Source of the DNA: Planctomycetota bacterium
GTDB lineage: Bacteria; Planctomycetota; SZUA-567
Direction of reading: 5' to 3'
Length of the DNA stretch: 64,000 nucleotides
Assembly: GCA_031254915.1 (NCBI GenBank)
Contig: JAIRTL010000123.1
Coordinates: forward strand, 1-64,000
Shown here piece by piece: positions 1 to 64,000 of the stretch (the stretch's first letter is position 1; the number at the start of each line of letters is the position of its first letter). The position numbers and the translations under genes are program-made. The notes below the pieces were generated by a model. It made no database searches. It had not been told where the DNA came from and was given only the letters and a program-made list of their open reading frames with translations.

Positions 1-73
1 TGGGTTTGGATGCGCCTGAAAGTCGGAGACATGCGCGCGCCCGCGCACAATCGGCGGCTATGGAGGATGCGAC
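1..73. other. segment upstream of murE, possible end of a preceding gene
   Basis: This short stretch precedes murE. Two plus-strand frames are open from the window edge, one closing with TGA at 17-19 and one with TGA at 81-83, which would overlap the murE start. In dcw-type clusters the preceding gene is often ftsI, but too few residues are visible to identify it. The ribosome binding site of murE (GGAGG at about 62-66) lies here. Confidence 0.3.
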
Positions 74-1564
74 ATGCTGTTGAAGGAGATCGCGAGACAA
101 GTCGAAAACGCGGCGCTCGTCGGCGACGGCGGCGCGGAAATCCTCTCGATAGCTTCCGACAGTCGCGAAGCGGAGCCAGGTTGCCTTTTCGCCGCCATCC
201 CCGGTTCCGCGGACGACGGCTTGAAGTACGCCGCCGATGCGATCGAAAAGGGCGCGGCGGCAGTGTTGACTCGAACGGGAACGGGTGACGGTCTTTTAGT
301 GCCGCGCATCCTTGCGGACGATCCCCGACGCGCTCTCGGTGAAGCGGCCGACGCCTTTTACAACCATCCGTCGACAAGGCTCGCGCTCCTCGGCGTCACC
401 GGAACCAACGGGAAAACGACGACCGCCTATCTTCTGCGCCATCTGCTCAACTTGAACAGCCAGCGCTGCGGGATGTTGGGCACCATCGAATACGACGACG
501 GCCGCGAAGCCGTCCCGGCGCCTCTCACCACCCCCGACGCCGTCACCTTCACGAGATATCTCGCCGACATGGCGGAACACGGCTGCACGGCCGCCGCCGT
601 GGAGGTGTCGTCGCACGCCCTCGAACAACGGCGCGTCTGGCCGCACCGCTTCAAGGCGGCGGTTTTCACCAATCTCACCAGGGATCACCTCGATTACCAT
701 CCGGATATGGACGGGTATCTTGAAGCCAAGCGCATCCTCTTCCGCGAGCTTGACGAAAGCGCGGTCGCGGTCGTCAACCTCGACGACCCGCATGCCGCCA
801 GGGTGCGGGAAGAGGTGGTTGCGCGCTTCCTCGGATACTCTCTCGCGCCGGGCGCATCGGCGGCGGACGACGAAACGGCGGTGGAAATTCTTTCCTCCGA
901 TCTGAAGGGGCAAACCTTCCGGGCCGAAGGCGGGGGATTGTCTGGCGAATATTTCATTCCCCTTGTCGGAATGCACAACGTCCAGAACGCGGTCGGCGCG
1001 CTGCTGACGTTAACCGCCCTCGGCATCGACCGGGATGGCCTGCGCACCGCCTTGGCCGGCATGCCTGTGGTGGCGGGGAGGCTGGAACGCATCGCGTCGC
1101 CGGACGGAGTCACCGCCTTTGTCGACTATTCGCATACGGATGGCGCGCTCCGCTCCGCCCTGAGCGTTCTTCGTCCGCTTATGGGCATGGGCGGACTGAT
1201 CACCGTCTTCGGCTGCGGCGGCGACCGCGACCGGGGCAAGCGCCCCCTCATGGCGCGGGCGGCGGAAGAGGGTTCCGATTTGGTCGTCGTCACCTCCGAC
1301 AATCCGCGCACGGAGGATCCGCTCGCCATCATCGAGGAAGTAAAAACCGGCTTCAGCAACCTCGAACCGATACGGATCGAACCGGACCGCGCCAAGGCGG
1401 TCGACCTGGCGATCTCCCTGGCCCGACCGGGGGACGTCGTCCTGGTTGCGGGAAAGGGTCATGAAGACTATCAGATACTCGGCCACACGAAAATTCATCT
1501 TGACGACCGGGAGCTTGTCAGGGACGCTTTTCGCCGATACGGGCGCGAAGGGGAGACGGCATGA
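74..1564 (+). CDS. murE: UDP-N-acetylmuramoyl-L-alanyl-D-glutamate--2,6-diaminopimelate ligase
   Basis: This cytoplasmic Mur ligase adds the third residue of the peptidoglycan stem peptide, with ATP. The 496-residue length is normal. It has the N-terminal UDP-substrate domain, the ATP-binding loop GVTGTNGKTTT near residue 110, the central region with VEVSSHALEQ and TNLTRDHLDYH, and the C-terminal domain with GCGGDRDRGKR. The motif DNPRTEDP is the family signature for meso-diaminopimelate rather than lysine, which implies a DAP-type wall. The ATG is preceded by GGAGG at good spacing. The stop overlaps the murF start by four bases (ATGA), so the two are probably translationally coupled. Confidence 0.97.
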   Translation: MLLKEIARQVENAALVGDGGAEILSIASDSREAEPGCLFAAIPGSADDGLKYAADAIEKGAAAVLTRTGTGDGLLVPRILADDPRRALGEAADAFYNHPSTRLALLGVTGTNGKTTTAYLLRHLLNLNSQRCGMLGTIEYDDGREAVPAPLTTPDAVTFTRYLADMAEHGCTAAAVEVSSHALEQRRVWPHRFKAAVFTNLTRDHLDYHPDMDGYLEAKRILFRELDESAVAVVNLDDPHAARVREEVVARFLGYSLAPGASAADDETAVEILSSDLKGQTFRAEGGGLSGEYFIPLVGMHNVQNAVGALLTLTALGIDRDGLRTALAGMPVVAGRLERIASPDGVTAFVDYSHTDGALRSALSVLRPLMGMGGLITVFGCGGDRDRGKRPLMARAAEEGSDLVVVTSDNPRTEDPLAIIEEVKTGFSNLEPIRIEPDRAKAVDLAISLARPGDVVLVAGKGHEDYQILGHTKIHLDDRELVRDAFRRYGREGETA

Positions 1565-2928
1565 AACTGACGCTTGAGGAAATCGCCCGCTGGTGCAGAG
1601 GCTCTGTGCAGCCGCCCACGGCCAAGAACGTGACGGTAACCGGCATTTCCACGGATTCGCGCACCATCGAAGCCGGGCAATTGTTCATCGCCATCTCCGG
1701 CCTGAACGTGGACGGCCACAAATTCATTCGCCATGCCGCGGCGCAGGGCGCGCCGGCCGCTCTAGTCCGGAAGGCGGGATTCACCCCTCCCGGCATGCCG
1801 TTCATCAAGGTGCGCGACTCCCTGAAAGGGCTTGGCCAGATCGCCCACGGCTATCGTTGGCGGCCGCCGCTCATTCCCTGGGTCGGCGTAACCGGCTCCA
1901 ACGGAAAAACGACGACGCGCGAAATCCTCTCCCTCATCCTTCAGACGAAATGGAAGGTCCGCACTTCCAAACGCAACTGGAACAACTTCATCGGCCTTCC
2001 CCTTTCCATGCTGTCGGAACCTGACGGCGCCGGCGTCGCCGTAATGGAACTCGGCACCAATCATCCCGGGGAAATCGCACGCCTTCGGGAAATTCTCGTG
2101 CCGACGATAGGCATCGTCACTTCCACCGGTTCGTCCCACCTTGAGGGGTTCGGTTCGTCGCAGGCCGTAGCCAAGGAAAAGGCGGACATTTTCGGCTGGC
2201 TTCCGCAGGATGGACTGGCCGTCTATCCCGCCGACGACAGGAATGCCGACATTCTCGCGAGTGCGGTTCTCCATCGCGCTGCGACCTTCGCCCTGTCCGG
2301 GAAAGCCGACGCCGTGGCGGAAAACATCCGCCTGTCGGAAGCGGGATCGACCTTTTCGGTGAACGGCCTCGAAGTCCGCCTGCCCCTCCTGGGTAAGCAC
2401 AATGTGCGGAACTTCCTCGCCGCCGCGCTCGCGGCGCGTCACCTCGGCATCACCCTCGAGGAAGCGGCGACGGCCGCGCTCCACGTCAAGCCTGTGGCGG
2501 GCAGACAGCAGATCCAGCACGTCCCGGGTGGATTGAAAATCGTCAACGACACGTACAATTCCAACCCCGATTCCCTCAGAGCCGCCCTGGAAATATTCAT
2601 GGACCTGCCAAACGGCAGGAAAGTGGCGGTCGTCGGGGATATGCTTGAACTCGGGCCGGAAAGCAGGAAATTGCATCGCGAGGCCGGTTTGATCGCGGGT
2701 ATGGCCGGCATCGACGCGCTGCTGGCTTTCGGCACGGAGACGGTGGCGATGGCCGAGTCCGCGCAGTCCAACGCCCACATCATGGTCCGGCACTTCCCGT
2801 CGCAGAACTCCCTTCTCATGTACTTGAAAGACTACCTTCAACCGGGGGATTGGGTGCTCGTCAAGGGCTCCCGGGGCATGAAAATGGAAAACATTGTCAA
2901 CGAACTGCACGATTGGGAGCCGAAATAG
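1561..2928 (+). CDS. murF: UDP-N-acetylmuramoyl-tripeptide--D-alanyl-D-alanine ligase
   Basis: It joins D-Ala-D-Ala to the UDP-MurNAc-tripeptide, the last cytoplasmic ligation of the peptidoglycan precursor. The 455 residues match the family. The ATP loop GVTGSNGKTTTRE lies near residue 105, followed by the Mur ligase motifs MELGTNHPGEI, the substrate region NDTYNSNPDS and the C-terminal VVGDMLELG. It overlaps murE by four bases and is followed by mraY after about 50 bases. There are no anomalies in the core motifs. Identification against MurC, MurD and MurE rests on the NDTYNSNPDS and GDMLELG motifs, which are typical of MurF. Confidence 0.96.
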   Translation: MKLTLEEIARWCRGSVQPPTAKNVTVTGISTDSRTIEAGQLFIAISGLNVDGHKFIRHAAAQGAPAALVRKAGFTPPGMPFIKVRDSLKGLGQIAHGYRWRPPLIPWVGVTGSNGKTTTREILSLILQTKWKVRTSKRNWNNFIGLPLSMLSEPDGAGVAVMELGTNHPGEIARLREILVPTIGIVTSTGSSHLEGFGSSQAVAKEKADIFGWLPQDGLAVYPADDRNADILASAVLHRAATFALSGKADAVAENIRLSEAGSTFSVNGLEVRLPLLGKHNVRNFLAAALAARHLGITLEEAATAALHVKPVAGRQQIQHVPGGLKIVNDTYNSNPDSLRAALEIFMDLPNGRKVAVVGDMLELGPESRKLHREAGLIAGMAGIDALLAFGTETVAMAESAQSNAHIMVRHFPSQNSLLMYLKDYLQPGDWVLVKGSRGMKMENIVNELHDWEPK

Positions 2929-2978
2929 GTTCCGGCCGGAATCGCCAGGCGATTCCCCGCCATCCCCGGAGAAGAGTC

Positions 2979-4151
2979 TTGCTTCGCTACTTCGCCCTCG
3001 CCGAATGGTTCGGCCCGTTGCGTATCCTTGAGAGCATCACCGCCCGCGCCGCGCTTGCCGTGATCCTCGCCTTTCTCGTCGCGCTTGTGCTCGGTCCCGT
3101 TTTTATCAGACGGATGAAATTGCGAAAAGCGGTCGAGGATGTGGAAAAACCCGACGCCCTCCGCCTTCAGGAGTTGCACGACGTGAAAAAAGGCACGCCG
3201 ACGATGGGCGGACTGTTTCTTGTCGCCGCCGTGTCATTCACCGTGTTCCTGTGCTGCGACCCGGCGAATCCGCTCGTCTGGGTCGGCCAGTTCGTGTTCA
3301 TCGGCTTCGCCGCTCTCGGCTTTCTCGACGACTACTGGAAACTGCGGGGCTGGGGCAGAAAGGGGCTTATCAAGCGACACAAGCTTCTCGGCGAGGTCGG
3401 GCTCGCGCTCGCGACCGTCCTCCTCCTCTACATCGGCTCTGAACAGGGGTGGTTCGGCATGACCGCCGTTCCTGCGGGCGATCGCGAGGCGGATTTCGAA
3501 GCGGTCACGAACTCCCGCAACATCATCCCGCCGACGCGCCTCGTCATACCGTTCACCAAGTGGAGCGAAGTCAACCAGGATCTCGGCGTCGGGTATTGGC
3601 TGTTCGCCATGCTCATCATCGTCGCCTGTTCGAACGCGGTGAATCTCACGGACGGCCTTGACGGCCTTGCCTCCGGCTGCACCGGCATGGTTACAATGAC
3701 CTATGGTCTTCTCTGCTACCTGGTCGGCAACGCCATGACCTGCGCCTTCTTCCGCATCCCCATGGTTCCGGGCGTCGGGGAGCTGTCCATCTTCGGCGCC
3801 GCGCTCGCCGGCGGTTTGATGGGCTTCCTCTGGTTCAACGCCAATCCGGCGAGGGTATTCATGGGAGACACCGGAAGCCTCGCCCTCGGCGGCGTCATCG
3901 CGTTTCTCGCCATAGTCACCAAGCACGAACTGACCCTTATCGTCGCCGGAGGTATTTTCGTCTGGGAGGCGTTGTCCGTCATCCTCCAGGTGGGCAGCTT
4001 CCGCCTGTTCCATAAACGCCTGTTCAAAATCGCCCCGTTCCACCACCACCTCGAATACAGCGGCTGGAAAGAAAACCAGGTCGTCGTGAGATTGTGGATT
4101 GTCGGCGTCATCCTGTCGATAATGTCCTTAGGGCTGCTGAAAATGCATTGA
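2979..4151 (+). CDS. mraY: phospho-N-acetylmuramoyl-pentapeptide transferase
   Basis: This integral membrane enzyme makes lipid I from UDP-MurNAc-pentapeptide and undecaprenyl phosphate. The proposed start is TTG at 2979, giving MLRYFALAEWFG, which matches the usual MraY N terminus; a GGAGAAG sequence lies just upstream. The frame stays open back to 2850, but that stretch lies within the end of murF and does not look like MraY. The protein has 390 residues, slightly above the usual 360, with an extra segment after about residue 160. Diagnostic motifs are KKGTPTMGG, FLDDYWK, NLTDGLDGLASG, MGDTGSLALGG and PFHHHLEYSGW. In most dcw clusters murD follows, but here ftsW comes next. Confidence 0.95.
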   Translation: MLRYFALAEWFGPLRILESITARAALAVILAFLVALVLGPVFIRRMKLRKAVEDVEKPDALRLQELHDVKKGTPTMGGLFLVAAVSFTVFLCCDPANPLVWVGQFVFIGFAALGFLDDYWKLRGWGRKGLIKRHKLLGEVGLALATVLLLYIGSEQGWFGMTAVPAGDREADFEAVTNSRNIIPPTRLVIPFTKWSEVNQDLGVGYWLFAMLIIVACSNAVNLTDGLDGLASGCTGMVTMTYGLLCYLVGNAMTCAFFRIPMVPGVGELSIFGAALAGGLMGFLWFNANPARVFMGDTGSLALGGVIAFLAIVTKHELTLIVAGGIFVWEALSVILQVGSFRLFHKRLFKIAPFHHHLEYSGWKENQVVVRLWIVGVILSIMSLGLLKMH

Positions 4152-4191
4152 CGCATTTTCCCCCACGGGCATGCCCCGGGGAGAAGACAGA

Positions 4192-5400
4192 ATGACGGAG
4201 TTAACCCGCGAGGAAGCCCTTTTCGAAAAGGGATACCTCGCTTGGCAACGCACAAAACTGCTCATGGCCGTATTCGCCCTATCCGGGTTCGGCCTGGTCA
4301 TGGTCTATTCCGCGAGCGCCATACGTGCCGCCAGGGGCGGCGGCTGGGAGATGTCGTACGCGAGGAACCAGCTCTGGTGGCTTGCGGCGGCGGTCATCGC
4401 CATGACGGTCCTGAGCGCCACGCCGTACAGGATATGGCAAATGCTCTGGCTGCCCGTCCTCGGCGGTTCCTACCTCCTCCTCGCCCTCGTCCTGACGCCC
4501 CTCGGAACCAGGGTCAACGGCGCCAACCGCTGGTTCCGGATCGAGGGCATGAACGCGCAGCCTTCCGAACTGGCCAAAATCGCCATGGTGATGGCTGTTT
4601 CGGCGCTGCTGGTCAAAATGGCGCCGGACGGCAGGCCGCGCCTTTTCCGGCACGTGATTCCACTGTGCGGCCTCGTCGGAATCGCCGTTTGCCTGGTGGC
4701 GATCGAACCCGACTTCGGCACGGCGGCGCTTATCGGCGCGGCGCTTGTCGCGCTCATGCTCGCCGGCGGCGTGCGCGTCTGGCAGCTTCTTCTCCTGCTC
4801 CTTCCCGCCGTTCCCGCCGCACTCTGGTACGGCTACACCCGCTTCGACCATATCAGCCGCCGCATCGAGGACTGGATGGCCGGAGAAGCGTTCCACACCA
4901 ACGTCAGCAAGCTCGCGATCGGCAGCGGCGGCGTCTGGGGAATGGGGCTCGGGCAAGGTCCGGCCAAACTCGATTACCTCCCCGAGGCCCACACCGACTT
5001 TATCTTCGCCATGATCGGCCAGGAAACGGGCTTGATCGGAACCCTGTCGTTGATTACATTATTCGTCATCGTGGTCTGGCAGGGACTGTCCATCGCTCGA
5101 CACGCTCCGGACAGATTCGGGGCGCTTTTAGCTTTCGGCGTCACCGCCTTCATCGGCGGCCAGGCCGTTTTCAACATCGGCGTGGTCACAGGCATTCTGC
5201 CCCCCAAAGGCATCTCCCTGCCGTTTGTCTCGTTCGGCGGTTCCGGTTTGGTGGTGTTTTATTCGATGACCGGACTGGTGGTCAGCGTCACGCGGGGCGT
5301 CGTCGTCCCCGAGCAATCGCGGTTCACCGGACCGGTCGCGAAGTACCGGCCCAGGCCGGCGTTTTACGATTCGCCCGGGACGGAGGGCATAAGCGTATGA
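4192..5400 (+). CDS. ftsW: FtsW-type SEDS peptidoglycan glycosyltransferase
   Basis: This is a SEDS-family polytopic membrane protein that polymerises lipid II at the division septum together with a class B PBP. Starting at 4192, after the strong site GGGGAGAAG, gives 402 residues; an in-frame ATG at 4171 lies upstream of that site and is less likely. Visible SEDS motifs are LVMVYSASA near the N terminus, QPSELAKIA, EAHTDFIFAMIGQETGLIG and PPKGISLPFVSFGGSGL. Position inside the mur cluster supports FtsW rather than RodA. It overlaps murG by four bases (ATGA). Confidence 0.93.
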   Translation: MTELTREEALFEKGYLAWQRTKLLMAVFALSGFGLVMVYSASAIRAARGGGWEMSYARNQLWWLAAAVIAMTVLSATPYRIWQMLWLPVLGGSYLLLALVLTPLGTRVNGANRWFRIEGMNAQPSELAKIAMVMAVSALLVKMAPDGRPRLFRHVIPLCGLVGIAVCLVAIEPDFGTAALIGAALVALMLAGGVRVWQLLLLLLPAVPAALWYGYTRFDHISRRIEDWMAGEAFHTNVSKLAIGSGGVWGMGLGQGPAKLDYLPEAHTDFIFAMIGQETGLIGTLSLITLFVIVVWQGLSIARHAPDRFGALLAFGVTAFIGGQAVFNIGVVTGILPPKGISLPFVSFGGSGLVVFYSMTGLVVSVTRGVVVPEQSRFTGPVAKYRPRPAFYDSPGTEGISV

Positions 5401-6464
5401 AAATCTGGTTGGCTGGCGGCGGAACCGGCGGACACCTCCTGCCCGGTCTCGCCCTCGCCGAAGACATTCAACTCCTCGCCCAGGATGCGGAGATAGGCTT
5501 TCTCGGAACGAACGAGGGATTGGACCGGGAGCTTCTCTGGGGCACCGGGTACACCCTCAAGCTGCTCGCCGCCGGGCGCGGGTCGCCGCTGTCGTGGCGT
5601 CGGCCCCTGAACGCGCCGAAATTCGCCCTCGCCCTCGCGCAGGCGTATGGACTGTTCAGCAAGTCTCGCCCCGACCTCGTGGTCGCGCTGGGCGGATACG
5701 CCGCCGCGGCGCCCGGAATGGTGGCGCGCGTTCTCCGGATTCCCCTGGTCATACTCGAACAGAACACGGTTCCGGGGCGCGTCAACAGGCTGCTGTCCGG
5801 ATGGGCTCAACAGATCCACTCGCAATTCGAGGAGGCGCGGCAATACTTCCGAAACTCCCCGGCGACGTTCCATCACAGCGGTTCGCCGCTACGGATGCCG
5901 TTCCAGCGCCTGGCAGCCGAACCGCCGGTGCACGGCGATGCCATACTCGTCATGGGTGGCAGCCAGGGCGCCAAACGCCTCAATGAGATCGTCGCCGGTG
6001 CGGCGCGCCGCATCGTCGGCGAAACCGGCTGCGTGCTCATTCATGTCGCCGGCCCCGCCCACGAAAACTCCATCCGCGCAGCCTACGCGACGGTGGGCGT
6101 CGCGGCGGAGGTGTACGGTTTTCATAACCAGATGGACGAGTTGTACCGCCGCTCGCGCCTCGTCGTCGCCAGATCGGGAGCGGTCAGCCTGGCCGAGTTC
6201 GCCGCCGCCGGCCTGCCGGCGGTGCTGGTTCCCCTGCCCTCGGCGATGGACGACCATCAACGCCTGAACGCGCTTTCCCTCTCCCTTTCCGGCGCCGCCG
6301 TCTCCTACGAGGAGACGACGGCGTCGCCGGACACCTTCGCGCCGCTCGTCGTCTCGCTCTGGCGCGATGAAAAACGCCGAAGCGCCATGGCCTCTGCCAT
6401 GCGCGAGACCGCGAAACCGAGTTCGGGGCGCGAAATCGCGCAATCGATCCTCACCTTGATCTGA
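5397..6464 (+). CDS. murG: UDP-N-acetylglucosamine--undecaprenyl-pyrophosphoryl-MurNAc-pentapeptide transferase
   Basis: MurG is the peripheral inner-membrane GT-B glycosyltransferase that converts lipid I to lipid II. The 355-residue protein begins MKIWLAGGGTGGHLLPGLAL, with the glycine-rich GGGTGGH loop near residue 7. It has EQNTVPGRVNR in the N-terminal domain and GGSQGAKRLNE and RSGAVSLAEFAAAGLP in the C-terminal UDP-GlcNAc domain. The start codon overlaps the ftsW stop (ATGA at 5397). It is the last gene of this cell-wall cluster; a hairpin with T-rich tail lies about 80 bases downstream. murC, which often follows murG, is absent here. Confidence 0.95.
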   Translation: MKIWLAGGGTGGHLLPGLALAEDIQLLAQDAEIGFLGTNEGLDRELLWGTGYTLKLLAAGRGSPLSWRRPLNAPKFALALAQAYGLFSKSRPDLVVALGGYAAAAPGMVARVLRIPLVILEQNTVPGRVNRLLSGWAQQIHSQFEEARQYFRNSPATFHHSGSPLRMPFQRLAAEPPVHGDAILVMGGSQGAKRLNEIVAGAARRIVGETGCVLIHVAGPAHENSIRAAYATVGVAAEVYGFHNQMDELYRRSRLVVARSGAVSLAEFAAAGLPAVLVPLPSAMDDHQRLNALSLSLSGAAVSYEETTASPDTFAPLVVSLWRDEKRRSAMASAMRETAKPSSGREIAQSILTLI

Positions 6465-6542
6465 TACAGCTCAAGCGCCTCCCGCCAAACCTTTTTCGGC
6501 GGATTGTCGTTCTCCGGCGACGCAAAAGAGGTATAATGTCTT

Positions 6543-6576
6543 CGGAGCCCGTAAAGGCGGGCTCCGGTTTTCTTTT
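6543..6576 (+). terminator. intrinsic terminator after murG
   Basis: A perfect 9-bp stem (CGGAGCCCG at 6543-6551 and CGGGCTCCG at 6558-6566, loop TAAAGG) is followed by GTTTTCTTTT. This is the form of a Rho-independent terminator and would end the murE-murG transcript just before the ygiQ-type gene. Confidence 0.75.
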
Positions 6577-6590
6577 ACCAGGGGATATCG

Positions 6591-8540
6591 GTGCGACACC
6601 CGGAATTTTTGCCCATGACCCGCAAAGAGATGGACCGACTCGGCTGGGACGAGTTGGATGTGCTTCTTGTTTCCGGGGACGCGTATCTCGACAGCCATAT
6701 TCACGGTGCGGCCCTCCTCGGCCGTTGGCTCGTGGAACACGGATTCCGCACCGGCATCGTCGCCCAGCCGGATTGGACAACACCGGAAAGCCTTCTCGTC
6801 ATGGGAAAGCCGCGCGTCATGGTCGGCGTCACGGCCGGGGCGCTCGACTCCCTCGTGGCCCATTACACCGCTTTCAGAAGGAAGCGCGGCGACGACGCCT
6901 ATTCGCCCGGCGGCAAAACTGGCCTGAGGCCGAACCGCGCGAGTCTCGCGTACACCGGGCTTGTCCGGCGCGCCTTTCCGGGGATCCCGGTCGTTCTCGG
7001 CGGCGTCGAGGCGTCCATGCGCCGTGCCACGCATTATGATTTCTGGGACAACGGACTGCGCCGCTCGGCGCTGCTCGACGCCAAGCCGGACGTTCTTCTC
7101 TACGGCATGGCGGAGCGCTCGATCCTCGCCTTCGCGCGTTTGTTTTCCTCTGACGTTCAGCGCCGCAGGCCGGCGGAAGCGGCGGCGCGCGAGCGTCTGC
7201 CGGGTTCCGTCTACGCGGCTTCACCGGGCAGCGAACCGGAGGATGCGGAAAGCCTGCCCTCGCACGAGGCGATAGAGTCGGACGCGTCCCTGCTTATCAA
7301 AACCGCCCTCGCCTTCGAGCGCCAGATGCTGCATGGCGGCCCCGCGCTCATCCAGCGTTCCGCCAGCCGCACCGTGGTGTACGAGCCGCCGGAAGCGCCG
7401 CTGTCGACGGAGGAGATGGACCGGCTCTACGAGCTGCCGTTCGCCAGGCGCTCGCACCCGTCATACGCCGAGCCGATTCCGGCCGGGGAAATGATCAAGG
7501 AAAGCGTCCTTTCGCACCGTGGTTGCGCCGGCGGATGCAGCTTCTGCTCGATCGCGCTCCATCAGGGCCGCGCCATACAGTCGCGCGGCGCCCGGTCCAT
7601 CCTGCGCGAGGTGGAGGCGCTGGCGGCGGACAAGAACTGGAAGGGATCCATCTCCGACATCGGCGGTCCGAGCGCCAACATGTGGAACGCGCGCTGCGCC
7701 GGCGACGTGGGAAAATGCGCGCGCCAGAGTTGCCTGTTTCCAAAACGTTGCCGCCACTTCCGCCACGCCCAGAAGGACCAGGTCGAAATGCTCCGCGAAG
7801 TCGCCCGGGTTCCCGGCGTCAACCATGTTCGGGTCGCGAGCGGCGTGCGGCACGACCTCGCGCTTGAATGCGACGAATACCTCGCGGCGCTGGCGGGTGA
7901 ATTCACCGGCGGGCAGCTCAAAATCGCCCCAGAGCACGTCACGGAGCGCGTCCTCAAACTGATGCGCAAACCCGGCGGCAGGAGCGTCGACGACTTCATC
8001 AAAAAGTTCGCACAGCGCTCGGCCGAAGCAGGCAAGGAACAGTACGTCATTCCCTACCTGATGTCGGCGTTTCCCGGCACGACGGACGACGATATGCGCG
8101 AGCTTGGCGTCTGGCTGCGGAAGCACAACATGCGCCCGCGTCAGGTGCAGTGCTTCATTCCCACGCCGGGCACGGCGGCGTCCGCCATGTTCTACGCCGA
8201 AGTCGACCTAGACGGCAGGCCGATCCATGTCGCGCGCACCGACGCGCAACGGCTCAGGCAGCACCGCCTGCTTGCCCCGGAGGCGGAATCGACGCCGGGC
8301 GCGCGGCCTGAACGTACCGGCGGGCGGTGTACTGACAGGCGCGCCGTCGGCGGCTTTGACAAACCTGAACGCCGGTCCGGGAAAAACAGGAACAACGTTG
8401 ACGGTCCGCCGCGCGACGACAAGGGATTCGGCAATCCGCCGCGGAGTAAAGACGGCTTTAAGCGCGCCGACCGGGGCAAGCCCGGGTTCGGAGGAAAGCG
8501 CGGCCACGGACCTCGCGGTCGCGGCGGCGGCAAGCCATGA
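6591..8540 (+). CDS. YgiQ-family radical SAM protein
   Basis: This member of the YgiQ/UPF0313 family of radical SAM proteins has an unknown substrate. I chose the GTG at 6591 because the following residues, HPEFLPMTRKEMDRLGWDE, match the conserved start of the family; the ATG at 6615 would cut into it. The N-terminal domain is followed by the [4Fe-4S] motif C312-x3-C316-x2-C319 (CAGGCSFC) and the family stretch YVIPYLMSAFPGT. About 100 C-terminal residues are rich in Arg, Gly and Lys and look disordered, as is common in the family. It overlaps the ABC-F gene by four bases, suggesting co-translation. Confidence 0.88.
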   Translation: MRHPEFLPMTRKEMDRLGWDELDVLLVSGDAYLDSHIHGAALLGRWLVEHGFRTGIVAQPDWTTPESLLVMGKPRVMVGVTAGALDSLVAHYTAFRRKRGDDAYSPGGKTGLRPNRASLAYTGLVRRAFPGIPVVLGGVEASMRRATHYDFWDNGLRRSALLDAKPDVLLYGMAERSILAFARLFSSDVQRRRPAEAAARERLPGSVYAASPGSEPEDAESLPSHEAIESDASLLIKTALAFERQMLHGGPALIQRSASRTVVYEPPEAPLSTEEMDRLYELPFARRSHPSYAEPIPAGEMIKESVLSHRGCAGGCSFCSIALHQGRAIQSRGARSILREVEALAADKNWKGSISDIGGPSANMWNARCAGDVGKCARQSCLFPKRCRHFRHAQKDQVEMLREVARVPGVNHVRVASGVRHDLALECDEYLAALAGEFTGGQLKIAPEHVTERVLKLMRKPGGRSVDDFIKKFAQRSAEAGKEQYVIPYLMSAFPGTTDDDMRELGVWLRKHNMRPRQVQCFIPTPGTAASAMFYAEVDLDGRPIHVARTDAQRLRQHRLLAPEAESTPGARPERTGGRCTDRRAVGGFDKPERRSGKNRNNVDGPPRDDKGFGNPPRSKDGFKRADRGKPGFGGKRGHGPRGRGGGKP

Positions 8541-10402
8541 CGTTGATGACCGCAAACCGCCTCAGAAAAAGCTTCGGGGCCGAACTCTGCTTCCAGGACG
8601 TTTCCTTCACCCTCTCCGGCGACGACCGGATCGGCCTCATCGGACAGAACGGAAGCGGGAAAACCACCTTTTTCAAAGTGCTGGCGGGCGAGGAGGACGC
8701 GGAGGGCGATCTTTCCCGGCGGCGGGGCTTGCGCATTGCCCGGCTTGAACAGACGCCGCATTTTCCAGCTGGATCGACCCCGCGTTCCGCGATGATAGAA
8801 GCGGTCGGCCATTGGCGCGAACTAGACGACGACATCGACGCCCTTCGGGAGGCGCTCGCCGACCTGTCCGGCGACGAGCTCGATCTCGCCCTTCGGCGGC
8901 TTGCCGATCTCGAGGCGAAGCGCGATGCGGGGGGCGGCGAATCCGCGACCCGGCGCGCGTTGGCCATGCTGCGCGGCGTTGGGATCGCGGAAGACCAATT
9001 CGACCAGGATCTCGACTCCATGTCCGGAGGCGAACGCTGCCGCGTCGCCCTGGCCCGGCTTCTCTTCGAGGAACCAGACCTCTGGCTTCTCGACGAACCG
9101 ACCAACCATCTCGACCTCGCCGGCATCGCCTTTCTCGAGCGCTTCCTCCGGGCCAGCCCGGCGGCGGCGATTGTCGTCTCCCACGACCGGCGTTTCCTCG
9201 ATCAGATCACGAACGCGACCTGGGAACTGGAAGGCGGTCGGTTGTTCCGCTATCCGGGCGACTATACAACGTCGCGCGCGATCCGCGAGGAACGGCGGCT
9301 CGCCCAATGGCGCGAGTTCATGAAGCAGAGGGAATTCCTTCAGCGCGAGGAACGCTTCATCGACAAGTGGCGCGCCGGAACGCGCTCCAGGCAGGCGCGG
9401 TCACGGATGAAGCGGCTGTCGAGGCTGGAACTCGTCGACGAACCGCGTAACCAGTCCCGGCTGGCGGTGCTTAACCTCGGGCTCTCGAGGCGTCTTGGCG
9501 ACCTTGTTCTCGAAACGAAGAATCTAACGGTCGGCTTTCCCGACAACACCCTTTTCGGCGGGCTCGACCTCGAACTGGCGCCCGGAGAAGCGCTCGGCGT
9601 CGTCGGACCCAACGGCTCCGGCAAGTCGAGCCTGTTTGCGACGCTTCTGGGGATGCTTCCTCCCCTGTCCGGAACCTGCCGATGGGGGCCGACGGTCGAG
9701 ATCGGCGCCCTCGGCCAGCACGAGGAATTCCCCGACGAAAAGCGCACGCCGCTCGAGTATCTCCAGGACCGCGATCTTGGCGCCGACGATCAGGACCGCC
9801 GCGACAAACTCGGCGCCATGCTCTTTTCCGGCGACGACGCCTACAAACCGATCGCCGTCCTGTCGGGTGGTGAAAAAAAACGCCTTATGCTTACGCGCCT
9901 TCTTCTTGAAGGCCATAATGTCCTTCTCCTCGACGAACCGACGAACCACCTGGATATCCAGAGTTCCGAAGCCGTGACCCTCGCCCTCACCGCGTACATG
10001 GGGACGGTCGTCGTCATCAGCCACGACCGCTATTTCCTCGACGACATCGCGGACAGGGTGTTGTGGCTCGAGGATGGAACCTGGCGGATTACCCCTGGCG
10101 GCTTCGCCGAGGCGGCGGCGGAACGCGAAGCGTCGGCGAAGGACGGCGGCGGCGCGCGGCAGCCGCGCTCCAAACAGCCGCGACGCGAGTCCAACGGCGC
10201 GAATCCCTATTCCGGCTGGCGCGTCGGCAAACTTGAAAAGCGCATCATCGAAAACGAGGAACGCGTGGGCGAGATACACGCCGCCTTCCTCGATCCCGCC
10301 GCCGTCAAGGACGGCAACCACATGCGCCGGCTCCAAACGGAACTCGCGCGCATCGAGTCGGAACAAGCCCTTCTCGAGTCCGAGTATGCCCGCCGGGGAT
10401 GA
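8537..10402 (+). CDS. ABC-F family ATPase (Uup/EttA-like, ribosome-associated)
   Basis: This is a soluble protein of 621 residues with two ABC ATPase domains and no membrane domain, the layout of ABC-F translation factors and resistance proteins. Domain 1 has Walker A GQNGSGKTT, signature MSGGERCRVALARLL and Walker B LLDEPTNHLD. A charged linker rich in Arg and Glu follows (about residues 245-320, EERRLAQWREFMKQREF), and domain 2 has GPNGSGKSS, LSGGEKKRLMLTRLL and LLDEPTNHLD. The C terminus, after a Lys/Arg-rich stretch, is predicted to form a helical coiled coil as in Uup. The subfamily cannot be fixed by eye. It overlaps the radical SAM gene by four bases. Confidence 0.9.
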   Translation: MTLMTANRLRKSFGAELCFQDVSFTLSGDDRIGLIGQNGSGKTTFFKVLAGEEDAEGDLSRRRGLRIARLEQTPHFPAGSTPRSAMIEAVGHWRELDDDIDALREALADLSGDELDLALRRLADLEAKRDAGGGESATRRALAMLRGVGIAEDQFDQDLDSMSGGERCRVALARLLFEEPDLWLLDEPTNHLDLAGIAFLERFLRASPAAAIVVSHDRRFLDQITNATWELEGGRLFRYPGDYTTSRAIREERRLAQWREFMKQREFLQREERFIDKWRAGTRSRQARSRMKRLSRLELVDEPRNQSRLAVLNLGLSRRLGDLVLETKNLTVGFPDNTLFGGLDLELAPGEALGVVGPNGSGKSSLFATLLGMLPPLSGTCRWGPTVEIGALGQHEEFPDEKRTPLEYLQDRDLGADDQDRRDKLGAMLFSGDDAYKPIAVLSGGEKKRLMLTRLLLEGHNVLLLDEPTNHLDIQSSEAVTLALTAYMGTVVVISHDRYFLDDIADRVLWLEDGTWRITPGGFAEAAAEREASAKDGGGARQPRSKQPRRESNGANPYSGWRVGKLEKRIIENEERVGEIHAAFLDPAAVKDGNHMRRLQTELARIESEQALLESEYARRG

Positions 10403-10637
10403 CGGCGGACATTATCGGAATCATGCTTTCGGGCCGGCAACCACGGCCTTTTTTCAAAAGCGCTTCAACGATTCGGGTAAGTAAGGGTGATGAACGGCGG
10501 CGTTTCGCCGCCCGGAACCCATACGGCGTTGTGCCGAAAGCCGCACGCCGCGCGTTTGCGGGGAAGCTATCCTCCCCTCGCAAGAATCGCGCATTATGCG
10601 GTCGCCAGGCATAGCGCCTTTTCCCGGATACGCGCCC

Positions 10638-11681
10638 ATGACGCTTCTACCCAAAAAACCGCCCGGTCTTATTCCTCCGCCCCGGTCGCCGTCACGACGA
10701 TTCGCGGCGGCGGTCCTTATACTCTCGGCCGCGATATTGCCCAACCGCTGCTGCGCCGCACAGACATCGAGGCCTACCGGCAATCTACGGCAAACGCACG
10801 AGGAATACTCTCGCTCATCGGGGGCGAGAAACGAGGCGCTTCGCGTCCGCATTCCTCCGGCCGCGCCGGCCAGACCGATAATTCCCAAAACAATCGACAC
10901 CCTGAGGATGACGGCCGGCGAGGAATTCGTTTGTCTTGAGCGCGAAAACTTTCTCATCGCCAGCGACCTTGACGTCGACGAATACGAATACCTCATCGAC
11001 GGCGTCTTCGACTATTGCCGGAGGGCTTTGATAAACGTCTACTTCGACCGCCTCTCCTACCCGGGGAACACGATCAATCTTTTCATCTTCAAGGATTACG
11101 ACAGTTATGTTCGCGGGCTAAGGCGGTTCTTCAGCATGGACCCGATAAGTCCCTACGGTCATTACGGGCACAGCCAGAAATACCTGGTCATCAATTTCGA
11201 CACAGGACCCGGCACCATGGTCCATGAGATGACCCACGCCCTCATGGCCGACGATTTCCCCGAGGCGCCCATATGGATAGCCGAAGGACTTGCCAGTCTT
11301 TACGAACAATGCCGTGCCGAAGGCGAAATCCTCAGGGGCGACGACAACTGGCGGCTGCCTGAACTCAAGACCGCGTTGTCGGGAGGTTATCTGACGCCGC
11401 TTTCACGGCTTCTCTCGATGAGTCCAGCGGAGTTTCGCGCCGAGAAGGAAAGCCTGCACTACGCCCAGACCCGGTATCTCTGCAAATACCTCGAGGAATT
11501 GGGGATTCTCGCCATTGTATACAAGGATTTCCGCAACAACCACCGCCACGATCCCAGCGGCGCGAGTTTCCTCGTCAGGGCATTTGGCAAGCCGCTCGCC
11601 GAAATCGAGGACGCGTGGAAACGCTGGCTCGGCTTCCAAAATTGGCGCGAAGAACAATACGACATCACCGCCGCGCAGTAG
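10638..11681 (+). CDS. exported gluzincin-type (HExxH) peptidase, peptidase MA-like
   Basis: The 347-residue protein begins with a basic, proline-rich segment and a hydrophobic stretch (RFAAAVLILSAAILP) that resembles a signal peptide, so it is probably exported or membrane-anchored. The catalytic zinc motif is HEMTH, followed about 20 residues later by the glutamate-containing WIAEGLASLYE, the pattern of the MA clan. Upstream is a region with many aromatics (YDSYVRGLRRFFSMDP). The substrate is unknown. The start is uncertain: ATG 10638 puts the hydrophobic segment close to the N terminus, but ATG 10596 is also in frame and neither has a strong ribosome site. Confidence 0.7.
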   Translation: MTLLPKKPPGLIPPPRSPSRRFAAAVLILSAAILPNRCCAAQTSRPTGNLRQTHEEYSRSSGARNEALRVRIPPAAPARPIIPKTIDTLRMTAGEEFVCLERENFLIASDLDVDEYEYLIDGVFDYCRRALINVYFDRLSYPGNTINLFIFKDYDSYVRGLRRFFSMDPISPYGHYGHSQKYLVINFDTGPGTMVHEMTHALMADDFPEAPIWIAEGLASLYEQCRAEGEILRGDDNWRLPELKTALSGGYLTPLSRLLSMSPAEFRAEKESLHYAQTRYLCKYLEELGILAIVYKDFRNNHRHDPSGASFLVRAFGKPLAEIEDAWKRWLGFQNWREEQYDITAAQ

Positions 11682-11701
11682 TCGAGGAAAGAGGAAAAAA
11701 G

Positions 11702-11729
11702 TTGACTACCGTCATGGATGGTGTATTGT
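11702..11729 (+). promoter_or_regulatory. candidate sigma70-type promoter for cheW
   Basis: TTGACT at 11702-11707 and TATTGT at 11724-11729 are separated by 16 bases. They lie about 80 bases upstream of the cheW start, which has a good AGAGGAG ribosome site. The -35 is five of six to consensus and the -10 four of six, so this is only a candidate. Confidence 0.4.
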
Positions 11730-11806
11730 AATCATTGTACGACTTCCGCGTTCCAAATCATAACGAACGTCGGATGTTATCGTAACAATCATAGAGGAGA
11801 CAGCCC

Positions 11807-12277
11807 ATGACAACCGACGTCAAAGGCCGTGGCGGGAAATACCTTACCTTCGTTCTCAATGAAGAACAATACGGAATCGAAATACTCAAGGTGAGGGAGA
11901 TTCTCGGCGTCCTCCCCATCACTCCAATGCCGCAGGCGCCGCATTTCGTCAAAGGCGTCATCAACCTGCGCGGCAAGGTGATCCCGGTCATCGACAGCAG
12001 GTTGAAATTCGGCATGATGGAAAAGGAGGTAACGCCCGAAACATGCATTATCGTCGTCGACGTCAACGGCGCCTGGATGGGCATGATCGTCGACACGGTG
12101 AAAGAGGTTATGGACATCCGCGAGGACCAGATCGAGGACGCCCCGCGCATGGGCGGCGGCGACAACAACGGCATTCGCGGCCTCGGAAAGGTAGGGAATC
12201 AGGTCAAGATTCTCCTCGACATCGACAAGGTCATGTCCGATATGGTGGTGACGGAAATGCCCAGCTTCGACCTCTGA
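11807..12277 (+). CDS. cheW: chemotaxis coupling protein CheW
   Basis: CheW is the cytoplasmic scaffold that links methyl-accepting chemotaxis proteins to the kinase CheA. The 156-residue protein is a single CheW domain with the hallmark FVKGVINLRGKVIPVIDSRL and IVDTVKEVMDI. It stands alone, preceded by a promoter-like sequence and followed by a strong terminator, so it is probably transcribed as a single gene. A second CheW is encoded at 57186-57689 beside cheA. The two share the motif but differ in the N-terminal extension, which is short and basic here. Confidence 0.95.
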   Translation: MTTDVKGRGGKYLTFVLNEEQYGIEILKVREILGVLPITPMPQAPHFVKGVINLRGKVIPVIDSRLKFGMMEKEVTPETCIIVVDVNGAWMGMIVDTVKEVMDIREDQIEDAPRMGGGDNNGIRGLGKVGNQVKILLDIDKVMSDMVVTEMPSFDL

Positions 12278-12307
12278 TCCGTTCAATACGTCCAACGAAT
12301 GCAACGA

Positions 12308-12339
12308 GCCCCGGAATCCTTAATTCCGGGGCGTTTTTC
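12308..12339 (+). terminator. intrinsic terminator after cheW
   Basis: The 9-bp stem CCCCGGAAT / ATTCCGGGG (12309-12317 and 12323-12331, loop CCTTA) is followed by GCGTTTTT. It is a textbook Rho-independent terminator about 30 bases after the cheW stop. Confidence 0.88.
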
Positions 12340-12365
12340 ATTACAGGAAAGGGCGTATATCGCGA

Positions 12366-12394
12366 TTGACATTTCGCGTTTCCTGTTTTACACT
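12366..12394 (+). promoter_or_regulatory. sigma70-type promoter for the small-protein/lipoprotein unit
   Basis: A perfect -35 TTGACA (12366-12371) is followed after 17 bases by TACACT (12389-12394). Transcription would start near 12401, just before the ATG at 12410, so the first message would have almost no leader. Confidence 0.6.
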
Positions 12395-12409
12395 GGCGTA
12401 TATATCGTC

Positions 12410-12589
12410 ATGTTTTTTTGGGCAGGCGCCTGCAATGAAAAACGCCGCGCCGCCGCCGGGGTGGAAGAACAGGTGGAATACGATCTGGAACAGCTTATGG
12501 ACCAAATCGAGGCGGAATTGTCGCAACGTCAACTTATGAAGGCGAAGCGGCTCGTACGGGCGGAAAAAGTGAAATGGGGACTGGAATGA
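12410..12589 (+). CDS. 59-residue charged helical protein of unknown function
   Basis: I do not recognise this gene. Starting at ATG 12410 it encodes a short hydrophobic head (MFFWAGAC) followed by a strongly charged helical segment (QVEYDLEQLMDQIEAELSQ) and a basic end. The frame extends upstream past a further hydrophobic stretch. If translation began earlier, the product would look like a small lipoprotein with a lipobox-like AGAC, but the strong promoter at 12366 argues for the ATG at 12410. It overlaps the following lipoprotein gene by four bases (ATGA), so the two are likely to be made together. Confidence 0.5.
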   Translation: MFFWAGACNEKRRAAAGVEEQVEYDLEQLMDQIEAELSQRQLMKAKRLVRAEKVKWGLE

Positions 12590-12906
12590 TAAAGAACCGG
12601 TGCAAGGTCGGAAGAATCGTCGCCGCGCTCGCGGTCGTCTTGTGCCTGCATTGCCTCTCCGGCTGCCTGGGCCGCTTCGCGGCGAATCAGGGGAGGAGGC
12701 AAGCGGCGAGGAGCGCCGATTATTACGTGCGCAATTACGCCGAACCGGAAGTCGGGGAGTATTATGCGCATGATTCCGAAGCGCAACGGGAAATGCGTCG
12801 GGCGCGCAACGACATCGCCGACACGATCGTGCGCAGCGGCAACCCGCGCCAACAGACCAGAGTCGGCGTCGACGACGGGGGCTGGCTCACAGACGAGGGA
12901 TATTGA
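12586..12906 (+). CDS. small predicted lipoprotein
   Basis: This 106-residue protein has a basic N terminus (MIKNRCKVGR), a hydrophobic core and the lipobox LSGC near residue 20, so it should be processed by signal peptidase II and lipid-anchored. The mature part is rich in Arg, Tyr and acidic residues and matches no family I know. The ATG at 12586 overlaps the stop of the 59-residue gene; another in-frame ATG at 12574 lies inside that gene and is less likely. It ends close to a convergent GNAT gene. Confidence 0.65.
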   Translation: MIKNRCKVGRIVAALAVVLCLHCLSGCLGRFAANQGRRQAARSADYYVRNYAEPEVGEYYAHDSEAQREMRRARNDIADTIVRSGNPRQQTRVGVDDGGWLTDEGY

Positions 12907-12967
12907 CCGAATTCATACTGCGTGACGTCACCTGACGAAGCGCATGCCGTGCGGCGTAAGGATCCTC

Positions 12968-13912
12968 CTATCCGCCAGGCCCGCGACGGTGCATCATCAT
13001 GGAGTCGGCAACTTTCTTGAATCCGAGACGCCGGTAAAGTGCAAGGGCGGGAAGGTTGTCGGCGTAGACATGCAGTTCGACCAGGTCGCCCCCGATCTGT
13101 CCGATATGCTTGAGGAGCAGGGACAGATTGGCGGAGGCATAGCCTTTGTTCCGTCTGCCCTCCGGCGTATTGACGCCGAAAAGACTGTAAATTTTTTTCC
13201 CTTCGCGCATCGACTCGCCAGGCATATAGCCGAAAATGGCGCGCGACAGCAAGTAGCCGATGCGATCGTACAGGTTGTGATCGTACAACTCGCGGGCGCG
13301 AAAGACCTGATCGAGCCATGTGCAGGTGTTGCGTCTCTCGATCAGCGTCTGGCCGCCGAAAAGCAGCCTGGATTGCGCCCTTGTCGTCGGCACCCGCATA
13401 ATCAGGCTTTTTCGTACCGGCTCGAAGTCAAAGCGTTCGAAAAGCCTGTACAGCGCCGACTCCGACGAAAAGACTCCCGAACGCTCCGACCCGTCCGCGA
13501 GCACGGTATACATGTGCCCGCAGGGCCAAGCGCCCATCGCATCCACATGGACGATGTCGGGATACAGACTTTCCAGCCATCCGAGCGCTTCCCGCGTCAA
13601 CTCCGAACCGATCCCCCGCCGCCGATATTGCGCGTCGACGATAAGCGCCTCGACCGATCCGGCCGGCGGATAGCCGAATTCGCGCATCGTTGTGATGTGG
13701 ATAAACCCGACCAGGACATCGTCGTCCCGCGCCTCGAACGCCCGCCCGCCGCAGTCCGGAAGGTATCCCTGGCCGATCACCCTCCCGAGGAGCGCGCCGG
13801 TCCACGGATAGAAGGCGTGTCGATCCTGGGCGTTGCGGTTCCAGAGATCCGCAACCTCCTCCAACGCCGCGGAGTCCGTGCCCCGCACCCACGGACTGAT
13901 GCGAACAGTCAT
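12968..13912 (-). CDS. tandem GNAT-family N-acetyltransferase
   Basis: This 314-residue protein has two GNAT folds. The N-terminal half contains VEALIVDAQYRRRGIGSEL, the acetyl-CoA pyrophosphate-binding pattern (R/Q-x-x-G-x-G/A). The C-terminal half contains GRRNKGYASANLSLLL and ends with the motif-B element NLPALALYRRLGFKKV. The tandem arrangement resembles mycothiol synthase-like and other two-domain acetyltransferases, but the substrate cannot be read from the sequence. The gene is monocistronic by position: convergent with the lipoprotein gene on one side and separated from ribokinase by a repeat element on the other. Confidence 0.8.
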   Translation of the reverse strand: MTVRISPWVRGTDSAALEEVADLWNRNAQDRHAFYPWTGALLGRVIGQGYLPDCGGRAFEARDDDVLVGFIHITTMREFGYPPAGSVEALIVDAQYRRRGIGSELTREALGWLESLYPDIVHVDAMGAWPCGHMYTVLADGSERSGVFSSESALYRLFERFDFEPVRKSLIMRVPTTRAQSRLLFGGQTLIERRNTCTWLDQVFRARELYDHNLYDRIGYLLSRAIFGYMPGESMREGKKIYSLFGVNTPEGRRNKGYASANLSLLLKHIGQIGGDLVELHVYADNLPALALYRRLGFKKVADSMMMHRRGPGG

Positions 13913-13958
13913 TCCATCGCCTTGGTTGGATTAGCCAGGCCCAATCGAGCCCGCACGC

Positions 13959-14063
13959 TACAGCGTTTTCGTAAACAGTCGACCTTTCCCCGGCGCGTTC
14001 CTGGTTGCCGCAATTGAGTCCGAAAACGCAACATGGAGGCCAATCATTTCCGAAAACGCGCTA
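13959..14063 (-). repeat. family A fold-back repeat, copy 1
   Basis: Read on the minus strand, this 105-base element begins with the stop codon of the ribokinase gene (CTAGCGCGTTTTCGG) and ends ACGAAAACGCTGTA. It matches the plus-strand segment 60565-60667 along its whole length, at roughly four positions in five by eye. The ends are inverted repeats (AGCG...TTTTCG against CGAAAACGCT), and the core TGCGTTTTCGGACTCAA is nearly identical between copies. It fills most of the gap between the ribokinase and GNAT genes. Confidence 0.75.
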
Positions 14064-14987
14064 GAGGGCGGTCTCGCGCATGAACGCCTCAATGTCGCCG
14101 CGCGTCGGAATGGAGGGCTGCGCACCTAGCCGGCTGGCGCAAAGCGCTCCGGCGGCGGATGCGAAGCGAACCGCCTCCTCGACATTCATGCCTTCCGTAA
14201 TGCCGACGGCGAGCGCGCCGCAGTAGGTGTCGCCGGCGGCGGTGGCGTCGAGCGCCTTCACCTTGAAGGACGGGAAATGCCGGACCGTACCGTTTTCACA
14301 CACCAGGGACCCGTTCGCGCCCAGCGTCACAATGGTTAGCCGATGCCCATTATCGGACAGGCGCTTGCTGGCCGCCTTGGCTTGGTCGAGGCTTTCGACC
14401 TCCGTATCGAGCAACTGGCCTGCTTCGGTTTCGTTGACGACAAGAATGGAGACATCCTGGTCGAGTTGTATCGTCGATTTGCGATACGGCGCGTAATTCA
14501 ACATGATTTCGACACCGTGTTTTTTCGCGAGCTGGATGGCGCGGTGCATCGCATCATCCGGTATCTCCATCTGCATCATGACGATGCGCGACTCGGCGAT
14601 CACGCTTTCCGCCTTGTCGACCTGTTCGGGAGACATCCGCGCGTTCGCGCCGAAGGTGAAGCCAATGCAGTTCTCCCCGTTCTGGTCGATGAAGATAAGC
14701 GCCGTGCCGCACGGCAGATCGTCATGGAGAACGATGTGCGACGTATCCATTCCTTCCGCCCGGTACGCTTCCAGCAGCGTCTTCCCAAGGGAATCGCCTC
14801 CAATGGAAACGACCACGCTCACCTCGCCGCCTGCGCGCTTGGCCGCGAACGACTGGTTCGAACCCTTACCGCCGAAAGCCTGTGAAAACGGACCGCCGGT
14901 GACGCTTTCTCCCGGCTTCGGCAGATGCGGCAACTGGAGGATGAAGTCGACGTTGGCGCTTCCAATCATGGTGATGCGGTTTGGCAT
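14061..14987 (-). CDS. rbsK: ribokinase (PfkB family)
   Basis: Ribokinase phosphorylates D-ribose to ribose 5-phosphate in the cytoplasm. The 308-residue protein has the PfkB N-terminal motif GGKGSNQSFAAKRAG and the C-terminal anion-hole/catalytic motif DATAAGDTYCGAL; the AAGD form is also seen in known ribokinases. QPSIPTRGDIEAF near the C terminus is typical of RbsK. No ribose transporter or repressor lies nearby; the upstream neighbour is a 33-codon gene. A sugar-binding protein gene at 59567 ends in the same family A repeat, but nothing else links them. Another PfkB sugar specificity cannot be excluded. Confidence 0.87.
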   Translation of the reverse strand: MPNRITMIGSANVDFILQLPHLPKPGESVTGGPFSQAFGGKGSNQSFAAKRAGGEVSVVVSIGGDSLGKTLLEAYRAEGMDTSHIVLHDDLPCGTALIFIDQNGENCIGFTFGANARMSPEQVDKAESVIAESRIVMMQMEIPDDAMHRAIQLAKKHGVEIMLNYAPYRKSTIQLDQDVSILVVNETEAGQLLDTEVESLDQAKAASKRLSDNGHRLTIVTLGANGSLVCENGTVRHFPSFKVKALDATAAGDTYCGALAVGITEGMNVEEAVRFASAAGALCASRLGAQPSIPTRGDIEAFMRETAL

Positions 14988-15041
14988 GTTTTCCCCTTCA
15001 CGCAGAAAATGGAATGCGGAGCGGCGATATAATCCGAATAA

Positions 15042-15143
15042 TCAGAGACGTCGATACGGCGGCGCCTGTGGTCGCGCGAAGGCGCTCACAACGAGCGCTT
15101 CCGCAACGACCGCGAGTGCGAGAGTCATCATTATTGCACGCAT
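15042..15143 (-). CDS. 33-residue hydrophobic peptide
   Basis: A perfect ribosome site AAAGGAG stands seven bases before an ATG that opens a 33-codon frame. The product is MRAIMM followed by a hydrophobic stretch (TLALAVVAEALVVSAF) and a short basic, proline-containing end. It could be a single-span membrane peptide or a cleaved signal-like peptide (AFA). It lies between a hairpin after ppdK and the ribokinase gene, in the same direction. No family is recognised. The support is the ribosome site and the composition only. Confidence 0.45.
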   Translation of the reverse strand: MRAIMMTLALAVVAEALVVSAFARPQAPPYRRL

Positions 15144-15243
15144 GGAGTCGCTCCTTTTTACAACGCCCCACACAATCGATGGTAATCCTTTCTTCCTTTC
15201 CGTCCAATGGTTGCGTGTAAAACCCACGCTTACGAGAAATCAA

Positions 15244-15267
15244 CCGGCCCCGCGTTAACGGGGCCGG
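15244..15267 (-). terminator. hairpin after ppdK
   Basis: CCGGCCCC and GGGGCCGG form an 8 to 9-bp stem around GTTAAC about 40 bases beyond the ppdK stop. On the minus strand it is followed by TTGATTTCTC, a weak T-tract, so it may be an intrinsic terminator or a 3' end stabiliser. Confidence 0.5.
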
Positions 15268-15308
15268 ACGGAATACAAAAACCACCGCCGCGTCATGATC
15301 GAAAGCGC

Positions 15309-18146
<2,838 letters not shown>

Positions 18147-18700
18147 TACCTAATCTCCTTGAAGAAACCGCGGAAAACCGGAACCATCCATGACGAATCC
18201 CTATCGTTCCAGTCGTCCTCATGGGGACGATGGAACATATATATATCGTCGCCGGGCTGGTCCGCGTTAAGGGCATCCCACGAAAAGGACTGAAAACCGG
18301 TTTTTTTTGGACATTCCGCGCTTCAAACCCGGATCCACCGACCGCGGCGGCGCTGTCGTCAACTTTTGGCGAGTATGCCGCGGGCCAAAAATTCTGTCAA
18401 ACGAAAAGGGCGTCAGGCACAGGGAAAGCGAGGCAAACTCCGGCATTTGATCTATCAGCTTCATCGCCGGCGCGCCTGACCCGGAACCGGGACAGCCGTC
18501 GACCCTGGTCTGCGTCTTTGTTCCCGCGACGCCGAATCCGGCCGGCGGCTTTCTCGCCATGGCGTCCCCAAATGAAATACGCCCCACCGACGCGACAGTC
18601 GAAGAGGCGTTCAAAATGAACGTTTCACCGGCAATGACGCGGCAAGCCCGACTCGTCCGCGCCCAGTATTTGAATTTGAAGTGGATGTATCGCCGTCCGC
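18147..18700. other. 554-base gap between ppdK and the response regulator gene
   Basis: The ppdK-proximal part holds the leader hairpin and an AT-run that may be the ppdK promoter. An AAAACCGGTTTT palindrome with a T-run lies at about 18294-18308. The rest (about 18320-18700) shows short open frames on both strands without a ribosome site or recognisable product. I see no RNA gene there. Confidence 0.5.
18206..18236 (-). promoter_or_regulatory. hairpin in the ppdK leader
   Basis: GTTCCA and TCGTCC pair with GGACGA and TGGAAC, giving a 12-bp stem with one bulged base and a loop of about six. On the minus strand it comes directly after an AT-rich TATATATAT that could serve as a -10, and 60 bases before the ppdK ribosome site. 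It could be a 5' stabilising hairpin or an operator. Confidence 0.4.
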
Positions 18701-19597
18701 TTACGCGCTTTCGATCGACTGGATAACTTCGCGGGCGATGGCGGACATCCTGTCGAGCGGGAACGGCTTCTTAAGCAGATGCGTAAAACCGCAATCGTAA
18801 AGGTCGCACTCGTGCCACTCGTCGAGGGACGCGCCGATGGCGACGATGTAGCGGTGAACACCGTGACGCCTGAGGTAGTAGGCTATTTCGGCTCCGTGGC
18901 GCTTGGGAAGGCGCAGGTCGAGGATGAACAGATCGAAGCGACGCGACTGGACGACATCCATCGCCTCCTCGCCAGTGACCGCCTCCACCACCTCGAACTG
19001 TTCGTATTCGAGCAAGGCCCGGAGAAGATTGCGCACATCCGGATCATCGTCGACGACAAGCGCGCGCGGCCGGTGGCGCGAGCGCAGTTTGTTGGCGAAT
19101 TCCCGACCGGTCGAATCAAGCTTCGAGACAAGGCGGTGCGAGTTGAGATCGAGACGGCCGAGAATGCGCATGATGACGCCCATATCCTCGCCGCCGTCGA
19201 TCGCCCACTGGACGATATCCAGGTTTTCGCCTCCGTTTTCAAGAATCTCGACGATTTTGCCCGTCTGCGGACGGCATTCGCCGAACTCGGAGGTGTCGAG
19301 AAGGGCAAAGTCATCGTTATCGAGTTCCGGCCAGAAGATCTCGCCCTTGATGTGCTGAATCCACCGTTCACGGACAAACCTGTGCCAGAACCGGCGATGC
19401 CAGTCCTCGATCGCCGCGTCGCCGAGATCGTGCCCGGATTTCTCCGATTCGATCCATTTATGGCGATACGCTTCCTTGCTCGCCTCCTCGAAAAGGTTTT
19501 TCGAAACAACGCCCTCCGGCAGCGAGCGCAACCGGTATGTGGTGTTCGTTCCTGAAAGACCGCCTCCGGAATGACACGCCGGTTCGTCCAACCCCAT
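18701..19597 (-). CDS. response regulator with C-terminal receiver domain and novel N-terminal region
   Basis: The 298-residue protein has about 165 N-terminal residues without a recognised family, rich in Trp, His and acidic residues (DWHRRFWHRFVRERWI). A receiver domain follows from about residue 178: ALVVDDDPDVRNLL supplies the acidic pair, FILDLRLPKRHG the phosphoacceptor aspartate, and LLKKPFPLD the conserved lysine. The receiver-last order is unusual, since most response regulators begin with it. I start at ATG 19597 because pyrC ends at 19660 and earlier codons would run into it. It probably shares the pyrB-pyrC transcript. Confidence 0.78.
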   Translation of the reverse strand: MGLDEPACHSGGGLSGTNTTYRLRSLPEGVVSKNLFEEASKEAYRHKWIESEKSGHDLGDAAIEDWHRRFWHRFVRERWIQHIKGEIFWPELDNDDFALLDTSEFGECRPQTGKIVEILENGGENLDIVQWAIDGGEDMGVIMRILGRLDLNSHRLVSKLDSTGREFANKLRSRHRPRALVVDDDPDVRNLLRALLEYEQFEVVEAVTGEEAMDVVQSRRFDLFILDLRLPKRHGAEIAYYLRRHGVHRYIVAIGASLDEWHECDLYDCGFTHLLKKPFPLDRMSAIAREVIQSIESA

Positions 19598-19659
19598 CAC
19601 GGAGCCCCTGATACACGAAAAAGACAGGTCGAAAAATGAAGTTGGATACAGTATACACC

Positions 19660-20988
19660 CTATCGGAGCGCTTGGCAAGGGCCGAATTTCCCTTCCAAAT
19701 CGAACATGACCTTGCCGCCGACGACTGTCATTACCGCCCTGCCCCTGAGGCTCCAGCCATTGAACGGGCAATTACGGGATTTCGAATGGAACGTTTCGGC
19801 ATCCACAGTCCACTCGAGGTCGGGATCGATGACGGTGATGTCGCCGGGCAACCCGACTTTCAGTCTGCCGCGACCAAGCCCGAGAATATCCGAGGGTTTG
19901 CTGGTCAGAAGGGGTATGATTTCCGCCCAAGTGAAGCCGTTCTCATGGATGAGCGTAGTCGAGACGACGCCGAGCGTCGTCTCCAGCCCGATCATCCCGG
20001 AAGGCGCCTGCGCGAACTCCAGCTCTTTCGCCTCCTCCAGGTGCGGCGCGTGGTCCGAAGCGATCGCGTCGATGGTCCCGTCCCGCAGACCGCGGCGCAA
20101 TGCCTTGATGTCCCGTTCAGCCCGGAGCGGCGGGTTCACCTTAAACACGGGATCGTAGTCTTTGACGGCCTCGCAGGTGAGGGTGAGATGGTGGGGGGTG
20201 ACTTCCGCGGTGACTCTGGATCCCTCGCGCTTCGCCATGCGGATGATTTCGACCGAGTTCGCGGTGGAGACATGCTGGATGTGGATGTGGCCGCCGGTGA
20301 GCCGGGACATGGCGACATCGCGCGCGACGATGACTTCCTCGCATTCGTCGGGGATGCCTTTGAGGCCGAGCATAGTGGACATGAAGCCCTCGTCCATCAC
20401 GCCCTCGCCTTTGAGCGAGTTGTCCTCGCAATGCTCCAGAACCGGCTTGCCGGCCATTTTAGCGTACGACAAGGCGCGACGGAGCAGACCGGCGTTTGGC
20501 ACCGCGTCGCCGTCGTCGGAGAACGCGACCGCGCCCGCCTTGGCCATCTGGGTCATTTCGGCCAACTCCTCGCCCTTGCGCCCGGCCGTGATCGCCCCGA
20601 CCGGAAAGACGTTGGCCAGTCCGGCCCGGTGCGCTTCACGCTGCTGGAAGATCACCGCCGCCTCGTCGTCGACCGGCGGATCGGTGTTGGGCATGCAGGC
20701 GACGGAACTGAAGCCGCCGGCGACGGCGGCCATGGCGCCGGAGGCGATGGTCTCTACCGCCTCGTTGCCGGGTTCGCGGAGATGCACGTGCATATCGATC
20801 AACCCGGCCGTCGCCATCCGGCCGCGCGCATCCACCACCACCGCGTCAGGGCCGGCCTGGGCTGCCGCCTCTTCAAGGTCGGCGCCGACATAGACGATCA
20901 ACCCGTCCCGCACGGCCAAGTGGCCGTCCATGTCAAGTTCTTCGGAGGGATCGAGAAGTTCGGCGTTTTTGATCAGTATAGAAGACAT
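19660..20988 (-). CDS. pyrC: dihydroorotase
   Basis: Dihydroorotase cyclises N-carbamoyl-L-aspartate to dihydroorotate, step three of pyrimidine synthesis. At 442 residues it belongs to the longer class I amidohydrolase type. The metal motif is GLIDMHVHLREPG near residue 60, with the further markers ACMPNTDPPVD, HIQHVSTANSVE and AIASDHAPH. It follows pyrB by 25 bases, the common order in which PyrB and a PyrC-type protein are made together. All catalytic motifs are present, so it is not one of the inactive PyrX forms. Confidence 0.95.
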   Translation of the reverse strand: MSSILIKNAELLDPSEELDMDGHLAVRDGLIVYVGADLEEAAAQAGPDAVVVDARGRMATAGLIDMHVHLREPGNEAVETIASGAMAAVAGGFSSVACMPNTDPPVDDEAAVIFQQREAHRAGLANVFPVGAITAGRKGEELAEMTQMAKAGAVAFSDDGDAVPNAGLLRRALSYAKMAGKPVLEHCEDNSLKGEGVMDEGFMSTMLGLKGIPDECEEVIVARDVAMSRLTGGHIHIQHVSTANSVEIIRMAKREGSRVTAEVTPHHLTLTCEAVKDYDPVFKVNPPLRAERDIKALRRGLRDGTIDAIASDHAPHLEEAKELEFAQAPSGMIGLETTLGVVSTTLIHENGFTWAEIIPLLTSKPSDILGLGRGRLKVGLPGDITVIDPDLEWTVDAETFHSKSRNCPFNGWSLRGRAVMTVVGGKVMFDLEGKFGPCQALR

Positions 20989-21013
20989 GTGCGCATCCCA
21001 TTCATTTGTGAAT

Positions 21014-21937
21014 TCATTCGACTCCGGCGACCAGCTGCAACACCGCCATCCGCACCGCGAGGCCGTTGCCGACCTGGCGTAGAATCACGCTCTGCGAACC
21101 GTCCGCGACCTCGGGCGACAGTTCGATTCCCCGGTTGACAGGTCCCGGATGCATGATCGTGAGGTCCGGCTTGCCCTTTTTCAGCCGTTCGCGGGTCAGA
21201 CCGAACATATGCTTGTACTCGCGAATCGAGGGGAAGGGATTGCCGCCGCCCTGACGTTCGAACTGGATGCGAAGCATGTTGAGGACATCGCACTCTCGAA
21301 GCGCGAGATCCATGTCGTGACAGACTTCGACCCCCATTTTCTCGATTTCGCGCGGGATGAGCGTCGTCGGCCCGACGACCATCACCCTGGCGCCAAGCTT
21401 GGTAAGCCCCCAGATGTTGGAGCGCGCAACCCGGCTGTGGGCGATGTCGCCGACGATGCCGACCGTGAGGCCGGCGATCCCGCCCCTGACCTCGCGGATC
21501 GTATACAGGTCGAGGAGCGCCTGAGTGGGGTGTTCGTGCTGGCCGTCGCCTGCGTTCACGACTGCGCAGGAAACGTTCTTGGCCAGCTTCCACGGCGCGC
21601 CCGACGATCCATGGCGAAGCACCATGACGTCGACGCCCATGGCCTCGATGTTCCTGGCGGTGTCGACCATGGTCTCGCCTTTCGCCACGGACGTCCCCGT
21701 TTTAGAGAACATGAGGACGTCGGCCGACAGCCGGCGCGCGGCAAGCTGAAACGAAAGATTCGTCCTGGTCGAGTTCTCGAAGAACATGTTGACGATCGTG
21801 CGCCCCACGAGCGCCGGGACCTTCTTGTTCGGGCGGGTGCAGACTTCTTTGAAGGAATCCGCCCGCTCGAGGATGAAGGTGATTTCCCCGGCCGAAAGCT
21901 CCTGGAGGCCCAGGAGATGTTTTCGCGTCCATAGCAT
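21014..21937 (-). CDS. pyrB: aspartate carbamoyltransferase catalytic subunit
   Basis: ATCase condenses carbamoyl phosphate with aspartate, the committed step of pyrimidine synthesis. Starting at ATG 21937, after GAAGGA, gives 307 residues, the usual length. The carbamoyl-phosphate motif is FFENSTRTNLSFQLAARRL, with HEHPTQALLDLYTI in the middle and MHPGPVNRGIEL near the C terminus. An upstream in-frame TTG would add 12 residues that do not look conserved. No pyrI regulatory subunit lies nearby. PyrR is encoded about 3.3 kb upstream on the same strand. Confidence 0.95.
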   Translation of the reverse strand: MLWTRKHLLGLQELSAGEITFILERADSFKEVCTRPNKKVPALVGRTIVNMFFENSTRTNLSFQLAARRLSADVLMFSKTGTSVAKGETMVDTARNIEAMGVDVMVLRHGSSGAPWKLAKNVSCAVVNAGDGQHEHPTQALLDLYTIREVRGGIAGLTVGIVGDIAHSRVARSNIWGLTKLGARVMVVGPTTLIPREIEKMGVEVCHDMDLALRECDVLNMLRIQFERQGGGNPFPSIREYKHMFGLTRERLKKGKPDLTIMHPGPVNRGIELSPEVADGSQSVILRQVGNGLAVRMAVLQLVAGVE

Positions 21938-22073
21938 GGTGCGTCCTTCAAAAAAAACAGAGGTGAACGACAAGACCCTCCAAGCACAATACCCATAGGC
22001 TGCCGCAGTACACGACTAAAAATCCCGAGAATCGCCACAATCTCGCAAGCTTTTGAATATGAGGAGACAACAA

Positions 22074-22130
22074 GGAACATGACGAGGGACAACTTCAATC
22101 GGAACACCCGAAAGGAGACCGTCATGTTCC
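22074..22130. promoter_or_regulatory. 11-bp inverted repeat upstream of pyrB
   Basis: GGAACATGACG at 22074-22084 is matched exactly by its reverse complement at 22120-22130, with 35 bases between. It lies about 140-190 bases upstream of the pyrB start and could be an operator or the stem of a leader RNA. Confidence 0.3.
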
Positions 22131-22237
22131 CCAAATGGCTCTGCCTCGGCGGTATCGGCTTGTCGATTATCCGGGCCCGATCCGCGCTAGGCAGGCTACT
22201 CGAACTCGGCGGCACGAATGACGCTTGTGCGACGTTT

Positions 22238-22367
22238 TATGCCGTTCGCCGTCCGGGGTTGTGATTCTCCCTTAACTGCGCGCGGCCATGAAATGGTCAA
22301 GGGAAACAGATGCGGAATGGGGCCCCCCCCCATTTTCACGAGTCCGGGCCGTAGTACACAGTATTTC
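22238..22367 (+). repeat. family B fold-back repeat, copy 1
   Basis: The element runs from TTATGCCGTTC to about CAGTATTTCC. It has terminal inverted repeats (GTCCGGGGTTGTGA at 22251-22264 against TCACGAGTCCGGGCC at 22336-22350). Inside are a small hairpin GGCCA-TGAAA-TGGTC and GGGAAACAGATGCGGAATGG, then a run of nine C. Related copies are at 32494-32622, 50149-50250 and, inverted, 61775-61894. Confidence 0.72.
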
Positions 22368-22540
22368 CGTTTGTTTGGCAAAGGCGAACCTCATGTCCTT
22401 ATCGGAGACCGCAAGTTCATCGGCAGGGAGTGGTTCTCCCGGCTTGTCGGCGAGTCAGCGAGGCCGATCAAACGCAAAAAGTTCGGACGAAAGGAACACA
22501 GCGCCTTCGCGCGAGGACTCATGCCGCCTGGAGACTTGCT

Positions 22541-23614
22541 TCACGGTGTTTGCGAGAATCTCCACCGGGTCGCCCTCGTCATCTTCAACCTCTCGAGAAC
22601 CGCCGTTGCGGCTCGGGGAAAAAGATTGTCGCGTTCCGCGGTCGCATACTCCTCTTTCAAGCGGGCGGCCGCGAGATACGCGTTGATGTCGCGGCCAAGC
22701 AGTTCCGTCCGCCGCTTTTCGCCGGCGGTGTTGCAATGATAGGTCGTATCGTACATCAACTCCCTGTCGAACAGATAATCGGAGATTTTGGAAATAATCG
22801 GAACAGCCAATTTGGTTTCAAAAGCCGTCTGTTCTTTGTCGATTCCCGCCGCATCAAGATCTACCGCTTCCTTGAGAACCGGCGGGAAGGACAACAACAC
22901 GACAGATCCCGATTCCGACGCTTCGCGGTATATGCCGTCGAGAATTTCTATATTCGAATCATGAAAGAGGGTATTAAGCGGAGACTGCGTCATTTCTGCG
23001 AAAAGAGCGTCGTCAAGAAGGCTTTTCGGGCGCGGATAGATCATCTGCCCGTCCCCGTCGAACGCGGCCAACCGATAAGGGCTTTCCTCCGTTGTCTTTA
23101 ACTTTCTACCCAGTACACCGTATTTAATGTAATAGTACCATTTCTTTACCATGAATGCGGGAATAAGTCGCGCCAGCAGAGGATAATCAGACGACGGTAC
23201 GAAATGTAAAAATGTATAGTCGTTCAAATCCAGCAACAGGCTGTAATCGTTTCCCCATTCCTCGACGAACTCGAAGCAAATCACTACAATGTCCCCTGGT
23301 CCTATTTCGTCCCGTAACGGCGCGAAAAACAGCTCAGGGCCAAGACCAGCGTGAACCGCCATATTCACCACCGGGTATCCCGTCATCTCCTCAAGTAAAT
23401 ACTGATCCAGCCCAAATGCAGTGGCTGATCCCCCGATGAGGATGATGCGTGGAGGCTCCGTATTCTTGAGCCGTCCGTATTTTCGGAGAAAAGAGGCCAT
23501 ATAATCGTTTTCGGAGTAATTCGGCGCCACGAACAGCGTCAGCAACACCGCCGCGCCGGCAATCGTCGCCAGCAAAACGACAAACAGCGCAAGCTTGAAA
23601 AAGAACTTCTTCAT
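22541..23614 (-). CDS. membrane-anchored SGNH-type hydrolase partner of an MBOAT protein
   Basis: The 357-residue protein has an N-terminal membrane segment (LALFVVLLATIAGAAVLLTLF) and a periplasmic-type domain. The block IILIGGSATAFGLD resembles the catalytic-serine block of SGNH/DltD/AlgX-like proteins, and DTTYHCNTAGEKRRT near the C terminus resembles the Asp-x-x-His block. In paired systems such a protein transfers acyl groups delivered by an MBOAT onto a polysaccharide or cell-wall polymer. It follows the MBOAT gene directly. A GTG at 23626, immediately after the MBOAT stop, would add four residues. The acceptor polymer is unknown. Confidence 0.72.
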   Translation of the reverse strand: MKKFFFKLALFVVLLATIAGAAVLLTLFVAPNYSENDYMASFLRKYGRLKNTEPPRIILIGGSATAFGLDQYLLEEMTGYPVVNMAVHAGLGPELFFAPLRDEIGPGDIVVICFEFVEEWGNDYSLLLDLNDYTFLHFVPSSDYPLLARLIPAFMVKKWYYYIKYGVLGRKLKTTEESPYRLAAFDGDGQMIYPRPKSLLDDALFAEMTQSPLNTLFHDSNIEILDGIYREASESGSVVLLSFPPVLKEAVDLDAAGIDKEQTAFETKLAVPIISKISDYLFDRELMYDTTYHCNTAGEKRRTELLGRDINAYLAAARLKEEYATAERDNLFPRAATAVLERLKMTRATRWRFSQTP

Positions 23615-23626
23615 TTTCCTGAGCAC

Positions 23627-25135
23627 CTAAAACTGGAAGTAGATAAACTGCCCCGTCTGCCCGAAAATACCGTTTTCAAACAAATACAAAAACCCGATCA
23701 ACAGCGTCCCGACGATATATATTCCCCAGCGCTTGACAAGCGACAGTCCGGATATGAACGCATTGCTGTCGAACGTCTTCGTCCTGACATTTCTCAACGC
23801 TTCGAAGACAAACAGGATTAGCGGTAAAAGTGCGTAAAGAATAAACGTAAAGCGCCGAACCGTGCCCTCCGACACTCCCAGAAATTTGTCGACGATATCG
23901 CGGCTTTCTATACCGAACCGCTTCGGATCGAAGTCGGTGAAAACCTTTCGTACCACCTCTATCGAATCGCCCACATTTTCGGCGCGGAAGAAAATCCATG
24001 CGAAAAGAACAAGCAGGTTGACTAGCGCCAACCGCGTCAGGACAAGCCATACCGGCCGTTTTTCCTTCAGGGAAAACACGTCGATCCGCAGCTTTCCGAG
24101 GAGCAATTCAACGATGCGGTACAATCCATGCAATGCGCCCCAAACGATGAAAGTCAGGTTCGCCCCATGCCACAGGCCGCTCACAACGAATGTCAGAAAA
24201 AGGTTTACATGCCTCCGAAACCACCCCCTGCGGTTGCCGCCGAGCGGGATATAGAAGTAGTCCCTGAACCAGGTACTGAGGGAAATGTGCCACCGCGACC
24301 AAAAATCACCGATGGAGGTGGCGAAATACGGCGAATTGAAGTTTCCCATCAACTCATAGCCCAGTACCCTGGCGCTGCCTGCCGCGATATCGGAATAGGC
24401 CGAAAAATCGCAATATATCTGGATAGAAAACAGGATGGTCGCTACGATGAACGTGATGCCGCCAAAGCGGCTGACATCGCCATAGACAATATCCACATAC
24501 GGCGCGACAAGGTCGGCGACGGCGATTTTTTTGAAAATGCCGACCAGGATCACGCGCATTCCCGAAACCACCCGGTCGTACTCGAACTTCGCGAAACGAT
24601 GGAATTGAGGCAGAATATTCATCGCCCTTTCGATCGGTCCTGCGACGAGTTGCGGGAAGAAAGAGACGAAAAGCGCATAGTTGACGAAGCTTTCTTCGTG
24701 TTGGAGATCGCGCCGGTAGACGTCGATTGAATACCCGAGGGATTGGAATGTGTAAAAGGAGATGCCGACCGGCAAGAGCAGCGTGGAGACGGGAAAGGCG
24801 ACGGTCACGCCGATCGTCTGGGCGAGATCGCCGATCGTCTGGACGAAAAAGTCGTAGTATTTGAAAACAAACAGGATTGCAAGGTTGATGAAGATGTTGA
24901 CACCCAAGGCGACCCTGCGAAAGCGAGCGTTTCGCGATTTTTCGATTAGGTAACCAGCGTAATAGGTGCTTATTGTTGAGAAAGCGATGAGAATGGCGTA
25001 CTGCGGCACCCAAGACATGTAAAAATAATAACTAGCCGTGAGCAGAAGCAGGTTCTTATAGCGCTTTGGGATGGCGAAAAAGGTCACCGCCACCATGGGG
25101 AAAAACACAAGATAATGAAATGAGGTAAATACCAT
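23627..25135 (-). CDS. MBOAT family membrane O-acyltransferase (AlgI/DltB-like)
   Basis: This polytopic membrane protein of 502 residues would move acyl groups across the inner membrane for O-acylation of an exported polymer. The AlgI-like hallmark RWHISLSTWFRDYFYIPLGG is present, and the catalytic histidine is in SGLWHGANLTF near residue 323. Starting at ATG 25135 gives MVFTSFHYLVFFPMV, the normal N terminus for the family; earlier codons look unrelated. It is paired with the downstream SGNH gene. No alginate or other exopolysaccharide synthesis genes are in the window. Confidence 0.88.
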   Translation of the reverse strand: MVFTSFHYLVFFPMVAVTFFAIPKRYKNLLLLTASYYFYMSWVPQYAILIAFSTISTYYAGYLIEKSRNARFRRVALGVNIFINLAILFVFKYYDFFVQTIGDLAQTIGVTVAFPVSTLLLPVGISFYTFQSLGYSIDVYRRDLQHEESFVNYALFVSFFPQLVAGPIERAMNILPQFHRFAKFEYDRVVSGMRVILVGIFKKIAVADLVAPYVDIVYGDVSRFGGITFIVATILFSIQIYCDFSAYSDIAAGSARVLGYELMGNFNSPYFATSIGDFWSRWHISLSTWFRDYFYIPLGGNRRGWFRRHVNLFLTFVVSGLWHGANLTFIVWGALHGLYRIVELLLGKLRIDVFSLKEKRPVWLVLTRLALVNLLVLFAWIFFRAENVGDSIEVVRKVFTDFDPKRFGIESRDIVDKFLGVSEGTVRRFTFILYALLPLILFVFEALRNVRTKTFDSNAFISGLSLVKRWGIYIVGTLLIGFLYLFENGIFGQTGQFIYFQF

Positions 25136-25216
25136 GATGGCCCTGCCTGTGCCTTTACACGATTCGAGTCCGTCATACAACGGACTCGAAAAAGGAACAT
25201 TCAAATTAAAACGCCA

Positions 25217-25765
25217 TTACGGCTCCGGTTCCCCGGGGCCGACAACGTAGACGGCGTCCCCTTGGGGGTCGATCTCCGAAAGCCGAAGACGGACAAAGCC
25301 GCCTTTTGGAGTCTCGATTTTCACGCCGAGAAAATCGGGGTGGATCGGGAGTTCCCGGCCGCCGCGATCGATCATCGAGCACAGGCGGATGCAGGACGGC
25401 CTGCCGTAGTCGAACAGCGCGCCCATCGCGGCGCGGATGCTGCGACCGGTATAGAGGACGTCGTCCACCAGGATCAGATCGCGATCGTTCAGATCGAAAT
25501 CGATCTCGGACGGCTTAACGGCCTTGAGGCCGGCGCCGGTATGGAGGTCGTCCCGGTACAGGGTTGCGTCCAGATAGCCGATCGGGAGTTCCAGCCCGTG
25601 CTCGACCGCGATGATCGAGCGCAAACGGTCGGCGAGAATCGCCCCTCGGGTGCGAAGGCCGACGAGCGCCTTGCCGGAGCGCGGGGTGCGGTTGTAGACG
25701 ATATCCCGCGCCAAGCGGCGAATGGTGTCGTCAAGCCAAGCGCTATCGTAGATTTTCGATGCCAT
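25217..25765 (-). CDS. pyrR: PyrR bifunctional pyrimidine regulator / uracil phosphoribosyltransferase
   Basis: PyrR binds pyr-operon mRNA in response to UMP and also has uracil phosphoribosyltransferase activity. The 182-residue length fits. The PRPP loop is LILVDDVLYTGRSIRAAM, and MIDRGGRELPIHPDFLG is a PyrR-family signature. The start at ATG 25765, after GAGGGA, gives MASKIYDSAWLDDTIRRLA, which aligns with known PyrR starts. It is separated from pyrB-pyrC by the MBOAT/SGNH pair, so its target could be the pyrB leader about 3 kb away, but no binding motif was identified. Confidence 0.9.
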   Translation of the reverse strand: MASKIYDSAWLDDTIRRLARDIVYNRTPRSGKALVGLRTRGAILADRLRSIIAVEHGLELPIGYLDATLYRDDLHTGAGLKAVKPSEIDFDLNDRDLILVDDVLYTGRSIRAAMGALFDYGRPSCIRLCSMIDRGGRELPIHPDFLGVKIETPKGGFVRLRLSEIDPQGDAVYVVGPGEPEP

Positions 25766-25870
25766 CGCATCCCTCGGTCCGGAGATCGTCGCGATCCCCT
25801 CCATCGGAGAAATTCGAAGCAGTATATAGCGGAAACATGATTTGTCAACCGGAATCGTAGCAAACATCCG

Positions 25871-27052
25871 TCACCACTCGCGTTTGTCTTTTTCTTCACC
25901 TCCGTTTTTCGAAAACAGCCGTATGCCGATCTGGTCCTCGCCGACGCCGTCTTTCGCCGCGCCCTGGGCGATCTGCTCCGCCACGCCCGACCCGCGCACG
26001 ACGCCCTTGAAACGGAGCGCCAGTTCGTTGGGCGTTTCCGAGTTGGCCATGGCTGTTTCGCGGTCGATGACCCCTTCCTCTGCGAGCCTGAACAGCGCCT
26101 GGTTGAAGGTCTGCATGCCGTAAAACGATCCATCCTCGATCGACTTGTGTATGTTGTGGATCTTGTTCTCGGCGATAAGCTGCCTCACGGTCTCGTTCAC
26201 GACCATGATCTCCAGCGCGGCGACCCTGCCGCCCCCCGTCCTTTTGGGCAGGCGCTGGCAGACGATGCCGCGAAGGATGAGCGACAGCTGCAAGCGAATG
26301 GCGTCGCGAATCTCTCCCGGCACGGTGTCGAGAACGCGCTCGAGCGTTTGCGGAGCGTTATTGGTGTGGAGAGTCGCGAAAACCAGGTGCCCCGTCTCGG
26401 CGGCGGTGATGCCGAAGCGGATCGTTTCGGCGTCGCGCATCTCGCCCATGAGAATGATGTCCGGATCCTGACGAAGTACGGCGCGAAGGGCGGCATCGAG
26501 AGCCATCGTGTCGATGCCGAGTTCGCGCTGGTTGACGACCGCAACCTTGTCGTCGTACACGAATTCGATCGGGTCCTCGATCGTCATGATGTGCACGGGG
26601 CGGGTTTTGTTGATATGCTCGATCATGGCGGCGAGGGTGGTGCTTTTGCCGCTTCCCGTTGGGCCGGTGACGAGAATGAGGCCGTTTTCCTGATCGGCGA
26701 GCTGATTGAGAACCCCGGGAAGGTCGAGAGATTCCACCGTCGGCACATCGAGCGGAATGCGGCGCATGACAGCCCCGGTTTCGCCGCGCTGCTTGAACAT
26801 GTTCACGCGGAAGCGGGCCACGTCCTCCAGGAGATACGAAAAGTCCGCCTCGTTCGTGTCCTGAAAACCGCGCAACGACTTGCTGGACATGATGGGCGTG
26901 AGCATTTCCTCGATATACGCGCCGGCAAGCTTGGGTAGGTCGAAGGGGATCAACTCCCCGTCGACGCGCACCATCGGCGGGCGACCGTGCTTGAGATGCA
27001 GGTCGGAGGCGCCGACCCCGGTCATGGCTCTGAGCAGATCCTGAATGGTCAT
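25871..27052 (-). CDS. pilT: type IV pilus retraction ATPase PilT
   Basis: PilT is the hexameric cytoplasmic ATPase that depolymerises type IV pili during twitching. The 393 residues show the N-terminal PAS-like domain, Walker A GPTGSGKST at residues 130-138, the Asp box TIEDPIEFVY, Walker B DIILMGEMRDAET and the His box HLVFATLHTNNAPQT. The C-terminal IHNIHKSIEDGSFYGMQTF replaces the usual AIRNLIRE-type helix. No other pilus genes are in the window. Two tiny genes directly upstream on the same strand may form an operon with it. PilU is a less likely alternative. Confidence 0.92.
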   Translation of the reverse strand: MTIQDLLRAMTGVGASDLHLKHGRPPMVRVDGELIPFDLPKLAGAYIEEMLTPIMSSKSLRGFQDTNEADFSYLLEDVARFRVNMFKQRGETGAVMRRIPLDVPTVESLDLPGVLNQLADQENGLILVTGPTGSGKSTTLAAMIEHINKTRPVHIMTIEDPIEFVYDDKVAVVNQRELGIDTMALDAALRAVLRQDPDIILMGEMRDAETIRFGITAAETGHLVFATLHTNNAPQTLERVLDTVPGEIRDAIRLQLSLILRGIVCQRLPKRTGGGRVAALEIMVVNETVRQLIAENKIHNIHKSIEDGSFYGMQTFNQALFRLAEEGVIDRETAMANSETPNELALRFKGVVRGSGVAEQIAQGAAKDGVGEDQIGIRLFSKNGGEEKDKREW

Positions 27053-27077
27053 GGGGAGATACTCCGTGGGATTGGTG

Positions 27078-27248
27078 TCAGCGGACGAGACTCACTTTGA
27101 CGCCGTCGGCGACGCTGGCGAGTTGCTTGCCGCTTGTGACAACCGTCGCCTTCAAAGCATCGGAAAAGGCAATGCGGATCCGTCTGATCAGCGCAATTCT
27201 CGTCCCGGAAAAAATGATAACAGCTCTGGAATCCAGAACATACGTCAC
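27078..27248 (-). CDS. 56-residue protein upstream of pilT
   Basis: This frame starts at GTG 27248, whose GTGA overlaps the stop of the preceding 58-codon gene. A GGAGG site stands about eight bases upstream. The product begins VTYVLDSRAVIIFSG and is a mix of short hydrophobic strands and basic residues, ending SVADGVKVSLVR, which suggests a small beta-rich domain. The stop is 25 bases before pilT. I do not recognise a family. Confidence 0.5.
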   Translation of the reverse strand: MTYVLDSRAVIIFSGTRIALIRRIRIAFSDALKATVVTSGKQLASVADGVKVSLVR

Positions 27249-27421
27249 ATTCGATCCTCCAGGGCGATTTCACGCCGTTTTCCATGGATGAAATTCTCGG
27301 AGTAGTAGGGAATCCGGGCGTATTTTCCTTTTATTCTCGCGGCCAGTTCCATCATGTTGACTTTCCCGCCGCCTGACGCGCCCGCTTGATTTCGTGTTCT
27401 CGCCACTTTTGGAGCCGACAT
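27245..27421 (-). CDS. 58-residue basic protein upstream of pilT
   Basis: A strong ribosome site GGAGGTAAG precedes ATG 27421. The product is basic, with a Gly-rich stretch (GASGGGK) and then MMELAARIKGKYARIPYY, and ends EIALEDRM. No family is recognised. It overlaps the next 56-codon gene by four bases (GTGA), and that gene leads into pilT, so the three are probably one transcript. It starts about 110 bases downstream of livF. Confidence 0.5.
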   Translation of the reverse strand: MSAPKVARTRNQAGASGGGKVNMMELAARIKGKYARIPYYSENFIHGKRREIALEDRM

Positions 27422-27529
27422 GCAACTTACCTCCATATGGCACGACTCAAACAGTCCTGACGCTAGGCTCTTCCTATGGTTAATACGTGAAACCGCGTCT
27501 TTTTTCAAGTCGAAACCGTACGGCCCGGT

Positions 27530-28243
27530 CTACGACATCGCTTCGCCCAGGTAGGTGCTCTGGACCTTGGAGTTGTGGAGAAGATCGGAGGCCTTGCCTT
27601 CGAGAACAAGGTGTCCGACCTCGAGGACATAGGCGCGGTCGGCGAGTTTGAGCGCGGCGCGGGCGTTTTGCTCGACGAGGATGATCGTGACGCCGGCGTC
27701 GTTGATCGATTTGATGGTGTTGAAGATCGACTTCACCAGCAGAGGCGCCAGCCCCAGGCTCGGCTCGTCGAGAAGAAGGAGTTTCGGTTCCGCCATAAGC
27801 GCCCTGCCGATGGCGAGCATCTGCTGCTCGCCGCCGGAAAGGGTGCCGGCCATCTGTTCCGTGCGTTCCTCGAGGCGGGGAAACAGTTCGTAAATCCAGT
27901 CGAGGCGCTTTCTCCAGGCGCGCTGGTCGGTGCGGGTGAACGCGCCCAGTATAAGATTCTCCTCGACGGTGAGAGGCCCAAAGATGCGTCGTCCCTCCGG
28001 AGCTTGCGTGACGCCGAGCCGGACGACTTCGTGGCTCTTGAGGGTGTCGAGGCGCTGCCCCTCGAAATGGATCGTTCCCGATCTCGGCCGGACGAGGCCG
28101 CTGATCGTCATGAGGGTGGTGCTTTTCCCGGCGCCGTTCGCGCCGAGAATGGTGACGATCTCCCCGCGTTCGACCCTCAGGTCGAGACTATGCAGCGCCA
28201 CCACCGGGCCGTAGGCGACCCGCAGTTCCCTGAGTTCCAGCAT
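27530..28243 (-). CDS. livF: branched-chain amino acid ABC transporter ATPase LivF
   Basis: LivF is one of the two ATPases powering high-affinity uptake of branched-chain (or aromatic and other) amino acids. The 237-residue protein has Walker A GANGAGKSTT, TQAPEGRRIFGPLTVEENL (a LivF-specific stretch), signature LSGGEQQMLAIGRAL and Walker B LLLLDEPSLGLAP. The start at ATG 28243 follows the livG stop by one base; the open frame continues upstream within livG. It is the last gene of the livKHMGF operon. Confidence 0.94.
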   Translation of the reverse strand: MLELRELRVAYGPVVALHSLDLRVERGEIVTILGANGAGKSTTLMTISGLVRPRSGTIHFEGQRLDTLKSHEVVRLGVTQAPEGRRIFGPLTVEENLILGAFTRTDQRAWRKRLDWIYELFPRLEERTEQMAGTLSGGEQQMLAIGRALMAEPKLLLLDEPSLGLAPLLVKSIFNTIKSINDAGVTIILVEQNARAALKLADRAYVLEVGHLVLEGKASDLLHNSKVQSTYLGEAMS

Positions 28244-28244
28244 G

Positions 28245-29006
28245 TCAGTCGTCGACTCCCAGATACGCCTCGATGACCTTCGGATCCCTCTGGATCTCCT
28301 CCGGAACCCCCTCGGCGATAATGGCGCCGTTTTCAATCACCACCAGCTTGCTGCACACCTTCATGACGAACCCGATGTCGTGCTCGATAAGCATGATGGT
28401 GATGTCGCGTTTCCGAATGCGGCCGATAAGGCCGCGAAGCTCATACGTCTCCTGGTCGTTCATGCCGCCGGCGGGTTCGTCGAGGACCATGAACTTCGGT
28501 TCCGTCGCAAGGGCGCGGGCGATTTCAAGACGGCGCTGGTCGCCGTAGGGGAGGCCGCCCGCCTTGGCGCGCCAGACGTCGGCGAGACCGACAAACTCGA
28601 GCTCCTCCATCGCGCGAGTGAGCGCCACCCGTTCCTCCCGACGCTGATGCGGCAGCCGGAGAAGCGAAGAGACGATTCCGGAACCCATCCGGCAGTGATA
28701 GCCGGACAGGACGTTTTCCAGCACAGACATGCCGGCGAAAAGGCGGATCGTCTGGAATGTGCGGGCGAGACCGAGTTTGACGATCTGGTGCGGCTTCCCG
28801 CGATCGATCCGGTGGCCGTCGAAGAAGATGTCGCCGCCGTCGGGCCGAAGCGCGCCCGTGATGAGGTTGAACACCGTCGTCTTGCCGGCGCCGTTGGGGC
28901 CGATCAAGCCGACGACGTCGCCACGCTCGACGTCGAACGAAACGCCGGCGACGGCGACAAGCCCGCCGAAGGATTTCACCAGCGTTTTCAGGGACAGTAT
29001 AATCAT
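28245..29006 (-). CDS. livG: branched-chain amino acid ABC transporter ATPase LivG
   Basis: LivG is the second ATPase of the hydrophobic amino acid transporter. It has 253 residues, with Walker A GPNGAGKTT, the LivG-type GLARTFQTIRLF, signature LPYGDQRRLEIARAL and Walker B MVLDEPAGGMN; IMLIEHDIGFVM contains the H-loop. The signature begins PYG rather than SGG, which is normal for this subfamily. The ATG at 29006 overlaps the livM stop by four bases. Confidence 0.94.
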   Translation of the reverse strand: MIILSLKTLVKSFGGLVAVAGVSFDVERGDVVGLIGPNGAGKTTVFNLITGALRPDGGDIFFDGHRIDRGKPHQIVKLGLARTFQTIRLFAGMSVLENVLSGYHCRMGSGIVSSLLRLPHQRREERVALTRAMEELEFVGLADVWRAKAGGLPYGDQRRLEIARALATEPKFMVLDEPAGGMNDQETYELRGLIGRIRKRDITIMLIEHDIGFVMKVCSKLVVIENGAIIAEGVPEEIQRDPKVIEAYLGVDD

Positions 29007-29995
29007 GGGAATTTGCCCGCCAGAGGCTCGGGCAGCGTGTAATTCCGCGTTTTCGGCGGCAATAGCCCCTGCGGCCTGAAAATCATCATAAGAACGAGGG
29101 CGGCGCCGAACACGAGCATGCGGTAGTTCTGGAGGCCGCGAAACAGTTCGGGCAATCCTGAAACGAGAAAAGCGCCCAGCAGAACGCCCTTCTGGTTGCC
29201 GCTGCCGCCGAGGATGACGATCATGAACAGCACCACCGATTCCCAGAAACTGAACGATCCGGGAGAAATGGTGCGCATCTTGCTCGCATAGATTGTGCCG
29301 ACGAACCCGGCCCACACGGCGCCGATCACGAAGGCGGACAGCTTGTAGCGGTCGGTGTTCACGCCCATGCCCTCGGCCGCGACCGAATCTTCCTTGATGT
29401 ACTTGAGGGCGCGCCCGTAGCGCGAATGCTCAAGCCAATAGAACAACAGCATCGACAGCGCTGCGAAGCCCCAGATCAGACAGAAAAAGTGCTGCGGGCG
29501 CGCGATCCGAAAGCCGAACAACACCGGCCTGGCGATGCCGATTATGCCGTTCGAACCGCCGGTGAGGCCGAAAACATTGTTGATCAGCGCGATACGCACG
29601 ATTTCGACAATGCCGATCGTCACCATGAGGAGATAGTCGCCGCGAAGATGGATGATGGGCGAGGCGACGGCGACGGCGAAAATTCCCGCCGCCATGCCGG
29701 CGAAGGGCATGGTGGCGAAGATAGGCCATTCGAGGCGCGTGTTGAGGATCGCGGTCGTATAGGCGCCGACGGCGAAGAAGGCGGCGTGGCCCATGTGGAA
29801 CATGCCGGCGTGGCCGAGAATGATGTTGAGCGACAGGGCGAGGATCGCGGAGATCCCGACCGCGTTCAACACATCCAGCCAATAGGCTCCCAATCCGAAC
29901 TGCGGCAACGAGAAAAAGGCGGCCGCGCCGACGATCTGTGCGCCGAGCAGCCAGTTCTTCCATTTCGAGGATGCCGGAGAAATCGATGCAATCAT
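29003..29995 (-). CDS. livM: branched-chain amino acid ABC transporter permease LivM
   Basis: LivM is one of the two inner-membrane permeases of the transporter. The 330-residue protein has eight or so membrane segments and the family markers ALSLNIILGHAGMFHMGHAAFFAVGAYT near the N terminus (residues about 54-80), LTGGSNGI and the EAA-like cytoplasmic loop AEGMGVNTDRYKLSAFVIGA. It overlaps both neighbours by four bases (livG and livH), so translational coupling is expected along livH-livM-livG. Confidence 0.94.
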   Translation of the reverse strand: MIASISPASSKWKNWLLGAQIVGAAAFFSLPQFGLGAYWLDVLNAVGISAILALSLNIILGHAGMFHMGHAAFFAVGAYTTAILNTRLEWPIFATMPFAGMAAGIFAVAVASPIIHLRGDYLLMVTIGIVEIVRIALINNVFGLTGGSNGIIGIARPVLFGFRIARPQHFFCLIWGFAALSMLLFYWLEHSRYGRALKYIKEDSVAAEGMGVNTDRYKLSAFVIGAVWAGFVGTIYASKMRTISPGSFSFWESVVLFMIVILGGSGNQKGVLLGAFLVSGLPELFRGLQNYRMLVFGAALVLMMIFRPQGLLPPKTRNYTLPEPLAGKFP

Positions 29996-30897
29996 AGTTT
30001 TTCCGCCACCCGCTCACGGAGAATGCCGGTGGGACGCACCACCAGGATGACGATGAGGACGCAGAAGGTGATGGCGTCGCGCCAGGCGAGCGAGATATAC
30101 GCGGCACCGAACGCCTCGACGAGACCGAGGAGCAGGCCGCCGATCATCGCGCCGTGGATGTTGCCGATACCGCCGATGATCGCGGCGGTGAACGCCTTCA
30201 AGCCGTAAAGTTGGCCCATGTTGAAATTGATCTGTCCGTAATAGACGCCGACCATCACTCCGGCGAGTCCGCCCAGCGCGGGGCCGATGAGAAAGACGAT
30301 GGCGATGACCCTGCGCACGTCGATCCCCATGAGCTTCGCCGCGCCCTGGTCGATCGCCGACGCGCGGATCGCCATGCCCATGCGCGTCCGATTGATGAAA
30401 AAGTAGAGAAGCAGCATGATGACGACGCTGGTCGCGAGCACGACGACGCGGATGAGAGGGATGTCCTGCCCCGCGAAGCTGAGGGTGACGTTGGGCAGGA
30501 GGTCGGCCGGATAGGCGCGGTAGCGCGCGTCCCAGATAAGCATGATGGCGTTTTGGAAAAAGATGCTCGCCCCGAGGGCCGACACGACGGCGGAGAGACG
30601 ATCCGATTTCCTGAGCGGCCGGTAGGCGACGCGCTCGAGCAGATAGCCGGCCAGCGCCGACAGCCCCATCACCATCACGACCGTGATGAGGATGGCAGCC
30701 CCCGTCCCGAAATAACCGGTCAAGCCGACGGAGACGAGCAGGGTGAAGCCAAGGTACGCGCCGAGAGCGAACAGCTCGCCGTGGGCGAAATTGATCAGCT
30801 TGAGAATGCCGTAGACCATGGTGTAGCCGAGCGCGATCAGGGCGTAGATCCCCCCGACAGCCAGGCCGTTGGTCAGTTGTTGGATAAAGACTTCCAT
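29992..30897 (-). CDS. livH: branched-chain amino acid ABC transporter permease LivH
   Basis: LivH pairs with LivM to form the membrane channel of the transporter. The 301 residues begin with the family pattern LTNGLAVGGIYALIALGYTM, followed by GILKLINFAHGELFALGAY. The loop MGIDVRRVIAIVFLIGPALGG is the site contacting the ATPases. It is separated from livK by an 80-base gap that contains a very strong hairpin, a common device for making more binding protein than permease. Confidence 0.94.
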   Translation of the reverse strand: MEVFIQQLTNGLAVGGIYALIALGYTMVYGILKLINFAHGELFALGAYLGFTLLVSVGLTGYFGTGAAILITVVMVMGLSALAGYLLERVAYRPLRKSDRLSAVVSALGASIFFQNAIMLIWDARYRAYPADLLPNVTLSFAGQDIPLIRVVVLATSVVIMLLLYFFINRTRMGMAIRASAIDQGAAKLMGIDVRRVIAIVFLIGPALGGLAGVMVGVYYGQINFNMGQLYGLKAFTAAIIGGIGNIHGAMIGGLLLGLVEAFGAAYISLAWRDAITFCVLIVILVVRPTGILRERVAEKL

Positions 30898-30910
30898 ACT
30901 CTTCCATCCT

Positions 30911-30944
30911 CCCGGGCCCGGCGCGTCGGCGCGCCGGGCCCGGG
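30911..30944 (-). promoter_or_regulatory. strong intercistronic hairpin between livK and livH
   Basis: A perfect 15-bp GC-only stem (CCCGGGCCCGGCGCG and its complement, loop TCGG) lies between livK and livH. It has no T-run, so it is more likely to stabilise the 3' end of livK mRNA or cause partial termination than to stop transcription fully. Confidence 0.65.
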
Positions 30945-30977
30945 AATCCGCTTTAGCGCCCCATCAAGAAAAAGCCG

Positions 30978-32099
30978 TCACTGAACAAGGACGAACTCGC
31001 CCTTGTCGTTCACTTGGTAGAGGCGATAGACGTCGCCGATTCGGTCGCCCTTTTCGTTGAACGAAATGGTGCCGGTGAAGCCGGGATAGTTTTCCAGTTC
31101 GTTGTGGAGATACCCGGCGATCGATTCCGAGGTCGGCTCGCCCTCGATATGCTTGAGAGCCTCGACGATGACGCCGAAGGCGTCGCCGGCCATCATCGCC
31201 CAGACGGAGGACGGAACCGCGTTGTGCCGGGCGCGATATTCGTCGAGCAGCTTGACGGCGGCCGGGCCGGTGAGGTCCATGGGGCCGGGGGGGCTGATGA
31301 AGTAATAACCGTTGGCAGCCTCGACGCCGGCGATCTCGACCAGGACTGAGTTGTTGGTCGCATCGCCGCCGATCATGGGGATGTCCCAGCGCATGTCCTT
31401 TTTCTGGCGGAGGATCATGGCGGCCTCGGGGTAGTAGGCGGTGAAGACGACGATATCCGGTTCGGCGGTGCGCATCTTCACGAGCGTGGTCGTGAAGTCG
31501 CGGTCGCCCGGAGTGACGGCGTCGAAGAAGACGATGTCGAGTCCGAGCTTTTCGAAATTTCCGCGCGATTCGTCCGCCAGACCCTTGGCGTATGAGGTGT
31601 TGTCGTGGAGGATGGCGATTCTCTTGTGGCCCATGTCCGCGACCTTGCCGGCCATGACGATGCCCTGCTCGTCGTCGCGAGGACAGGTGCGGAAGAAGAG
31701 CGGGTACCCCTGCTCGGAGAGCCTGATCGAGGTCGAGCCGGTGGCGATCTGGAGCACGCCCTCGTCGTCGTAAATTCCCTGCGCCGCCTCGCAGATCGAG
31801 GAACCGTAGGTGCCGACCACGGCGATGACTTCGGAACTGATGAGGCGCTGCGCGGCAAGGGCGGCGGTGCGCGGATCGCCGGCGTCGTCGCCGACTTCGA
31901 TCTGGATGGTGCGGCCGTTGATGCCGCCGGCTGCGTTGATCTCTTTCGCCATGATGTTGACGACGTTCACCATGTCTTCGCCCTCGGACGCCCACGGACC
32001 GGTTACGGGCCCCATGACGCCGATGATGACCGACTCGCCGGCGACGGCCGAGACGGCGAACAGACCGAAACAGGCCGCCATCAATGCGAATTTCCCCAT
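30978..32099 (-). CDS. livK: branched-chain amino acid ABC transporter substrate-binding protein
   Basis: This periplasmic binding protein captures the amino acid for LivHMGF. The 373 residues begin with a Sec signal peptide (MGKFALMAACFGLFAVSAVAG), and the mature part starts ESVIIGVMGPVTGPWASEG. The type I periplasmic-binding fold is supported by AQRLISSEVIAVVGTYGSS and ILHDNTSYAKGLADE. The ribosome site GAGGAGAG precedes the ATG. It heads the operon. The ligand could be a branched-chain or aromatic amino acid; the phenylacetate-CoA ligase genes across the divergent gap make an aromatic ligand worth considering. Confidence 0.92.
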   Translation of the reverse strand: MGKFALMAACFGLFAVSAVAGESVIIGVMGPVTGPWASEGEDMVNVVNIMAKEINAAGGINGRTIQIEVGDDAGDPRTAALAAQRLISSEVIAVVGTYGSSICEAAQGIYDDEGVLQIATGSTSIRLSEQGYPLFFRTCPRDDEQGIVMAGKVADMGHKRIAILHDNTSYAKGLADESRGNFEKLGLDIVFFDAVTPGDRDFTTTLVKMRTAEPDIVVFTAYYPEAAMILRQKKDMRWDIPMIGGDATNNSVLVEIAGVEAANGYYFISPPGPMDLTGPAAVKLLDEYRARHNAVPSSVWAMMAGDAFGVIVEALKHIEGEPTSESIAGYLHNELENYPGFTGTISFNEKGDRIGDVYRLYQVNDKGEFVLVQ

Positions 32100-32874
32100 G
32101 CTTTTCTCTCCTCGTCAACTTGGTTTTCGCGATTTGAAACCTGCACAAAATCCTCCGTTCCCGATTCGGCGTTCGAGCGGAACCGGGCACGGCCATCCTT
32201 CCATCATACCGGGTTTGTACGACATATGATAATGCTTCGCGGCTTACGGCGCAATATGCGCGCCGATCTTTTTGTCCGCGGACGCGGCTGAATCACAAAA
32301 TGAAGGCGCATTTTCGGAAGGCGTTTAGGTTCAACACACGATCATTTTTCGAAATTATATCTATAACTATTTGACGTTACATAAGTAATGATATTATCAC
32401 CCCGAGTTTATCGACGGAGGAGTTGGAGCGGCGAATCGTTCGCCGCCAGGATTTCGCCATGCAAACCAACACTCGGCAGGGCCACTGCGATGCTATGCCG
32501 TTCACGGTCCGGAGTTGTGATTCCATCAACTGCGCGGCCACGAAATGGCCAAGGGGAACAGATATGGGACATGTCAACCCTCATCCACCATTTTCATAAT
32601 TTCAGGCTACGCCCAGTATTTCGAGCGGATTGTCCGCGAGGCGGTCGATCTTAAGAAGCGAAGCGCGTTACCGCATTTTCCTTGACTTCGTTTAGTCGCA
32701 AACAAAGTATATGAATATTCCCCGGTACAATTATCCGGCGTCGCGAATTCCCGCCGTCACAGCCACGAAAACGAAAAACACGGCTCCGGGGCATGCCGGT
32801 TCCGCGACCGGGATCGGCGGCGGGGCGGCTCTGGGGTCAACGTCGCCCACATCGAGCGAAGAAGAGGGAGCAGG
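32100..32874. other. 775-base divergent control region between livK and paaK
   Basis: This is the promoter region for two divergent operons. It contains a distinctly AT-rich island at about 32340-32400 (with TATAAT on the minus strand), the family B repeat (32494-32622), and TTGACT followed by AT-rich sequence near 32682-32715 that could promote paaK. A 13-base string GCGCATTTTCGGA near 32310 also occurs in family A repeats. No gene is evident. Confidence 0.55.
32494..32622 (+). repeat. family B fold-back repeat, copy 2
   Basis: This copy begins TATGCCGTTCACGGTCCGGA and ends near CAGTATTTCG. The internal hairpin is perfect here (GGCCA at 32536-32540, CGAAA, TGGCC at 32546-32550), followed by AAGGGGAACAGAT. 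The C-run of copy 1 is interrupted. The terminal inverted repeat is GGTCCGGAGTTGTGA against a more degenerate TTTTCATAATTTCAGGC. Confidence 0.72.
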
Positions 32875-34206
32875 ATGAAAAAAGACGACAATGACAGGAT
32901 TTTCAATCCCGCCAGCGCGACGGACTATGTGCCGCTTCCGCAACTGCGCGGCCTTCAGCTTGAACGACTGAAGCGAACCGTCATGAACGCCTATCACAAC
33001 CAGCGCCAGGGTTTGTTCAAACAGCGCATGGCCGCGGCGGATGTCAAGCCGGATGACATTCGCTGCCTCGAGGACATTCGTCGTCTTCCCTTTTCCGTCA
33101 AGGCGGATCTCCGGGAGACGTATCCATACGGCATGTTCACAGCCCCGCAAAAGGACGTCGTCCGCCTTCATGCCTCTTCCGGCACGACGGGGAAGCCGAT
33201 CGTCGTCGGCTATACCAAAAAAGACATCACAGTCTGGTCAGACGCGATGATCCGCGCCATGTCGGCGGCCGGGTTGTCGTCGAAGGACGTTATCCAGGTC
33301 TCCTACGGTTACGGTTTGTTCACGGGCGGCCTCGGCGCCCATTACGGCGCCGAAACGCTGGGCGCGACAGTCGTGCCGACCTCGGGCGGCAACACCGAGC
33401 GCCAGATCATGGTCATGCAGGACTTCGGCGTCACCGCCATCTGTTGCACGCCGAGCTATTTCCTCCACATCGCCGAAAAGGCGTCCGAGATGGGCATCGA
33501 CCTGAGGACGCTCAAGCTCCGGGCCGGCGTTTTCGGCGCCGAACCGTGGTCCGAGGCGATGCGCCATCGCATTCAGGGGGAAACGGGCATCAAGGCATAC
33601 GATATCTACGGGCTGTCCGAGATCATCGGTCCCGGTGTCGCCATGGAATGCCAGGAACAGAGCGGTCTTCACGTCTTCGAGGACTACTTCTATCCGGAAG
33701 TGATCGATCCTGAAACGATGCAACCCCTCCCCGACGGCAAGGAGGGAGAGCTCGTCCTCACCACCCTCGCCAAGGAGGCGATCCCGATGATCCGCTACCG
33801 GACGCGGGACATCACGGCGATCATGCCGGAACAATGCGCCTGCGGCCGCACGATTCGCCGTATCCGCCGTATCGGCCGCCGCTCGGACGACATGATGATC
33901 ATTCGCGGCGTCAACGTCTATCCGTCGCAGATCGAGGCGGCTATCCTCAAGATCAAGGGGCTTATGCCGCATTACGAAATCGTTCTCACACGCGAGGGCG
34001 GCCTCGACAACATGGAGATCAGGGTCGAAGTCACGCCGGAACTCTTCGACGACCGTATCCGCGGCGTGGAAAGCCTGCAGAAGCAGATCGCGTACGCGGT
34101 GTTCTCCACCGTGGGCATCCATGCGAAGGTGACGTTCGCCGAGTCGAAATCCATCGCCAGGAGCGAGGGCAAGGCGAAGCGCATCATCGATAAGCGTGGA
34201 ATTTAA
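32875..34206 (+). CDS. paaK: phenylacetate-CoA ligase family protein (first paralogue)
   Basis: This adenylate-forming enzyme joins an aryl or arylacetic acid to CoA via an AMP intermediate. The 443-residue length is typical of PaaK. Motifs are the P-loop-like SSGTTGKPIVVGYT, YGYGLFTGGLGAHYG, AYDIYGLSEIIGPGVA, YRTRDITAIM, with cysteines in ECxxxxxxxH-like and CACGRT positions, and the C-terminal hinge IIRGVNVYPSQIE. GGGAGCAGG precedes the ATG. Together with an ACT protein and a second PaaK it forms a three-gene operon, a known grouping in anaerobes that oxidise aromatic amino acids through indolepyruvate/phenylpyruvate. Confidence 0.9.
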   Translation: MKKDDNDRIFNPASATDYVPLPQLRGLQLERLKRTVMNAYHNQRQGLFKQRMAAADVKPDDIRCLEDIRRLPFSVKADLRETYPYGMFTAPQKDVVRLHASSGTTGKPIVVGYTKKDITVWSDAMIRAMSAAGLSSKDVIQVSYGYGLFTGGLGAHYGAETLGATVVPTSGGNTERQIMVMQDFGVTAICCTPSYFLHIAEKASEMGIDLRTLKLRAGVFGAEPWSEAMRHRIQGETGIKAYDIYGLSEIIGPGVAMECQEQSGLHVFEDYFYPEVIDPETMQPLPDGKEGELVLTTLAKEAIPMIRYRTRDITAIMPEQCACGRTIRRIRRIGRRSDDMMIIRGVNVYPSQIEAAILKIKGLMPHYEIVLTREGGLDNMEIRVEVTPELFDDRIRGVESLQKQIAYAVFSTVGIHAKVTFAESKSIARSEGKAKRIIDKRGI

Positions 34207-34270
34207 TGGGCAAGGGATGCCGACGGCATTATACTGTTCGTTTTACCGCACTTTACAACGGGAGCGAGGC

Positions 34271-34708
34271 ATGAAAATCCACCAGATCGCCATTTTTATG
34301 GAAAACAAGCCCGGTCACCTGATGGGCATCTGCCGCACCCTCGCCGGGGCGGGCGTCAGCATCACGACGCTGTCCCTCGCCGACACGCAGCAGTATGGCA
34401 TCCTCCGCCTCATCACGGAATCGTGGGAAAAGGCGCGGGCCGTCCTCGATAAGGCCGGCTATGTCGTCAACATCACCGAAGTTCTCGCGGTCGAGGTCGT
34501 GGACAAGCCGGGCGGACTTCTCCAGGTACTCGAGATCATCGGGGGCGGCGACATCAACATCGAATACATGTACGCCTTCACGTTCCGCCACGGCGAAAAG
34601 GCTGTCATGGTCTTCCGTTTCAACGATCCCGACAAGGCGATCGCGCTGCTTTCCAACGCCGGCGTGAAGGTGCTTGACGGCGTAACCCTTTTTAACGGGA
34701 TGAATTGA
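34271..34708 (+). CDS. tandem ACT-domain protein
   Basis: The 145-residue protein consists of two ACT domains: HQIAIFMENKPGHLMGICRTL at the N terminus and VEVVDKPGGLLQVLEIIGGG in the second half. ACT domains bind amino acids and regulate partner enzymes. Lying between two PaaK genes, it may sense an aromatic or branched-chain amino acid for this pathway. I start at ATG 34271, after GGGAGCGAGG; an upstream in-frame ATG lies at the end of paaK. The second PaaK begins one base after its stop. Confidence 0.85.
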   Translation: MKIHQIAIFMENKPGHLMGICRTLAGAGVSITTLSLADTQQYGILRLITESWEKARAVLDKAGYVVNITEVLAVEVVDKPGGLLQVLEIIGGGDINIEYMYAFTFRHGEKAVMVFRFNDPDKAIALLSNAGVKVLDGVTLFNGMN

Positions 34709-34709
34709 G

Positions 34710-36029
34710 ATGGCCGAGAAGAAACCACGGATCGAGGACAGAATTTTCGACCTTGACGAATGCATGCCCCGGGACAGGCTCACAGAGTTGCAGATCGACC
34801 GGCTCAACCGGGCAATCGAACGCGCGCGCCATGTGCCGTTTTACGCGGACAGGCTGAAAAACGTCGGCGAGATCAAAAGCCTCGACGACGTCAAGCGCCT
34901 GCCCTTCACCACCAAACAGGACCTGCGCGACGGCTATCCGCTCGACTTCATGGCGATCCGCCGCGACGAGATCGCCCGCATCCACGGCTCGAGCGGCACG
35001 ACCGGCCAAATGACTTTCGTCCCTTACTCGCGCCGCGACATGGACAACTGGGGCAACCTGTGCGCCCGCTTTCTTTCGTCCGGCGGGCTCAAGCCGAAAA
35101 TGCTTGTGCAGGTAAGCTTCGGTTACGGCCTGTTCACGGGCGGCTTCGGGCTCCATTATGGCATCGAGCGCATCGGCGCCGCAGTCATCCCCGCCGCCGC
35201 CGGCAACAGCGAGCGCCAGCTTGCGATCCTGCGCGACATCCAGCCCGACGCCCTCGTCTGCACTCCCGGCTACGCCCTCAACCTGGCGGAAATCCTCCAG
35301 GCCGAAGGCATCACGCTCCCGCACCTAAAGGTCGGCTTCTTCGGCGCCGAACCCTGGACCGATGAAATGCGCGCCCGGATCGAGGATGAACTCGGCCTTT
35401 TCGCCACCGACAATTACGGGCTTTCGGAAGTCATAGGCCCCGGCGTCTCCGGCGAATGCCCCTGGCGCCACGGCATGCACATCAACGAGGACCACTTCCT
35501 CGTCGAATGTCTCGACCCGGAAACGCTCGAACCGGTCAAACCGGGAGAAAAGGGGGAAATCGTCCTCACCACCCTCACCAAGGAAGGCATGCCTGTCATC
35601 CGCTACCGTACCCGGGACATCTCCAACCTCAATCCGGAGCCCTGCCCCTGCGGCCGCACCGGCGTGCGCATGGGCCGCGTCACCGGCCGTTCCGACGACA
35701 TGCTCGTCATCCGCGGCGTCAACGTCTACCCGACCCAGATCGAGGAGGCGCTACTGCGCATCCGCGAGGCCGCGCCGCATTACGAGATCGAGGTCACCCG
35801 CCCGGGCGCGCTCGACGTCGCCACCGTCAGGGTGGAAATGCTCCCCGGCATGTTCTCGGCGTCGATGAAGGAAATGGTGGCGCTACGGGACCGGATCGTC
35901 CAGGCGATCAGTTCCATCACCGGCATCAGGATGGAGGTCGAACTGGTGGCGCCGCAGACGCTTCAGCGCTTCCTCGGCAAGGCGCGCCGCGTCACCGACC
36001 GCCGCGCCAAGGACGAAGACAAACAGTAA
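34710..36029 (+). CDS. paaK: phenylacetate-CoA ligase family protein (second paralogue)
   Basis: This second PaaK-like ligase has 439 residues and is clearly paralogous to the one at 32875. It has SSGTTGQMTFVPYSRRD, FGYGLFTGGFGLHYG, TDNYGLSEVIGPGVSGEC, YRTRDISNLNPEPCPCGRT and the hinge VIRGVNVYPTQIE. The substrate-side residues differ between the two copies (for example AYDIYGLSE against ATDNYGLSE), so they may prefer different acids or form a mixed pair. It starts one base after the ACT gene, implying co-translation, and is followed by a terminator-like hairpin. Confidence 0.9.
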   Translation: MAEKKPRIEDRIFDLDECMPRDRLTELQIDRLNRAIERARHVPFYADRLKNVGEIKSLDDVKRLPFTTKQDLRDGYPLDFMAIRRDEIARIHGSSGTTGQMTFVPYSRRDMDNWGNLCARFLSSGGLKPKMLVQVSFGYGLFTGGFGLHYGIERIGAAVIPAAAGNSERQLAILRDIQPDALVCTPGYALNLAEILQAEGITLPHLKVGFFGAEPWTDEMRARIEDELGLFATDNYGLSEVIGPGVSGECPWRHGMHINEDHFLVECLDPETLEPVKPGEKGEIVLTTLTKEGMPVIRYRTRDISNLNPEPCPCGRTGVRMGRVTGRSDDMLVIRGVNVYPTQIEEALLRIREAAPHYEIEVTRPGALDVATVRVEMLPGMFSASMKEMVALRDRIVQAISSITGIRMEVELVAPQTLQRFLGKARRVTDRRAKDEDKQ

Positions 36030-36055
36030 CGCGACGATCGCACCGGTTACACAGC

Positions 36056-36098
36056 ACGAGGGGATGCCTCTTCGAGAATGCCTTCCCTCGTTCTTTAT
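36056..36098 (+). terminator. probable terminator after the paaK operon
   Basis: ACGAGGG (36056-36062) pairs with CCCTCGT (36085-36091), with a small inner stem CTC-TTC-GAG, followed by TCTTTATTC. It begins about 25 bases after the paaK stop. The stem is short, so confidence is moderate. Confidence 0.45.
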
Positions 36099-36302
36099 TC
36101 GCATGCCGGCCCGGACAACCGGAAAAGCATGGAAAGATTTACAGCCACTCGCCGAATCATCGAATGTGGCTCGTTCACGGCCCCCCCCCGATCGGCCCGG
36201 CCAGAAACCGCGCCTTCGAATCGCAGTCCTTGAGCGCGCAGATGATGGAAAACAGCCCGCAAAGCGGCACGACGTCGTGAATCACCGCCTTTCCCTTTTC
36301 GA

Positions 36303-37169
36303 TCACGCCGAACCATCGGTCTGGTCGTTGGGCGCCAGACAGACCTGGAGTGCGAAATCGAACCCGTCGCCCTCGAAAAGCACGACGATGTTCGGCGTTC
36401 CCGTCCGGTGGGCGATTTCGTGGCCCGGTCCCGTAACGACAGTGGGAATCGATATGGTGAAATGGTACTTCGTTTTCACAAGCGACGCCTTCGCCTGGCC
36501 GGCGATCATGTTGATGATCTCGCCGATCGCATCGCGAACGTCCTGGGTAAGATCGGCGACAGGCGGTTCGCCGAGCATGTTGCCGACCACCAGGCAGGCG
36601 AGCGGCGCCGGCATGCTGACGACGACGCTTCCGGTAGCGGCGCCGGACAATCCCATAACCCCGGAGATGTCGCCAAGCATCTTGTAGTCGTCCTTCAGGA
36701 AAATCTTTTTTCGGACGATTTCGACCCGGCACATTTGGGAAAAAACGTTTCTGGCGGCGTCGATAAACGGGTTGATGAATTCAACGTTCACCGTCGGTCG
36801 CGTGGTTTGGCCGCGCTTGACGACGCCGACGATCGAGCGCACAAGGTCGTCGGGGTCGAGCGGTGTGTTGACGATGCCGGCGGCGCCGGCCTTGATGCCG
36901 GCGAAGGTGGTGCCGGCCTTGATCTTCGGGCTGAGAAGCAGGACCGGAACCTTCGCGTCCTTTTCCTTCGCCGCGTAGACGTAATCGGCGCAGACGGAAG
37001 GGTCCGTCTCCCAGTCGACGAGGACAACGCTGCTCCCGTCAATCGCGTCCTGGAGCGTCTCGCGGCTGTTGGCGTGGACGAAATCCATCCCGCTCATTTT
37101 TTTGTGCAGGAATACGCCGCGAACCATGTTCGGCGTCGTGGTCGATTCGGATACGGTGATAATTTTCAT
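36303..37169 (-). CDS. pseudo-receiver / CheX phosphatase fusion
   Basis: The 288-residue protein joins an N-terminal receiver-like domain (about 1-125) to a C-terminal CheX domain (about 130-288). CheX dephosphorylates CheY-P; its catalytic Glu and Asn are seen in GEIINMIAGQAK (E-x-x-N), after SMPAPLACLVVGNMLGE. In the receiver part the N-terminal acidic pair is replaced by polar residues (ITVSESTTTPN), although an aspartate in VVLVDWE is kept, so normal phosphorylation looks unlikely. The gene lies 100 bases downstream of cheY in the same direction, which supports a role in ending the chemotaxis signal. Confidence 0.82.
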   Translation of the reverse strand: MKIITVSESTTTPNMVRGVFLHKKMSGMDFVHANSRETLQDAIDGSSVVLVDWETDPSVCADYVYAAKEKDAKVPVLLLSPKIKAGTTFAGIKAGAAGIVNTPLDPDDLVRSIVGVVKRGQTTRPTVNVEFINPFIDAARNVFSQMCRVEIVRKKIFLKDDYKMLGDISGVMGLSGAATGSVVVSMPAPLACLVVGNMLGEPPVADLTQDVRDAIGEIINMIAGQAKASLVKTKYHFTISIPTVVTGPGHEIAHRTGTPNIVVLFEGDGFDFALQVCLAPNDQTDGSA

Positions 37170-37273
37170 TCCCTGGCGTCCTGTCCTGTCGCTGCGAAAA
37201 ACAGGGCCGCGTCAAGCGGCGGAGAGGCCGGCGCGTCGCCGTGCCGATCCCCGGCATAAGCACCCGACCACAT

Positions 37274-37642
37274 TTACTTCTTGAGGAAAGGCTCCAGCTT
37301 GGTCTTGACAATGTCGGGAGTGAACGGCTTGACGATATAATTGTTCGCGCCGGCCTTGATGGCGGCGACCACATTCGCCTTCTCCGCCTCGGTGGTGACC
37401 ATGATCACCGGCAACTGCGACCCCGGCGTCGTTTCGCGGATCTTCGAGAGAAAATCGAGGCCGTTCATATTCGGCATGTTCCAGTCGGTGAGGACCATGT
37501 CGACATCGGAATGGGCTTTCAGTTGGTTCAGACCCTCCACCCCGTCCGCGGCCTCGACGATATTTTCGTATCCGCTGGATTTGAGGATGTTGGAAATGAT
37601 TCGTCGCATGGTGGAGGAATCGTCGACAACCAGGATTTTCAT
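37274..37642 (-). CDS. cheY: chemotaxis response regulator CheY
   Basis: CheY is a single receiver domain of 122 residues that, when phosphorylated by CheA, binds the flagellar switch. All key residues are present: Asp7 and Asp8 in LVVDDSSTMRR, phosphoacceptor Asp53 in LTDWNMPNMNG, Thr in VTTEAE and Lys105 in VKPFTP. It lies between cheB upstream and the CheX fusion downstream, giving a kinase-output module without cheA. Confidence 0.95.
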   Translation of the reverse strand: MKILVVDDSSTMRRIISNILKSSGYENIVEAADGVEGLNQLKAHSDVDMVLTDWNMPNMNGLDFLSKIRETTPGSQLPVIMVTTEAEKANVVAAIKAGANNYIVKPFTPDIVKTKLEPFLKK

Positions 37643-37803
37643 AGTCCCGTCTCCCTCGTAAACGTCCTATTCGCATCGTGTCAGTGAGTCCGCCCGGTTC
37701 CGGCCGCCGGCATAATCCGTCGATGGCACGCGATCGCACCCGGCCCGCGCCGTACCGCACCAATTGACTGTCGAAGGAAAGTAACTTCCTTCGGAACAAC
37801 CTA

Positions 37804-38865
37804 TTACAAAAAGGATAACACCGCGTCGGCTACCTTGTCAAGAGGCACGACTTTTTCCACCGCGCCCGCCTTGATCGCTTCCTTCGGCATGCCGAAAACA
37901 ACGCAGGTTCTTTCGTCCTGCGCGACGTTGCGCGCGCCGGCATCGCGCATGTTTTTCATCGCGTCCGCGCCGTCCCGCCCCATGCCTGTGAGCATCACTC
38001 CGATCGCGCTTTGCCCAACCTGTTTGGCGAATGAATTGAACAGCACCTCGACGCTCGGCTTATGCCGGCAAACGAGCGGCCCTTCGCGCGTCTCCGCAAG
38101 CCAACGGTTGCCGGAACGGCGAATGAGGAGATGCAGATTGCCGTTGCCGATGATCGCTCTCCCCTGCTTCGCCTCCATGCCGTCCTCCGCCTCGAGAACC
38201 TCGATCGGCGTCTGCCGGTTGAGGCGCTCGGCGAACGCTTTGGTGAATGTTCCCGGCATGTGCTGCACGATCATTATGGGCGGGCAATCCACCGGCATCC
38301 GCAACAAGACGGCTTTCAGCGCCTCGGTGCCGCCCGTCGACGCGCCGATAGCGACCAGCTTGTGGGTTATTTTTCCGAGACGTCTGCCCTGTGGTTTCGG
38401 CGCGGTCAGGCTGGACGCAACGGCGGCGGGGACCGAACGCTGGGGCGTTGCGCCCTTTTTCAGTTTGACGAACGACGCCGCCTTCACGGTGTCGATCAGT
38501 CTGGTGGAAAAATCCGCCAGGGCGCGGTCGTCGCTGAGGGACGGCTTCTCGATAACGTCGACGGCGCCGACGTCCAGCGCTTCCATGGAAAGGGCGCACC
38601 CCTTGGGCGTGAGGCCGGAGACGATCACGACCGGTATGGGGAACCATTCCATCAATTTCCGGAGAAACGTGATGCCGTCCATCTTCGGCATTTCAATGTC
38701 AAGGGTGACGACATCCGGGCGCATGGCGACGATCTTGTCGCGGGCGTCGAAGGCGTCGGTCGCGCTGCCGATGACGTCGATTCCGGGATCCTTCGAGAGA
38801 ATGCGCGTCAGGGTCGAGCGCACGATCGGCGAATCGTCGACCACAAGAACCCGGGTTGTCGTCAT
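37804..38865 (-). CDS. cheB: chemotaxis protein-glutamate methylesterase/deamidase CheB
   Basis: CheB demethylates glutamates on MCPs to reset sensitivity. The 353-residue protein has an N-terminal receiver (VVDDSPIVRS, phosphoacceptor Asp56 in TLDIEMPKMDG), a linker of about 40 residues, and the esterase domain with Ser176 in IGASTGGTEAL, His202 in QHMPGTFT and Asp298 in TGMGRDGADAM. It heads the cheB-cheY-cheX group. The partner methyltransferase CheR is not in this window, so it must be encoded elsewhere. Confidence 0.96.
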   Translation of the reverse strand: MTTTRVLVVDDSPIVRSTLTRILSKDPGIDVIGSATDAFDARDKIVAMRPDVVTLDIEMPKMDGITFLRKLMEWFPIPVVIVSGLTPKGCALSMEALDVGAVDVIEKPSLSDDRALADFSTRLIDTVKAASFVKLKKGATPQRSVPAAVASSLTAPKPQGRRLGKITHKLVAIGASTGGTEALKAVLLRMPVDCPPIMIVQHMPGTFTKAFAERLNRQTPIEVLEAEDGMEAKQGRAIIGNGNLHLLIRRSGNRWLAETREGPLVCRHKPSVEVLFNSFAKQVGQSAIGVMLTGMGRDGADAMKNMRDAGARNVAQDERTCVVFGMPKEAIKAGAVEKVVPLDKVADAVLSFL

Positions 38866-38992
38866 GGCGGTTCCTTTACAAAAAAACTGCCGGCGGCGGA
38901 ATCACGACGCGCCGTATGGTCAAAGTTGAAAACATGATATAGCGGCGTTCCCGCCCTGTAAAGCACAAACATGTCGGGTGAATACGCCTCAT

Positions 38993-39799
38993 TTACAAGG
39001 GCGGCAACGGTTTGACGCCATCCCCGGAGCACTCGTACACATCGACGCCGTCGTCCAGCGGCAGCGCCGGCGCGACGTACTGCACGCACCCCCCCGGCAA
39101 TTCGACCCGATACCTCTTGTGGTCATGGCCGCAGAGGTATGCCGCGACAGAATGGCCGCGCAGAAACATGCGCATTTCGCGCCAGTCGATCAAACCGTGG
39201 AGCGGCTTCGGTTTGCCGCCGCCGCGCGACGCGACGGGAAAATGGCCGCTCACCAGCCGCGAAACGCCGGACGGCGGATCTGCCCAGCCCCCGGACGCGG
39301 CTTCGAGCTCCCCCGCTTTCGTCCGTCCGTACGCGGCGAACGGCGGCGTCGGAATCCCCTGGTCAAGGATGAGAATGTCGACGCCGGGAAAATGGTGGAT
39401 TCCATGATCGTCCGGGGCGTGGCCGAGCGAGAGTTCCCGACGCAGATCCGCCAGCGCCTCCGGGTGGAAGCCGGCGTAACAATCATGGTTTCCCGGCGCG
39501 ATGAACACGGGAATGCCGGTATCCTTCAGACCCAGAAGAAGATCGCGGAGTTCGAGAAGTTCACCGTCGAGACCGAGCTGGGTAAGGTCGCCGCTCGCGA
39601 TGACGAGATCGGGGCGGAGCCTGGCGAGCTTGACAAGCGCTCCTTCGACCGAGCTTTCGCGATGGCGTATGCGCCGGGAGACGTTGTAATTGACGTATCC
39701 CAACAGCCGCTTGAAGTTCAACTGGCTCCACGGCGGACGCCTGGCGATATGGAGATCGGAAATATGCGCGACTGTCGTCAGGCCGCGATCCGTGCTCAT
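38993..39799 (-). CDS. calcineurin-like metallophosphoesterase
   Basis: This 268-residue cytoplasmic metallophosphoesterase has the full set of dimetal motifs: ISDLHIA, SGDLTQLG, GNHDCYAG, SGHFPVA and CGHDHKRY. The layout is like the cAMP phosphodiesterase CpdA/Icc family, but the substrate is not known and no signal peptide is present. It is the last gene of a unit with coaD and the Xer recombinase, each separated by short gaps (40 and 21 bases). Confidence 0.85.
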   Translation of the reverse strand: MSTDRGLTTVAHISDLHIARRPPWSQLNFKRLLGYVNYNVSRRIRHRESSVEGALVKLARLRPDLVIASGDLTQLGLDGELLELRDLLLGLKDTGIPVFIAPGNHDCYAGFHPEALADLRRELSLGHAPDDHGIHHFPGVDILILDQGIPTPPFAAYGRTKAGELEAASGGWADPPSGVSRLVSGHFPVASRGGGKPKPLHGLIDWREMRMFLRGHSVAAYLCGHDHKRYRVELPGGCVQYVAPALPLDDGVDVYECSGDGVKPLPPL

Positions 39800-39839
39800 G
39801 CGATACTCCCGATCCGGAAGCCAGGCTCACCCGGTCAAA

Positions 39840-40427
39840 TCACTCGATGCCCTCGCCCTGTAGACCGGAGCCGTTTTCCCCCATCGCCGGCGCTTCGTCG
39901 CCGCCAAGACCAACCGACGACCGGACCGATATCCTCCCCTGGCGGCGCATATGCTTTTCCAGCGCCTTCGCGACGGAGGCGGGAACAAACGGCGAGACGT
40001 CGCCGCCCAACGCGACAGCCTCCTTGATGAGCGTGGACCTGATGAAGGAACGCTCCGCCGAGGACATGATGAACACGGTCTCGACGCCGCCGAGCCGCTT
40101 GTTGGCGAGAGCGAGCTGGAACTCGTATTCGAAGTCGGCGAATGTGCGGATGCCGCGCAGGATGACGCCGGCGCCGATCTTGCGAACGAAATCGACCGTC
40201 ATGCCGGTGAAGGATTCCGCGCGGATGTTGGGATGACCTTTGGCGAGTCCGCGGATCAATTCGAGCCTTTCCTCGAGAGGAATAAGCGGCCGTTTTTGCG
40301 GATTCTCCGACACGGCGACGACCAGCTCGTCGTAGAGCGCGGCGCCGCGCTCGATTATGTCCATATGCCCCAGTGTAATCGGATCGTAACTGCCGGGAAG
40401 AACGGCGATTCTCTTGCTGCCGGTCAT
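39840..40427 (-). CDS. coaD: phosphopantetheine adenylyltransferase
   Basis: CoaD adenylylates 4'-phosphopantetheine to dephospho-CoA. The nucleotidyltransferase motif GSYDPITLGHMDII is at the N terminus (T/HxGH family), with RGIRTFADFEYE and SSAERSFIRSTLIKEA further on. The protein is 195 residues, about 30 longer than usual; the extra C-terminal stretch is Gly/Arg-rich and probably disordered. It lies between the Xer recombinase and the phosphoesterase genes. Confidence 0.94.
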   Translation of the reverse strand: MTGSKRIAVLPGSYDPITLGHMDIIERGAALYDELVVAVSENPQKRPLIPLEERLELIRGLAKGHPNIRAESFTGMTVDFVRKIGAGVILRGIRTFADFEYEFQLALANKRLGGVETVFIMSSAERSFIRSTLIKEAVALGGDVSPFVPASVAKALEKHMRRQGRISVRSSVGLGGDEAPAMGENGSGLQGEGIE

Positions 40428-40448
40428 GCAGTCGACTCCTTCGCACTT

Positions 40449-41378
40449 TCAGGCGCGCGGATGAAACGCGCCGTACGCCTCCACCAGGCGCGGCCGATGG
40501 ACATGCGTATAGATTTCCGTCGTATCGAGAAAGCTGTGCCCGAGAAGCACCTGCACAGCCCGTAAATTCGCCCCGCCTTCCAGCATATGCGTCGCGAAGG
40601 AATGCCGCAAGAGATGGGGATAGACGTTTTTACCAATTCCCGCCTTGAGCGCGGCCGTCTTCACCACGCGAAAGATATTCTCGCGGAGAAACCGCTTGCC
40701 GCTCCGCGACATGAACAGCCATCCCTGATCGTCCGACGTGTCCACGCTCCGGCGCAACAGGGGACGGGACGAATCGAGATACCTCGCCGTCGCCTCGAGG
40801 GCGGCGCGGCCCAGCGGCGTCATGCGTTCCTTCCTGCCTTTGCCGAACAGGCGGATCGTCTTTTCGGCGAAATCGATGTCCGCGACCTTGAGACTGGACA
40901 CTTCGCTGACGCGCGCGCCGGTGGCGTAAAACACTTCCAGGACGGCGCGGTTACGGACGGAGAGGGGATCGTCGCCGCGCTCCGCCTCGAGCAGCCGCTT
41001 GACCTCGGCGGGCGAAAGATCCTGCGGCAAATGCTTCCAGACTTTCGGGCTTTCGGCATAGCCGCACGGATCGGCGCCGATCAGTTTTTCCGCCAAGCAA
41101 AAACGGAAGAAACAGCGAAGCGCCACAAACATGCGCGATCGCGAACGGGCGCACAAGCCGTTTTCGGCCAGCCAGACGATGTAGTCCACGATCTCGGGGC
41201 CGGCGATATCGGCGGCGTCTTTCTCCGGGCCGACAAAGGCGAGGAAGGCGCGCAAGTCGCGCTCGTACGATTCGAGGGAATTGATGGTCAATCCGCACTC
41301 GACGCGGCAATAGTCGAGAAACATGCGGCACGCCGGCTCGAGGCACGAACCGGTCAACACTGGATATGCGGCAGTCAC
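40449..41378 (-). CDS. XerC/XerD-type tyrosine recombinase
   Basis: This site-specific recombinase probably resolves chromosome dimers at dif. The 309-residue protein has the N-terminal SAM-like core-binding domain (SLESYERDLRAFLAF) and the catalytic domain with Arg156 (TGARVSEVSSL), Lys180, His255 and Arg258 (HLLRHSFATHML), His281 and nucleophile Tyr290 (LLGHSFLDTTEIYTHV). The GTG start follows GGAGGGACGGA. XerD is more likely than XerC by overall likeness, but the two cannot be separated with certainty by eye. There are no signs of a mobile element around it. Confidence 0.9.
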   Translation of the reverse strand: MTAAYPVLTGSCLEPACRMFLDYCRVECGLTINSLESYERDLRAFLAFVGPEKDAADIAGPEIVDYIVWLAENGLCARSRSRMFVALRCFFRFCLAEKLIGADPCGYAESPKVWKHLPQDLSPAEVKRLLEAERGDDPLSVRNRAVLEVFYATGARVSEVSSLKVADIDFAEKTIRLFGKGRKERMTPLGRAALEATARYLDSSRPLLRRSVDTSDDQGWLFMSRSGKRFLRENIFRVVKTAALKAGIGKNVYPHLLRHSFATHMLEGGANLRAVQVLLGHSFLDTTEIYTHVHRPRLVEAYGAFHPRA

Positions 41379-41469
41379 TCCGTCCCTCCGGCAATCGGCG
41401 CCTGTACACTCCCCCCCGGGCGAAATCCGGGAACGCCACCTACAAATTGCCGGAAAACGGTCTTTTCAT

Positions 41470-42258
41470 TCAAAAATTGCCAAAAGTCATTTTCTTCAAA
41501 GCGGTTACGACCTTTTCGACCCCGTCGAGATGAATGCCCGAGTATCGGGGTCGGGCGACGGTGACCGCATGGATGCCGAGCGTCCGCGCCGCTTCGAGCT
41601 TTTCGGGAACGCCGCCCTCTATCCCGCCGTTTTTGAGAACTATCACTCCCGCGCCACAGGCGCGAAGGTGGCGAAGATTGTCTTCGAGGGAGAAAGGGCC
41701 GCGTTCGGCGAACACGTCATTGTCCGACATGCCGATCGCGAGGCAACGATCCCGGCTTTCGGGCAGGACCCTCGCGATTAACCTGATTCCAGCTTCGCGC
41801 GCCGCTTCGACGTACACCGTGAGTCGGTTCGCGCCGACAGTCGCGAGAACAGGCGCGTTGAACGACGTCGCCAGCGCCGCCGCCCCTTCGTGGGAAATGA
41901 CGGAATGAACCGACGGGTCGTCGGAGAGCGGCGTCTCCAGTCTGAGGAGAGAGATATACGGCACGCCGCACTGTTCGGCCACCGTCGGCGCGAGGCGACG
42001 AACCGCCTCCGCGTACGGATGCGATGCGTCGACGACCGCCTTGAATCTGCGGCTCTCCAGAAGTTCCGCAAATCCCTCCCGTTCGAGCGGGCCGCGCCGG
42101 ACGGCAATGGAGTCGCGCGGGGCAAGGTCGGAGGCGAGGTTGGTGGCCTGCGAGACGAGGACGGTCCAACCGTCGTCTGCGAGCGATTCCGCCAGGCGGT
42201 TGGCGAGGGCATTGCCGCCGAGGAGAAGGATTTCGCCCCTGCCCTCCGGGGCGGTCAC
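41470..42258 (-). CDS. cbiJ: cobalt-precorrin-6A reductase
   Basis: CbiJ reduces the macrocycle of cobalt-precorrin-6A with a nicotinamide cofactor. The 262-residue protein has a Gly-rich N terminus (ILLLGGNALANRLAE) and the family signature VDASHPYAEAV. Near the C terminus are the usual IVLKNGGIEGG and VARPRY. It starts with GTG and overlaps the cbiH stop by four bases (GTGA). It is the last gene of the cbiF-G-H-J group. Confidence 0.9.
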   Translation of the reverse strand: MTAPEGRGEILLLGGNALANRLAESLADDGWTVLVSQATNLASDLAPRDSIAVRRGPLEREGFAELLESRRFKAVVDASHPYAEAVRRLAPTVAEQCGVPYISLLRLETPLSDDPSVHSVISHEGAAALATSFNAPVLATVGANRLTVYVEAAREAGIRLIARVLPESRDRCLAIGMSDNDVFAERGPFSLEDNLRHLRACGAGVIVLKNGGIEGGVPEKLEAARTLGIHAVTVARPRYSGIHLDGVEKVVTALKKMTFGNF

Positions 42259-43034
42259 AACCGATAGCCCCGAAGCGTGACCATCCTGCCGCCGACAATT
42301 TCCGTCCCGCTGTTGCCGACGACGACGATGCTGCGCATGGTGATGTCGTGATGTTCGACGTCGTAGAGGCGTGTGAAGACGCGTGACGATGCGGGCGTGC
42401 CGGCGGCGGTGACGATGCCGCAGGGCGTCTCCGGTTGCCGGTATTGCCTGAGGATGCGGATCGCCTCCGGAAATTGACCGCGGCGGCGGGAGCTCATGGG
42501 ATTGTAAATGGCGGTTACGAAGTCGCCCCTGCCCGCGGCGTCGACTCGCATCATGACCGTTTCCAGGGGAGTCAGGAGGTCCGAAAGGCTGATGACGGCG
42601 AAGTCGTTCATCAGCGGCGCGCCAAGCTCCGCCGCCGCCGCGAGAACGGCGGTCACGCCGGGGATCGTCTCGATGTCGACATCGAGACCGTCTTTCACCG
42701 CCAGTTCAATGGCGAGCCCCGCCATCCCGTAGACGCCGGCGTCGCCGGAAGAGACGAGGCTGACCACGTCCCCCCGCACCGCCCGCGACAACGCCCAGCG
42801 GCAGCGCTCGACTTCGCCCTTCATGCCGGTGACGATCAACTCCTTCCCCTCGACGAGGTCGGCGATAGCATCCACATACGGCCCGTAACCGGCGATCACG
42901 TTGCTTTTTTCAAGGGCGCGAACGGCGTGCGCCGTCCGGTGTCCCGGATCTCCGGGGCCGATGCCTATGACAAAAAGTTTTCCTTCGCCACAGCCACAGT
43001 CACGCCGTTTATCACCGTCTTGGGCAGTAGTAAT
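42255..43034 (-). CDS. cbiH: cobalt-precorrin-3 C17-methyltransferase, start codon unclear
   Basis: CbiH uses SAM to methylate C17 and contracts the corrin ring. The recognisable protein starts KLFVIGIGPGDPGH, the usual N terminus of SAM-dependent corrin methyltransferases, with SSGDAGVYGMAG, ETIPGVTAVLAAAAELGAPL and AIYNPMSSRR. That point lies about 55 bases inside this frame, and there is no ATG, GTG or TTG between it and far upstream. The only plausible initiator is ATT at 43034-43032, which follows a perfect AAGGAG by about seven bases inside cbiG. A -1 frameshift from cbiG is the alternative. The 5' limit given here is therefore provisional. Confidence 0.75.
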   Translation of the reverse strand: MTTAQDGDKRRDCGCGEGKLFVIGIGPGDPGHRTAHAVRALEKSNVIAGYGPYVDAIADLVEGKELIVTGMKGEVERCRWALSRAVRGDVVSLVSSGDAGVYGMAGLAIELAVKDGLDVDIETIPGVTAVLAAAAELGAPLMNDFAVISLSDLLTPLETVMMRVDAAGRGDFVTAIYNPMSSRRRGQFPEAIRILRQYRQPETPCGIVTAAGTPASSRVFTRLYDVEHHDITMRSIVVVGNSGTEIVGGRMVTLRGYRL

Positions 43035-43741
43035 TTGGTTCTCCTTCCGGCAAGAAGCGCCGCCGGTTCGGCGACGGCGGGCAGGTTGACCCGCTTTCTC
43101 GCGGCCGGCGATTCGCTGAAATTGAGAGCCGAATTTCTCACAGCGTCGGACGAAATGAACCTGAGCGGACGGCCAAGCGACTTGGCCGCCTCGATGAGCC
43201 CGGACTCGTCCTTTTTCACGTCCACGGACGCGATCAGACGCAGGTCCTCGACGTCGGTGTCGATCAGTGCCAGGCCCTCCTCGATCGCGGCGACGACATC
43301 CTCGACGGCGACGCCCTTGCGGCAACCGACGCCGACGATGAGCGAGCGCGCGGCTTCAGTCGTAGTGGAGACGATGGATTCGGCGTCGAGAATGTTGGCG
43401 ACTTCGTTGGCGAGATCGTTGGCGCCGCCCTCGTGTCCGGAAAGGAGGCTGACCGCCCAGCGGCCGCCGACGTCGACGAGCACGACGGCGGGGTCGTTGA
43501 GCTTGTGGCGGACGAGCGGGGCAATCGCCCGGACGGCGACTCCGGTGGGCATGACATAGAGCAGGTTTTTCACCTTGGGGAAAAGCTTGGCGGATATGTC
43601 CTTGATGCGCTCGAAGGTGCTGTCGTCGTCGTTGCGCGCCAGGGTGATGTGGCGATAGACGCGGCTGTCGGGAAGATGATCCGCCAGACGTTCGGCGATC
43701 ATGAGACCCATCGGGCTGAGAGTGATTATGGCCGTCTTCAT
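42965..43741 (-). CDS. cbiG: cobalt-precorrin-5A hydrolase (short form)
   Basis: CbiG opens the lactone of cobalt-precorrin-5A and releases acetaldehyde. The 258-residue protein keeps the N-terminal domain (YVMPTGVAVRAIAPLV, LLSGHEGGANDLANEVA) and the C-terminal domain (VGVGCRKGVAVEDV, with VTVAVAK at the end) but lacks most of the middle domain found in longer CbiG proteins. It overlaps cbiF by four bases and runs into cbiH by about 70 bases if the proposed ATT start is used. The natural end of the fold is just before the stop codon. Confidence 0.9.
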   Translation of the reverse strand: MKTAIITLSPMGLMIAERLADHLPDSRVYRHITLARNDDDSTFERIKDISAKLFPKVKNLLYVMPTGVAVRAIAPLVRHKLNDPAVVLVDVGGRWAVSLLSGHEGGANDLANEVANILDAESIVSTTTEAARSLIVGVGCRKGVAVEDVVAAIEEGLALIDTDVEDLRLIASVDVKKDESGLIEAAKSLGRPLRFISSDAVRNSALNFSESPAARKRVNLPAVAEPAALLAGRRTKLLLPKTVINGVTVAVAKENFLS

Positions 43742-44517
43742 GGTTGCGTCCGTCCATCGCGATATCCGTGTTCGAACGATCTGGAATACAGGCGGCTGTC
43801 CTCCCCGGCGCCAGCCAACGCGCGGCCGAATACCGCCAGCGCCGTACGGGTTATTCCCGCCGCCGCCGTCTTCGCCGCAATGTCGGCGATCGTGCCGCGA
43901 ACGACGATCTGGTCCGGGCGGGAAACGTGGCGCACAACCGCCGCCGGGCAGTCGGAACCGAATTCAGGCTCCAGTTCACGCGCCGCGTCCGCAAGTTTGT
44001 CCACGGACAAAAACAGGCACACGGTGGCTCCGAGGCGGGAGACGGCGGCGAGGCTTTCACGCTCGGGCTTGTGCGTCCGCCCGGAAGCGCGCGTCAACAC
44101 CACGGTCTGCGCGACGCCGGGGGACGTAAGCTCCGTTTTCAGCGCGGCTGCGGCGGCGAGAAAGGAACTGACGCCCGGAACCACCCCGTACGCCACGCCC
44201 GCCTTGTCGAGTTCGCGCATCTGTTCGGCGATGGCGCCGTAGATGGAGGGATCGCCGGAGTGAAGCCTGACGACGCGCTTCCCAACCCGCGCGGCCTGCA
44301 CCATCGCGTCGACGATCTCCGTCAGATCCATGCGCGCCGAATCGAGGCGTTGGACATCCGCCGGCACAAGAGACGTAATGGCGTCCGGCACGAGCGAACC
44401 GGCGTAGACGCAACACTCGGCCGATCCGAGAAGGCGCGCCGCCTTCACGGTCAACAACTCCGGATCGCCTGGTCCCGCGCCCACGAACCAGACGCGCGTC
44501 TCGACGTCGTCGTCCAT
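43738..44517 (-). CDS. cbiF: cobalt-precorrin-4 C11-methyltransferase
   Basis: CbiF methylates C11 of cobalt-precorrin-4 with SAM. The 259 residues have VWFVGAGPGDPELLTVKAARLL at the N terminus (residues about 9-30), HSGDPSIYGAIAEQM, VVPGVSSFLAAAAAL and the C11-type signature ELTSPGVAQTVVLTRASGRT. The ATG is only two bases after the stop of the LolA-like gene upstream, so the cobalamin genes appear to be read through from the lipid-transport unit. Confidence 0.93.
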   Translation of the reverse strand: MDDDVETRVWFVGAGPGDPELLTVKAARLLGSAECCVYAGSLVPDAITSLVPADVQRLDSARMDLTEIVDAMVQAARVGKRVVRLHSGDPSIYGAIAEQMRELDKAGVAYGVVPGVSSFLAAAAALKTELTSPGVAQTVVLTRASGRTHKPERESLAAVSRLGATVCLFLSVDKLADAARELEPEFGSDCPAAVVRHVSRPDQIVVRGTIADIAAKTAAAGITRTALAVFGRALAGAGEDSRLYSRSFEHGYRDGRTQP

Positions 44518-44519
44518 CG

Positions 44520-45410
44520 CTACATATAGCCTTGTTGGCGCTGGTACTCGGCGACCACCTCGTTCAACTCGCGCCTGGCGTCGTCAAGAGACCAGCGTTG
44601 ATTGGTCTGTTCGTCCCGGATGCGCATGTCCTGCGCCAAGGGGAGAAGAAACGCGTTGGCGTTGAACGGCTGCAGGCCGTTCATGTTGGTTCTGACGTTC
44701 CTGAGCACGCGGACCGACTCCTCGAGGCGAAAACGGGGCTGTTCGCCCGGCTTCGGGGGAGGAAAACCGATGACCTTCCGTTCGAAGGAACGGACCTTCC
44801 ACGGCAGCGTCTGCCCGGGAAGCACCCATAATTCGATCGTCTCTCCGCCGGCCCTCGGCGTCAGGGTGAAGTGATGGGTGCGCTCCGCCCGGTTCGGGAT
44901 CGGTTCGTCGACGCAGGCGATGTCGAAATCCTGGCGCAACTGCCCGGCGGATGTGACCTCCTTCCCCATGAGGAAAAGGCCGATGAAAACGGCGAGACCG
45001 CGCGCCTGCCCGGATCCGAAATTTGGAGTGAAGGCGCGGCGGCTCACGGCGCGTTCGCGGCTTTGCCCGCTTCCCGCCTCGACCTCCCAGATGTTCCGGC
45101 CGTCGACAAGGATAAGATTGCTCTGTTCGATCGGCAATGGCGCTTCGCTCGTTCCGCGATTTTGCAGCCACATGCGGGCGGGAGCCTCGATGCGGAGGAA
45201 TTCGTATGTGATTTGCGGAGCCCGCGTCATGCCTCCCGTCTTTTGGGTGATGATGTCGGCCTCCATCCTCACCACTCCCTGCGCGCCGGCAAAAACGGCG
45301 TTGATCGCCTGGTCCGTTTCCGTCGGCGAAAGCTGCCTCGGCGGCGCGCCGGCGATGGCAACTCCCCATGCAGCCACGAACACAGACGTCAGGACAATGC
45401 GATGCACCAT
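44520..45410 (-). CDS. exported LolA-like outer-membrane lipoprotein-sorting protein
   Basis: The 296-residue protein has a Sec-type signal peptide (VHRIVLTSVFVAAWGVAIAG) and a mature part with the look of LolA/LolB-type lipid-binding folds: repeated beta-strand patterns such as VVRMEADIIT, ARMWLQNRG and IELWVLPGQTLPWKV. The family call is by general likeness and by its neighbours, an RND exporter and a lipoprotein, as in hopanoid or lipid transport loci. I start at ATG 45410, after AAAGGAAG; an in-frame TTG five codons earlier sits inside that ribosome site. It precedes cbiF by two bases. Confidence 0.6.
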   Translation of the reverse strand: MVHRIVLTSVFVAAWGVAIAGAPPRQLSPTETDQAINAVFAGAQGVVRMEADIITQKTGGMTRAPQITYEFLRIEAPARMWLQNRGTSEAPLPIEQSNLILVDGRNIWEVEAGSGQSRERAVSRRAFTPNFGSGQARGLAVFIGLFLMGKEVTSAGQLRQDFDIACVDEPIPNRAERTHHFTLTPRAGGETIELWVLPGQTLPWKVRSFERKVIGFPPPKPGEQPRFRLEESVRVLRNVRTNMNGLQPFNANAFLLPLAQDMRIRDEQTNQRWSLDDARRELNEVVAEYQRQQGYM

Positions 45411-45563
45411 GCGTCTTCCTTTCAAATCGTTACAGGCTAGCGGGATATCGATAAAAACGTAATCCAGCCAATCCTCGCATCGACGCGATTATACGCATCG
45501 GCGGCCGTTTCGGCAACCTGGAGAATCTTATGACCATGATCGATGGTGTTGCGGCCCGAGCCG

Positions 45564-48512
45564 TCAGTCCGATTCCGCCGAGTGCGCGGCCCGGCGTTTT
45601 CGATAAACGGCGCACAGTATCGCCGGCAATGACAGGAGACTGGCGAACAGCACCCAGGTCAGGGCGAAAATCGTCAGCCTACCCATGCTGGCCACGCCCT
45701 CGTAGCCGCTGATCGCCAAGGATCCGAATCCGCACATGCTTGTGAGCGACGTGACCACAAGCGCCCTGCCGGTATCGGTGACGATCGTTTTGGCGCTGAA
45801 GTCGGATTCGAAAAAGCGTTCCGTCAGGTGGATGCCGTTGTCGACGCCGAGTCCGATGATGATCGGCACAGCGAGAATATTGACGAAATTGAAGTGCATC
45901 CCGAAGCCGCTCATGAATCCGAATAGAAGAAGAAGGCCAAGAACCAGCGGCGCCAGACTCCAGAGCGCCCTGATCGGGTTCCGGTAATAGAAGACGAGCA
46001 GGACGACCGCGCAAATCGCGAAGACGGCGATCGATACGCGGCGGAAGTCGGTTTTGACGATGGAGGCGAGTTCGTGCGCGAGGATCGCCATGCCGACAAG
46101 CACCGGCTCGCCTTCCAGGGATTCTTCGCCGTCGGATATGCCCAACCGCGAACGCACCGCCGACAGCCAGTTGTCGTCCACAAGAGGGTCGCCGGCCTTG
46201 GTCGATTCGTCGAGCGGCGGATACACGCTTGTCTTTATGACCCAGCCTGACGGCTCAAGAACGGTGACGCGCTTGACCTGCTCCTGCCAGTTCAGGGACG
46301 GGTCGTGGTACAGGGCGAGGAGCTGTTCGCGGCTGAGTTCGTCGCCCGGGCGCGCCTTGATCTCCTCGGAGCGCGCTACGGCCGGAGACGCCACCACCGC
46401 CGGGAAAACAAGGTCGCGGGGAAGCTCGCGGCGCAGATCGACGACCTGGCGGCGTCGCGACACGAAGCGCTTGACGTAGCGCCACAGGGGCGTGTCGTCG
46501 AAGTCAGTGGGCAGAACGACGCCGTCTCGCTCCAACCTTTCCTGATGCTGCTCCAGGAGCGCGATCGTGAAGCCGAAGAAATCCTCGTCCAGATCCTCTT
46601 CCGCGAGGGCGGCCCGGAAAGTCTCGAGCGCGCGCGGCAGGTTGGCTTCTCGAAGCGCCGCCAACATGCGCCGCTGACTCGACGGCGGAGGCAGATAGCG
46701 AAGAAACGACTCGTAGGCGACAAGAAGCGGCTTCTCCTCGCCGCGCCGGTCCGGCATGGTGACTGTTTCCAGTTCCCGGCAGGTTGCCTCGAGCCTGGCC
46801 GCTTTTTCGAACGCGTCCTCTTCGCTGGCGCCGTACGCGAGAAGCATCAGCGAATTCGGGTTGCGGTTGGAGAAGGCTCGTGCGATTTCCCCGCCGAGCT
46901 CGAACACCCGTTCCGGCGGCCTGAGACTGGAAATGCGTTCGTCGAAAAGCAACGCGTCGGGCCAGCCGAGCAGGCGGACAGCCGCGAGGACGACGCAAAG
47001 ACCGGTAAGCGAAAGCGCCACGCCCCTCCGGCGTTCGACCCAGTCGCCAAGACGGGAGAGGCCGAGGCCGGCGGGGCGCAACGTCGCCGCGCGTTCGCCT
47101 TTTTCGCGGTAGCGCCACGACAGGAGCGCCGGCAGGACGAAAAGCATCACCGGACACGACATGGCGATTCCGGAGCCGGCGAGAACACCGAATTCGGCGA
47201 GCTGGCTGAACCGCGTATCGAGAAGCGAGAGGAAGGCGATGGCGGTTGTGACCATGCCGATGATGACGCCCCAACCGGTGTTTTCCAGAGCGATCTCGAA
47301 GGCTGACTCGAGCTCCATCCCGGCGGACCGCTCGTTGATGTAGCGGTTGTAGATGTGGATGGCGTAGTCGATGCCGAGCGCGACAAGCACGGCAGCGAAG
47401 GCGGCGGAGATGATGTTCAACTGCCCGAACATCAGCCAGCCGACGCCGATCGTCCACGAGACGACCATGACCAGAGGAATGCCGATGTAGAGGAGAACGC
47501 CGAAACGCTTGAACACGAGGCCGAACAGCGCGAGAACGCCGATCAGGCTGGTGAGAAGCGTCTCGAACAGATTCGAATTGACGTGGCTGGTGTAGCGGAC
47601 AGCGGCCTCGTAGCCGCCGCCGAATTCGACCCGGATCGACGGCCTAGCCGCGTCCGGAACCATTTCACCGTAGATGCGTTCCGTGGTCTCGCGGATAAGG
47701 GCGGTGATCTGGTAGGAAAAGTCGATGCTCTGCGCCGGGCGATCGGGCTGGATGACGGCGAGAAGCATGGTGTTGTTCTTGTCGACAAGGTAACCGCCCG
47801 CGGGCGCGCCGCCGGTGTCGCCGACGCCGTAACGGAACATCGCGCGCTGGAAAACGCTTCCGAGTCCGATGGCGTCGAGGAGAATCAACTCGTCCATATC
47901 CACCGCGGAGGAGACGCTGCTGGTCGTCAACCGCCGGACATTGGCGACGGAACGCCGAATCGCGTCGGGTTCGAGCAACTCCTTGACGCGGAGAATTTCC
48001 TCGTCGCCGACCAGGAGGAGCCCGAACGACGGCAACGCCTCATAAAGCAGATAATCCTTGTCCTCGGGGCGGAATTTGCGCGAAAATGCGCCCTGAATGC
48101 GTTCGTCCTCGAGAAGCTCATCCACCACGGCGTCGGCGACGCGGCCGGCCATATCCACATAGGCGGCGCGCGCCTGGCGGCGTGCCTCGACGGCAGCCGG
48201 TTCGCCAAGGGACGGATCAGCCCGCAACGCCCGCGCCGACGGTTCCCGTTCCGTCTCGTTGCCGATATGGAACACCACCACCGACTCGTCTATCGAATCG
48301 AAATCGGTGACCGCGCGGGTGAAGTCGCGGGAAGCGCGCACATCCTGGGGGAGCATGCCGGAGATGTCGAATGGAGCGTGCAGGCCGCCGTGGAAATAAC
48401 TGATGATCGGGGGCGTCCAGGACGCGATCGTCAGGCCAAGCGCAATCCAAAGCACCAACCGGTGCCTGCGGCAGGCGAAACGCGCTATTCCCCGCAATAA
48501 CTGCTTGCGCAT
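45564..48512 (-). CDS. RND/MMPL-family exporter (HpnN-like)
   Basis: This 982-residue membrane protein has the RND layout: one N-terminal membrane helix (LVLWIALGLTIASW), a large periplasmic loop, five to six helices, a second periplasmic loop and a second helix bundle. The paired motifs ALGIDYAIHIYNRY and IGLGVDNGIHLTERF mark the two sterol-sensing/MMPL domains. Such proteins move lipids, including hopanoids, to the outer membrane. The cargo is unknown here; no hopanoid synthesis genes are in the window. It starts two bases after the lipoprotein gene and is followed after 150 bases by the LolA-like gene. Confidence 0.85.
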   Translation of the reverse strand: MRKQLLRGIARFACRRHRLVLWIALGLTIASWTPPIISYFHGGLHAPFDISGMLPQDVRASRDFTRAVTDFDSIDESVVVFHIGNETEREPSARALRADPSLGEPAAVEARRQARAAYVDMAGRVADAVVDELLEDERIQGAFSRKFRPEDKDYLLYEALPSFGLLLVGDEEILRVKELLEPDAIRRSVANVRRLTTSSVSSAVDMDELILLDAIGLGSVFQRAMFRYGVGDTGGAPAGGYLVDKNNTMLLAVIQPDRPAQSIDFSYQITALIRETTERIYGEMVPDAARPSIRVEFGGGYEAAVRYTSHVNSNLFETLLTSLIGVLALFGLVFKRFGVLLYIGIPLVMVVSWTIGVGWLMFGQLNIISAAFAAVLVALGIDYAIHIYNRYINERSAGMELESAFEIALENTGWGVIIGMVTTAIAFLSLLDTRFSQLAEFGVLAGSGIAMSCPVMLFVLPALLSWRYREKGERAATLRPAGLGLSRLGDWVERRRGVALSLTGLCVVLAAVRLLGWPDALLFDERISSLRPPERVFELGGEIARAFSNRNPNSLMLLAYGASEEDAFEKAARLEATCRELETVTMPDRRGEEKPLLVAYESFLRYLPPPSSQRRMLAALREANLPRALETFRAALAEEDLDEDFFGFTIALLEQHQERLERDGVVLPTDFDDTPLWRYVKRFVSRRRQVVDLRRELPRDLVFPAVVASPAVARSEEIKARPGDELSREQLLALYHDPSLNWQEQVKRVTVLEPSGWVIKTSVYPPLDESTKAGDPLVDDNWLSAVRSRLGISDGEESLEGEPVLVGMAILAHELASIVKTDFRRVSIAVFAICAVVLLVFYYRNPIRALWSLAPLVLGLLLLFGFMSGFGMHFNFVNILAVPIIIGLGVDNGIHLTERFFESDFSAKTIVTDTGRALVVTSLTSMCGFGSLAISGYEGVASMGRLTIFALTWVLFASLLSLPAILCAVYRKRRAAHSAESD

Positions 48513-48514
48513 TG

Positions 48515-49453
48515 TTACATGATCCCCCCGGCGCCATACGCCTGGGGAGCGGCGGCCAGGGGATCGTCGTAGGCGGGCATGTCGGTGGAGGCGTCCATAT
48601 CGTCCATGCGCGCGTCGGTGAGCGGCAGATAGCGAGTGTCTTCGGAGGCGGCGAGATCGAAGTCCTCGTCGTAGACTATGGCGTTGCCGTCGACCGACTT
48701 GAAGTGCAGTTCCATCATCCGCCGTTCGCGAGGCCAGGACAGGGTCATGAGGAACGGAAACGCCGCCGAATCCGCTGCCTGTCTTCCGCGCGCGGCGCGA
48801 CCGCCGGCGAGCGGGCGATAATCGCCGAACGTCTTGACGAGGATCGGCTGGCCCGCAACGTCGAGCTGGGTGACGGAGACTAGGAGGCCGTTACGGGAAT
48901 TGATGGCGAGACGCAGGCGCGGACGGCCTTCCGGCACGTCCTCGTCCAGGATGATGTTGCCGGAACGGTCGCGGCCGCCTTCGACGTGACGCCAGCGCTT
49001 CAGAAGAAGCGAGGCGTCGGGACGAAGCATCTGGCGAAGCACTTCGTCCGGATCGAAGCGGAAGGCGAAATATTGGAGATCGGAAACTTTCCCGTGATAC
49101 AGCGTTTTCTGGGTCGGAACGTAGAAGCCGATGTCGTCGCCGATTTTGACGACGTCGAAAGCCTGAATCGTGCCGGCGAGTTTGTCCCCCCTGATGCGCA
49201 GACGGTCGCCCTCGTCGGCAACCACGTCGGCGTTCACGGTCAGGCCAAAGTTGCCGGGGGAGTCGACGATGCGCATCGTCCCCTTGCCCGCGAGACTGCT
49301 CAGACTTGTGCGCGATTCCACCGCCTGACTGACCAGAATGTCCGGAGCCTCGGCGGGATCGGGGGGCCGACGCACCGCGGCATCGTTTGACGAACGGCAG
49401 CCCACGAGTCCCAACAGCAGGGCCATCGACATAATTAACGCTGATCCGCGCAT
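48515..49453 (-). CDS. predicted lipoprotein, LolA/LolB-like fold
   Basis: Starting at ATG 49453 after GGGAG, the product has a signal peptide with lipobox LVGC (MRGSALIMSMALLLGLVGC), then a mature part with alternating beta-strand patterns (LAGKGTMRIVDSPGNFGLTV, LRIRGDKLAGTIQAFDVVKI) like the LolB/DUF4292 group of outer-membrane lipoproteins. The C terminus is acidic and low in complexity. It heads the unit lipoprotein-RND-LolA-like and may receive the exported lipid at the outer membrane. The frame is open further upstream, but without a signal peptide-like start. Confidence 0.65.
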   Translation of the reverse strand: MRGSALIMSMALLLGLVGCRSSNDAAVRRPPDPAEAPDILVSQAVESRTSLSSLAGKGTMRIVDSPGNFGLTVNADVVADEGDRLRIRGDKLAGTIQAFDVVKIGDDIGFYVPTQKTLYHGKVSDLQYFAFRFDPDEVLRQMLRPDASLLLKRWRHVEGGRDRSGNIILDEDVPEGRPRLRLAINSRNGLLVSVTQLDVAGQPILVKTFGDYRPLAGGRAARGRQAADSAAFPFLMTLSWPRERRMMELHFKSVDGNAIVYDEDFDLAASEDTRYLPLTDARMDDMDASTDMPAYDDPLAAAPQAYGAGGIM

Positions 49454-49620
49454 AGACAACTCCCGTGCACAACAAACGGCATTCATTAAAATCCCGGGCG
49501 GCGTCTCGACGTCAACCCGGGTCGTACGACAAAAAGTGTATGGTTTTCCCAATTCGGCACAAGTGAATTCAGGAATTTTTATCGACACTTACATCAAACG
49601 GGCGCGCCGAAAATTCGCGA

Positions 49621-50109
49621 TTACATACGAACAAAACTCCATGCGAGCGTTCGTTCGCGGTCGTACGGCATAAAGCCGTGGAACGGACGGGGATCATTGT
49701 CGAAAACCAGCGGCAGGAAATGTCGGTCCCCTTCCCACATCGGAAGCGACGACAACCCCGCCAAAGGCGCCCAGGAAAGAGGTCCCTCGGCGCTCGACTC
49801 GCGCGGCCGGCCGGAAAACCCGTCGATCAAAAACACGAACCCGAGCCAGTCCTCTCCCTTCGGTCCGAAATTCGTCCAGTTCACGGTGCCGCGAAGCCGC
49901 ATCGACGCAACCTCTATTCCCGCCTCTTCGCGAATCTCCCTGATCATGCAGGTTGCCGCGTCCTCGTCGCGCCGCATCTTGCCGCCCAGGCCGTTGTACT
50001 TGCCGAACTGATCGTCATGGGCCCGCGCATTTCTCAGCACCATCAGCACTTCATCGCCGTTGGGCGACAAGACATAGCCAAGCGTACCGACAATCGGGGT
50101 ATATTTCAT
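49621..50109 (-). CDS. Nudix hydrolase (MutT/MTH1-like)
   Basis: The 162-residue protein has the Nudix box as GKMRRDEDAATCMIREIREE followed by AGI. Preceding residues (DDQFGKYNGLGGK) and VNWTNFGPKGEDWLGFVF resemble 8-oxo-dGTP diphosphatases of the MTH1 type, so nucleotide-pool cleaning is a fair guess; other nucleoside triphosphates are possible. ATG 50109 follows AAAAGGTTTGCC. A family B repeat lies about 40 bases upstream. Confidence 0.85.
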   Translation of the reverse strand: MKYTPIVGTLGYVLSPNGDEVLMVLRNARAHDDQFGKYNGLGGKMRRDEDAATCMIREIREEAGIEVASMRLRGTVNWTNFGPKGEDWLGFVFLIDGFSGRPRESSAEGPLSWAPLAGLSSLPMWEGDRHFLPLVFDNDPRPFHGFMPYDRERTLAWSFVRM

Positions 50110-50148
50110 TGGCAAACCTTTTATACTGTAAGCGCCTTGAAATTGTAC

Positions 50149-50250
50149 TTCCCCGAACTGTGCGCGGCTAGCAAAGCTCCCGGGAAACGAATGTGGAATG
50201 GAGCAACCCGCACCCCCCGTTTTCACAATTTCGAGCTGCGCACAGCTTTG
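50149..50250 (+). repeat. family B fold-back repeat, copy 3 (divergent)
   Basis: This copy aligns over AACTGTGCGCGGC, GGGAAACGAATGTGGAATGG, a C-rich stretch (CACCCCCC) and GTTTTCACAATTTCGAGCTG. The left end is degenerate (AAATTGTACTTCC where others have GTTGTGATTCC), and the inner hairpin is altered to GCTAGCAAAGC. It is the least conserved of the four. Confidence 0.6.
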
Positions 50251-50405
50251 CGATTGCAGCGTTTCAATAATAGTGGACCCTTTGCTTCTGAGCGTCTCAC
50301 GGGAAGCCGCCACGCCTGAAAACGCGGGACTGGGTCACTGATTTCAGGAAGCGCTTTTGCAATGCGGGAGAGGAACGAATGACGACGGCATGGAGGGGGA
50401 TTGGA

Positions 50406-50609
50406 TTATTCCAGATTGAAACCCATTTCCTTGGCGACCGTCATCACTCTTTGAATGACAACCGGATTGTCCGGCGACGCATCGTCGTACATATCGGGAT
50501 CGATACCCTTCATGATGAGCTTGATCTTGGTCGGGGCGACAAGGCCTTTGTCGCCCTTTGTACGCAATTCGATCAACCTCGTGATCAGCGATTTGATCTT
50601 TCCGGGCAT
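50406..50609 (-). CDS. 67-residue protein of unknown function
   Basis: I do not recognise this small cytoplasmic protein. It is mostly helical, with a basic first half (KIKSLITRLIELRTKGDKG), a middle TKIKLIMKGIDPDMYDD and an end VIQRVMTVAKEMGFNLE. Codon use and length of open frame are coding-like. The ribosome site is weak (AAGGTAAC well upstream of ATG 50609). It is flanked by gaps on both sides, so it is probably transcribed alone. Confidence 0.55.
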   Translation of the reverse strand: MPGKIKSLITRLIELRTKGDKGLVAPTKIKLIMKGIDPDMYDDASPDNPVVIQRVMTVAKEMGFNLE

Positions 50610-50971
50610 GGCGCGTTCCAGTTACCTTTTACATAAAGGCGCTTTTCGGTTCGGACAATGCGCTGCCTACGCATAAGCAAATCTCGCGCGACCCGCCAAC
50701 AAAAATCCTCCTCCAGCCATGCCTTCGCGGCAATGGAGACGGAAAAGGGGTACGCGAATCAGCGTCGATGCATTGACCGCATCATATTGTGTCGGCGTTA
50801 TCCCTTCGTGTCAACAACAATAATAATCCGAGCTTGTCGCACCATCAGGCGTATTGACCAACCGCGAAGGCGTATCGAAGCCGGCGGTTTTCCAATATCG
50901 CGGAAACGGACAGCGTTGCGTCCGCTTGTCGCAGTCGCGCCGCTGCCCATTTGCCGTGATTTCAGATTTTT
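50610..50971. other. 362-base gap with no recognised gene
   Basis: The gap between the 67-residue gene and the LysM protein gene holds only short frames. The part at about 50770-50850 is AT-richer (CATATTGTG, CAACAATAATAATCC) and may carry the promoter of the 67-residue gene. I see no tRNA, repeat or clear hairpin. Confidence 0.45.
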
Positions 50972-53900
50972 TTACCGTCTCGCCGCGCTCGCCGCCTGAA
51001 CCGTTCTTCCCGAAGCCGGCAATTGCAGTTTCTGATCGGGATAAATCATCGGATTGCCGCGCCGATCCTTTTTCAGTTTGTTTTCACGGATAACCCAGTC
51101 GATCACCTCCGGATCCCGGCTGCCAAGCACGCGATACACGACTTGCGCCACGCCTTCGCCTTTTTTCACCATCGCGGTCTGGCCCCGCCCGCGATTCTGG
51201 GAAGCCAGAGCGCCTGCCGGGGCACCGGCCTGAATTGGAGCGGGGGGAGGAGCGGTCCTGACGGCGGCGCTGGTCTGGACGCTTTGCTGGCGGCTTGGCC
51301 GAAGCGCCATCTGCGCATCCTCCTGAACATAGCGTTCGCGGTTCTGGGCAAACACGTGATTGATCGCGCCCCCCGGATCGCGGACGCCGTTCCGATGGAG
51401 GCGACCGTCCGGTCTGACCGGCCCGGAGAGCGACGCGGCGTCCTCGACCCGTATCGGATCGGAGTTCCCAGGCGACGAAGCGCTCGGGCGCACGGCGACG
51501 ACGGGCGATCGCCCGAGTTTTTCCAGCTTTATGTTCGCCGCCTGCATCGCCACTTCCATATCGGCCATCCTGCTCTTCACGACTTGGTTTTCGTCGTCGA
51601 GGCTCTTCGCGCGCTCCCGCCATTCGCTCAGTTCCTGCAGGTTCACGGCGGCGGCGCGCTCCAAGTCGCCCGCCTTCATCCAGTGGACCATGGGGAGGAA
51701 CACCATCATCACGGAAGCCGCGGCGGCAAGACAATAGCCGACAGCCACTTTTCTCCCCGCTCGCTTCGCCTTGCGGCGGAGTTCCTCCTCGTCCTCGGCC
51801 TGGCGTTCCACCGCGAGGACGAGTTCGTCACGCTCGTTCTGGAGCGGCGGCAGGACATCCTCCACCAATTCATTGTAGGCTTTGCGCAAATCCTCGTATT
51901 CCTTGTACAGCCTTTCGTGCTCGCCATACAGGCCGTTAAGCCGGGCAAGCTCCGCGTCGGCCCTCGCCTTTTCGCCGCGGACCGACTTCAATTCCAGATT
52001 GAGCGCGCGGGTCTTTTCGCCCGCGTTTTGCAATTTTCTCTCCGACTCGCGCGCCATCGCCTCGCGGGCTTCAATTTCGGCATCCCTTTCCGTCACGCGC
52101 GCCTCGCCCTCCGCCACGGCGGTCCGGAGTTCGAGCATCCGCTTGGCGAATTCGTCGAGACGGGACTGGTGTTCGCGGTCCGCCTCCGCGAGCGCCTCCA
52201 TAACCGCTTCCGAGGCGAATCCGACATCGGGGCTTTCCGGCGTCATGATGATGTGGCGCGCTTCCTCGTATTCTTCGCAATCCCCGCAGGCGTCGCATTC
52301 CGGGACCGCCGGGGTAAGCGCCTTGAGGAGGGACAGACCGACCAGGGGCGGCGCCAGAGCGGCGTCATCTTCCGACTCCGCGACGTCAGCACGCTCCCCG
52401 GCACGTTCTTCGATCTTGCCCTTGATGTCGTCCATCGACAGAAGCCGCAGCCCGAATTCCCGCTCGCCCGAATCGTACGCCCATTCCTCGTCGAGCGCAT
52501 CGGGCGCGCGGAAAAGAATGACGTTCGCATCCGCTTCTTCGGCCGCCGGCGTTTCGGCCTGCGATTCGTCCACGGCCTGATCCGCTTCCTCAATTTCATC
52601 CGTCACTTCGGAAGTTTCTGCGCTTGATTCCGGAAGCGCCGCCGAGTCAACTTCAAAACGTTCTTCCCCGGAGAACGAGGCTATATCGCCGCAAGCGACG
52701 ATCATGGCGAAATCCCCCGCCTCGCCGCCATCGTGAGTTGTGGACGGTTCAGGCATGGAAGCGTCTTGCGCTCCCGCTTCGCCATGATCCGTAACCATTG
52801 CCGGCGATTCATCGACGACGTCCCTGGCGGATTCTTCTTCCTTTTCCTCGACAGGCTCGACGTCGTCCTTCGCCTCCGGCGTTTTCGTCCCGGAGGCGAT
52901 CGGGACGACTTCCTCGCTCCGCGCGACAACCTCGCCGAAGTCGGTCGTTCCTTCGGACAATGCCGCCGGCTCGGCTTTGCCCGCATGCGGCAGTTCGACG
53001 GAAAGCGTCTCCGTCCCCTCTTTCGCCGACATGACGATTTCCGGCAAATCGATTCCCACGGACGCAGCCGGAGAGGTGGAGCGTTTGGCATTCTTCCGGC
53101 GCTTTTTTTCTGCCCTCTCCCGACGCCGGCGCTCCTTGCGTCCAGGCTTGGACGCGTCCTTCGCCTGATCCGGCTCGAACCGGAGCTTGCCCGGAAGGCC
53201 GGGGACGGTCGCGGACTGGCCGGCGAGAATGACGGAGTGCGTTTCCTCGAGATTTCTGATCGCCTGCTCGAGCGAAGGACGCGAGGTATGGTCATAGGCT
53301 TCGGAAACTGATCCCGGCATGTAGTCGGCGCTTTGCTCGGTCAGGACAGCGCTTTCATCGTCAACCGCCGACACGTCGGACGCCGGTTCCACTTCCGCGC
53401 CCGGCGCTGCCGCTTCCTGCGGATGCCCGGCGGCGTTTCCCGCTCCGGATGACGTCCCGGGAGATGCGAGAGCGGCGGCCGATTCCTCGCCGAGTGGATA
53501 CGCTTCGACGCACGACGCGTCCTCGGATTGATCCTCTCCCGTCGCCGGCGAATCGACCGGCGCATCGCCGGGCGCCAACGCGCCGTCCAGGGAACTCCAG
53601 ATTTTGCTCCAGATGCTCCTGTCCGGCGCATCGGCATGCGGTCCGCCGCCCTTTACGCGCAACAGCGACGCCCCTTCCGTTTCGCCTATGGTGATTTCCG
53701 CAACCGACTCCCCGCCGGCGGCGGGTGTTTCCGCTTCATCGCCGGGGATTTCGGCCATGATGTCGAAATCGACCGTTTCAACCGAGTCGTCCTCGGAAAC
53801 GACGAAAAAGACCGCGTCATCACCGGCGGCGGCGGAGGACTTTTCCGTCCAGTCTTCGCCCTCGGCGGCGGCCTTGAGCAGACCAAGCATTTCGCTGCGG

Positions 53901-53995
53901 AGCGGTTCGTCACGGCTGTCGGCCAGAACCCTGAGGCTTTCCATGCTGTATCCGCGGGCCTGGTACTTTTTAATTATGTCCTTGGCGTTCCTCAT
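50972..53995 (-). CDS. 1007-residue membrane protein: acidic region, coiled coil, one membrane span, C-terminal LysM
   Basis: The N terminus (MRNAKDIIKKYQARGYSMES) is short and helical. Residues about 50-560 are low-complexity, rich in Glu, Asp, Ala and Ser, with one basic patch (KPGRKERRRRERAEKKRRKN). About 610-745 is a long coiled coil, followed by a membrane span near 752-773 (GYCLAAAASVMMVFLPMVHW). A Pro/Ala/Gln-rich linker leads to a LysM domain in the last 70 residues (KKGEGVAQVVYRVL, VIYP-like MIYPDQKLQLP). This predicts a cytoplasmic N-part and a periplasmic peptidoglycan-binding C-part, a FimV-like composition in reverse order. GGAGGAAATC precedes the ATG. Confidence 0.75.
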   Translation of the reverse strand: MRNAKDIIKKYQARGYSMESLRVLADSRDEPLRSEMLGLLKAAAEGEDWTEKSSAAAGDDAVFFVVSEDDSVETVDFDIMAEIPGDEAETPAAGGESVAEITIGETEGASLLRVKGGGPHADAPDRSIWSKIWSSLDGALAPGDAPVDSPATGEDQSEDASCVEAYPLGEESAAALASPGTSSGAGNAAGHPQEAAAPGAEVEPASDVSAVDDESAVLTEQSADYMPGSVSEAYDHTSRPSLEQAIRNLEETHSVILAGQSATVPGLPGKLRFEPDQAKDASKPGRKERRRRERAEKKRRKNAKRSTSPAASVGIDLPEIVMSAKEGTETLSVELPHAGKAEPAALSEGTTDFGEVVARSEEVVPIASGTKTPEAKDDVEPVEEKEEESARDVVDESPAMVTDHGEAGAQDASMPEPSTTHDGGEAGDFAMIVACGDIASFSGEERFEVDSAALPESSAETSEVTDEIEEADQAVDESQAETPAAEEADANVILFRAPDALDEEWAYDSGEREFGLRLLSMDDIKGKIEERAGERADVAESEDDAALAPPLVGLSLLKALTPAVPECDACGDCEEYEEARHIIMTPESPDVGFASEAVMEALAEADREHQSRLDEFAKRMLELRTAVAEGEARVTERDAEIEAREAMARESERKLQNAGEKTRALNLELKSVRGEKARADAELARLNGLYGEHERLYKEYEDLRKAYNELVEDVLPPLQNERDELVLAVERQAEDEEELRRKAKRAGRKVAVGYCLAAAASVMMVFLPMVHWMKAGDLERAAAVNLQELSEWRERAKSLDDENQVVKSRMADMEVAMQAANIKLEKLGRSPVVAVRPSASSPGNSDPIRVEDAASLSGPVRPDGRLHRNGVRDPGGAINHVFAQNRERYVQEDAQMALRPSRQQSVQTSAAVRTAPPPAPIQAGAPAGALASQNRGRGQTAMVKKGEGVAQVVYRVLGSRDPEVIDWVIRENKLKKDRRGNPMIYPDQKLQLPASGRTVQAASAARR

Positions 53996-54448
53996 GATTT
54001 CCTCCGGCCAATGTCAACGGAAGCGGCCATGCGCGCTGTCGGGATAATCCCCAAGGATTTATCGACCGATAATCGCAGCTCGTTCAGATAATCTCCGAAA
54101 ACCCCGCGAATTGCCGGATTCGATCCGGACGGCTCCATGATCGGCTCGTGGCCCAGGGGAATTTAATTCTCGATTTTTTATCCGATCTCGCGCCAAATTA
54201 TTGTTGGTCCAAGGACAGGCAACCTCTATATATTGGGAAAGCGTCTCGCTTGCTCCTTGCCAATCGGCAGAATTAAATGACCCTGCGCCTGGCCGGTCCC
54301 GCTTGACAGGGACGGGGGCGGATATTAGTATGAAAGGCGACAGCCTCGGAGCTAAGACAAGGCTTCGGCGCAAACGCCGGCGTCCACGCAGCGAAGCGTC
54401 GACAGCTAATCGATTTGACCGCCCTACATTATAGAATGCGGCGATACG
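53996..54448. other. 453-base divergent gap between the LysM protein gene and cheA
   Basis: This is the control region for two divergent genes. It contains the promoter-like pair at 54303-54331 facing cheA, an AT-rich stretch around 54160-54240 (AATTTAATTCTCGATTTTTTA, CTCTATATATTGGG) that could serve either strand, and no open frame that looks coding. Confidence 0.5.
54303..54331 (+). promoter_or_regulatory. candidate promoter for cheA-cheW-mcp
   Basis: A consensus -35 TTGACA (54303-54308) is followed after 17 bases by TAGTAT (54326-54331), four of six to the -10 consensus. It lies about 120 bases upstream of cheA. Confidence 0.4.
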
Positions 54449-57127
54449 ATGATCTCGCAGGAACTGCTACAAAGCTTCATCTCCGAGGCATCCGACCTTC
54501 TCGACGACATCGAGCCGGCGTTGGTTGGCTATCCAAAGCTCGGGGAGGAGGCCGAGCGCATGGAAGTGGTCAATCGCGTCTTCCGCCACTTCCACTCGAT
54601 CAAGGGCAGCGCCGGGTTTGTCGGGCTTCACGATATCGCCAGACTCACCCACGAGGCGGAGACGCTTCTCGAGCAATACAGAAAAATGCCCGCCCAGGTC
54701 ATTCCCACCGAGGTCATCGCCATTCTCTGCCGTACGGTCGACTTTCTGCGCATGATGTTCAACAGTCACGGCGAGGATGAGGGCGCGGCTGAGGAAGGCG
54801 CGAGCACGGTCGAATACAGCGAGCTCATCGACGAGATTTCCCATTCCATCCGCTTCGCGAAAACCACCACCGACAGACACGATACGACGGTGGAAATCAC
54901 CAGCGCCGACGAACCCCGCCCCGTCGGCAGACGAACGGGCGTCGTTGTTCGCGGCCCGGGATCGAAGACGAAGACGGAGGGAAAAACCACCCGGATCAGC
55001 CGCAACACCGAGATCAATCGGAAATCGGGCAAAAAAACCAAACCTACGCGCAAGGGACGCGACGGCGTCACCGAAAGACAGCCCCGCGTTCACGAATCGT
55101 CCGACACGGCGAGGATCATCAGGGCAAACACCCAGACCCCGATCGCGAAGGTGAACAGCGGCGAATTTCTCGACCGCTATGTTTCGGAGGCGAACGAGCT
55201 TCTCGAGCAGATAGAGCAGTCGCTTCTCCAATCCGAACAACATCCGGAGCTTGGCAACGAATCGGTCCAGGAGGCGCTCAGGTGCCTGCACAGCTTCAAG
55301 GGCAACAGCGGCCTTATGAACCTGCGCGATCTCGAGCGGATGAGCCACCGCATGGAGTCGGAAGTCGAGACGATCATCGGCAAGGACATCGGCATGGACG
55401 CGGCGACGTTCGATATTCTCCTGCGCATGATCGATGTTCTCAAGCAGGCGATTCTCGATCTCGGCCTCGGCGGAAGCGGCAGCATCCCGGACGCGGACTA
55501 CTACATTTCCATGCTTGACGATTCGAACAGAACCCGAAGCACGGCGACGAAGATCGGCATGGCCGACAGGAACAGGACGATAAACCTGGAACCGCCGCCG
55601 CAACCGAAGCGCGGGAACGTCCAGGCGCAGCCGGAGGACGACGCCGCGGACGCGGGGAAAAAAACGGAAACGCTGAGCGAATGGCTGCGGCCGCAGGGCC
55701 GGCCGTCCCTGCAGGAGGATCTCGGCAACGCCAGGCGCGCGTCCCGCATCATCATCAAGGACACGGACGATGCGAAACCGGCGCGAGACGAAAGCGGCGA
55801 AACGGACGAGACGATCTTCTCCTCCGACAACGCCGCGTCGGCATGCAAGGAATCGAGGAAAGAGCCGGAAGACGACGCGAAAGGCGACAAGACCACCCTC
55901 AATCCGCACAAGTCGGAGCGCCTGTCGGGACAGAAAATCGTCGTTACGCCGCGAAACGACATCCGCGTCGACCTGAACAAGCTCGACTCCATGCTGGATC
56001 TGGTGGGCGAGCTGGTCATCGCCGAGGCGATGGTGACGCGCCACCCGGTGGTCAGCGAAGCGGAGAATGAATCGCTGGAGCGCGCCGTGCACCAGCTCAG
56101 GCGGGTCGCCAATTCCCTTCAGGACATGGCCATGTCCGTGCGCATGATTCCACTGGCCTCCACCTTCAGGCGCATGGTCCGGCTTGTCTACGACCTCTCC
56201 ATCAAGGCGGGCAAACAAGTCGACCTCATTCTTCTCGGCGAAGAGACGGAAGTCGACCGTACCGTCATCGAGCGCATCTCCGACCCGATGGTGCACATCA
56301 TCAGGAACGCCATCGACCACGGCATCGAACCCCCGGAGGAACGGGCGCGCCTCGGAAAGCCGGAAACGGGCCGGGTGACGATAGAGGGCAGACACGAGGG
56401 CGGCGAAGTCTGGATCGTCATCACCGACGACGGCCGCGGCCTCGACCGCGAGGGTATTCTAAAAAAGGCGATCGCCAAGGGCCTGGTGAACGGCGATGGA
56501 TCCGACCTCAGCGACAAACAGGTGTACCACTTCATTTTCGAGCCTGGATTTTCCACCTCGTCCCGGGTGACGGACATCTCCGGCCGCGGCTTCGGCATGG
56601 ATGTGGTGAAGAAAAACATCGAAAAGCTGTCGGGAAAGATCGACATCCGCACGCGTCCGGGCGAGGGGATGGCGGTCATCATGCGCATCCCCCTCACCCT
56701 CGCGATCATCGACGGCATGTTGGTCAGGGCCGGGGAATCGCGCTACATCATCCCCCTCCTTTCCATCCGCGAGTCGCTCAGGCCGGAGCTCGACCAGATC
56801 ACCCACACCCCCGACGGACAGCCGATCATCAAACTTCGCGACGAGCTGATCCCGGTCGTCATGCTCGACGAAGTGTTCAGCCGGGTGAAAATCGAAAACA
56901 GCCTCGAGGACGGAATCCTCATGGTGGTCGAGGGGGAATACGGGGGGACGGTGGCGCTGTTCGCCGACGAGCTTCTTGGCCAGCAGGAAACGGTCATCAA
57001 GGGCCTGACCGGATGGATGAAGCGCTCGCGCGGCGTCTCCGGGTGCACCATTCTCGGCGACGGCGAGGTCGGGCTGATTCTCGACGTCAGCGCGATCGTC
57101 CAGATCGCCGGCCGGGCCGGAGCTTGA
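54449..57127 (+). CDS. cheA: chemotaxis histidine kinase CheA with two Hpt domains
   Basis: CheA is the receptor-coupled kinase that phosphorylates CheY and CheB. The 892-residue protein has two N-terminal Hpt domains: His49 in HSIKGSAGFVGL and His281 in HSFKGNSGLMNL. A long charged linker of about 150 residues follows, then the dimerisation helices (LDSMLDLVGELVIAEAMV), the ATPase domain with HIIRNAIDHGIEPPEER, DDGRGLDREG and GRGFGMDVVK, and the C-terminal CheW-like domain. No typical P2 CheY-binding domain is evident between the Hpt units. It is followed by cheW and an MCP gene in the same direction. Confidence 0.95.
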   Translation: MISQELLQSFISEASDLLDDIEPALVGYPKLGEEAERMEVVNRVFRHFHSIKGSAGFVGLHDIARLTHEAETLLEQYRKMPAQVIPTEVIAILCRTVDFLRMMFNSHGEDEGAAEEGASTVEYSELIDEISHSIRFAKTTTDRHDTTVEITSADEPRPVGRRTGVVVRGPGSKTKTEGKTTRISRNTEINRKSGKKTKPTRKGRDGVTERQPRVHESSDTARIIRANTQTPIAKVNSGEFLDRYVSEANELLEQIEQSLLQSEQHPELGNESVQEALRCLHSFKGNSGLMNLRDLERMSHRMESEVETIIGKDIGMDAATFDILLRMIDVLKQAILDLGLGGSGSIPDADYYISMLDDSNRTRSTATKIGMADRNRTINLEPPPQPKRGNVQAQPEDDAADAGKKTETLSEWLRPQGRPSLQEDLGNARRASRIIIKDTDDAKPARDESGETDETIFSSDNAASACKESRKEPEDDAKGDKTTLNPHKSERLSGQKIVVTPRNDIRVDLNKLDSMLDLVGELVIAEAMVTRHPVVSEAENESLERAVHQLRRVANSLQDMAMSVRMIPLASTFRRMVRLVYDLSIKAGKQVDLILLGEETEVDRTVIERISDPMVHIIRNAIDHGIEPPEERARLGKPETGRVTIEGRHEGGEVWIVITDDGRGLDREGILKKAIAKGLVNGDGSDLSDKQVYHFIFEPGFSTSSRVTDISGRGFGMDVVKKNIEKLSGKIDIRTRPGEGMAVIMRIPLTLAIIDGMLVRAGESRYIIPLLSIRESLRPELDQITHTPDGQPIIKLRDELIPVVMLDEVFSRVKIENSLEDGILMVVEGEYGGTVALFADELLGQQETVIKGLTGWMKRSRGVSGCTILGDGEVGLILDVSAIVQIAGRAGA

Positions 57128-57185
57128 AGCAGGGCGCAACGCGCCGTCGCGGAGGCGCCCATAGCAGGATGAAGGAGACGACCGG

Positions 57186-57689
57186 ATGCGCCAATCCATG
57201 ATAGACGACCTCTGGGGCGAAGAGGAGGAAGACGAGGATACCCAGAAGGACCGCTACCTCACCTTCCATCTCGGCGGCGAAGACTACGCCCTGGAAATCC
57301 GGCATGTGACGGAAATCATCAGCATCCAAAAAATAACCGAGGTCCCCGACCTCCCCGATTTCGTGAAGGGGGTCATCAATCTTCGGGGCCAAGTCATACC
57401 AGCGATCGACCTCAGGCTGCGCTTCGGGCTTCCCGCCAAGGGATACGACGAGCGCACCTGCATCATCATCACCAGGATGAACGACATCCCGGTGGGCGTC
57501 ATCGTCGACACGGTGAACGAGGTGCTGGACATTCCCGCCGACCGGATCTCGCCGCCGCCGTCCGTGCAGAGGGGCACGGCGCACCGGTTCGTCGAGGGCC
57601 TGGGACAGGCGGGGGACTCCGTGAAGATCATTCTCAACGCCCAGAAACTGCTGCACGGCGACGAACTCGACATGCTCGACATGCAATAG
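57186..57689 (+). CDS. cheW: chemotaxis coupling protein CheW (second copy)
   Basis: This 167-residue CheW couples CheA to receptors. The CheW core is clear: YLTFHLGGEDYALEIRHVTE, FVKGVINLRGQVIPAIDLRL and VGVIVDTVNEVLDI. It has an acidic N-terminal extension (WGEEEEDEDTQ) missing from the CheW at 11807. AAGGAGACGACC precedes the ATG. Its place between cheA and an MCP makes it the likely dedicated partner of this array. Confidence 0.95.
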   Translation: MRQSMIDDLWGEEEEDEDTQKDRYLTFHLGGEDYALEIRHVTEIISIQKITEVPDLPDFVKGVINLRGQVIPAIDLRLRFGLPAKGYDERTCIIITRMNDIPVGVIVDTVNEVLDIPADRISPPPSVQRGTAHRFVEGLGQAGDSVKIILNAQKLLHGDELDMLDMQ

Positions 57690-57735
57690 CCGCCCTCGCT
57701 TCCACCCCTCGTTCCGGATAAGGCAGGCCAGCCCA

Positions 57736-59445
57736 ATGAATTTTTCCAGACTGATCGGTATTGGAAACCTCTTCCTCGCGATCGCGGCCGGCCTCGTCGC
57801 GCTGATCGCGTCGGCGCTCCTGCTGCTTCCTTTGGCGCGCGCCGGCCTTGTGCGGGAAGACGCCAATCCCGACAACGCCGCCCTGGCTTTCGCGGCGGCG
57901 GCGGGCTGCCTGTCGGTCGCTGCGACGGCGATCGTTTCCTATTGCCTGCACAGGCGGTCGCTGAAAACCTACGACCGGATCAGTCGAACCGTTTTCGACG
58001 CCGCCCGGGCGGGCATCATCGTCCTCGACGAAAACAACCGCTATTTCTCGATGAACGGGATGGCGGAAAGCATACTCGGCCTGAACCGGGACGAGGCGTT
58101 CGGCGTCGACGCCGGCTCCCTCGCGTCGGGGAACGCCGAGTGCGCGACCTATGCCGGCCGGGAATACAGCGTCGATTCGTGCGAGGTCGACCTCCGGCGC
58201 GCCGGCGGCCCGGGAAGGATCGTCTTCCTCCGCGACGTCACCCGACAGCGGACCGCCGAGACGACGCTCAAGAAGATTTTCGGGGCGATCGCGTCGTTGC
58301 AGGCGCATACGTCGAGGATTTCGGACGCATCCTTCACCCTCTCGCAGGGGGCGGCGGAACAGGCGTCCTCCCTTTCCGCCATCACGGCGTCGCTCGGCGA
58401 AATCAACGCGAAAAGCCAGGGAAGCTCGGACGCGGCGTCCCACGGCACGCAAATCGCCGTCAAGGCGCGCGAAGCGGCGGAGCGCTCGGGATCGGAGATC
58501 GCCAACGCCCTCACAGCCATGACTGACGTCCAGGAAGCCGGCATCCGCATCGCCAGAATCGTGAAATTCATCGACGACATCGCCTTCCAGACAACTCTCC
58601 TGGCGCTGAACGCGGCGGTCGAGGCCGCGCGCGCCGGCGCTCAGGGCAAAGGCTTCGCCGTCGTCGCCGGCGAAGTGCGGAATCTGTCGGGGCGTAGCGC
58701 CAAGGCGGCGAAGGACACGGCGGCGATGGTCGAGGACGTCACCGAGCGCATCGGCAACGCCGGCACCTTCATCAACCGGCTCGAGGAGATGCTGAAAAAC
58801 ATCGTCGAGGACGCGATCGGCATGGCCGACTCCACCGCCTCCGCAACCGCCGCTTCGCTCGAGCAGGCGGAGGGAATCCAGAAGGTGGATCAGGAACTGC
58901 GCCAACTCGACTCCATGACCCAAAACACGATGAACGCCGCGGAGAACGCCGCCGTCACCGCGCGCGAGCTCGCCAATCAGGTCGCGGACATCAGGGCGCT
59001 GGTCGACTCGATCGCCGGGGAAATCCTCCTCGAGGAACGGAAAACGCCCCGAACATCGGTCCTGGCCGGGCGCGCCCCGGGTGAAACACGAATGGGAGAC
59101 GACGGATATTCTCGAATCCTCGATTTTCCCCGCGGCGCCGGTAACGAACGCCGCAGAAAGGACGATTCGTTCGGACGTAACGACTGGTCCGCCGAAAGCT
59201 GGCGCCGCCCGAACGGCGGCGATCCGAATGTCTCGCGGCCGGAACCGGTTCGCGGCGGGGATAAGCGGTACGGCCCGGGAAACGGCGACTCGGCGTTCGA
59301 CACCGACGACGTTGGGTGGGTGCGCGCCGGCTCGCCGGACCGGCGGAACGCCGGAGCGCTTTCCGCCTCGCCGGAAAACGACGCCCAGGTGGTGCCGCCG
59401 ACGCAGAAGATCATTCTGGACGACTCGGAGTTCGGACGGTATTGA
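57736..59445 (+). CDS. methyl-accepting chemotaxis protein with cytoplasmic PAS domain
   Basis: The 569-residue receptor has two close membrane spans (about 8-33 and 48-68) with hardly any periplasmic domain, then a PAS domain (ARAGIIVLDENNRYFSMNGM, about 90-185) and the signalling domain with the conserved tip DDIAFQTTLLALNAAVEAAR. There is no obvious HAMP. Sensing is therefore probably cytoplasmic, through the PAS domain. The last 110 residues are a Gly/Arg/Asp-rich disordered tail ending DDSEFGRY, without a clear NWETF-type CheR-binding pentapeptide. It is the third gene of the cheA operon. Confidence 0.93.
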   Translation: MNFSRLIGIGNLFLAIAAGLVALIASALLLLPLARAGLVREDANPDNAALAFAAAAGCLSVAATAIVSYCLHRRSLKTYDRISRTVFDAARAGIIVLDENNRYFSMNGMAESILGLNRDEAFGVDAGSLASGNAECATYAGREYSVDSCEVDLRRAGGPGRIVFLRDVTRQRTAETTLKKIFGAIASLQAHTSRISDASFTLSQGAAEQASSLSAITASLGEINAKSQGSSDAASHGTQIAVKAREAAERSGSEIANALTAMTDVQEAGIRIARIVKFIDDIAFQTTLLALNAAVEAARAGAQGKGFAVVAGEVRNLSGRSAKAAKDTAAMVEDVTERIGNAGTFINRLEEMLKNIVEDAIGMADSTASATAASLEQAEGIQKVDQELRQLDSMTQNTMNAAENAAVTARELANQVADIRALVDSIAGEILLEERKTPRTSVLAGRAPGETRMGDDGYSRILDFPRGAGNERRRKDDSFGRNDWSAESWRRPNGGDPNVSRPEPVRGGDKRYGPGNGDSAFDTDDVGWVRAGSPDRRNAGALSASPENDAQVVPPTQKIILDDSEFGRY

Positions 59446-59566
59446 CGGACTGGAGCGCTCGTCGACCGCGAAGTCGTCGCGGCGCTAATAACGGAACACG
59501 CGGCAAGGTCCGAACGCTCCGCCCGTATGCGGAGTGGCCCCGATAGGCGTTTATAAGGAGATTGGG

Positions 59567-60568
59567 ATGAAGAGATGGATGTTTGCGGTGATGGCGGCGG
59601 TGATGTTCGCCGGAGCTTTCGCGGCGGCGGGCGAGGTCATCGGCGTGGCGATGCCGACCCAGTCGGAGGAACGGTGGGTTCTCGACCTCCAGACCATGGT
59701 CTCCGAGGGCAGGAAGCTCGGACTCGACGTCCGCACCCAGATCGCCAGAAACGACCAGATGCAGCAGAACAACCAGATCGACCAACTCGTGGCGCAGGGA
59801 TGCAGGGTCATCATCATCGCCCCCCACGACGGTGACAGCGCCGCCGCCGCCGTCAACAAGGCGCGCCAGGACGGCGTGAAGATCATCGCCTACGACCGGC
59901 TCATCACCAATTGCGAATACGAGGCCTTCGCCGGCTTCAACAGCGTCCAGATCGGCAACCTCCAGGGCAAATGGCTCACCGAGCGCGCCCCGAAGGGCAA
60001 CTACATCTGCCTCTCCGGCGCCCCCACCGACTTCAACTCCCAGATCTACCACGACGGCGCGATGGAATACATTCGGCCGCTCGTCGACAAGGGCGACATC
60101 ACCATCGTCGTCGACCAGCCGGTGATCGACTGGCAGCCGGTGAACGCGCAGCGCATCGTCGAGAACGCGCTCACCAAGGCGAACAACGACGTCGTCGCCG
60201 TCCTCGCGCCGAACGACGGCACGGCCGGCGGCGCCATCGCCGCGCTCGAGGCCCAGGGCCTCGCCGGAAAGGTCTTCGTTTCCGGGCAGGACGCCGAAGT
60301 CTCCGCGATTCAGCGCATCGTCCGCGGCGTCCAGGGCATGACCGTCCTCGTCGACACCCGGGAACTCGGCAAGGCGGCCGTAACCATGGCCCAGCGCATG
60401 CTCCGCAACGAACCGATCGACGACCTGACCAAAGGCCATGTCGAATACAACGGCGTCATGGACATTCCGGCCGTTCTCCTCGACACCGCGTCCGTCGACA
60501 TCACAAATTACGGGGAACTCCTCTTCGACAGCGGCTATATGAAGCGCGAAGACGTATTCGGCGACTAG
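59567..60568 (+). CDS. sugar ABC transporter substrate-binding protein (XylF/RbsB-like)
   Basis: This periplasmic binding protein of 333 residues has a signal peptide (MKRWMFAVMAAVMFAGAFA) and the type I fold: EVIGVAMPTQSEERW, NQIDQLVAQGCRVIIIAPHDG, AYDRLITNCEYEAFAGFNS and AVLAPNDGTAGGAIAALEAQG. These motifs are closest to D-xylose-binding XylF by memory of the family. The ATG follows AAGGAG. No ATPase or permease gene is near, so it is an orphan in this window and may serve a transporter elsewhere, or a receptor. A family A repeat begins in its stop codon. Confidence 0.85.
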   Translation: MKRWMFAVMAAVMFAGAFAAAGEVIGVAMPTQSEERWVLDLQTMVSEGRKLGLDVRTQIARNDQMQQNNQIDQLVAQGCRVIIIAPHDGDSAAAAVNKARQDGVKIIAYDRLITNCEYEAFAGFNSVQIGNLQGKWLTERAPKGNYICLSGAPTDFNSQIYHDGAMEYIRPLVDKGDITIVVDQPVIDWQPVNAQRIVENALTKANNDVVAVLAPNDGTAGGAIAALEAQGLAGKVFVSGQDAEVSAIQRIVRGVQGMTVLVDTRELGKAAVTMAQRMLRNEPIDDLTKGHVEYNGVMDIPAVLLDTASVDITNYGELLFDSGYMKREDVFGD

Positions 60569-60667
60569 CGCATTTTCGGAGATGATTTGTCCCTGTTGCG
60601 TTTTCGGACTCAACTGCGCCAGCCAAAACGCGCCGGGAAATGATCAACTATTTGTGAAAACGCTGTA
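60565..60667 (+). repeat. family A fold-back repeat, copy 2
   Basis: The element starts with CTAGCGCATTTTCGG, where TAG is the stop codon of the sugar-binding protein gene, and ends GTGAAAACGCTGTA. It aligns with the minus-strand element at 13959-14063 across about 103 bases, including the core GTTGCGTTTTCGGACTCAA and ACGCGCCGGG. The two ends are inverted repeats of each other. Confidence 0.75.
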
Positions 60668-60708
60668 AAGTCGGCGGAGCGCCACGAACGAGGAACGATT
60701 TCGCTTCG

Positions 60709-60741
60709 CGCCCCCGGGGGACGACGCCTCGGGGGCGTTTT
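60709..60741 (+). terminator. terminator-like hairpin just upstream of the nagB-like gene
   Basis: CGCCCCCG (60709-60716) pairs with CGGGGGCG (60730-60737), followed by TTTT. It ends about 22 bases before the ATG of the nagB-like gene. It may end the binding-protein transcript or act as an attenuator in the leader of the next gene. Confidence 0.55.
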
Positions 60742-60763
60742 CCAGAGGGATGAAAGGACAACA

Positions 60764-61699
60764 ATGGCTCCACGTCGCAATGAAAGCCGTGTCGCACCCG
60801 GCTGGTGGGACTACACCACCCTCGACAAAAAAATTCTGAACGCGGCCGCCAAGCTCACGGAAAAGGACTTGCCGAAGCTTTCGCGAAAAGGTTTCCAGGT
60901 CAGAATCCACGATACTGTCCAGGAATTCTACAACGCCGAGGCGCTTGAATACATCGAGGCATGGATGCAGGCGACGCCGAAGCGTCCGGCCGGCATCTGC
61001 GGCCCGGTCGGCCCGGTGGAACAGCTTCCCCTGGTCGCGCAGATCGTCAATTCGATCGGCCTCGACCTCAAACATGCCCACTTTTGGGGCATGGACGAAT
61101 GGGTCAAGAACGGCAAGACGGTGGGCAAGGATTTCCCGCTCGGCTTTTTCAAGGCCGACTGGGACCTCTGCTTCAGCCGCATCGACCCGAAGCTGCGCAT
61201 GCCCATGGCGAACCTCCATTTTCCGGACATGGACGTCAAGCGCTACGTCGACAGCTGGAATAGCGCCCGCTGCGTGATCATGCAGGGCGGCCAGGGCGAG
61301 GTGAAGCACTGGGCGTTCAACGATCCGCCGCGCCGCGAAGGCGACTACGTCGATCAGCCGCCGCCGCCGGAAGCGTACCGCAAACTCGGCGCCCGGATGC
61401 TCGACCTGCATCCCCTCACCATGATCCAGAACGCCCGCACCTCCGGGGGCGGACGGGTCCAGGACGTCCCGCATCAGGCGATGACGGTTGGACCGCGGGA
61501 AACGTGGAAGGCGGAATGCGTCTCCATCTGGCATCCCGGATTCCACGACAATCCGCTCGGCATCCGCCTGACCGCGTACATGATTTCCAAAAGGATCATG
61601 GATACGTCGGTGCCGATGTCGCTCCTCGCGGATCACCCGAACGTCCGCTTCAACTACCTCAGGCCAGGCATCGGTTCGTGCGCGGTGGACATCCATTAA
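60764..61699 (+). CDS. divergent glucosamine-6-phosphate deaminase/isomerase-like protein
   Basis: The 311-residue protein belongs to the NagB/RpiA/SugarP isomerase group. [11 protein letters not shown] corresponds to the catalytic-Asp region of NagB (MDEY), and [15 protein letters not shown] to the NagB GVDGHIAFNEP loop, with the histidine kept but the preceding Asp-Gly changed to Glu-Val-Lys. The N-terminal 60 residues and the stretch [16 protein letters not shown] differ from standard NagB. It may act on another amino-sugar or sugar phosphate. AAAGGACAACA precedes the ATG. No nagA or other amino-sugar gene is adjacent. Confidence 0.72.
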
Positions 61700-61774
61700 A
61701 CGCCGTCGATGGACGCCTGGATGAAACGATGGGAGTTCCACTCTTGCGGGACGCGGTGTTGCCGCGCCGGGCAC

Positions 61775-61894
61775 GGCCCGAAATTGTGAAAACGGGGGAT
61801 GGGGGAGGGCCCTGTTCCGCATCTGCTTCCCTTGGCCGTTTCATCGCCGCGCCCAGTTTGGGGAATCACGACTCCGGACAGTGAGCGGCATATG
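61775..61894 (-). repeat. family B fold-back repeat, copy 4 (inverted)
   Basis: Read on the minus strand this copy begins ATATGCCGCTCACTGTCCGG and runs through AGTCGTGATTCC, CGGCCAAGGGAAGCAGATGC, a C-rich stretch and CGTTTTCACAATTTCGGGCC. The terminal inverted repeats are at 61775-61789 and 61866-61879. It lies downstream of the nagB-like gene. Confidence 0.72.
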
Positions 61895-61958
61895 ATTCCG
61901 TCTGAAACAACCACTTCCCGATGGATTTAATTGCGCATTGCAGGTATACTTTCAGGCT

Positions 61959-61984
61959 CGGCCCATCCCTTCGCGGATGGGCCG
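61959..61984 (+). promoter_or_regulatory. leader hairpin upstream of thpR-metH
   Basis: A perfect 10-bp stem CGGCCCATCC / GGATGGGCCG with loop CTTCGC lies about 50 bases before the thpR start. TATACT at 61945-61950 just before it could be a -10 element, which would put the hairpin near the 5' end of the message. Confidence 0.4.
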
Positions 61985-62036
61985 ACATATGTTTTACCAT
62001 GTAGCGACGCCTTCGTCGCGATTCGAAGGATTTGCC

Positions 62037-62603
62037 GTGATCAGATCTTTCATAGGAGTCGAGATAGCGGATGGCGTTCGGAAGGCGATCGCGGACGATC
62101 TCCGCGCGCTCAAGGCCGTAGCGCCGCGCGTGAAGTGGGTAAAACCAGACAACTTCCACCTGACGCTGAAATTTCTCGGCGACGTCAGGGAAAACGACCT
62201 GAAGGAATTGTTCGACGCGCTCGATGCCGCGCTTGGCGGCCGCGGCGGTTTCGTCATCGGCATGAAAGGCGTATTCGCGCTGCCGAACCGGCGCTGTCCG
62301 CGCGTGGTCGCGGTCGGCGTCGACGACGGCGCCGACGAAATGATCGCGCTCAACTCCCTGGTCGAGGAAACGTGCGCCAGGCTCGGGTATCCCGTGGAAA
62401 AACGCCCGTACCGTCCGCACATCACGCTCGGCCGCGTCAAACTCCCCGATGACGCCCAGGGCCTGCCGGAGGCGGTCGGCATGCTTGGCGACTCCTCTTA
62501 CGGCTTTTCTGACGTCGACGAAGCGGTTGTTTTCATGAGCGAGCTTCGCCGTTCCGGCCCGGTGCACTCGTCCATGCTGCATATTGGACTTTCACGCCTA
62601 TGA
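62037..62603 (+). CDS. thpR: RNA 2',3'-cyclic phosphodiesterase
   Basis: ThpR (LigT-type) is a 2H phosphoesterase that opens 2',3'-cyclic phosphates on RNA. The two catalytic H-x-T-x motifs are HLTLKFLG and HITLGRVK, about 90 residues apart, and the protein has 188 residues, as usual. GTG 62037 follows AAGGATTTGCC and gives the standard N terminus VIRSFIGVEI; the open frame upstream of it crosses the leader hairpin and is not expected to be coding. It overlaps metH by four bases (ATGA). Confidence 0.92.
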   Translation: MIRSFIGVEIADGVRKAIADDLRALKAVAPRVKWVKPDNFHLTLKFLGDVRENDLKELFDALDAALGGRGGFVIGMKGVFALPNRRCPRVVAVGVDDGADEMIALNSLVEETCARLGYPVEKRPYRPHITLGRVKLPDDAQGLPEAVGMLGDSSYGFSDVDEAVVFMSELRRSGPVHSSMLHIGLSRL

Positions 62604-64000
62604 CCAGACGGGAATTCAAACACCTCATTGCCAAACGCCCGGTCATTCTCGACGGCTCCACCGGCACGGAACTGGTGCGGCGCGGACTGCCCCCCGGCGC
62701 GTGTCCGGAAAAGTGGGTCCTCGACAACCCGGACTCGATCCAGGACCTGCACCGGGAATACCGGAGCGCCGGTTCCGACATCATCCTCGCCTGCACCTTC
62801 GGCGCCAACCGCCTCAAGCTCGCCGATCACGGTCTCGAGCGCGCGGTATGCGAAATGAACGTCGAACTTGTCAAGATTTCCCGGGCCGTCGTCGGCGATA
62901 CCCCGCTGTTCGCCGACATGTCCCCCACCGGCGCCATGGTGGAACCGTTCGGGGAGCTTCCGTTCGAGGAGGCGGTGGCGGTTTACCGGGAACAGGCGGA
63001 AGCGCTTCTTCTCGGCGGCGTCGACGGCTTCATGATCGAAACGATGTTCGACGTTCAGGAAGCCAGGGCGGCGCTCCTTGCGGTGCGGGACGTTTCCGAC
63101 CTTCCCGTATTCGTCAGCATGACCTTCGGCGAGGACGGCGTCTCCATCACCGGCACGCCGCCGGACGCGGCTCTCGTGACGATCCAGGCCCTCGGCCCCG
63201 ACGCGGCAGGCTGCAACTGTTCGAGCGGCCCGGACGGCGTGCGCGTTCACCTCGAGGCGATGCTCCGCCGCGCCCGCGTACCGCTTCTCGCCAAACCGAA
63301 CGCCGGCATACCGCGCGTCGTCGGCGGCGCGGTCGAATACGACGTTCTTCCGGACGAGTTCGCCGCCGCCATGGCCGGCTTCGCGGAAATGGGCGTCCGC
63401 GTGCTTGGCGGCTGCTGCGGCACGACTCCGGCGCACATCCGGGCGCTCGCCGGCCGACTCGCGGGCGGCGGCTATCCCTCGCCCCCCCTTTCCCCCGCTT
63501 CGGCCGTCTCTTCGGCGCGGAGTCTCGTCGACCTGACCGTCGCCGCCGACCCAGGGCTTATCCTCATAGGCGAACGCATCAATCCGACCGGCAAAAAGGC
63601 ATTCCAGGCCGAACTCCTCGCCGGGGATCTTTCCGGCGTCGACCGTTTCGCCGAGGAGCAGTCCGCAGCCGGCGCCAATCTGCTCGATCTCAATCTCGGC
63701 CTCGGCGGCCTCGACGAACCGGCCGTCATGCGCCAGGCGGCGGGCATGCTTGCCGTCTCCTCCACCGCCCCGATCGCGGTCGACACGGTGGATCCGGAAG
63801 CGATGGAGCGGGCGCTTCGCGTCTATCCGGGGCGCGCGCTCGTCAATTCGATCTCGGCCGAGGAAAACCGGATCGGAAAACTTCTCCCCGTAGCCGCCCG
63901 CTACGGCAGCGCGCTTATCGTGCTTCCCGTCGGCGCGGGATTTGCCCCGCCCCGCCCCCCCGACCGGCTTGCCGTCGCCAAGGGCATTCTCGCCGAAATC
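62600..64000 (+). CDS. metH: methionine synthase, cobalamin-dependent (5' part, cut by window edge)
   Basis: MetH transfers a methyl group from methyltetrahydrofolate through cobalamin to homocysteine. The visible 467 residues hold the homocysteine-binding barrel (ILDGSTGTELVRRGLPPG) with zinc ligands Cys207 (GCNCSSG), Cys272 and Cys273 (GGCCGTTP). The start of the pterin-binding domain follows (LILIGERINPTGKKAFQ, ANLLDLNLGLGGLDE, IAVDTVDPEAMERAL). The cobalamin-binding and activation domains would lie beyond 64000. The start overlaps the thpR stop. Other cobalamin-dependent methyltransferases lack this combined N terminus. Confidence 0.93.
   Translation, partial: MTRREFKHLIAKRPVILDGSTGTELVRRGLPPGACPEKWVLDNPDSIQDLHREYRSAGSDIILACTFGANRLKLADHGLERAVCEMNVELVKISRAVVGDTPLFADMSPTGAMVEPFGELPFEEAVAVYREQAEALLLGGVDGFMIETMFDVQEARAALLAVRDVSDLPVFVSMTFGEDGVSITGTPPDAALVTIQALGPDAAGCNCSSGPDGVRVHLEAMLRRARVPLLAKPNAGIPRVVGGAVEYDVLPDEFAAAMAGFAEMGVRVLGGCCGTTPAHIRALAGRLAGGGYPSPPLSPASAVSSARSLVDLTVAADPGLILIGERINPTGKKAFQAELLAGDLSGVDRFAEEQSAAGANLLDLNLGLGGLDEPAVMRQAAGMLAVSSTAPIAVDTVDPEAMERALRVYPGRALVNSISAEENRIGKLLPVAARYGSALIVLPVGAGFAPPRPPDRLAVAKGILAEI

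Follow-up and report, generated by a model that had tools for sequence, protein, structure and literature searches.

A cbiH gene without a usual start codon

How is a gene translated when its reading frame offers no usual start codon ahead of the protein's fold? This question is raised by cbiH in the window, as we call the whole 64,000-nucleotide stretch of the Planctomycetota contig analyzed here. The initial annotation had claimed that this gene lacks a usual start codon before the fold, and the window sequence confirms it. The CbiH frame is open up to 43355, and the sole NTG codon 5' of the ATT discussed below is a TTG at 43325, 97 codons upstream, which would give a 356-aa open reading frame. 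Between this TTG and the methylase fold there is no ATG, GTG, or TTG in the CbiH frame of the window, and the first NTG 3' of the ATT, a GTG at 42899, already lies within the fold. The features of this part of the cobalamin gene cluster, all on the minus strand, are as follows:

43738..44517, minus strand: cbiF (cobM_cbiF), overlapping the start of cbiG in an ATGA
42965..43741, minus strand: cbiG (cobalt-precorrin-5A hydrolase family), ATG start, 258 aa, with CbiG_N (PF11760) and CbiG_C (PF01890), both above cut-off
43041..43046, minus strand: Shine-Dalgarno (SD) sequence AAGGAG inside cbiG (AGG AGA codons), 6 nt 5' of the ATT
43032..43034, minus strand: ATT (AUU) proposed as the initiation codon of cbiH, in a column that holds ATT in 49 of the 50 long phase-2 overlaps without NTG between -90 and +3
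43031..43033, minus strand: cbiG codon TTA (Leu), the sole TTA in cbiG, which supplies the TT of the ATT
42965..43034, minus strand: double-coding overlap of 70 nt between the 3' end of cbiG and the 5' end of cbiH, phase 2, with cbiH in the -1 frame
42255..43034, minus strand: cbiH (precorrin-3B C17-methyltransferase, CobJ/CbiH family; TIGR01466, PF00590), 259 aa if read from the ATT, stop codon at 42257-42255
41470..42258, minus strand: cbiJ (precorrin-6A reductase), GTG start, with a 4-nt overlap with the cbiH stop

The protein read from the ATT belongs to the CobJ/CbiH methyltransferases, with 286 bits against TIGR01466 (cobJ_cbiH, curated cut-off 246.35) in a match from residue 20 and 114.2 bits against PF00590 from residue 19. 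The window CbiG reached 306 bits against NF005441, below its cut-off of 358. As CbiG_C spans residues 134 to 252 of this protein, the overlap with cbiH, most of which falls within CbiG_C, begins within a real domain. The two proteins do not share one open frame in the window: they are encoded in two different frames, that of cbiH being one base back (-1) from that of cbiG.

An AAGGAG had been described inside cbiG about seven bases upstream of the ATT. The motif is present, but the spacing is 6 nt; the best predicted anti-SD pairing at the window ATT is -8.8 kcal/mol. Among the Leu codons of 12 other long open reading frames in the window, TTA has a share of 1.4%; cbiG contains a single TTA, located precisely at the ATT. 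Such a placement of a rare codon points to more than chance.

Conservation of the ATT among relatives

A comparison of cbiG/cbiH junctions across relatives had been proposed in the initial annotation and was carried out on 301 CbiH loci (labeled L; genomes are labeled G). These gave 226 distinct junctions after dropping loci without a CbiH match of E <1e-20 starting within query residue 25, loci with <150 nt upstream, and duplicate junctions. Genomes were sampled around three centers, the window genome, a Desulfuromusa genome (G061), and an uncultured Spartobacteria record (G060), using E thresholds of 1e-25, 1e-45, or 1e-65 in the genome searches and keeping ≤30 loci per search. Sixteen extra stretches were hand-picked from the matches of one 1e-25 search, and one relative search contributed the best 80 of 583 matches. 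Owing to these thresholds, limits, and hand picks, the counts given here do not represent frequencies over all bacteria, and, as all CbiH loci were found with the window CbiH as query, in several searches with its ATT-started extension, the sample may favor ATT-type relatives.

Junction positions were numbered from the first base (0) of the Glu codon of EGKLFV, and an overlap was considered long when the cbiG frame was +1 relative to CbiH and cbiG ended at +16 or later. By this rule, the 226 junctions comprised 76 long phase-2 overlaps, 34 short overlaps, 48 without overlap, 7 with CbiH in a single frame with cbiG, and 61 left unclassed, with no recognized cbiG upstream.

Between -90 and +3, 50 of the 76 long-overlap loci had no NTG codon in frame with CbiH, and 49 of these 50 carried ATT at -48, the exception being L233, which has an ATG at +6. 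The window cbiH and its orthologs thus keep an ATT at one column where no usable NTG is found. No rival column appeared before the fold, the next best among ATT, ATA, ATC, and CTG being ATA at -27 (12/50). A TTG at +9 was also absent in 45 of the 49 ATT-only loci; it is present in L008, L038, L180, and L258, where it could serve. The ATT-type loci are related to each other, so that 49 stands for far fewer than 49 independent events. On the CbiH tree (made with a quick method from 84 rows and midpoint-rooted, with 31 of 81 inner branches open), ATT presence required 6 changes, and ATT-only loci fell in both halves.

Relatives also carry an ATG at or near the ATT column, and the ATT is kept in 11 of the 26 long-overlap loci that do have an NTG (for example, an ATG or GTG at -60), where it need not be the sole start. 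Loci L161, L167, L178, L179, L287, and L294 retain both GGAGG and the ATT, together with an ATG or GTG at -60, and their CbiG has a Trp where most others carry Arg. These six loci possibly use two starts or are changing from one to the other.

Another option of the initial annotation was a sequencing or assembly error, which could conceal an ordinary start or a fusion in one frame; it draws on the fragmented state of the window genome (137 contigs, 86.78% complete). However, the congeneric genome (L008, the only one among the matches listed; CbiH identity 79%) has the same SD sequence, the same ATT, and no NTG save the TTG at +9. Similar junctions were found in L010, L037, L038 (the isolate Desulfuromusa kysingii), and L039, and the layout is the same in single-contig genomes that are 99 to 100% complete (G449, G597, G606, and G569). 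Since independent genomes share the layout, we rejected an error as the explanation; its probability is next to nil.

Many genomes from the Desulfuromusa order also had CbiH within an open frame of about 770 to 890 aa (L184:1501-3723; also L163, L164, and L173). The second half of the frame in L184 matches CbiA/AAA_26 and GATase_3 and looks like cobyric acid synthase.

Codon choice at the ATT

In every one of the 49 ATT-only loci, the cbiG-frame codon after the A of the ATT is TTA, a codon that accounts for 6.5% of the Leu codons elsewhere in the same genes. The cbiG codon before it ends in A, again in 49/49, against a wobble A in 16% of codons elsewhere in these genes, and the amino acid that this A-ending codon specifies varies (Gln in 19 loci, Ser in 17, Arg in 6, Lys in 5, and Glu in 2). 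Among cbiG genes that do not overlap, TTA encodes the homologous Leu in 1 of 38; for short overlaps the figures are 1/18 and 1/12, and for long overlaps carrying an NTG the figure is 12/25. Elsewhere in the genes, TTA and wobble A stand at 18.6% and 26% for the 15 ATT-only loci from L208 to L224, so that the bias is weaker there than in the remaining 34, with 2.4% and 12%. The cbiG codons that hold the SD sequence are kept as well, the first being AGG in 40/49 and the second AGG, AGA, AAG, or AAA in 48/49. Because the A is fixed despite a varying residue and the TTA is fixed despite its rarity, the start, rather than CbiG, is the likely target of selection, which acts on these codons beyond what the overlapping protein asks of them.

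Open frame and initiation signals

The predicted anti-SD pairing before the ATT, at a proper distance from it, averaged -10.4 kcal/mol in the 49 ATT-only loci, compared to -6.8 kcal/mol for the 102 cbiH genes with an ATG start and -3.7 kcal/mol for positions internal to cbiG. When 200 nt were folded and the unpaired probabilities averaged, the segment from -58 to -29, with the SD sequence and the start, was the least paired (0.59 to 0.66 unpaired, with ≤0.53 in the other ten-base bins).

None of the 76 long overlaps had a stop codon in the CbiH frame from -48 to 0, and 34 had one from -96 to -48; in the third frame, 67/76 had a stop within the stretch between -48 and 0. In L224, from a genome in one contig that is given as 100% complete (G569), a TGA stands directly 5' of the ATT. 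With stops lying only 5' of -48 and this TGA right before the ATT, the frame is held open from the ATT onward and not before. The same pattern bears on a CbiH start at the TTG at 43325. Although this is the sole in-frame upstream NTG in the window, among the 49 ATT-only loci 25 carry a CbiH-frame stop from -96 to -48, which stands immediately 5' of -81 in 24 and is the TGA before the ATT in L224. The far upstream start was rejected on the basis of these in-frame stops. We give it practically no chance.

Initiation at the ATT, which had been put forward from the window alone, is strongly supported by the comparison through the shared ATT column, the bias for TTA and an A-ending codon, and the SD pairing. 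Judging from these sequences, cbiH is very probably translated by internal initiation at AUU behind a strong SD sequence, inside the coding end of cbiG.

Frameshifting and initiation at the fold

Another way to obtain CbiH would be a -1 ribosomal frameshift near the end of cbiG, which would produce a CbiG-CbiH fusion and make a separate CbiH start unneeded; the initial annotation had placed it near GAAAACTTTTTG. CbiH does lie in the -1 frame relative to cbiG, and the window GAAAACTTTTTG holds the tetramers A_AAC and T_TTG, the latter at +12. Of the 49 ATT-only loci, 46 have A_AAN at +6 in the cbiG frame, and in 42 of these, including the window, it is A_AAC; among the other 27 long overlaps, A_AAN is found there in 13. 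An SD-like sequence lies upstream, as is the case in dnaX frameshifting. Yet among the 49 ATT-only loci there is no conserved classical slippery heptamer in the cbiG frame: X_XXY_YYZ heptamers were found in four loci, at four different places, and none in the GAAAACTTTTTG of the window. The TTTTTG part of this sequence is not conserved, and the position of the cbiG stop varies from +19 to +97. Besides, A_AAC is absent from the frameshift-prone tetramers of E. coli in the available part of the source (PMC4066793), and the AAA at +6 encodes a CbiH lysine that is frequent without overlap too (K in 96/143, AAA in 67). A frameshift would also leave the conserved ATT, the TTA, and the A-ending codon unexplained, and an ATG stands at or near the ATT column in relatives. 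We consider it very improbable; the conserved A_AAC at +6 is the best remaining point in its favor and leaves it a small opening.

As the initial annotation had noted, fused corrin enzymes exist. CbiG and CbiH share a single frame in 7 of the 226 junctions (L266, L267, L269, L276, L279, L282, and L283), which belong to other lineages and all come from the phylum search around G060. In these frames, CbiH is preceded by the C-terminal part of CbiG or more, with 146 to 179 aa upstream in four of them and about 500 in three. Since such open frames exist, a CbiG-CbiH fusion would be tolerable.

GGAAAA at +3 to +8 (42983-42978 in the window) is near-invariant in the 49 ATT-only loci. The conservation of GGAAAA and of A_AAC can be read as double coding, as the codons of both proteins can account for it. 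A CbiH start at the fold itself would use the codon at +9 that precedes FVIG (CTG, CTT, or TTG), with the conserved GGAAAA upstream of it, and this codon is indeed TTG in 4/49 loci and CTG in 24/50. It is, however, CTT in 21/49, the window among them, and the predicted SD pairing for such a start averages -4.7 kcal/mol versus -10.4 for the ATT. The start would fall inside the first strand, and the ATT column would go unexplained. The CTT and the weak SD pairing led us to reject +9 as a general start, which we regard as less credible still than frameshifting.

Phase constraint and proposed mechanism

In phase 2, any NTG within the overlap would put a TGN codon, that is, Cys, Trp, or stop, into CbiG. 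This constraint on phase-2 NTG starts, which require TGN and hence Cys or Trp, is set out in the available part of Sabath et al. 2008 (PMC2542354). In our 76 long overlaps, 33 NTG codons occur from -90 to +3, and the CbiG residue is Cys at 25 and Trp at 8, as the code demands. Examples with Cys are LCLPR in L009, where an ATG comes right after the ATT, LICPR in L011, and VCEAAS in Desulfosporosinus-type loci, with an ATG at -87; Trp is found in AGWRT in L161, L167, and L178. For AUU, it is enough that a codon ending in A comes before TTA or TTG, so that the leucine of CbiG_C is retained, and AUU would be the initiator-like codon tolerable to both proteins.

With internal initiation at the AUU, fMet-tRNA would read this codon to give M-TTAQDGDKRRDCGCGEG-KLFVIG..., a CbiH of 259 residues with ~17 extra residues before the fold. 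The strong SD sequence and the little-structured start region probably offset the weak codon, and discrimination by IF3 against AUU probably holds CbiH below CbiG. The sequence, its conservation, the codon bias, and the phase constraint are direct observations, whereas we infer the ribosome's start at the ATT, its frequency, the phase constraint as the reason for this codon, and the role of IF3.

Comparison with known near-cognate starts

In E. coli, AUU starts are described for infC and pcnB (printed as pncB) in the available part of one source (PMC1780047). There, the AUU initiator lowers output, and infC is regulated via IF3, according to the accessible portions of that paper and another (PMC1780047, PMC5472188). 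The proposed cbiH start shares the codon; unlike infC and pcnB, cbiH is metabolic, and its AUU lies inside the coding sequence of another gene and is apparently tied to overprinting. A near-cognate start with an extended, unusually strong SD sequence is also known from Staphylococcus aureus cvfC1 (AUU) and ccpN and citZ (AUA), and the cvfC1 start is conserved among Staphylococci, as far as the available text goes (PMC13009471). That text does not describe these cases as lying inside an overlapping gene, and the cbiH ATT is found in genomes around three centers.

Streptomyces sigR provides another conserved noncanonical start, a GTC repressed by IF3. The available part of the source (PMC5472188) gives GTC for 32 of 34 species and GTT for the other 2, preceded by AGGAGGTG, and the operon is one whose stoichiometry is important. 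The codon differs from that of cbiH, and sigR is not described there as embedded in an upstream gene. The Cys/Trp constraint is shared with the long phase-2 same-strand overlaps of Sabath et al. 2008 (PMC2542354), which, in the part at hand, considers ATG, GTG, and TTG, whereas cbiH meets the constraint with ATT. In vitro, weak third-base pairs, including AUU/CAU, gave very low expression in the portion of the study available (PMC10158994). None of the literature matches listed was a paper on an AUU start of cbiH, most subscription papers being outside the coverage, and the AUU start is new for cbiH as far as the literature searches show.

We also looked at infC of the relatives by eye. Its start is ATG in the window genome, where no near-cognate infC regulation is therefore seen, and in several members of the family, which made infC of limited help as a control for the lineage. 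It is ATT without ATG in G002 and ATA in Desulfuromusa; in G007 and G008 an ATT stands behind GGAGGA, but an ATG is also found near the start of the domain. The ATT or ATA at infC of some relatives fits with usable near-cognate starts there. Within one family the infC start codons vary (L137, L140, L133, L160, L155, L156, and L127), and G006 and G010 apparently have ATT.

Implications

To our knowledge, good documentation of an AUU start exists for few bacterial genes. In the case of cbiH, a metabolic enzyme would keep AUU across deep divergence for a reason that is readable from the code, as the phase of the overlap forbids the usual starts, and with this overprinting logic the cbiH AUU would be a variant in its own right, more than one further example. 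Long phase-2 overlaps are predicted to be the ground in which to search for other hidden near-cognate starts. It may be, although we put this a shade below evenly balanced, that the cbiH AUU is an old, selected answer to an overprinting conflict, that such starts form a hidden class missed by gene finders that consider only ATG, GTG, and TTG, and that a B12 enzyme is under the control of IF3. The results suggest that, in ATT-type genomes, cbiH would be placed wrongly or dropped by annotation. The junction would also allow one to test, in a natural setting, how a weak codon is offset by a strong SD sequence and whether IF3 sets enzyme ratios in a pathway.
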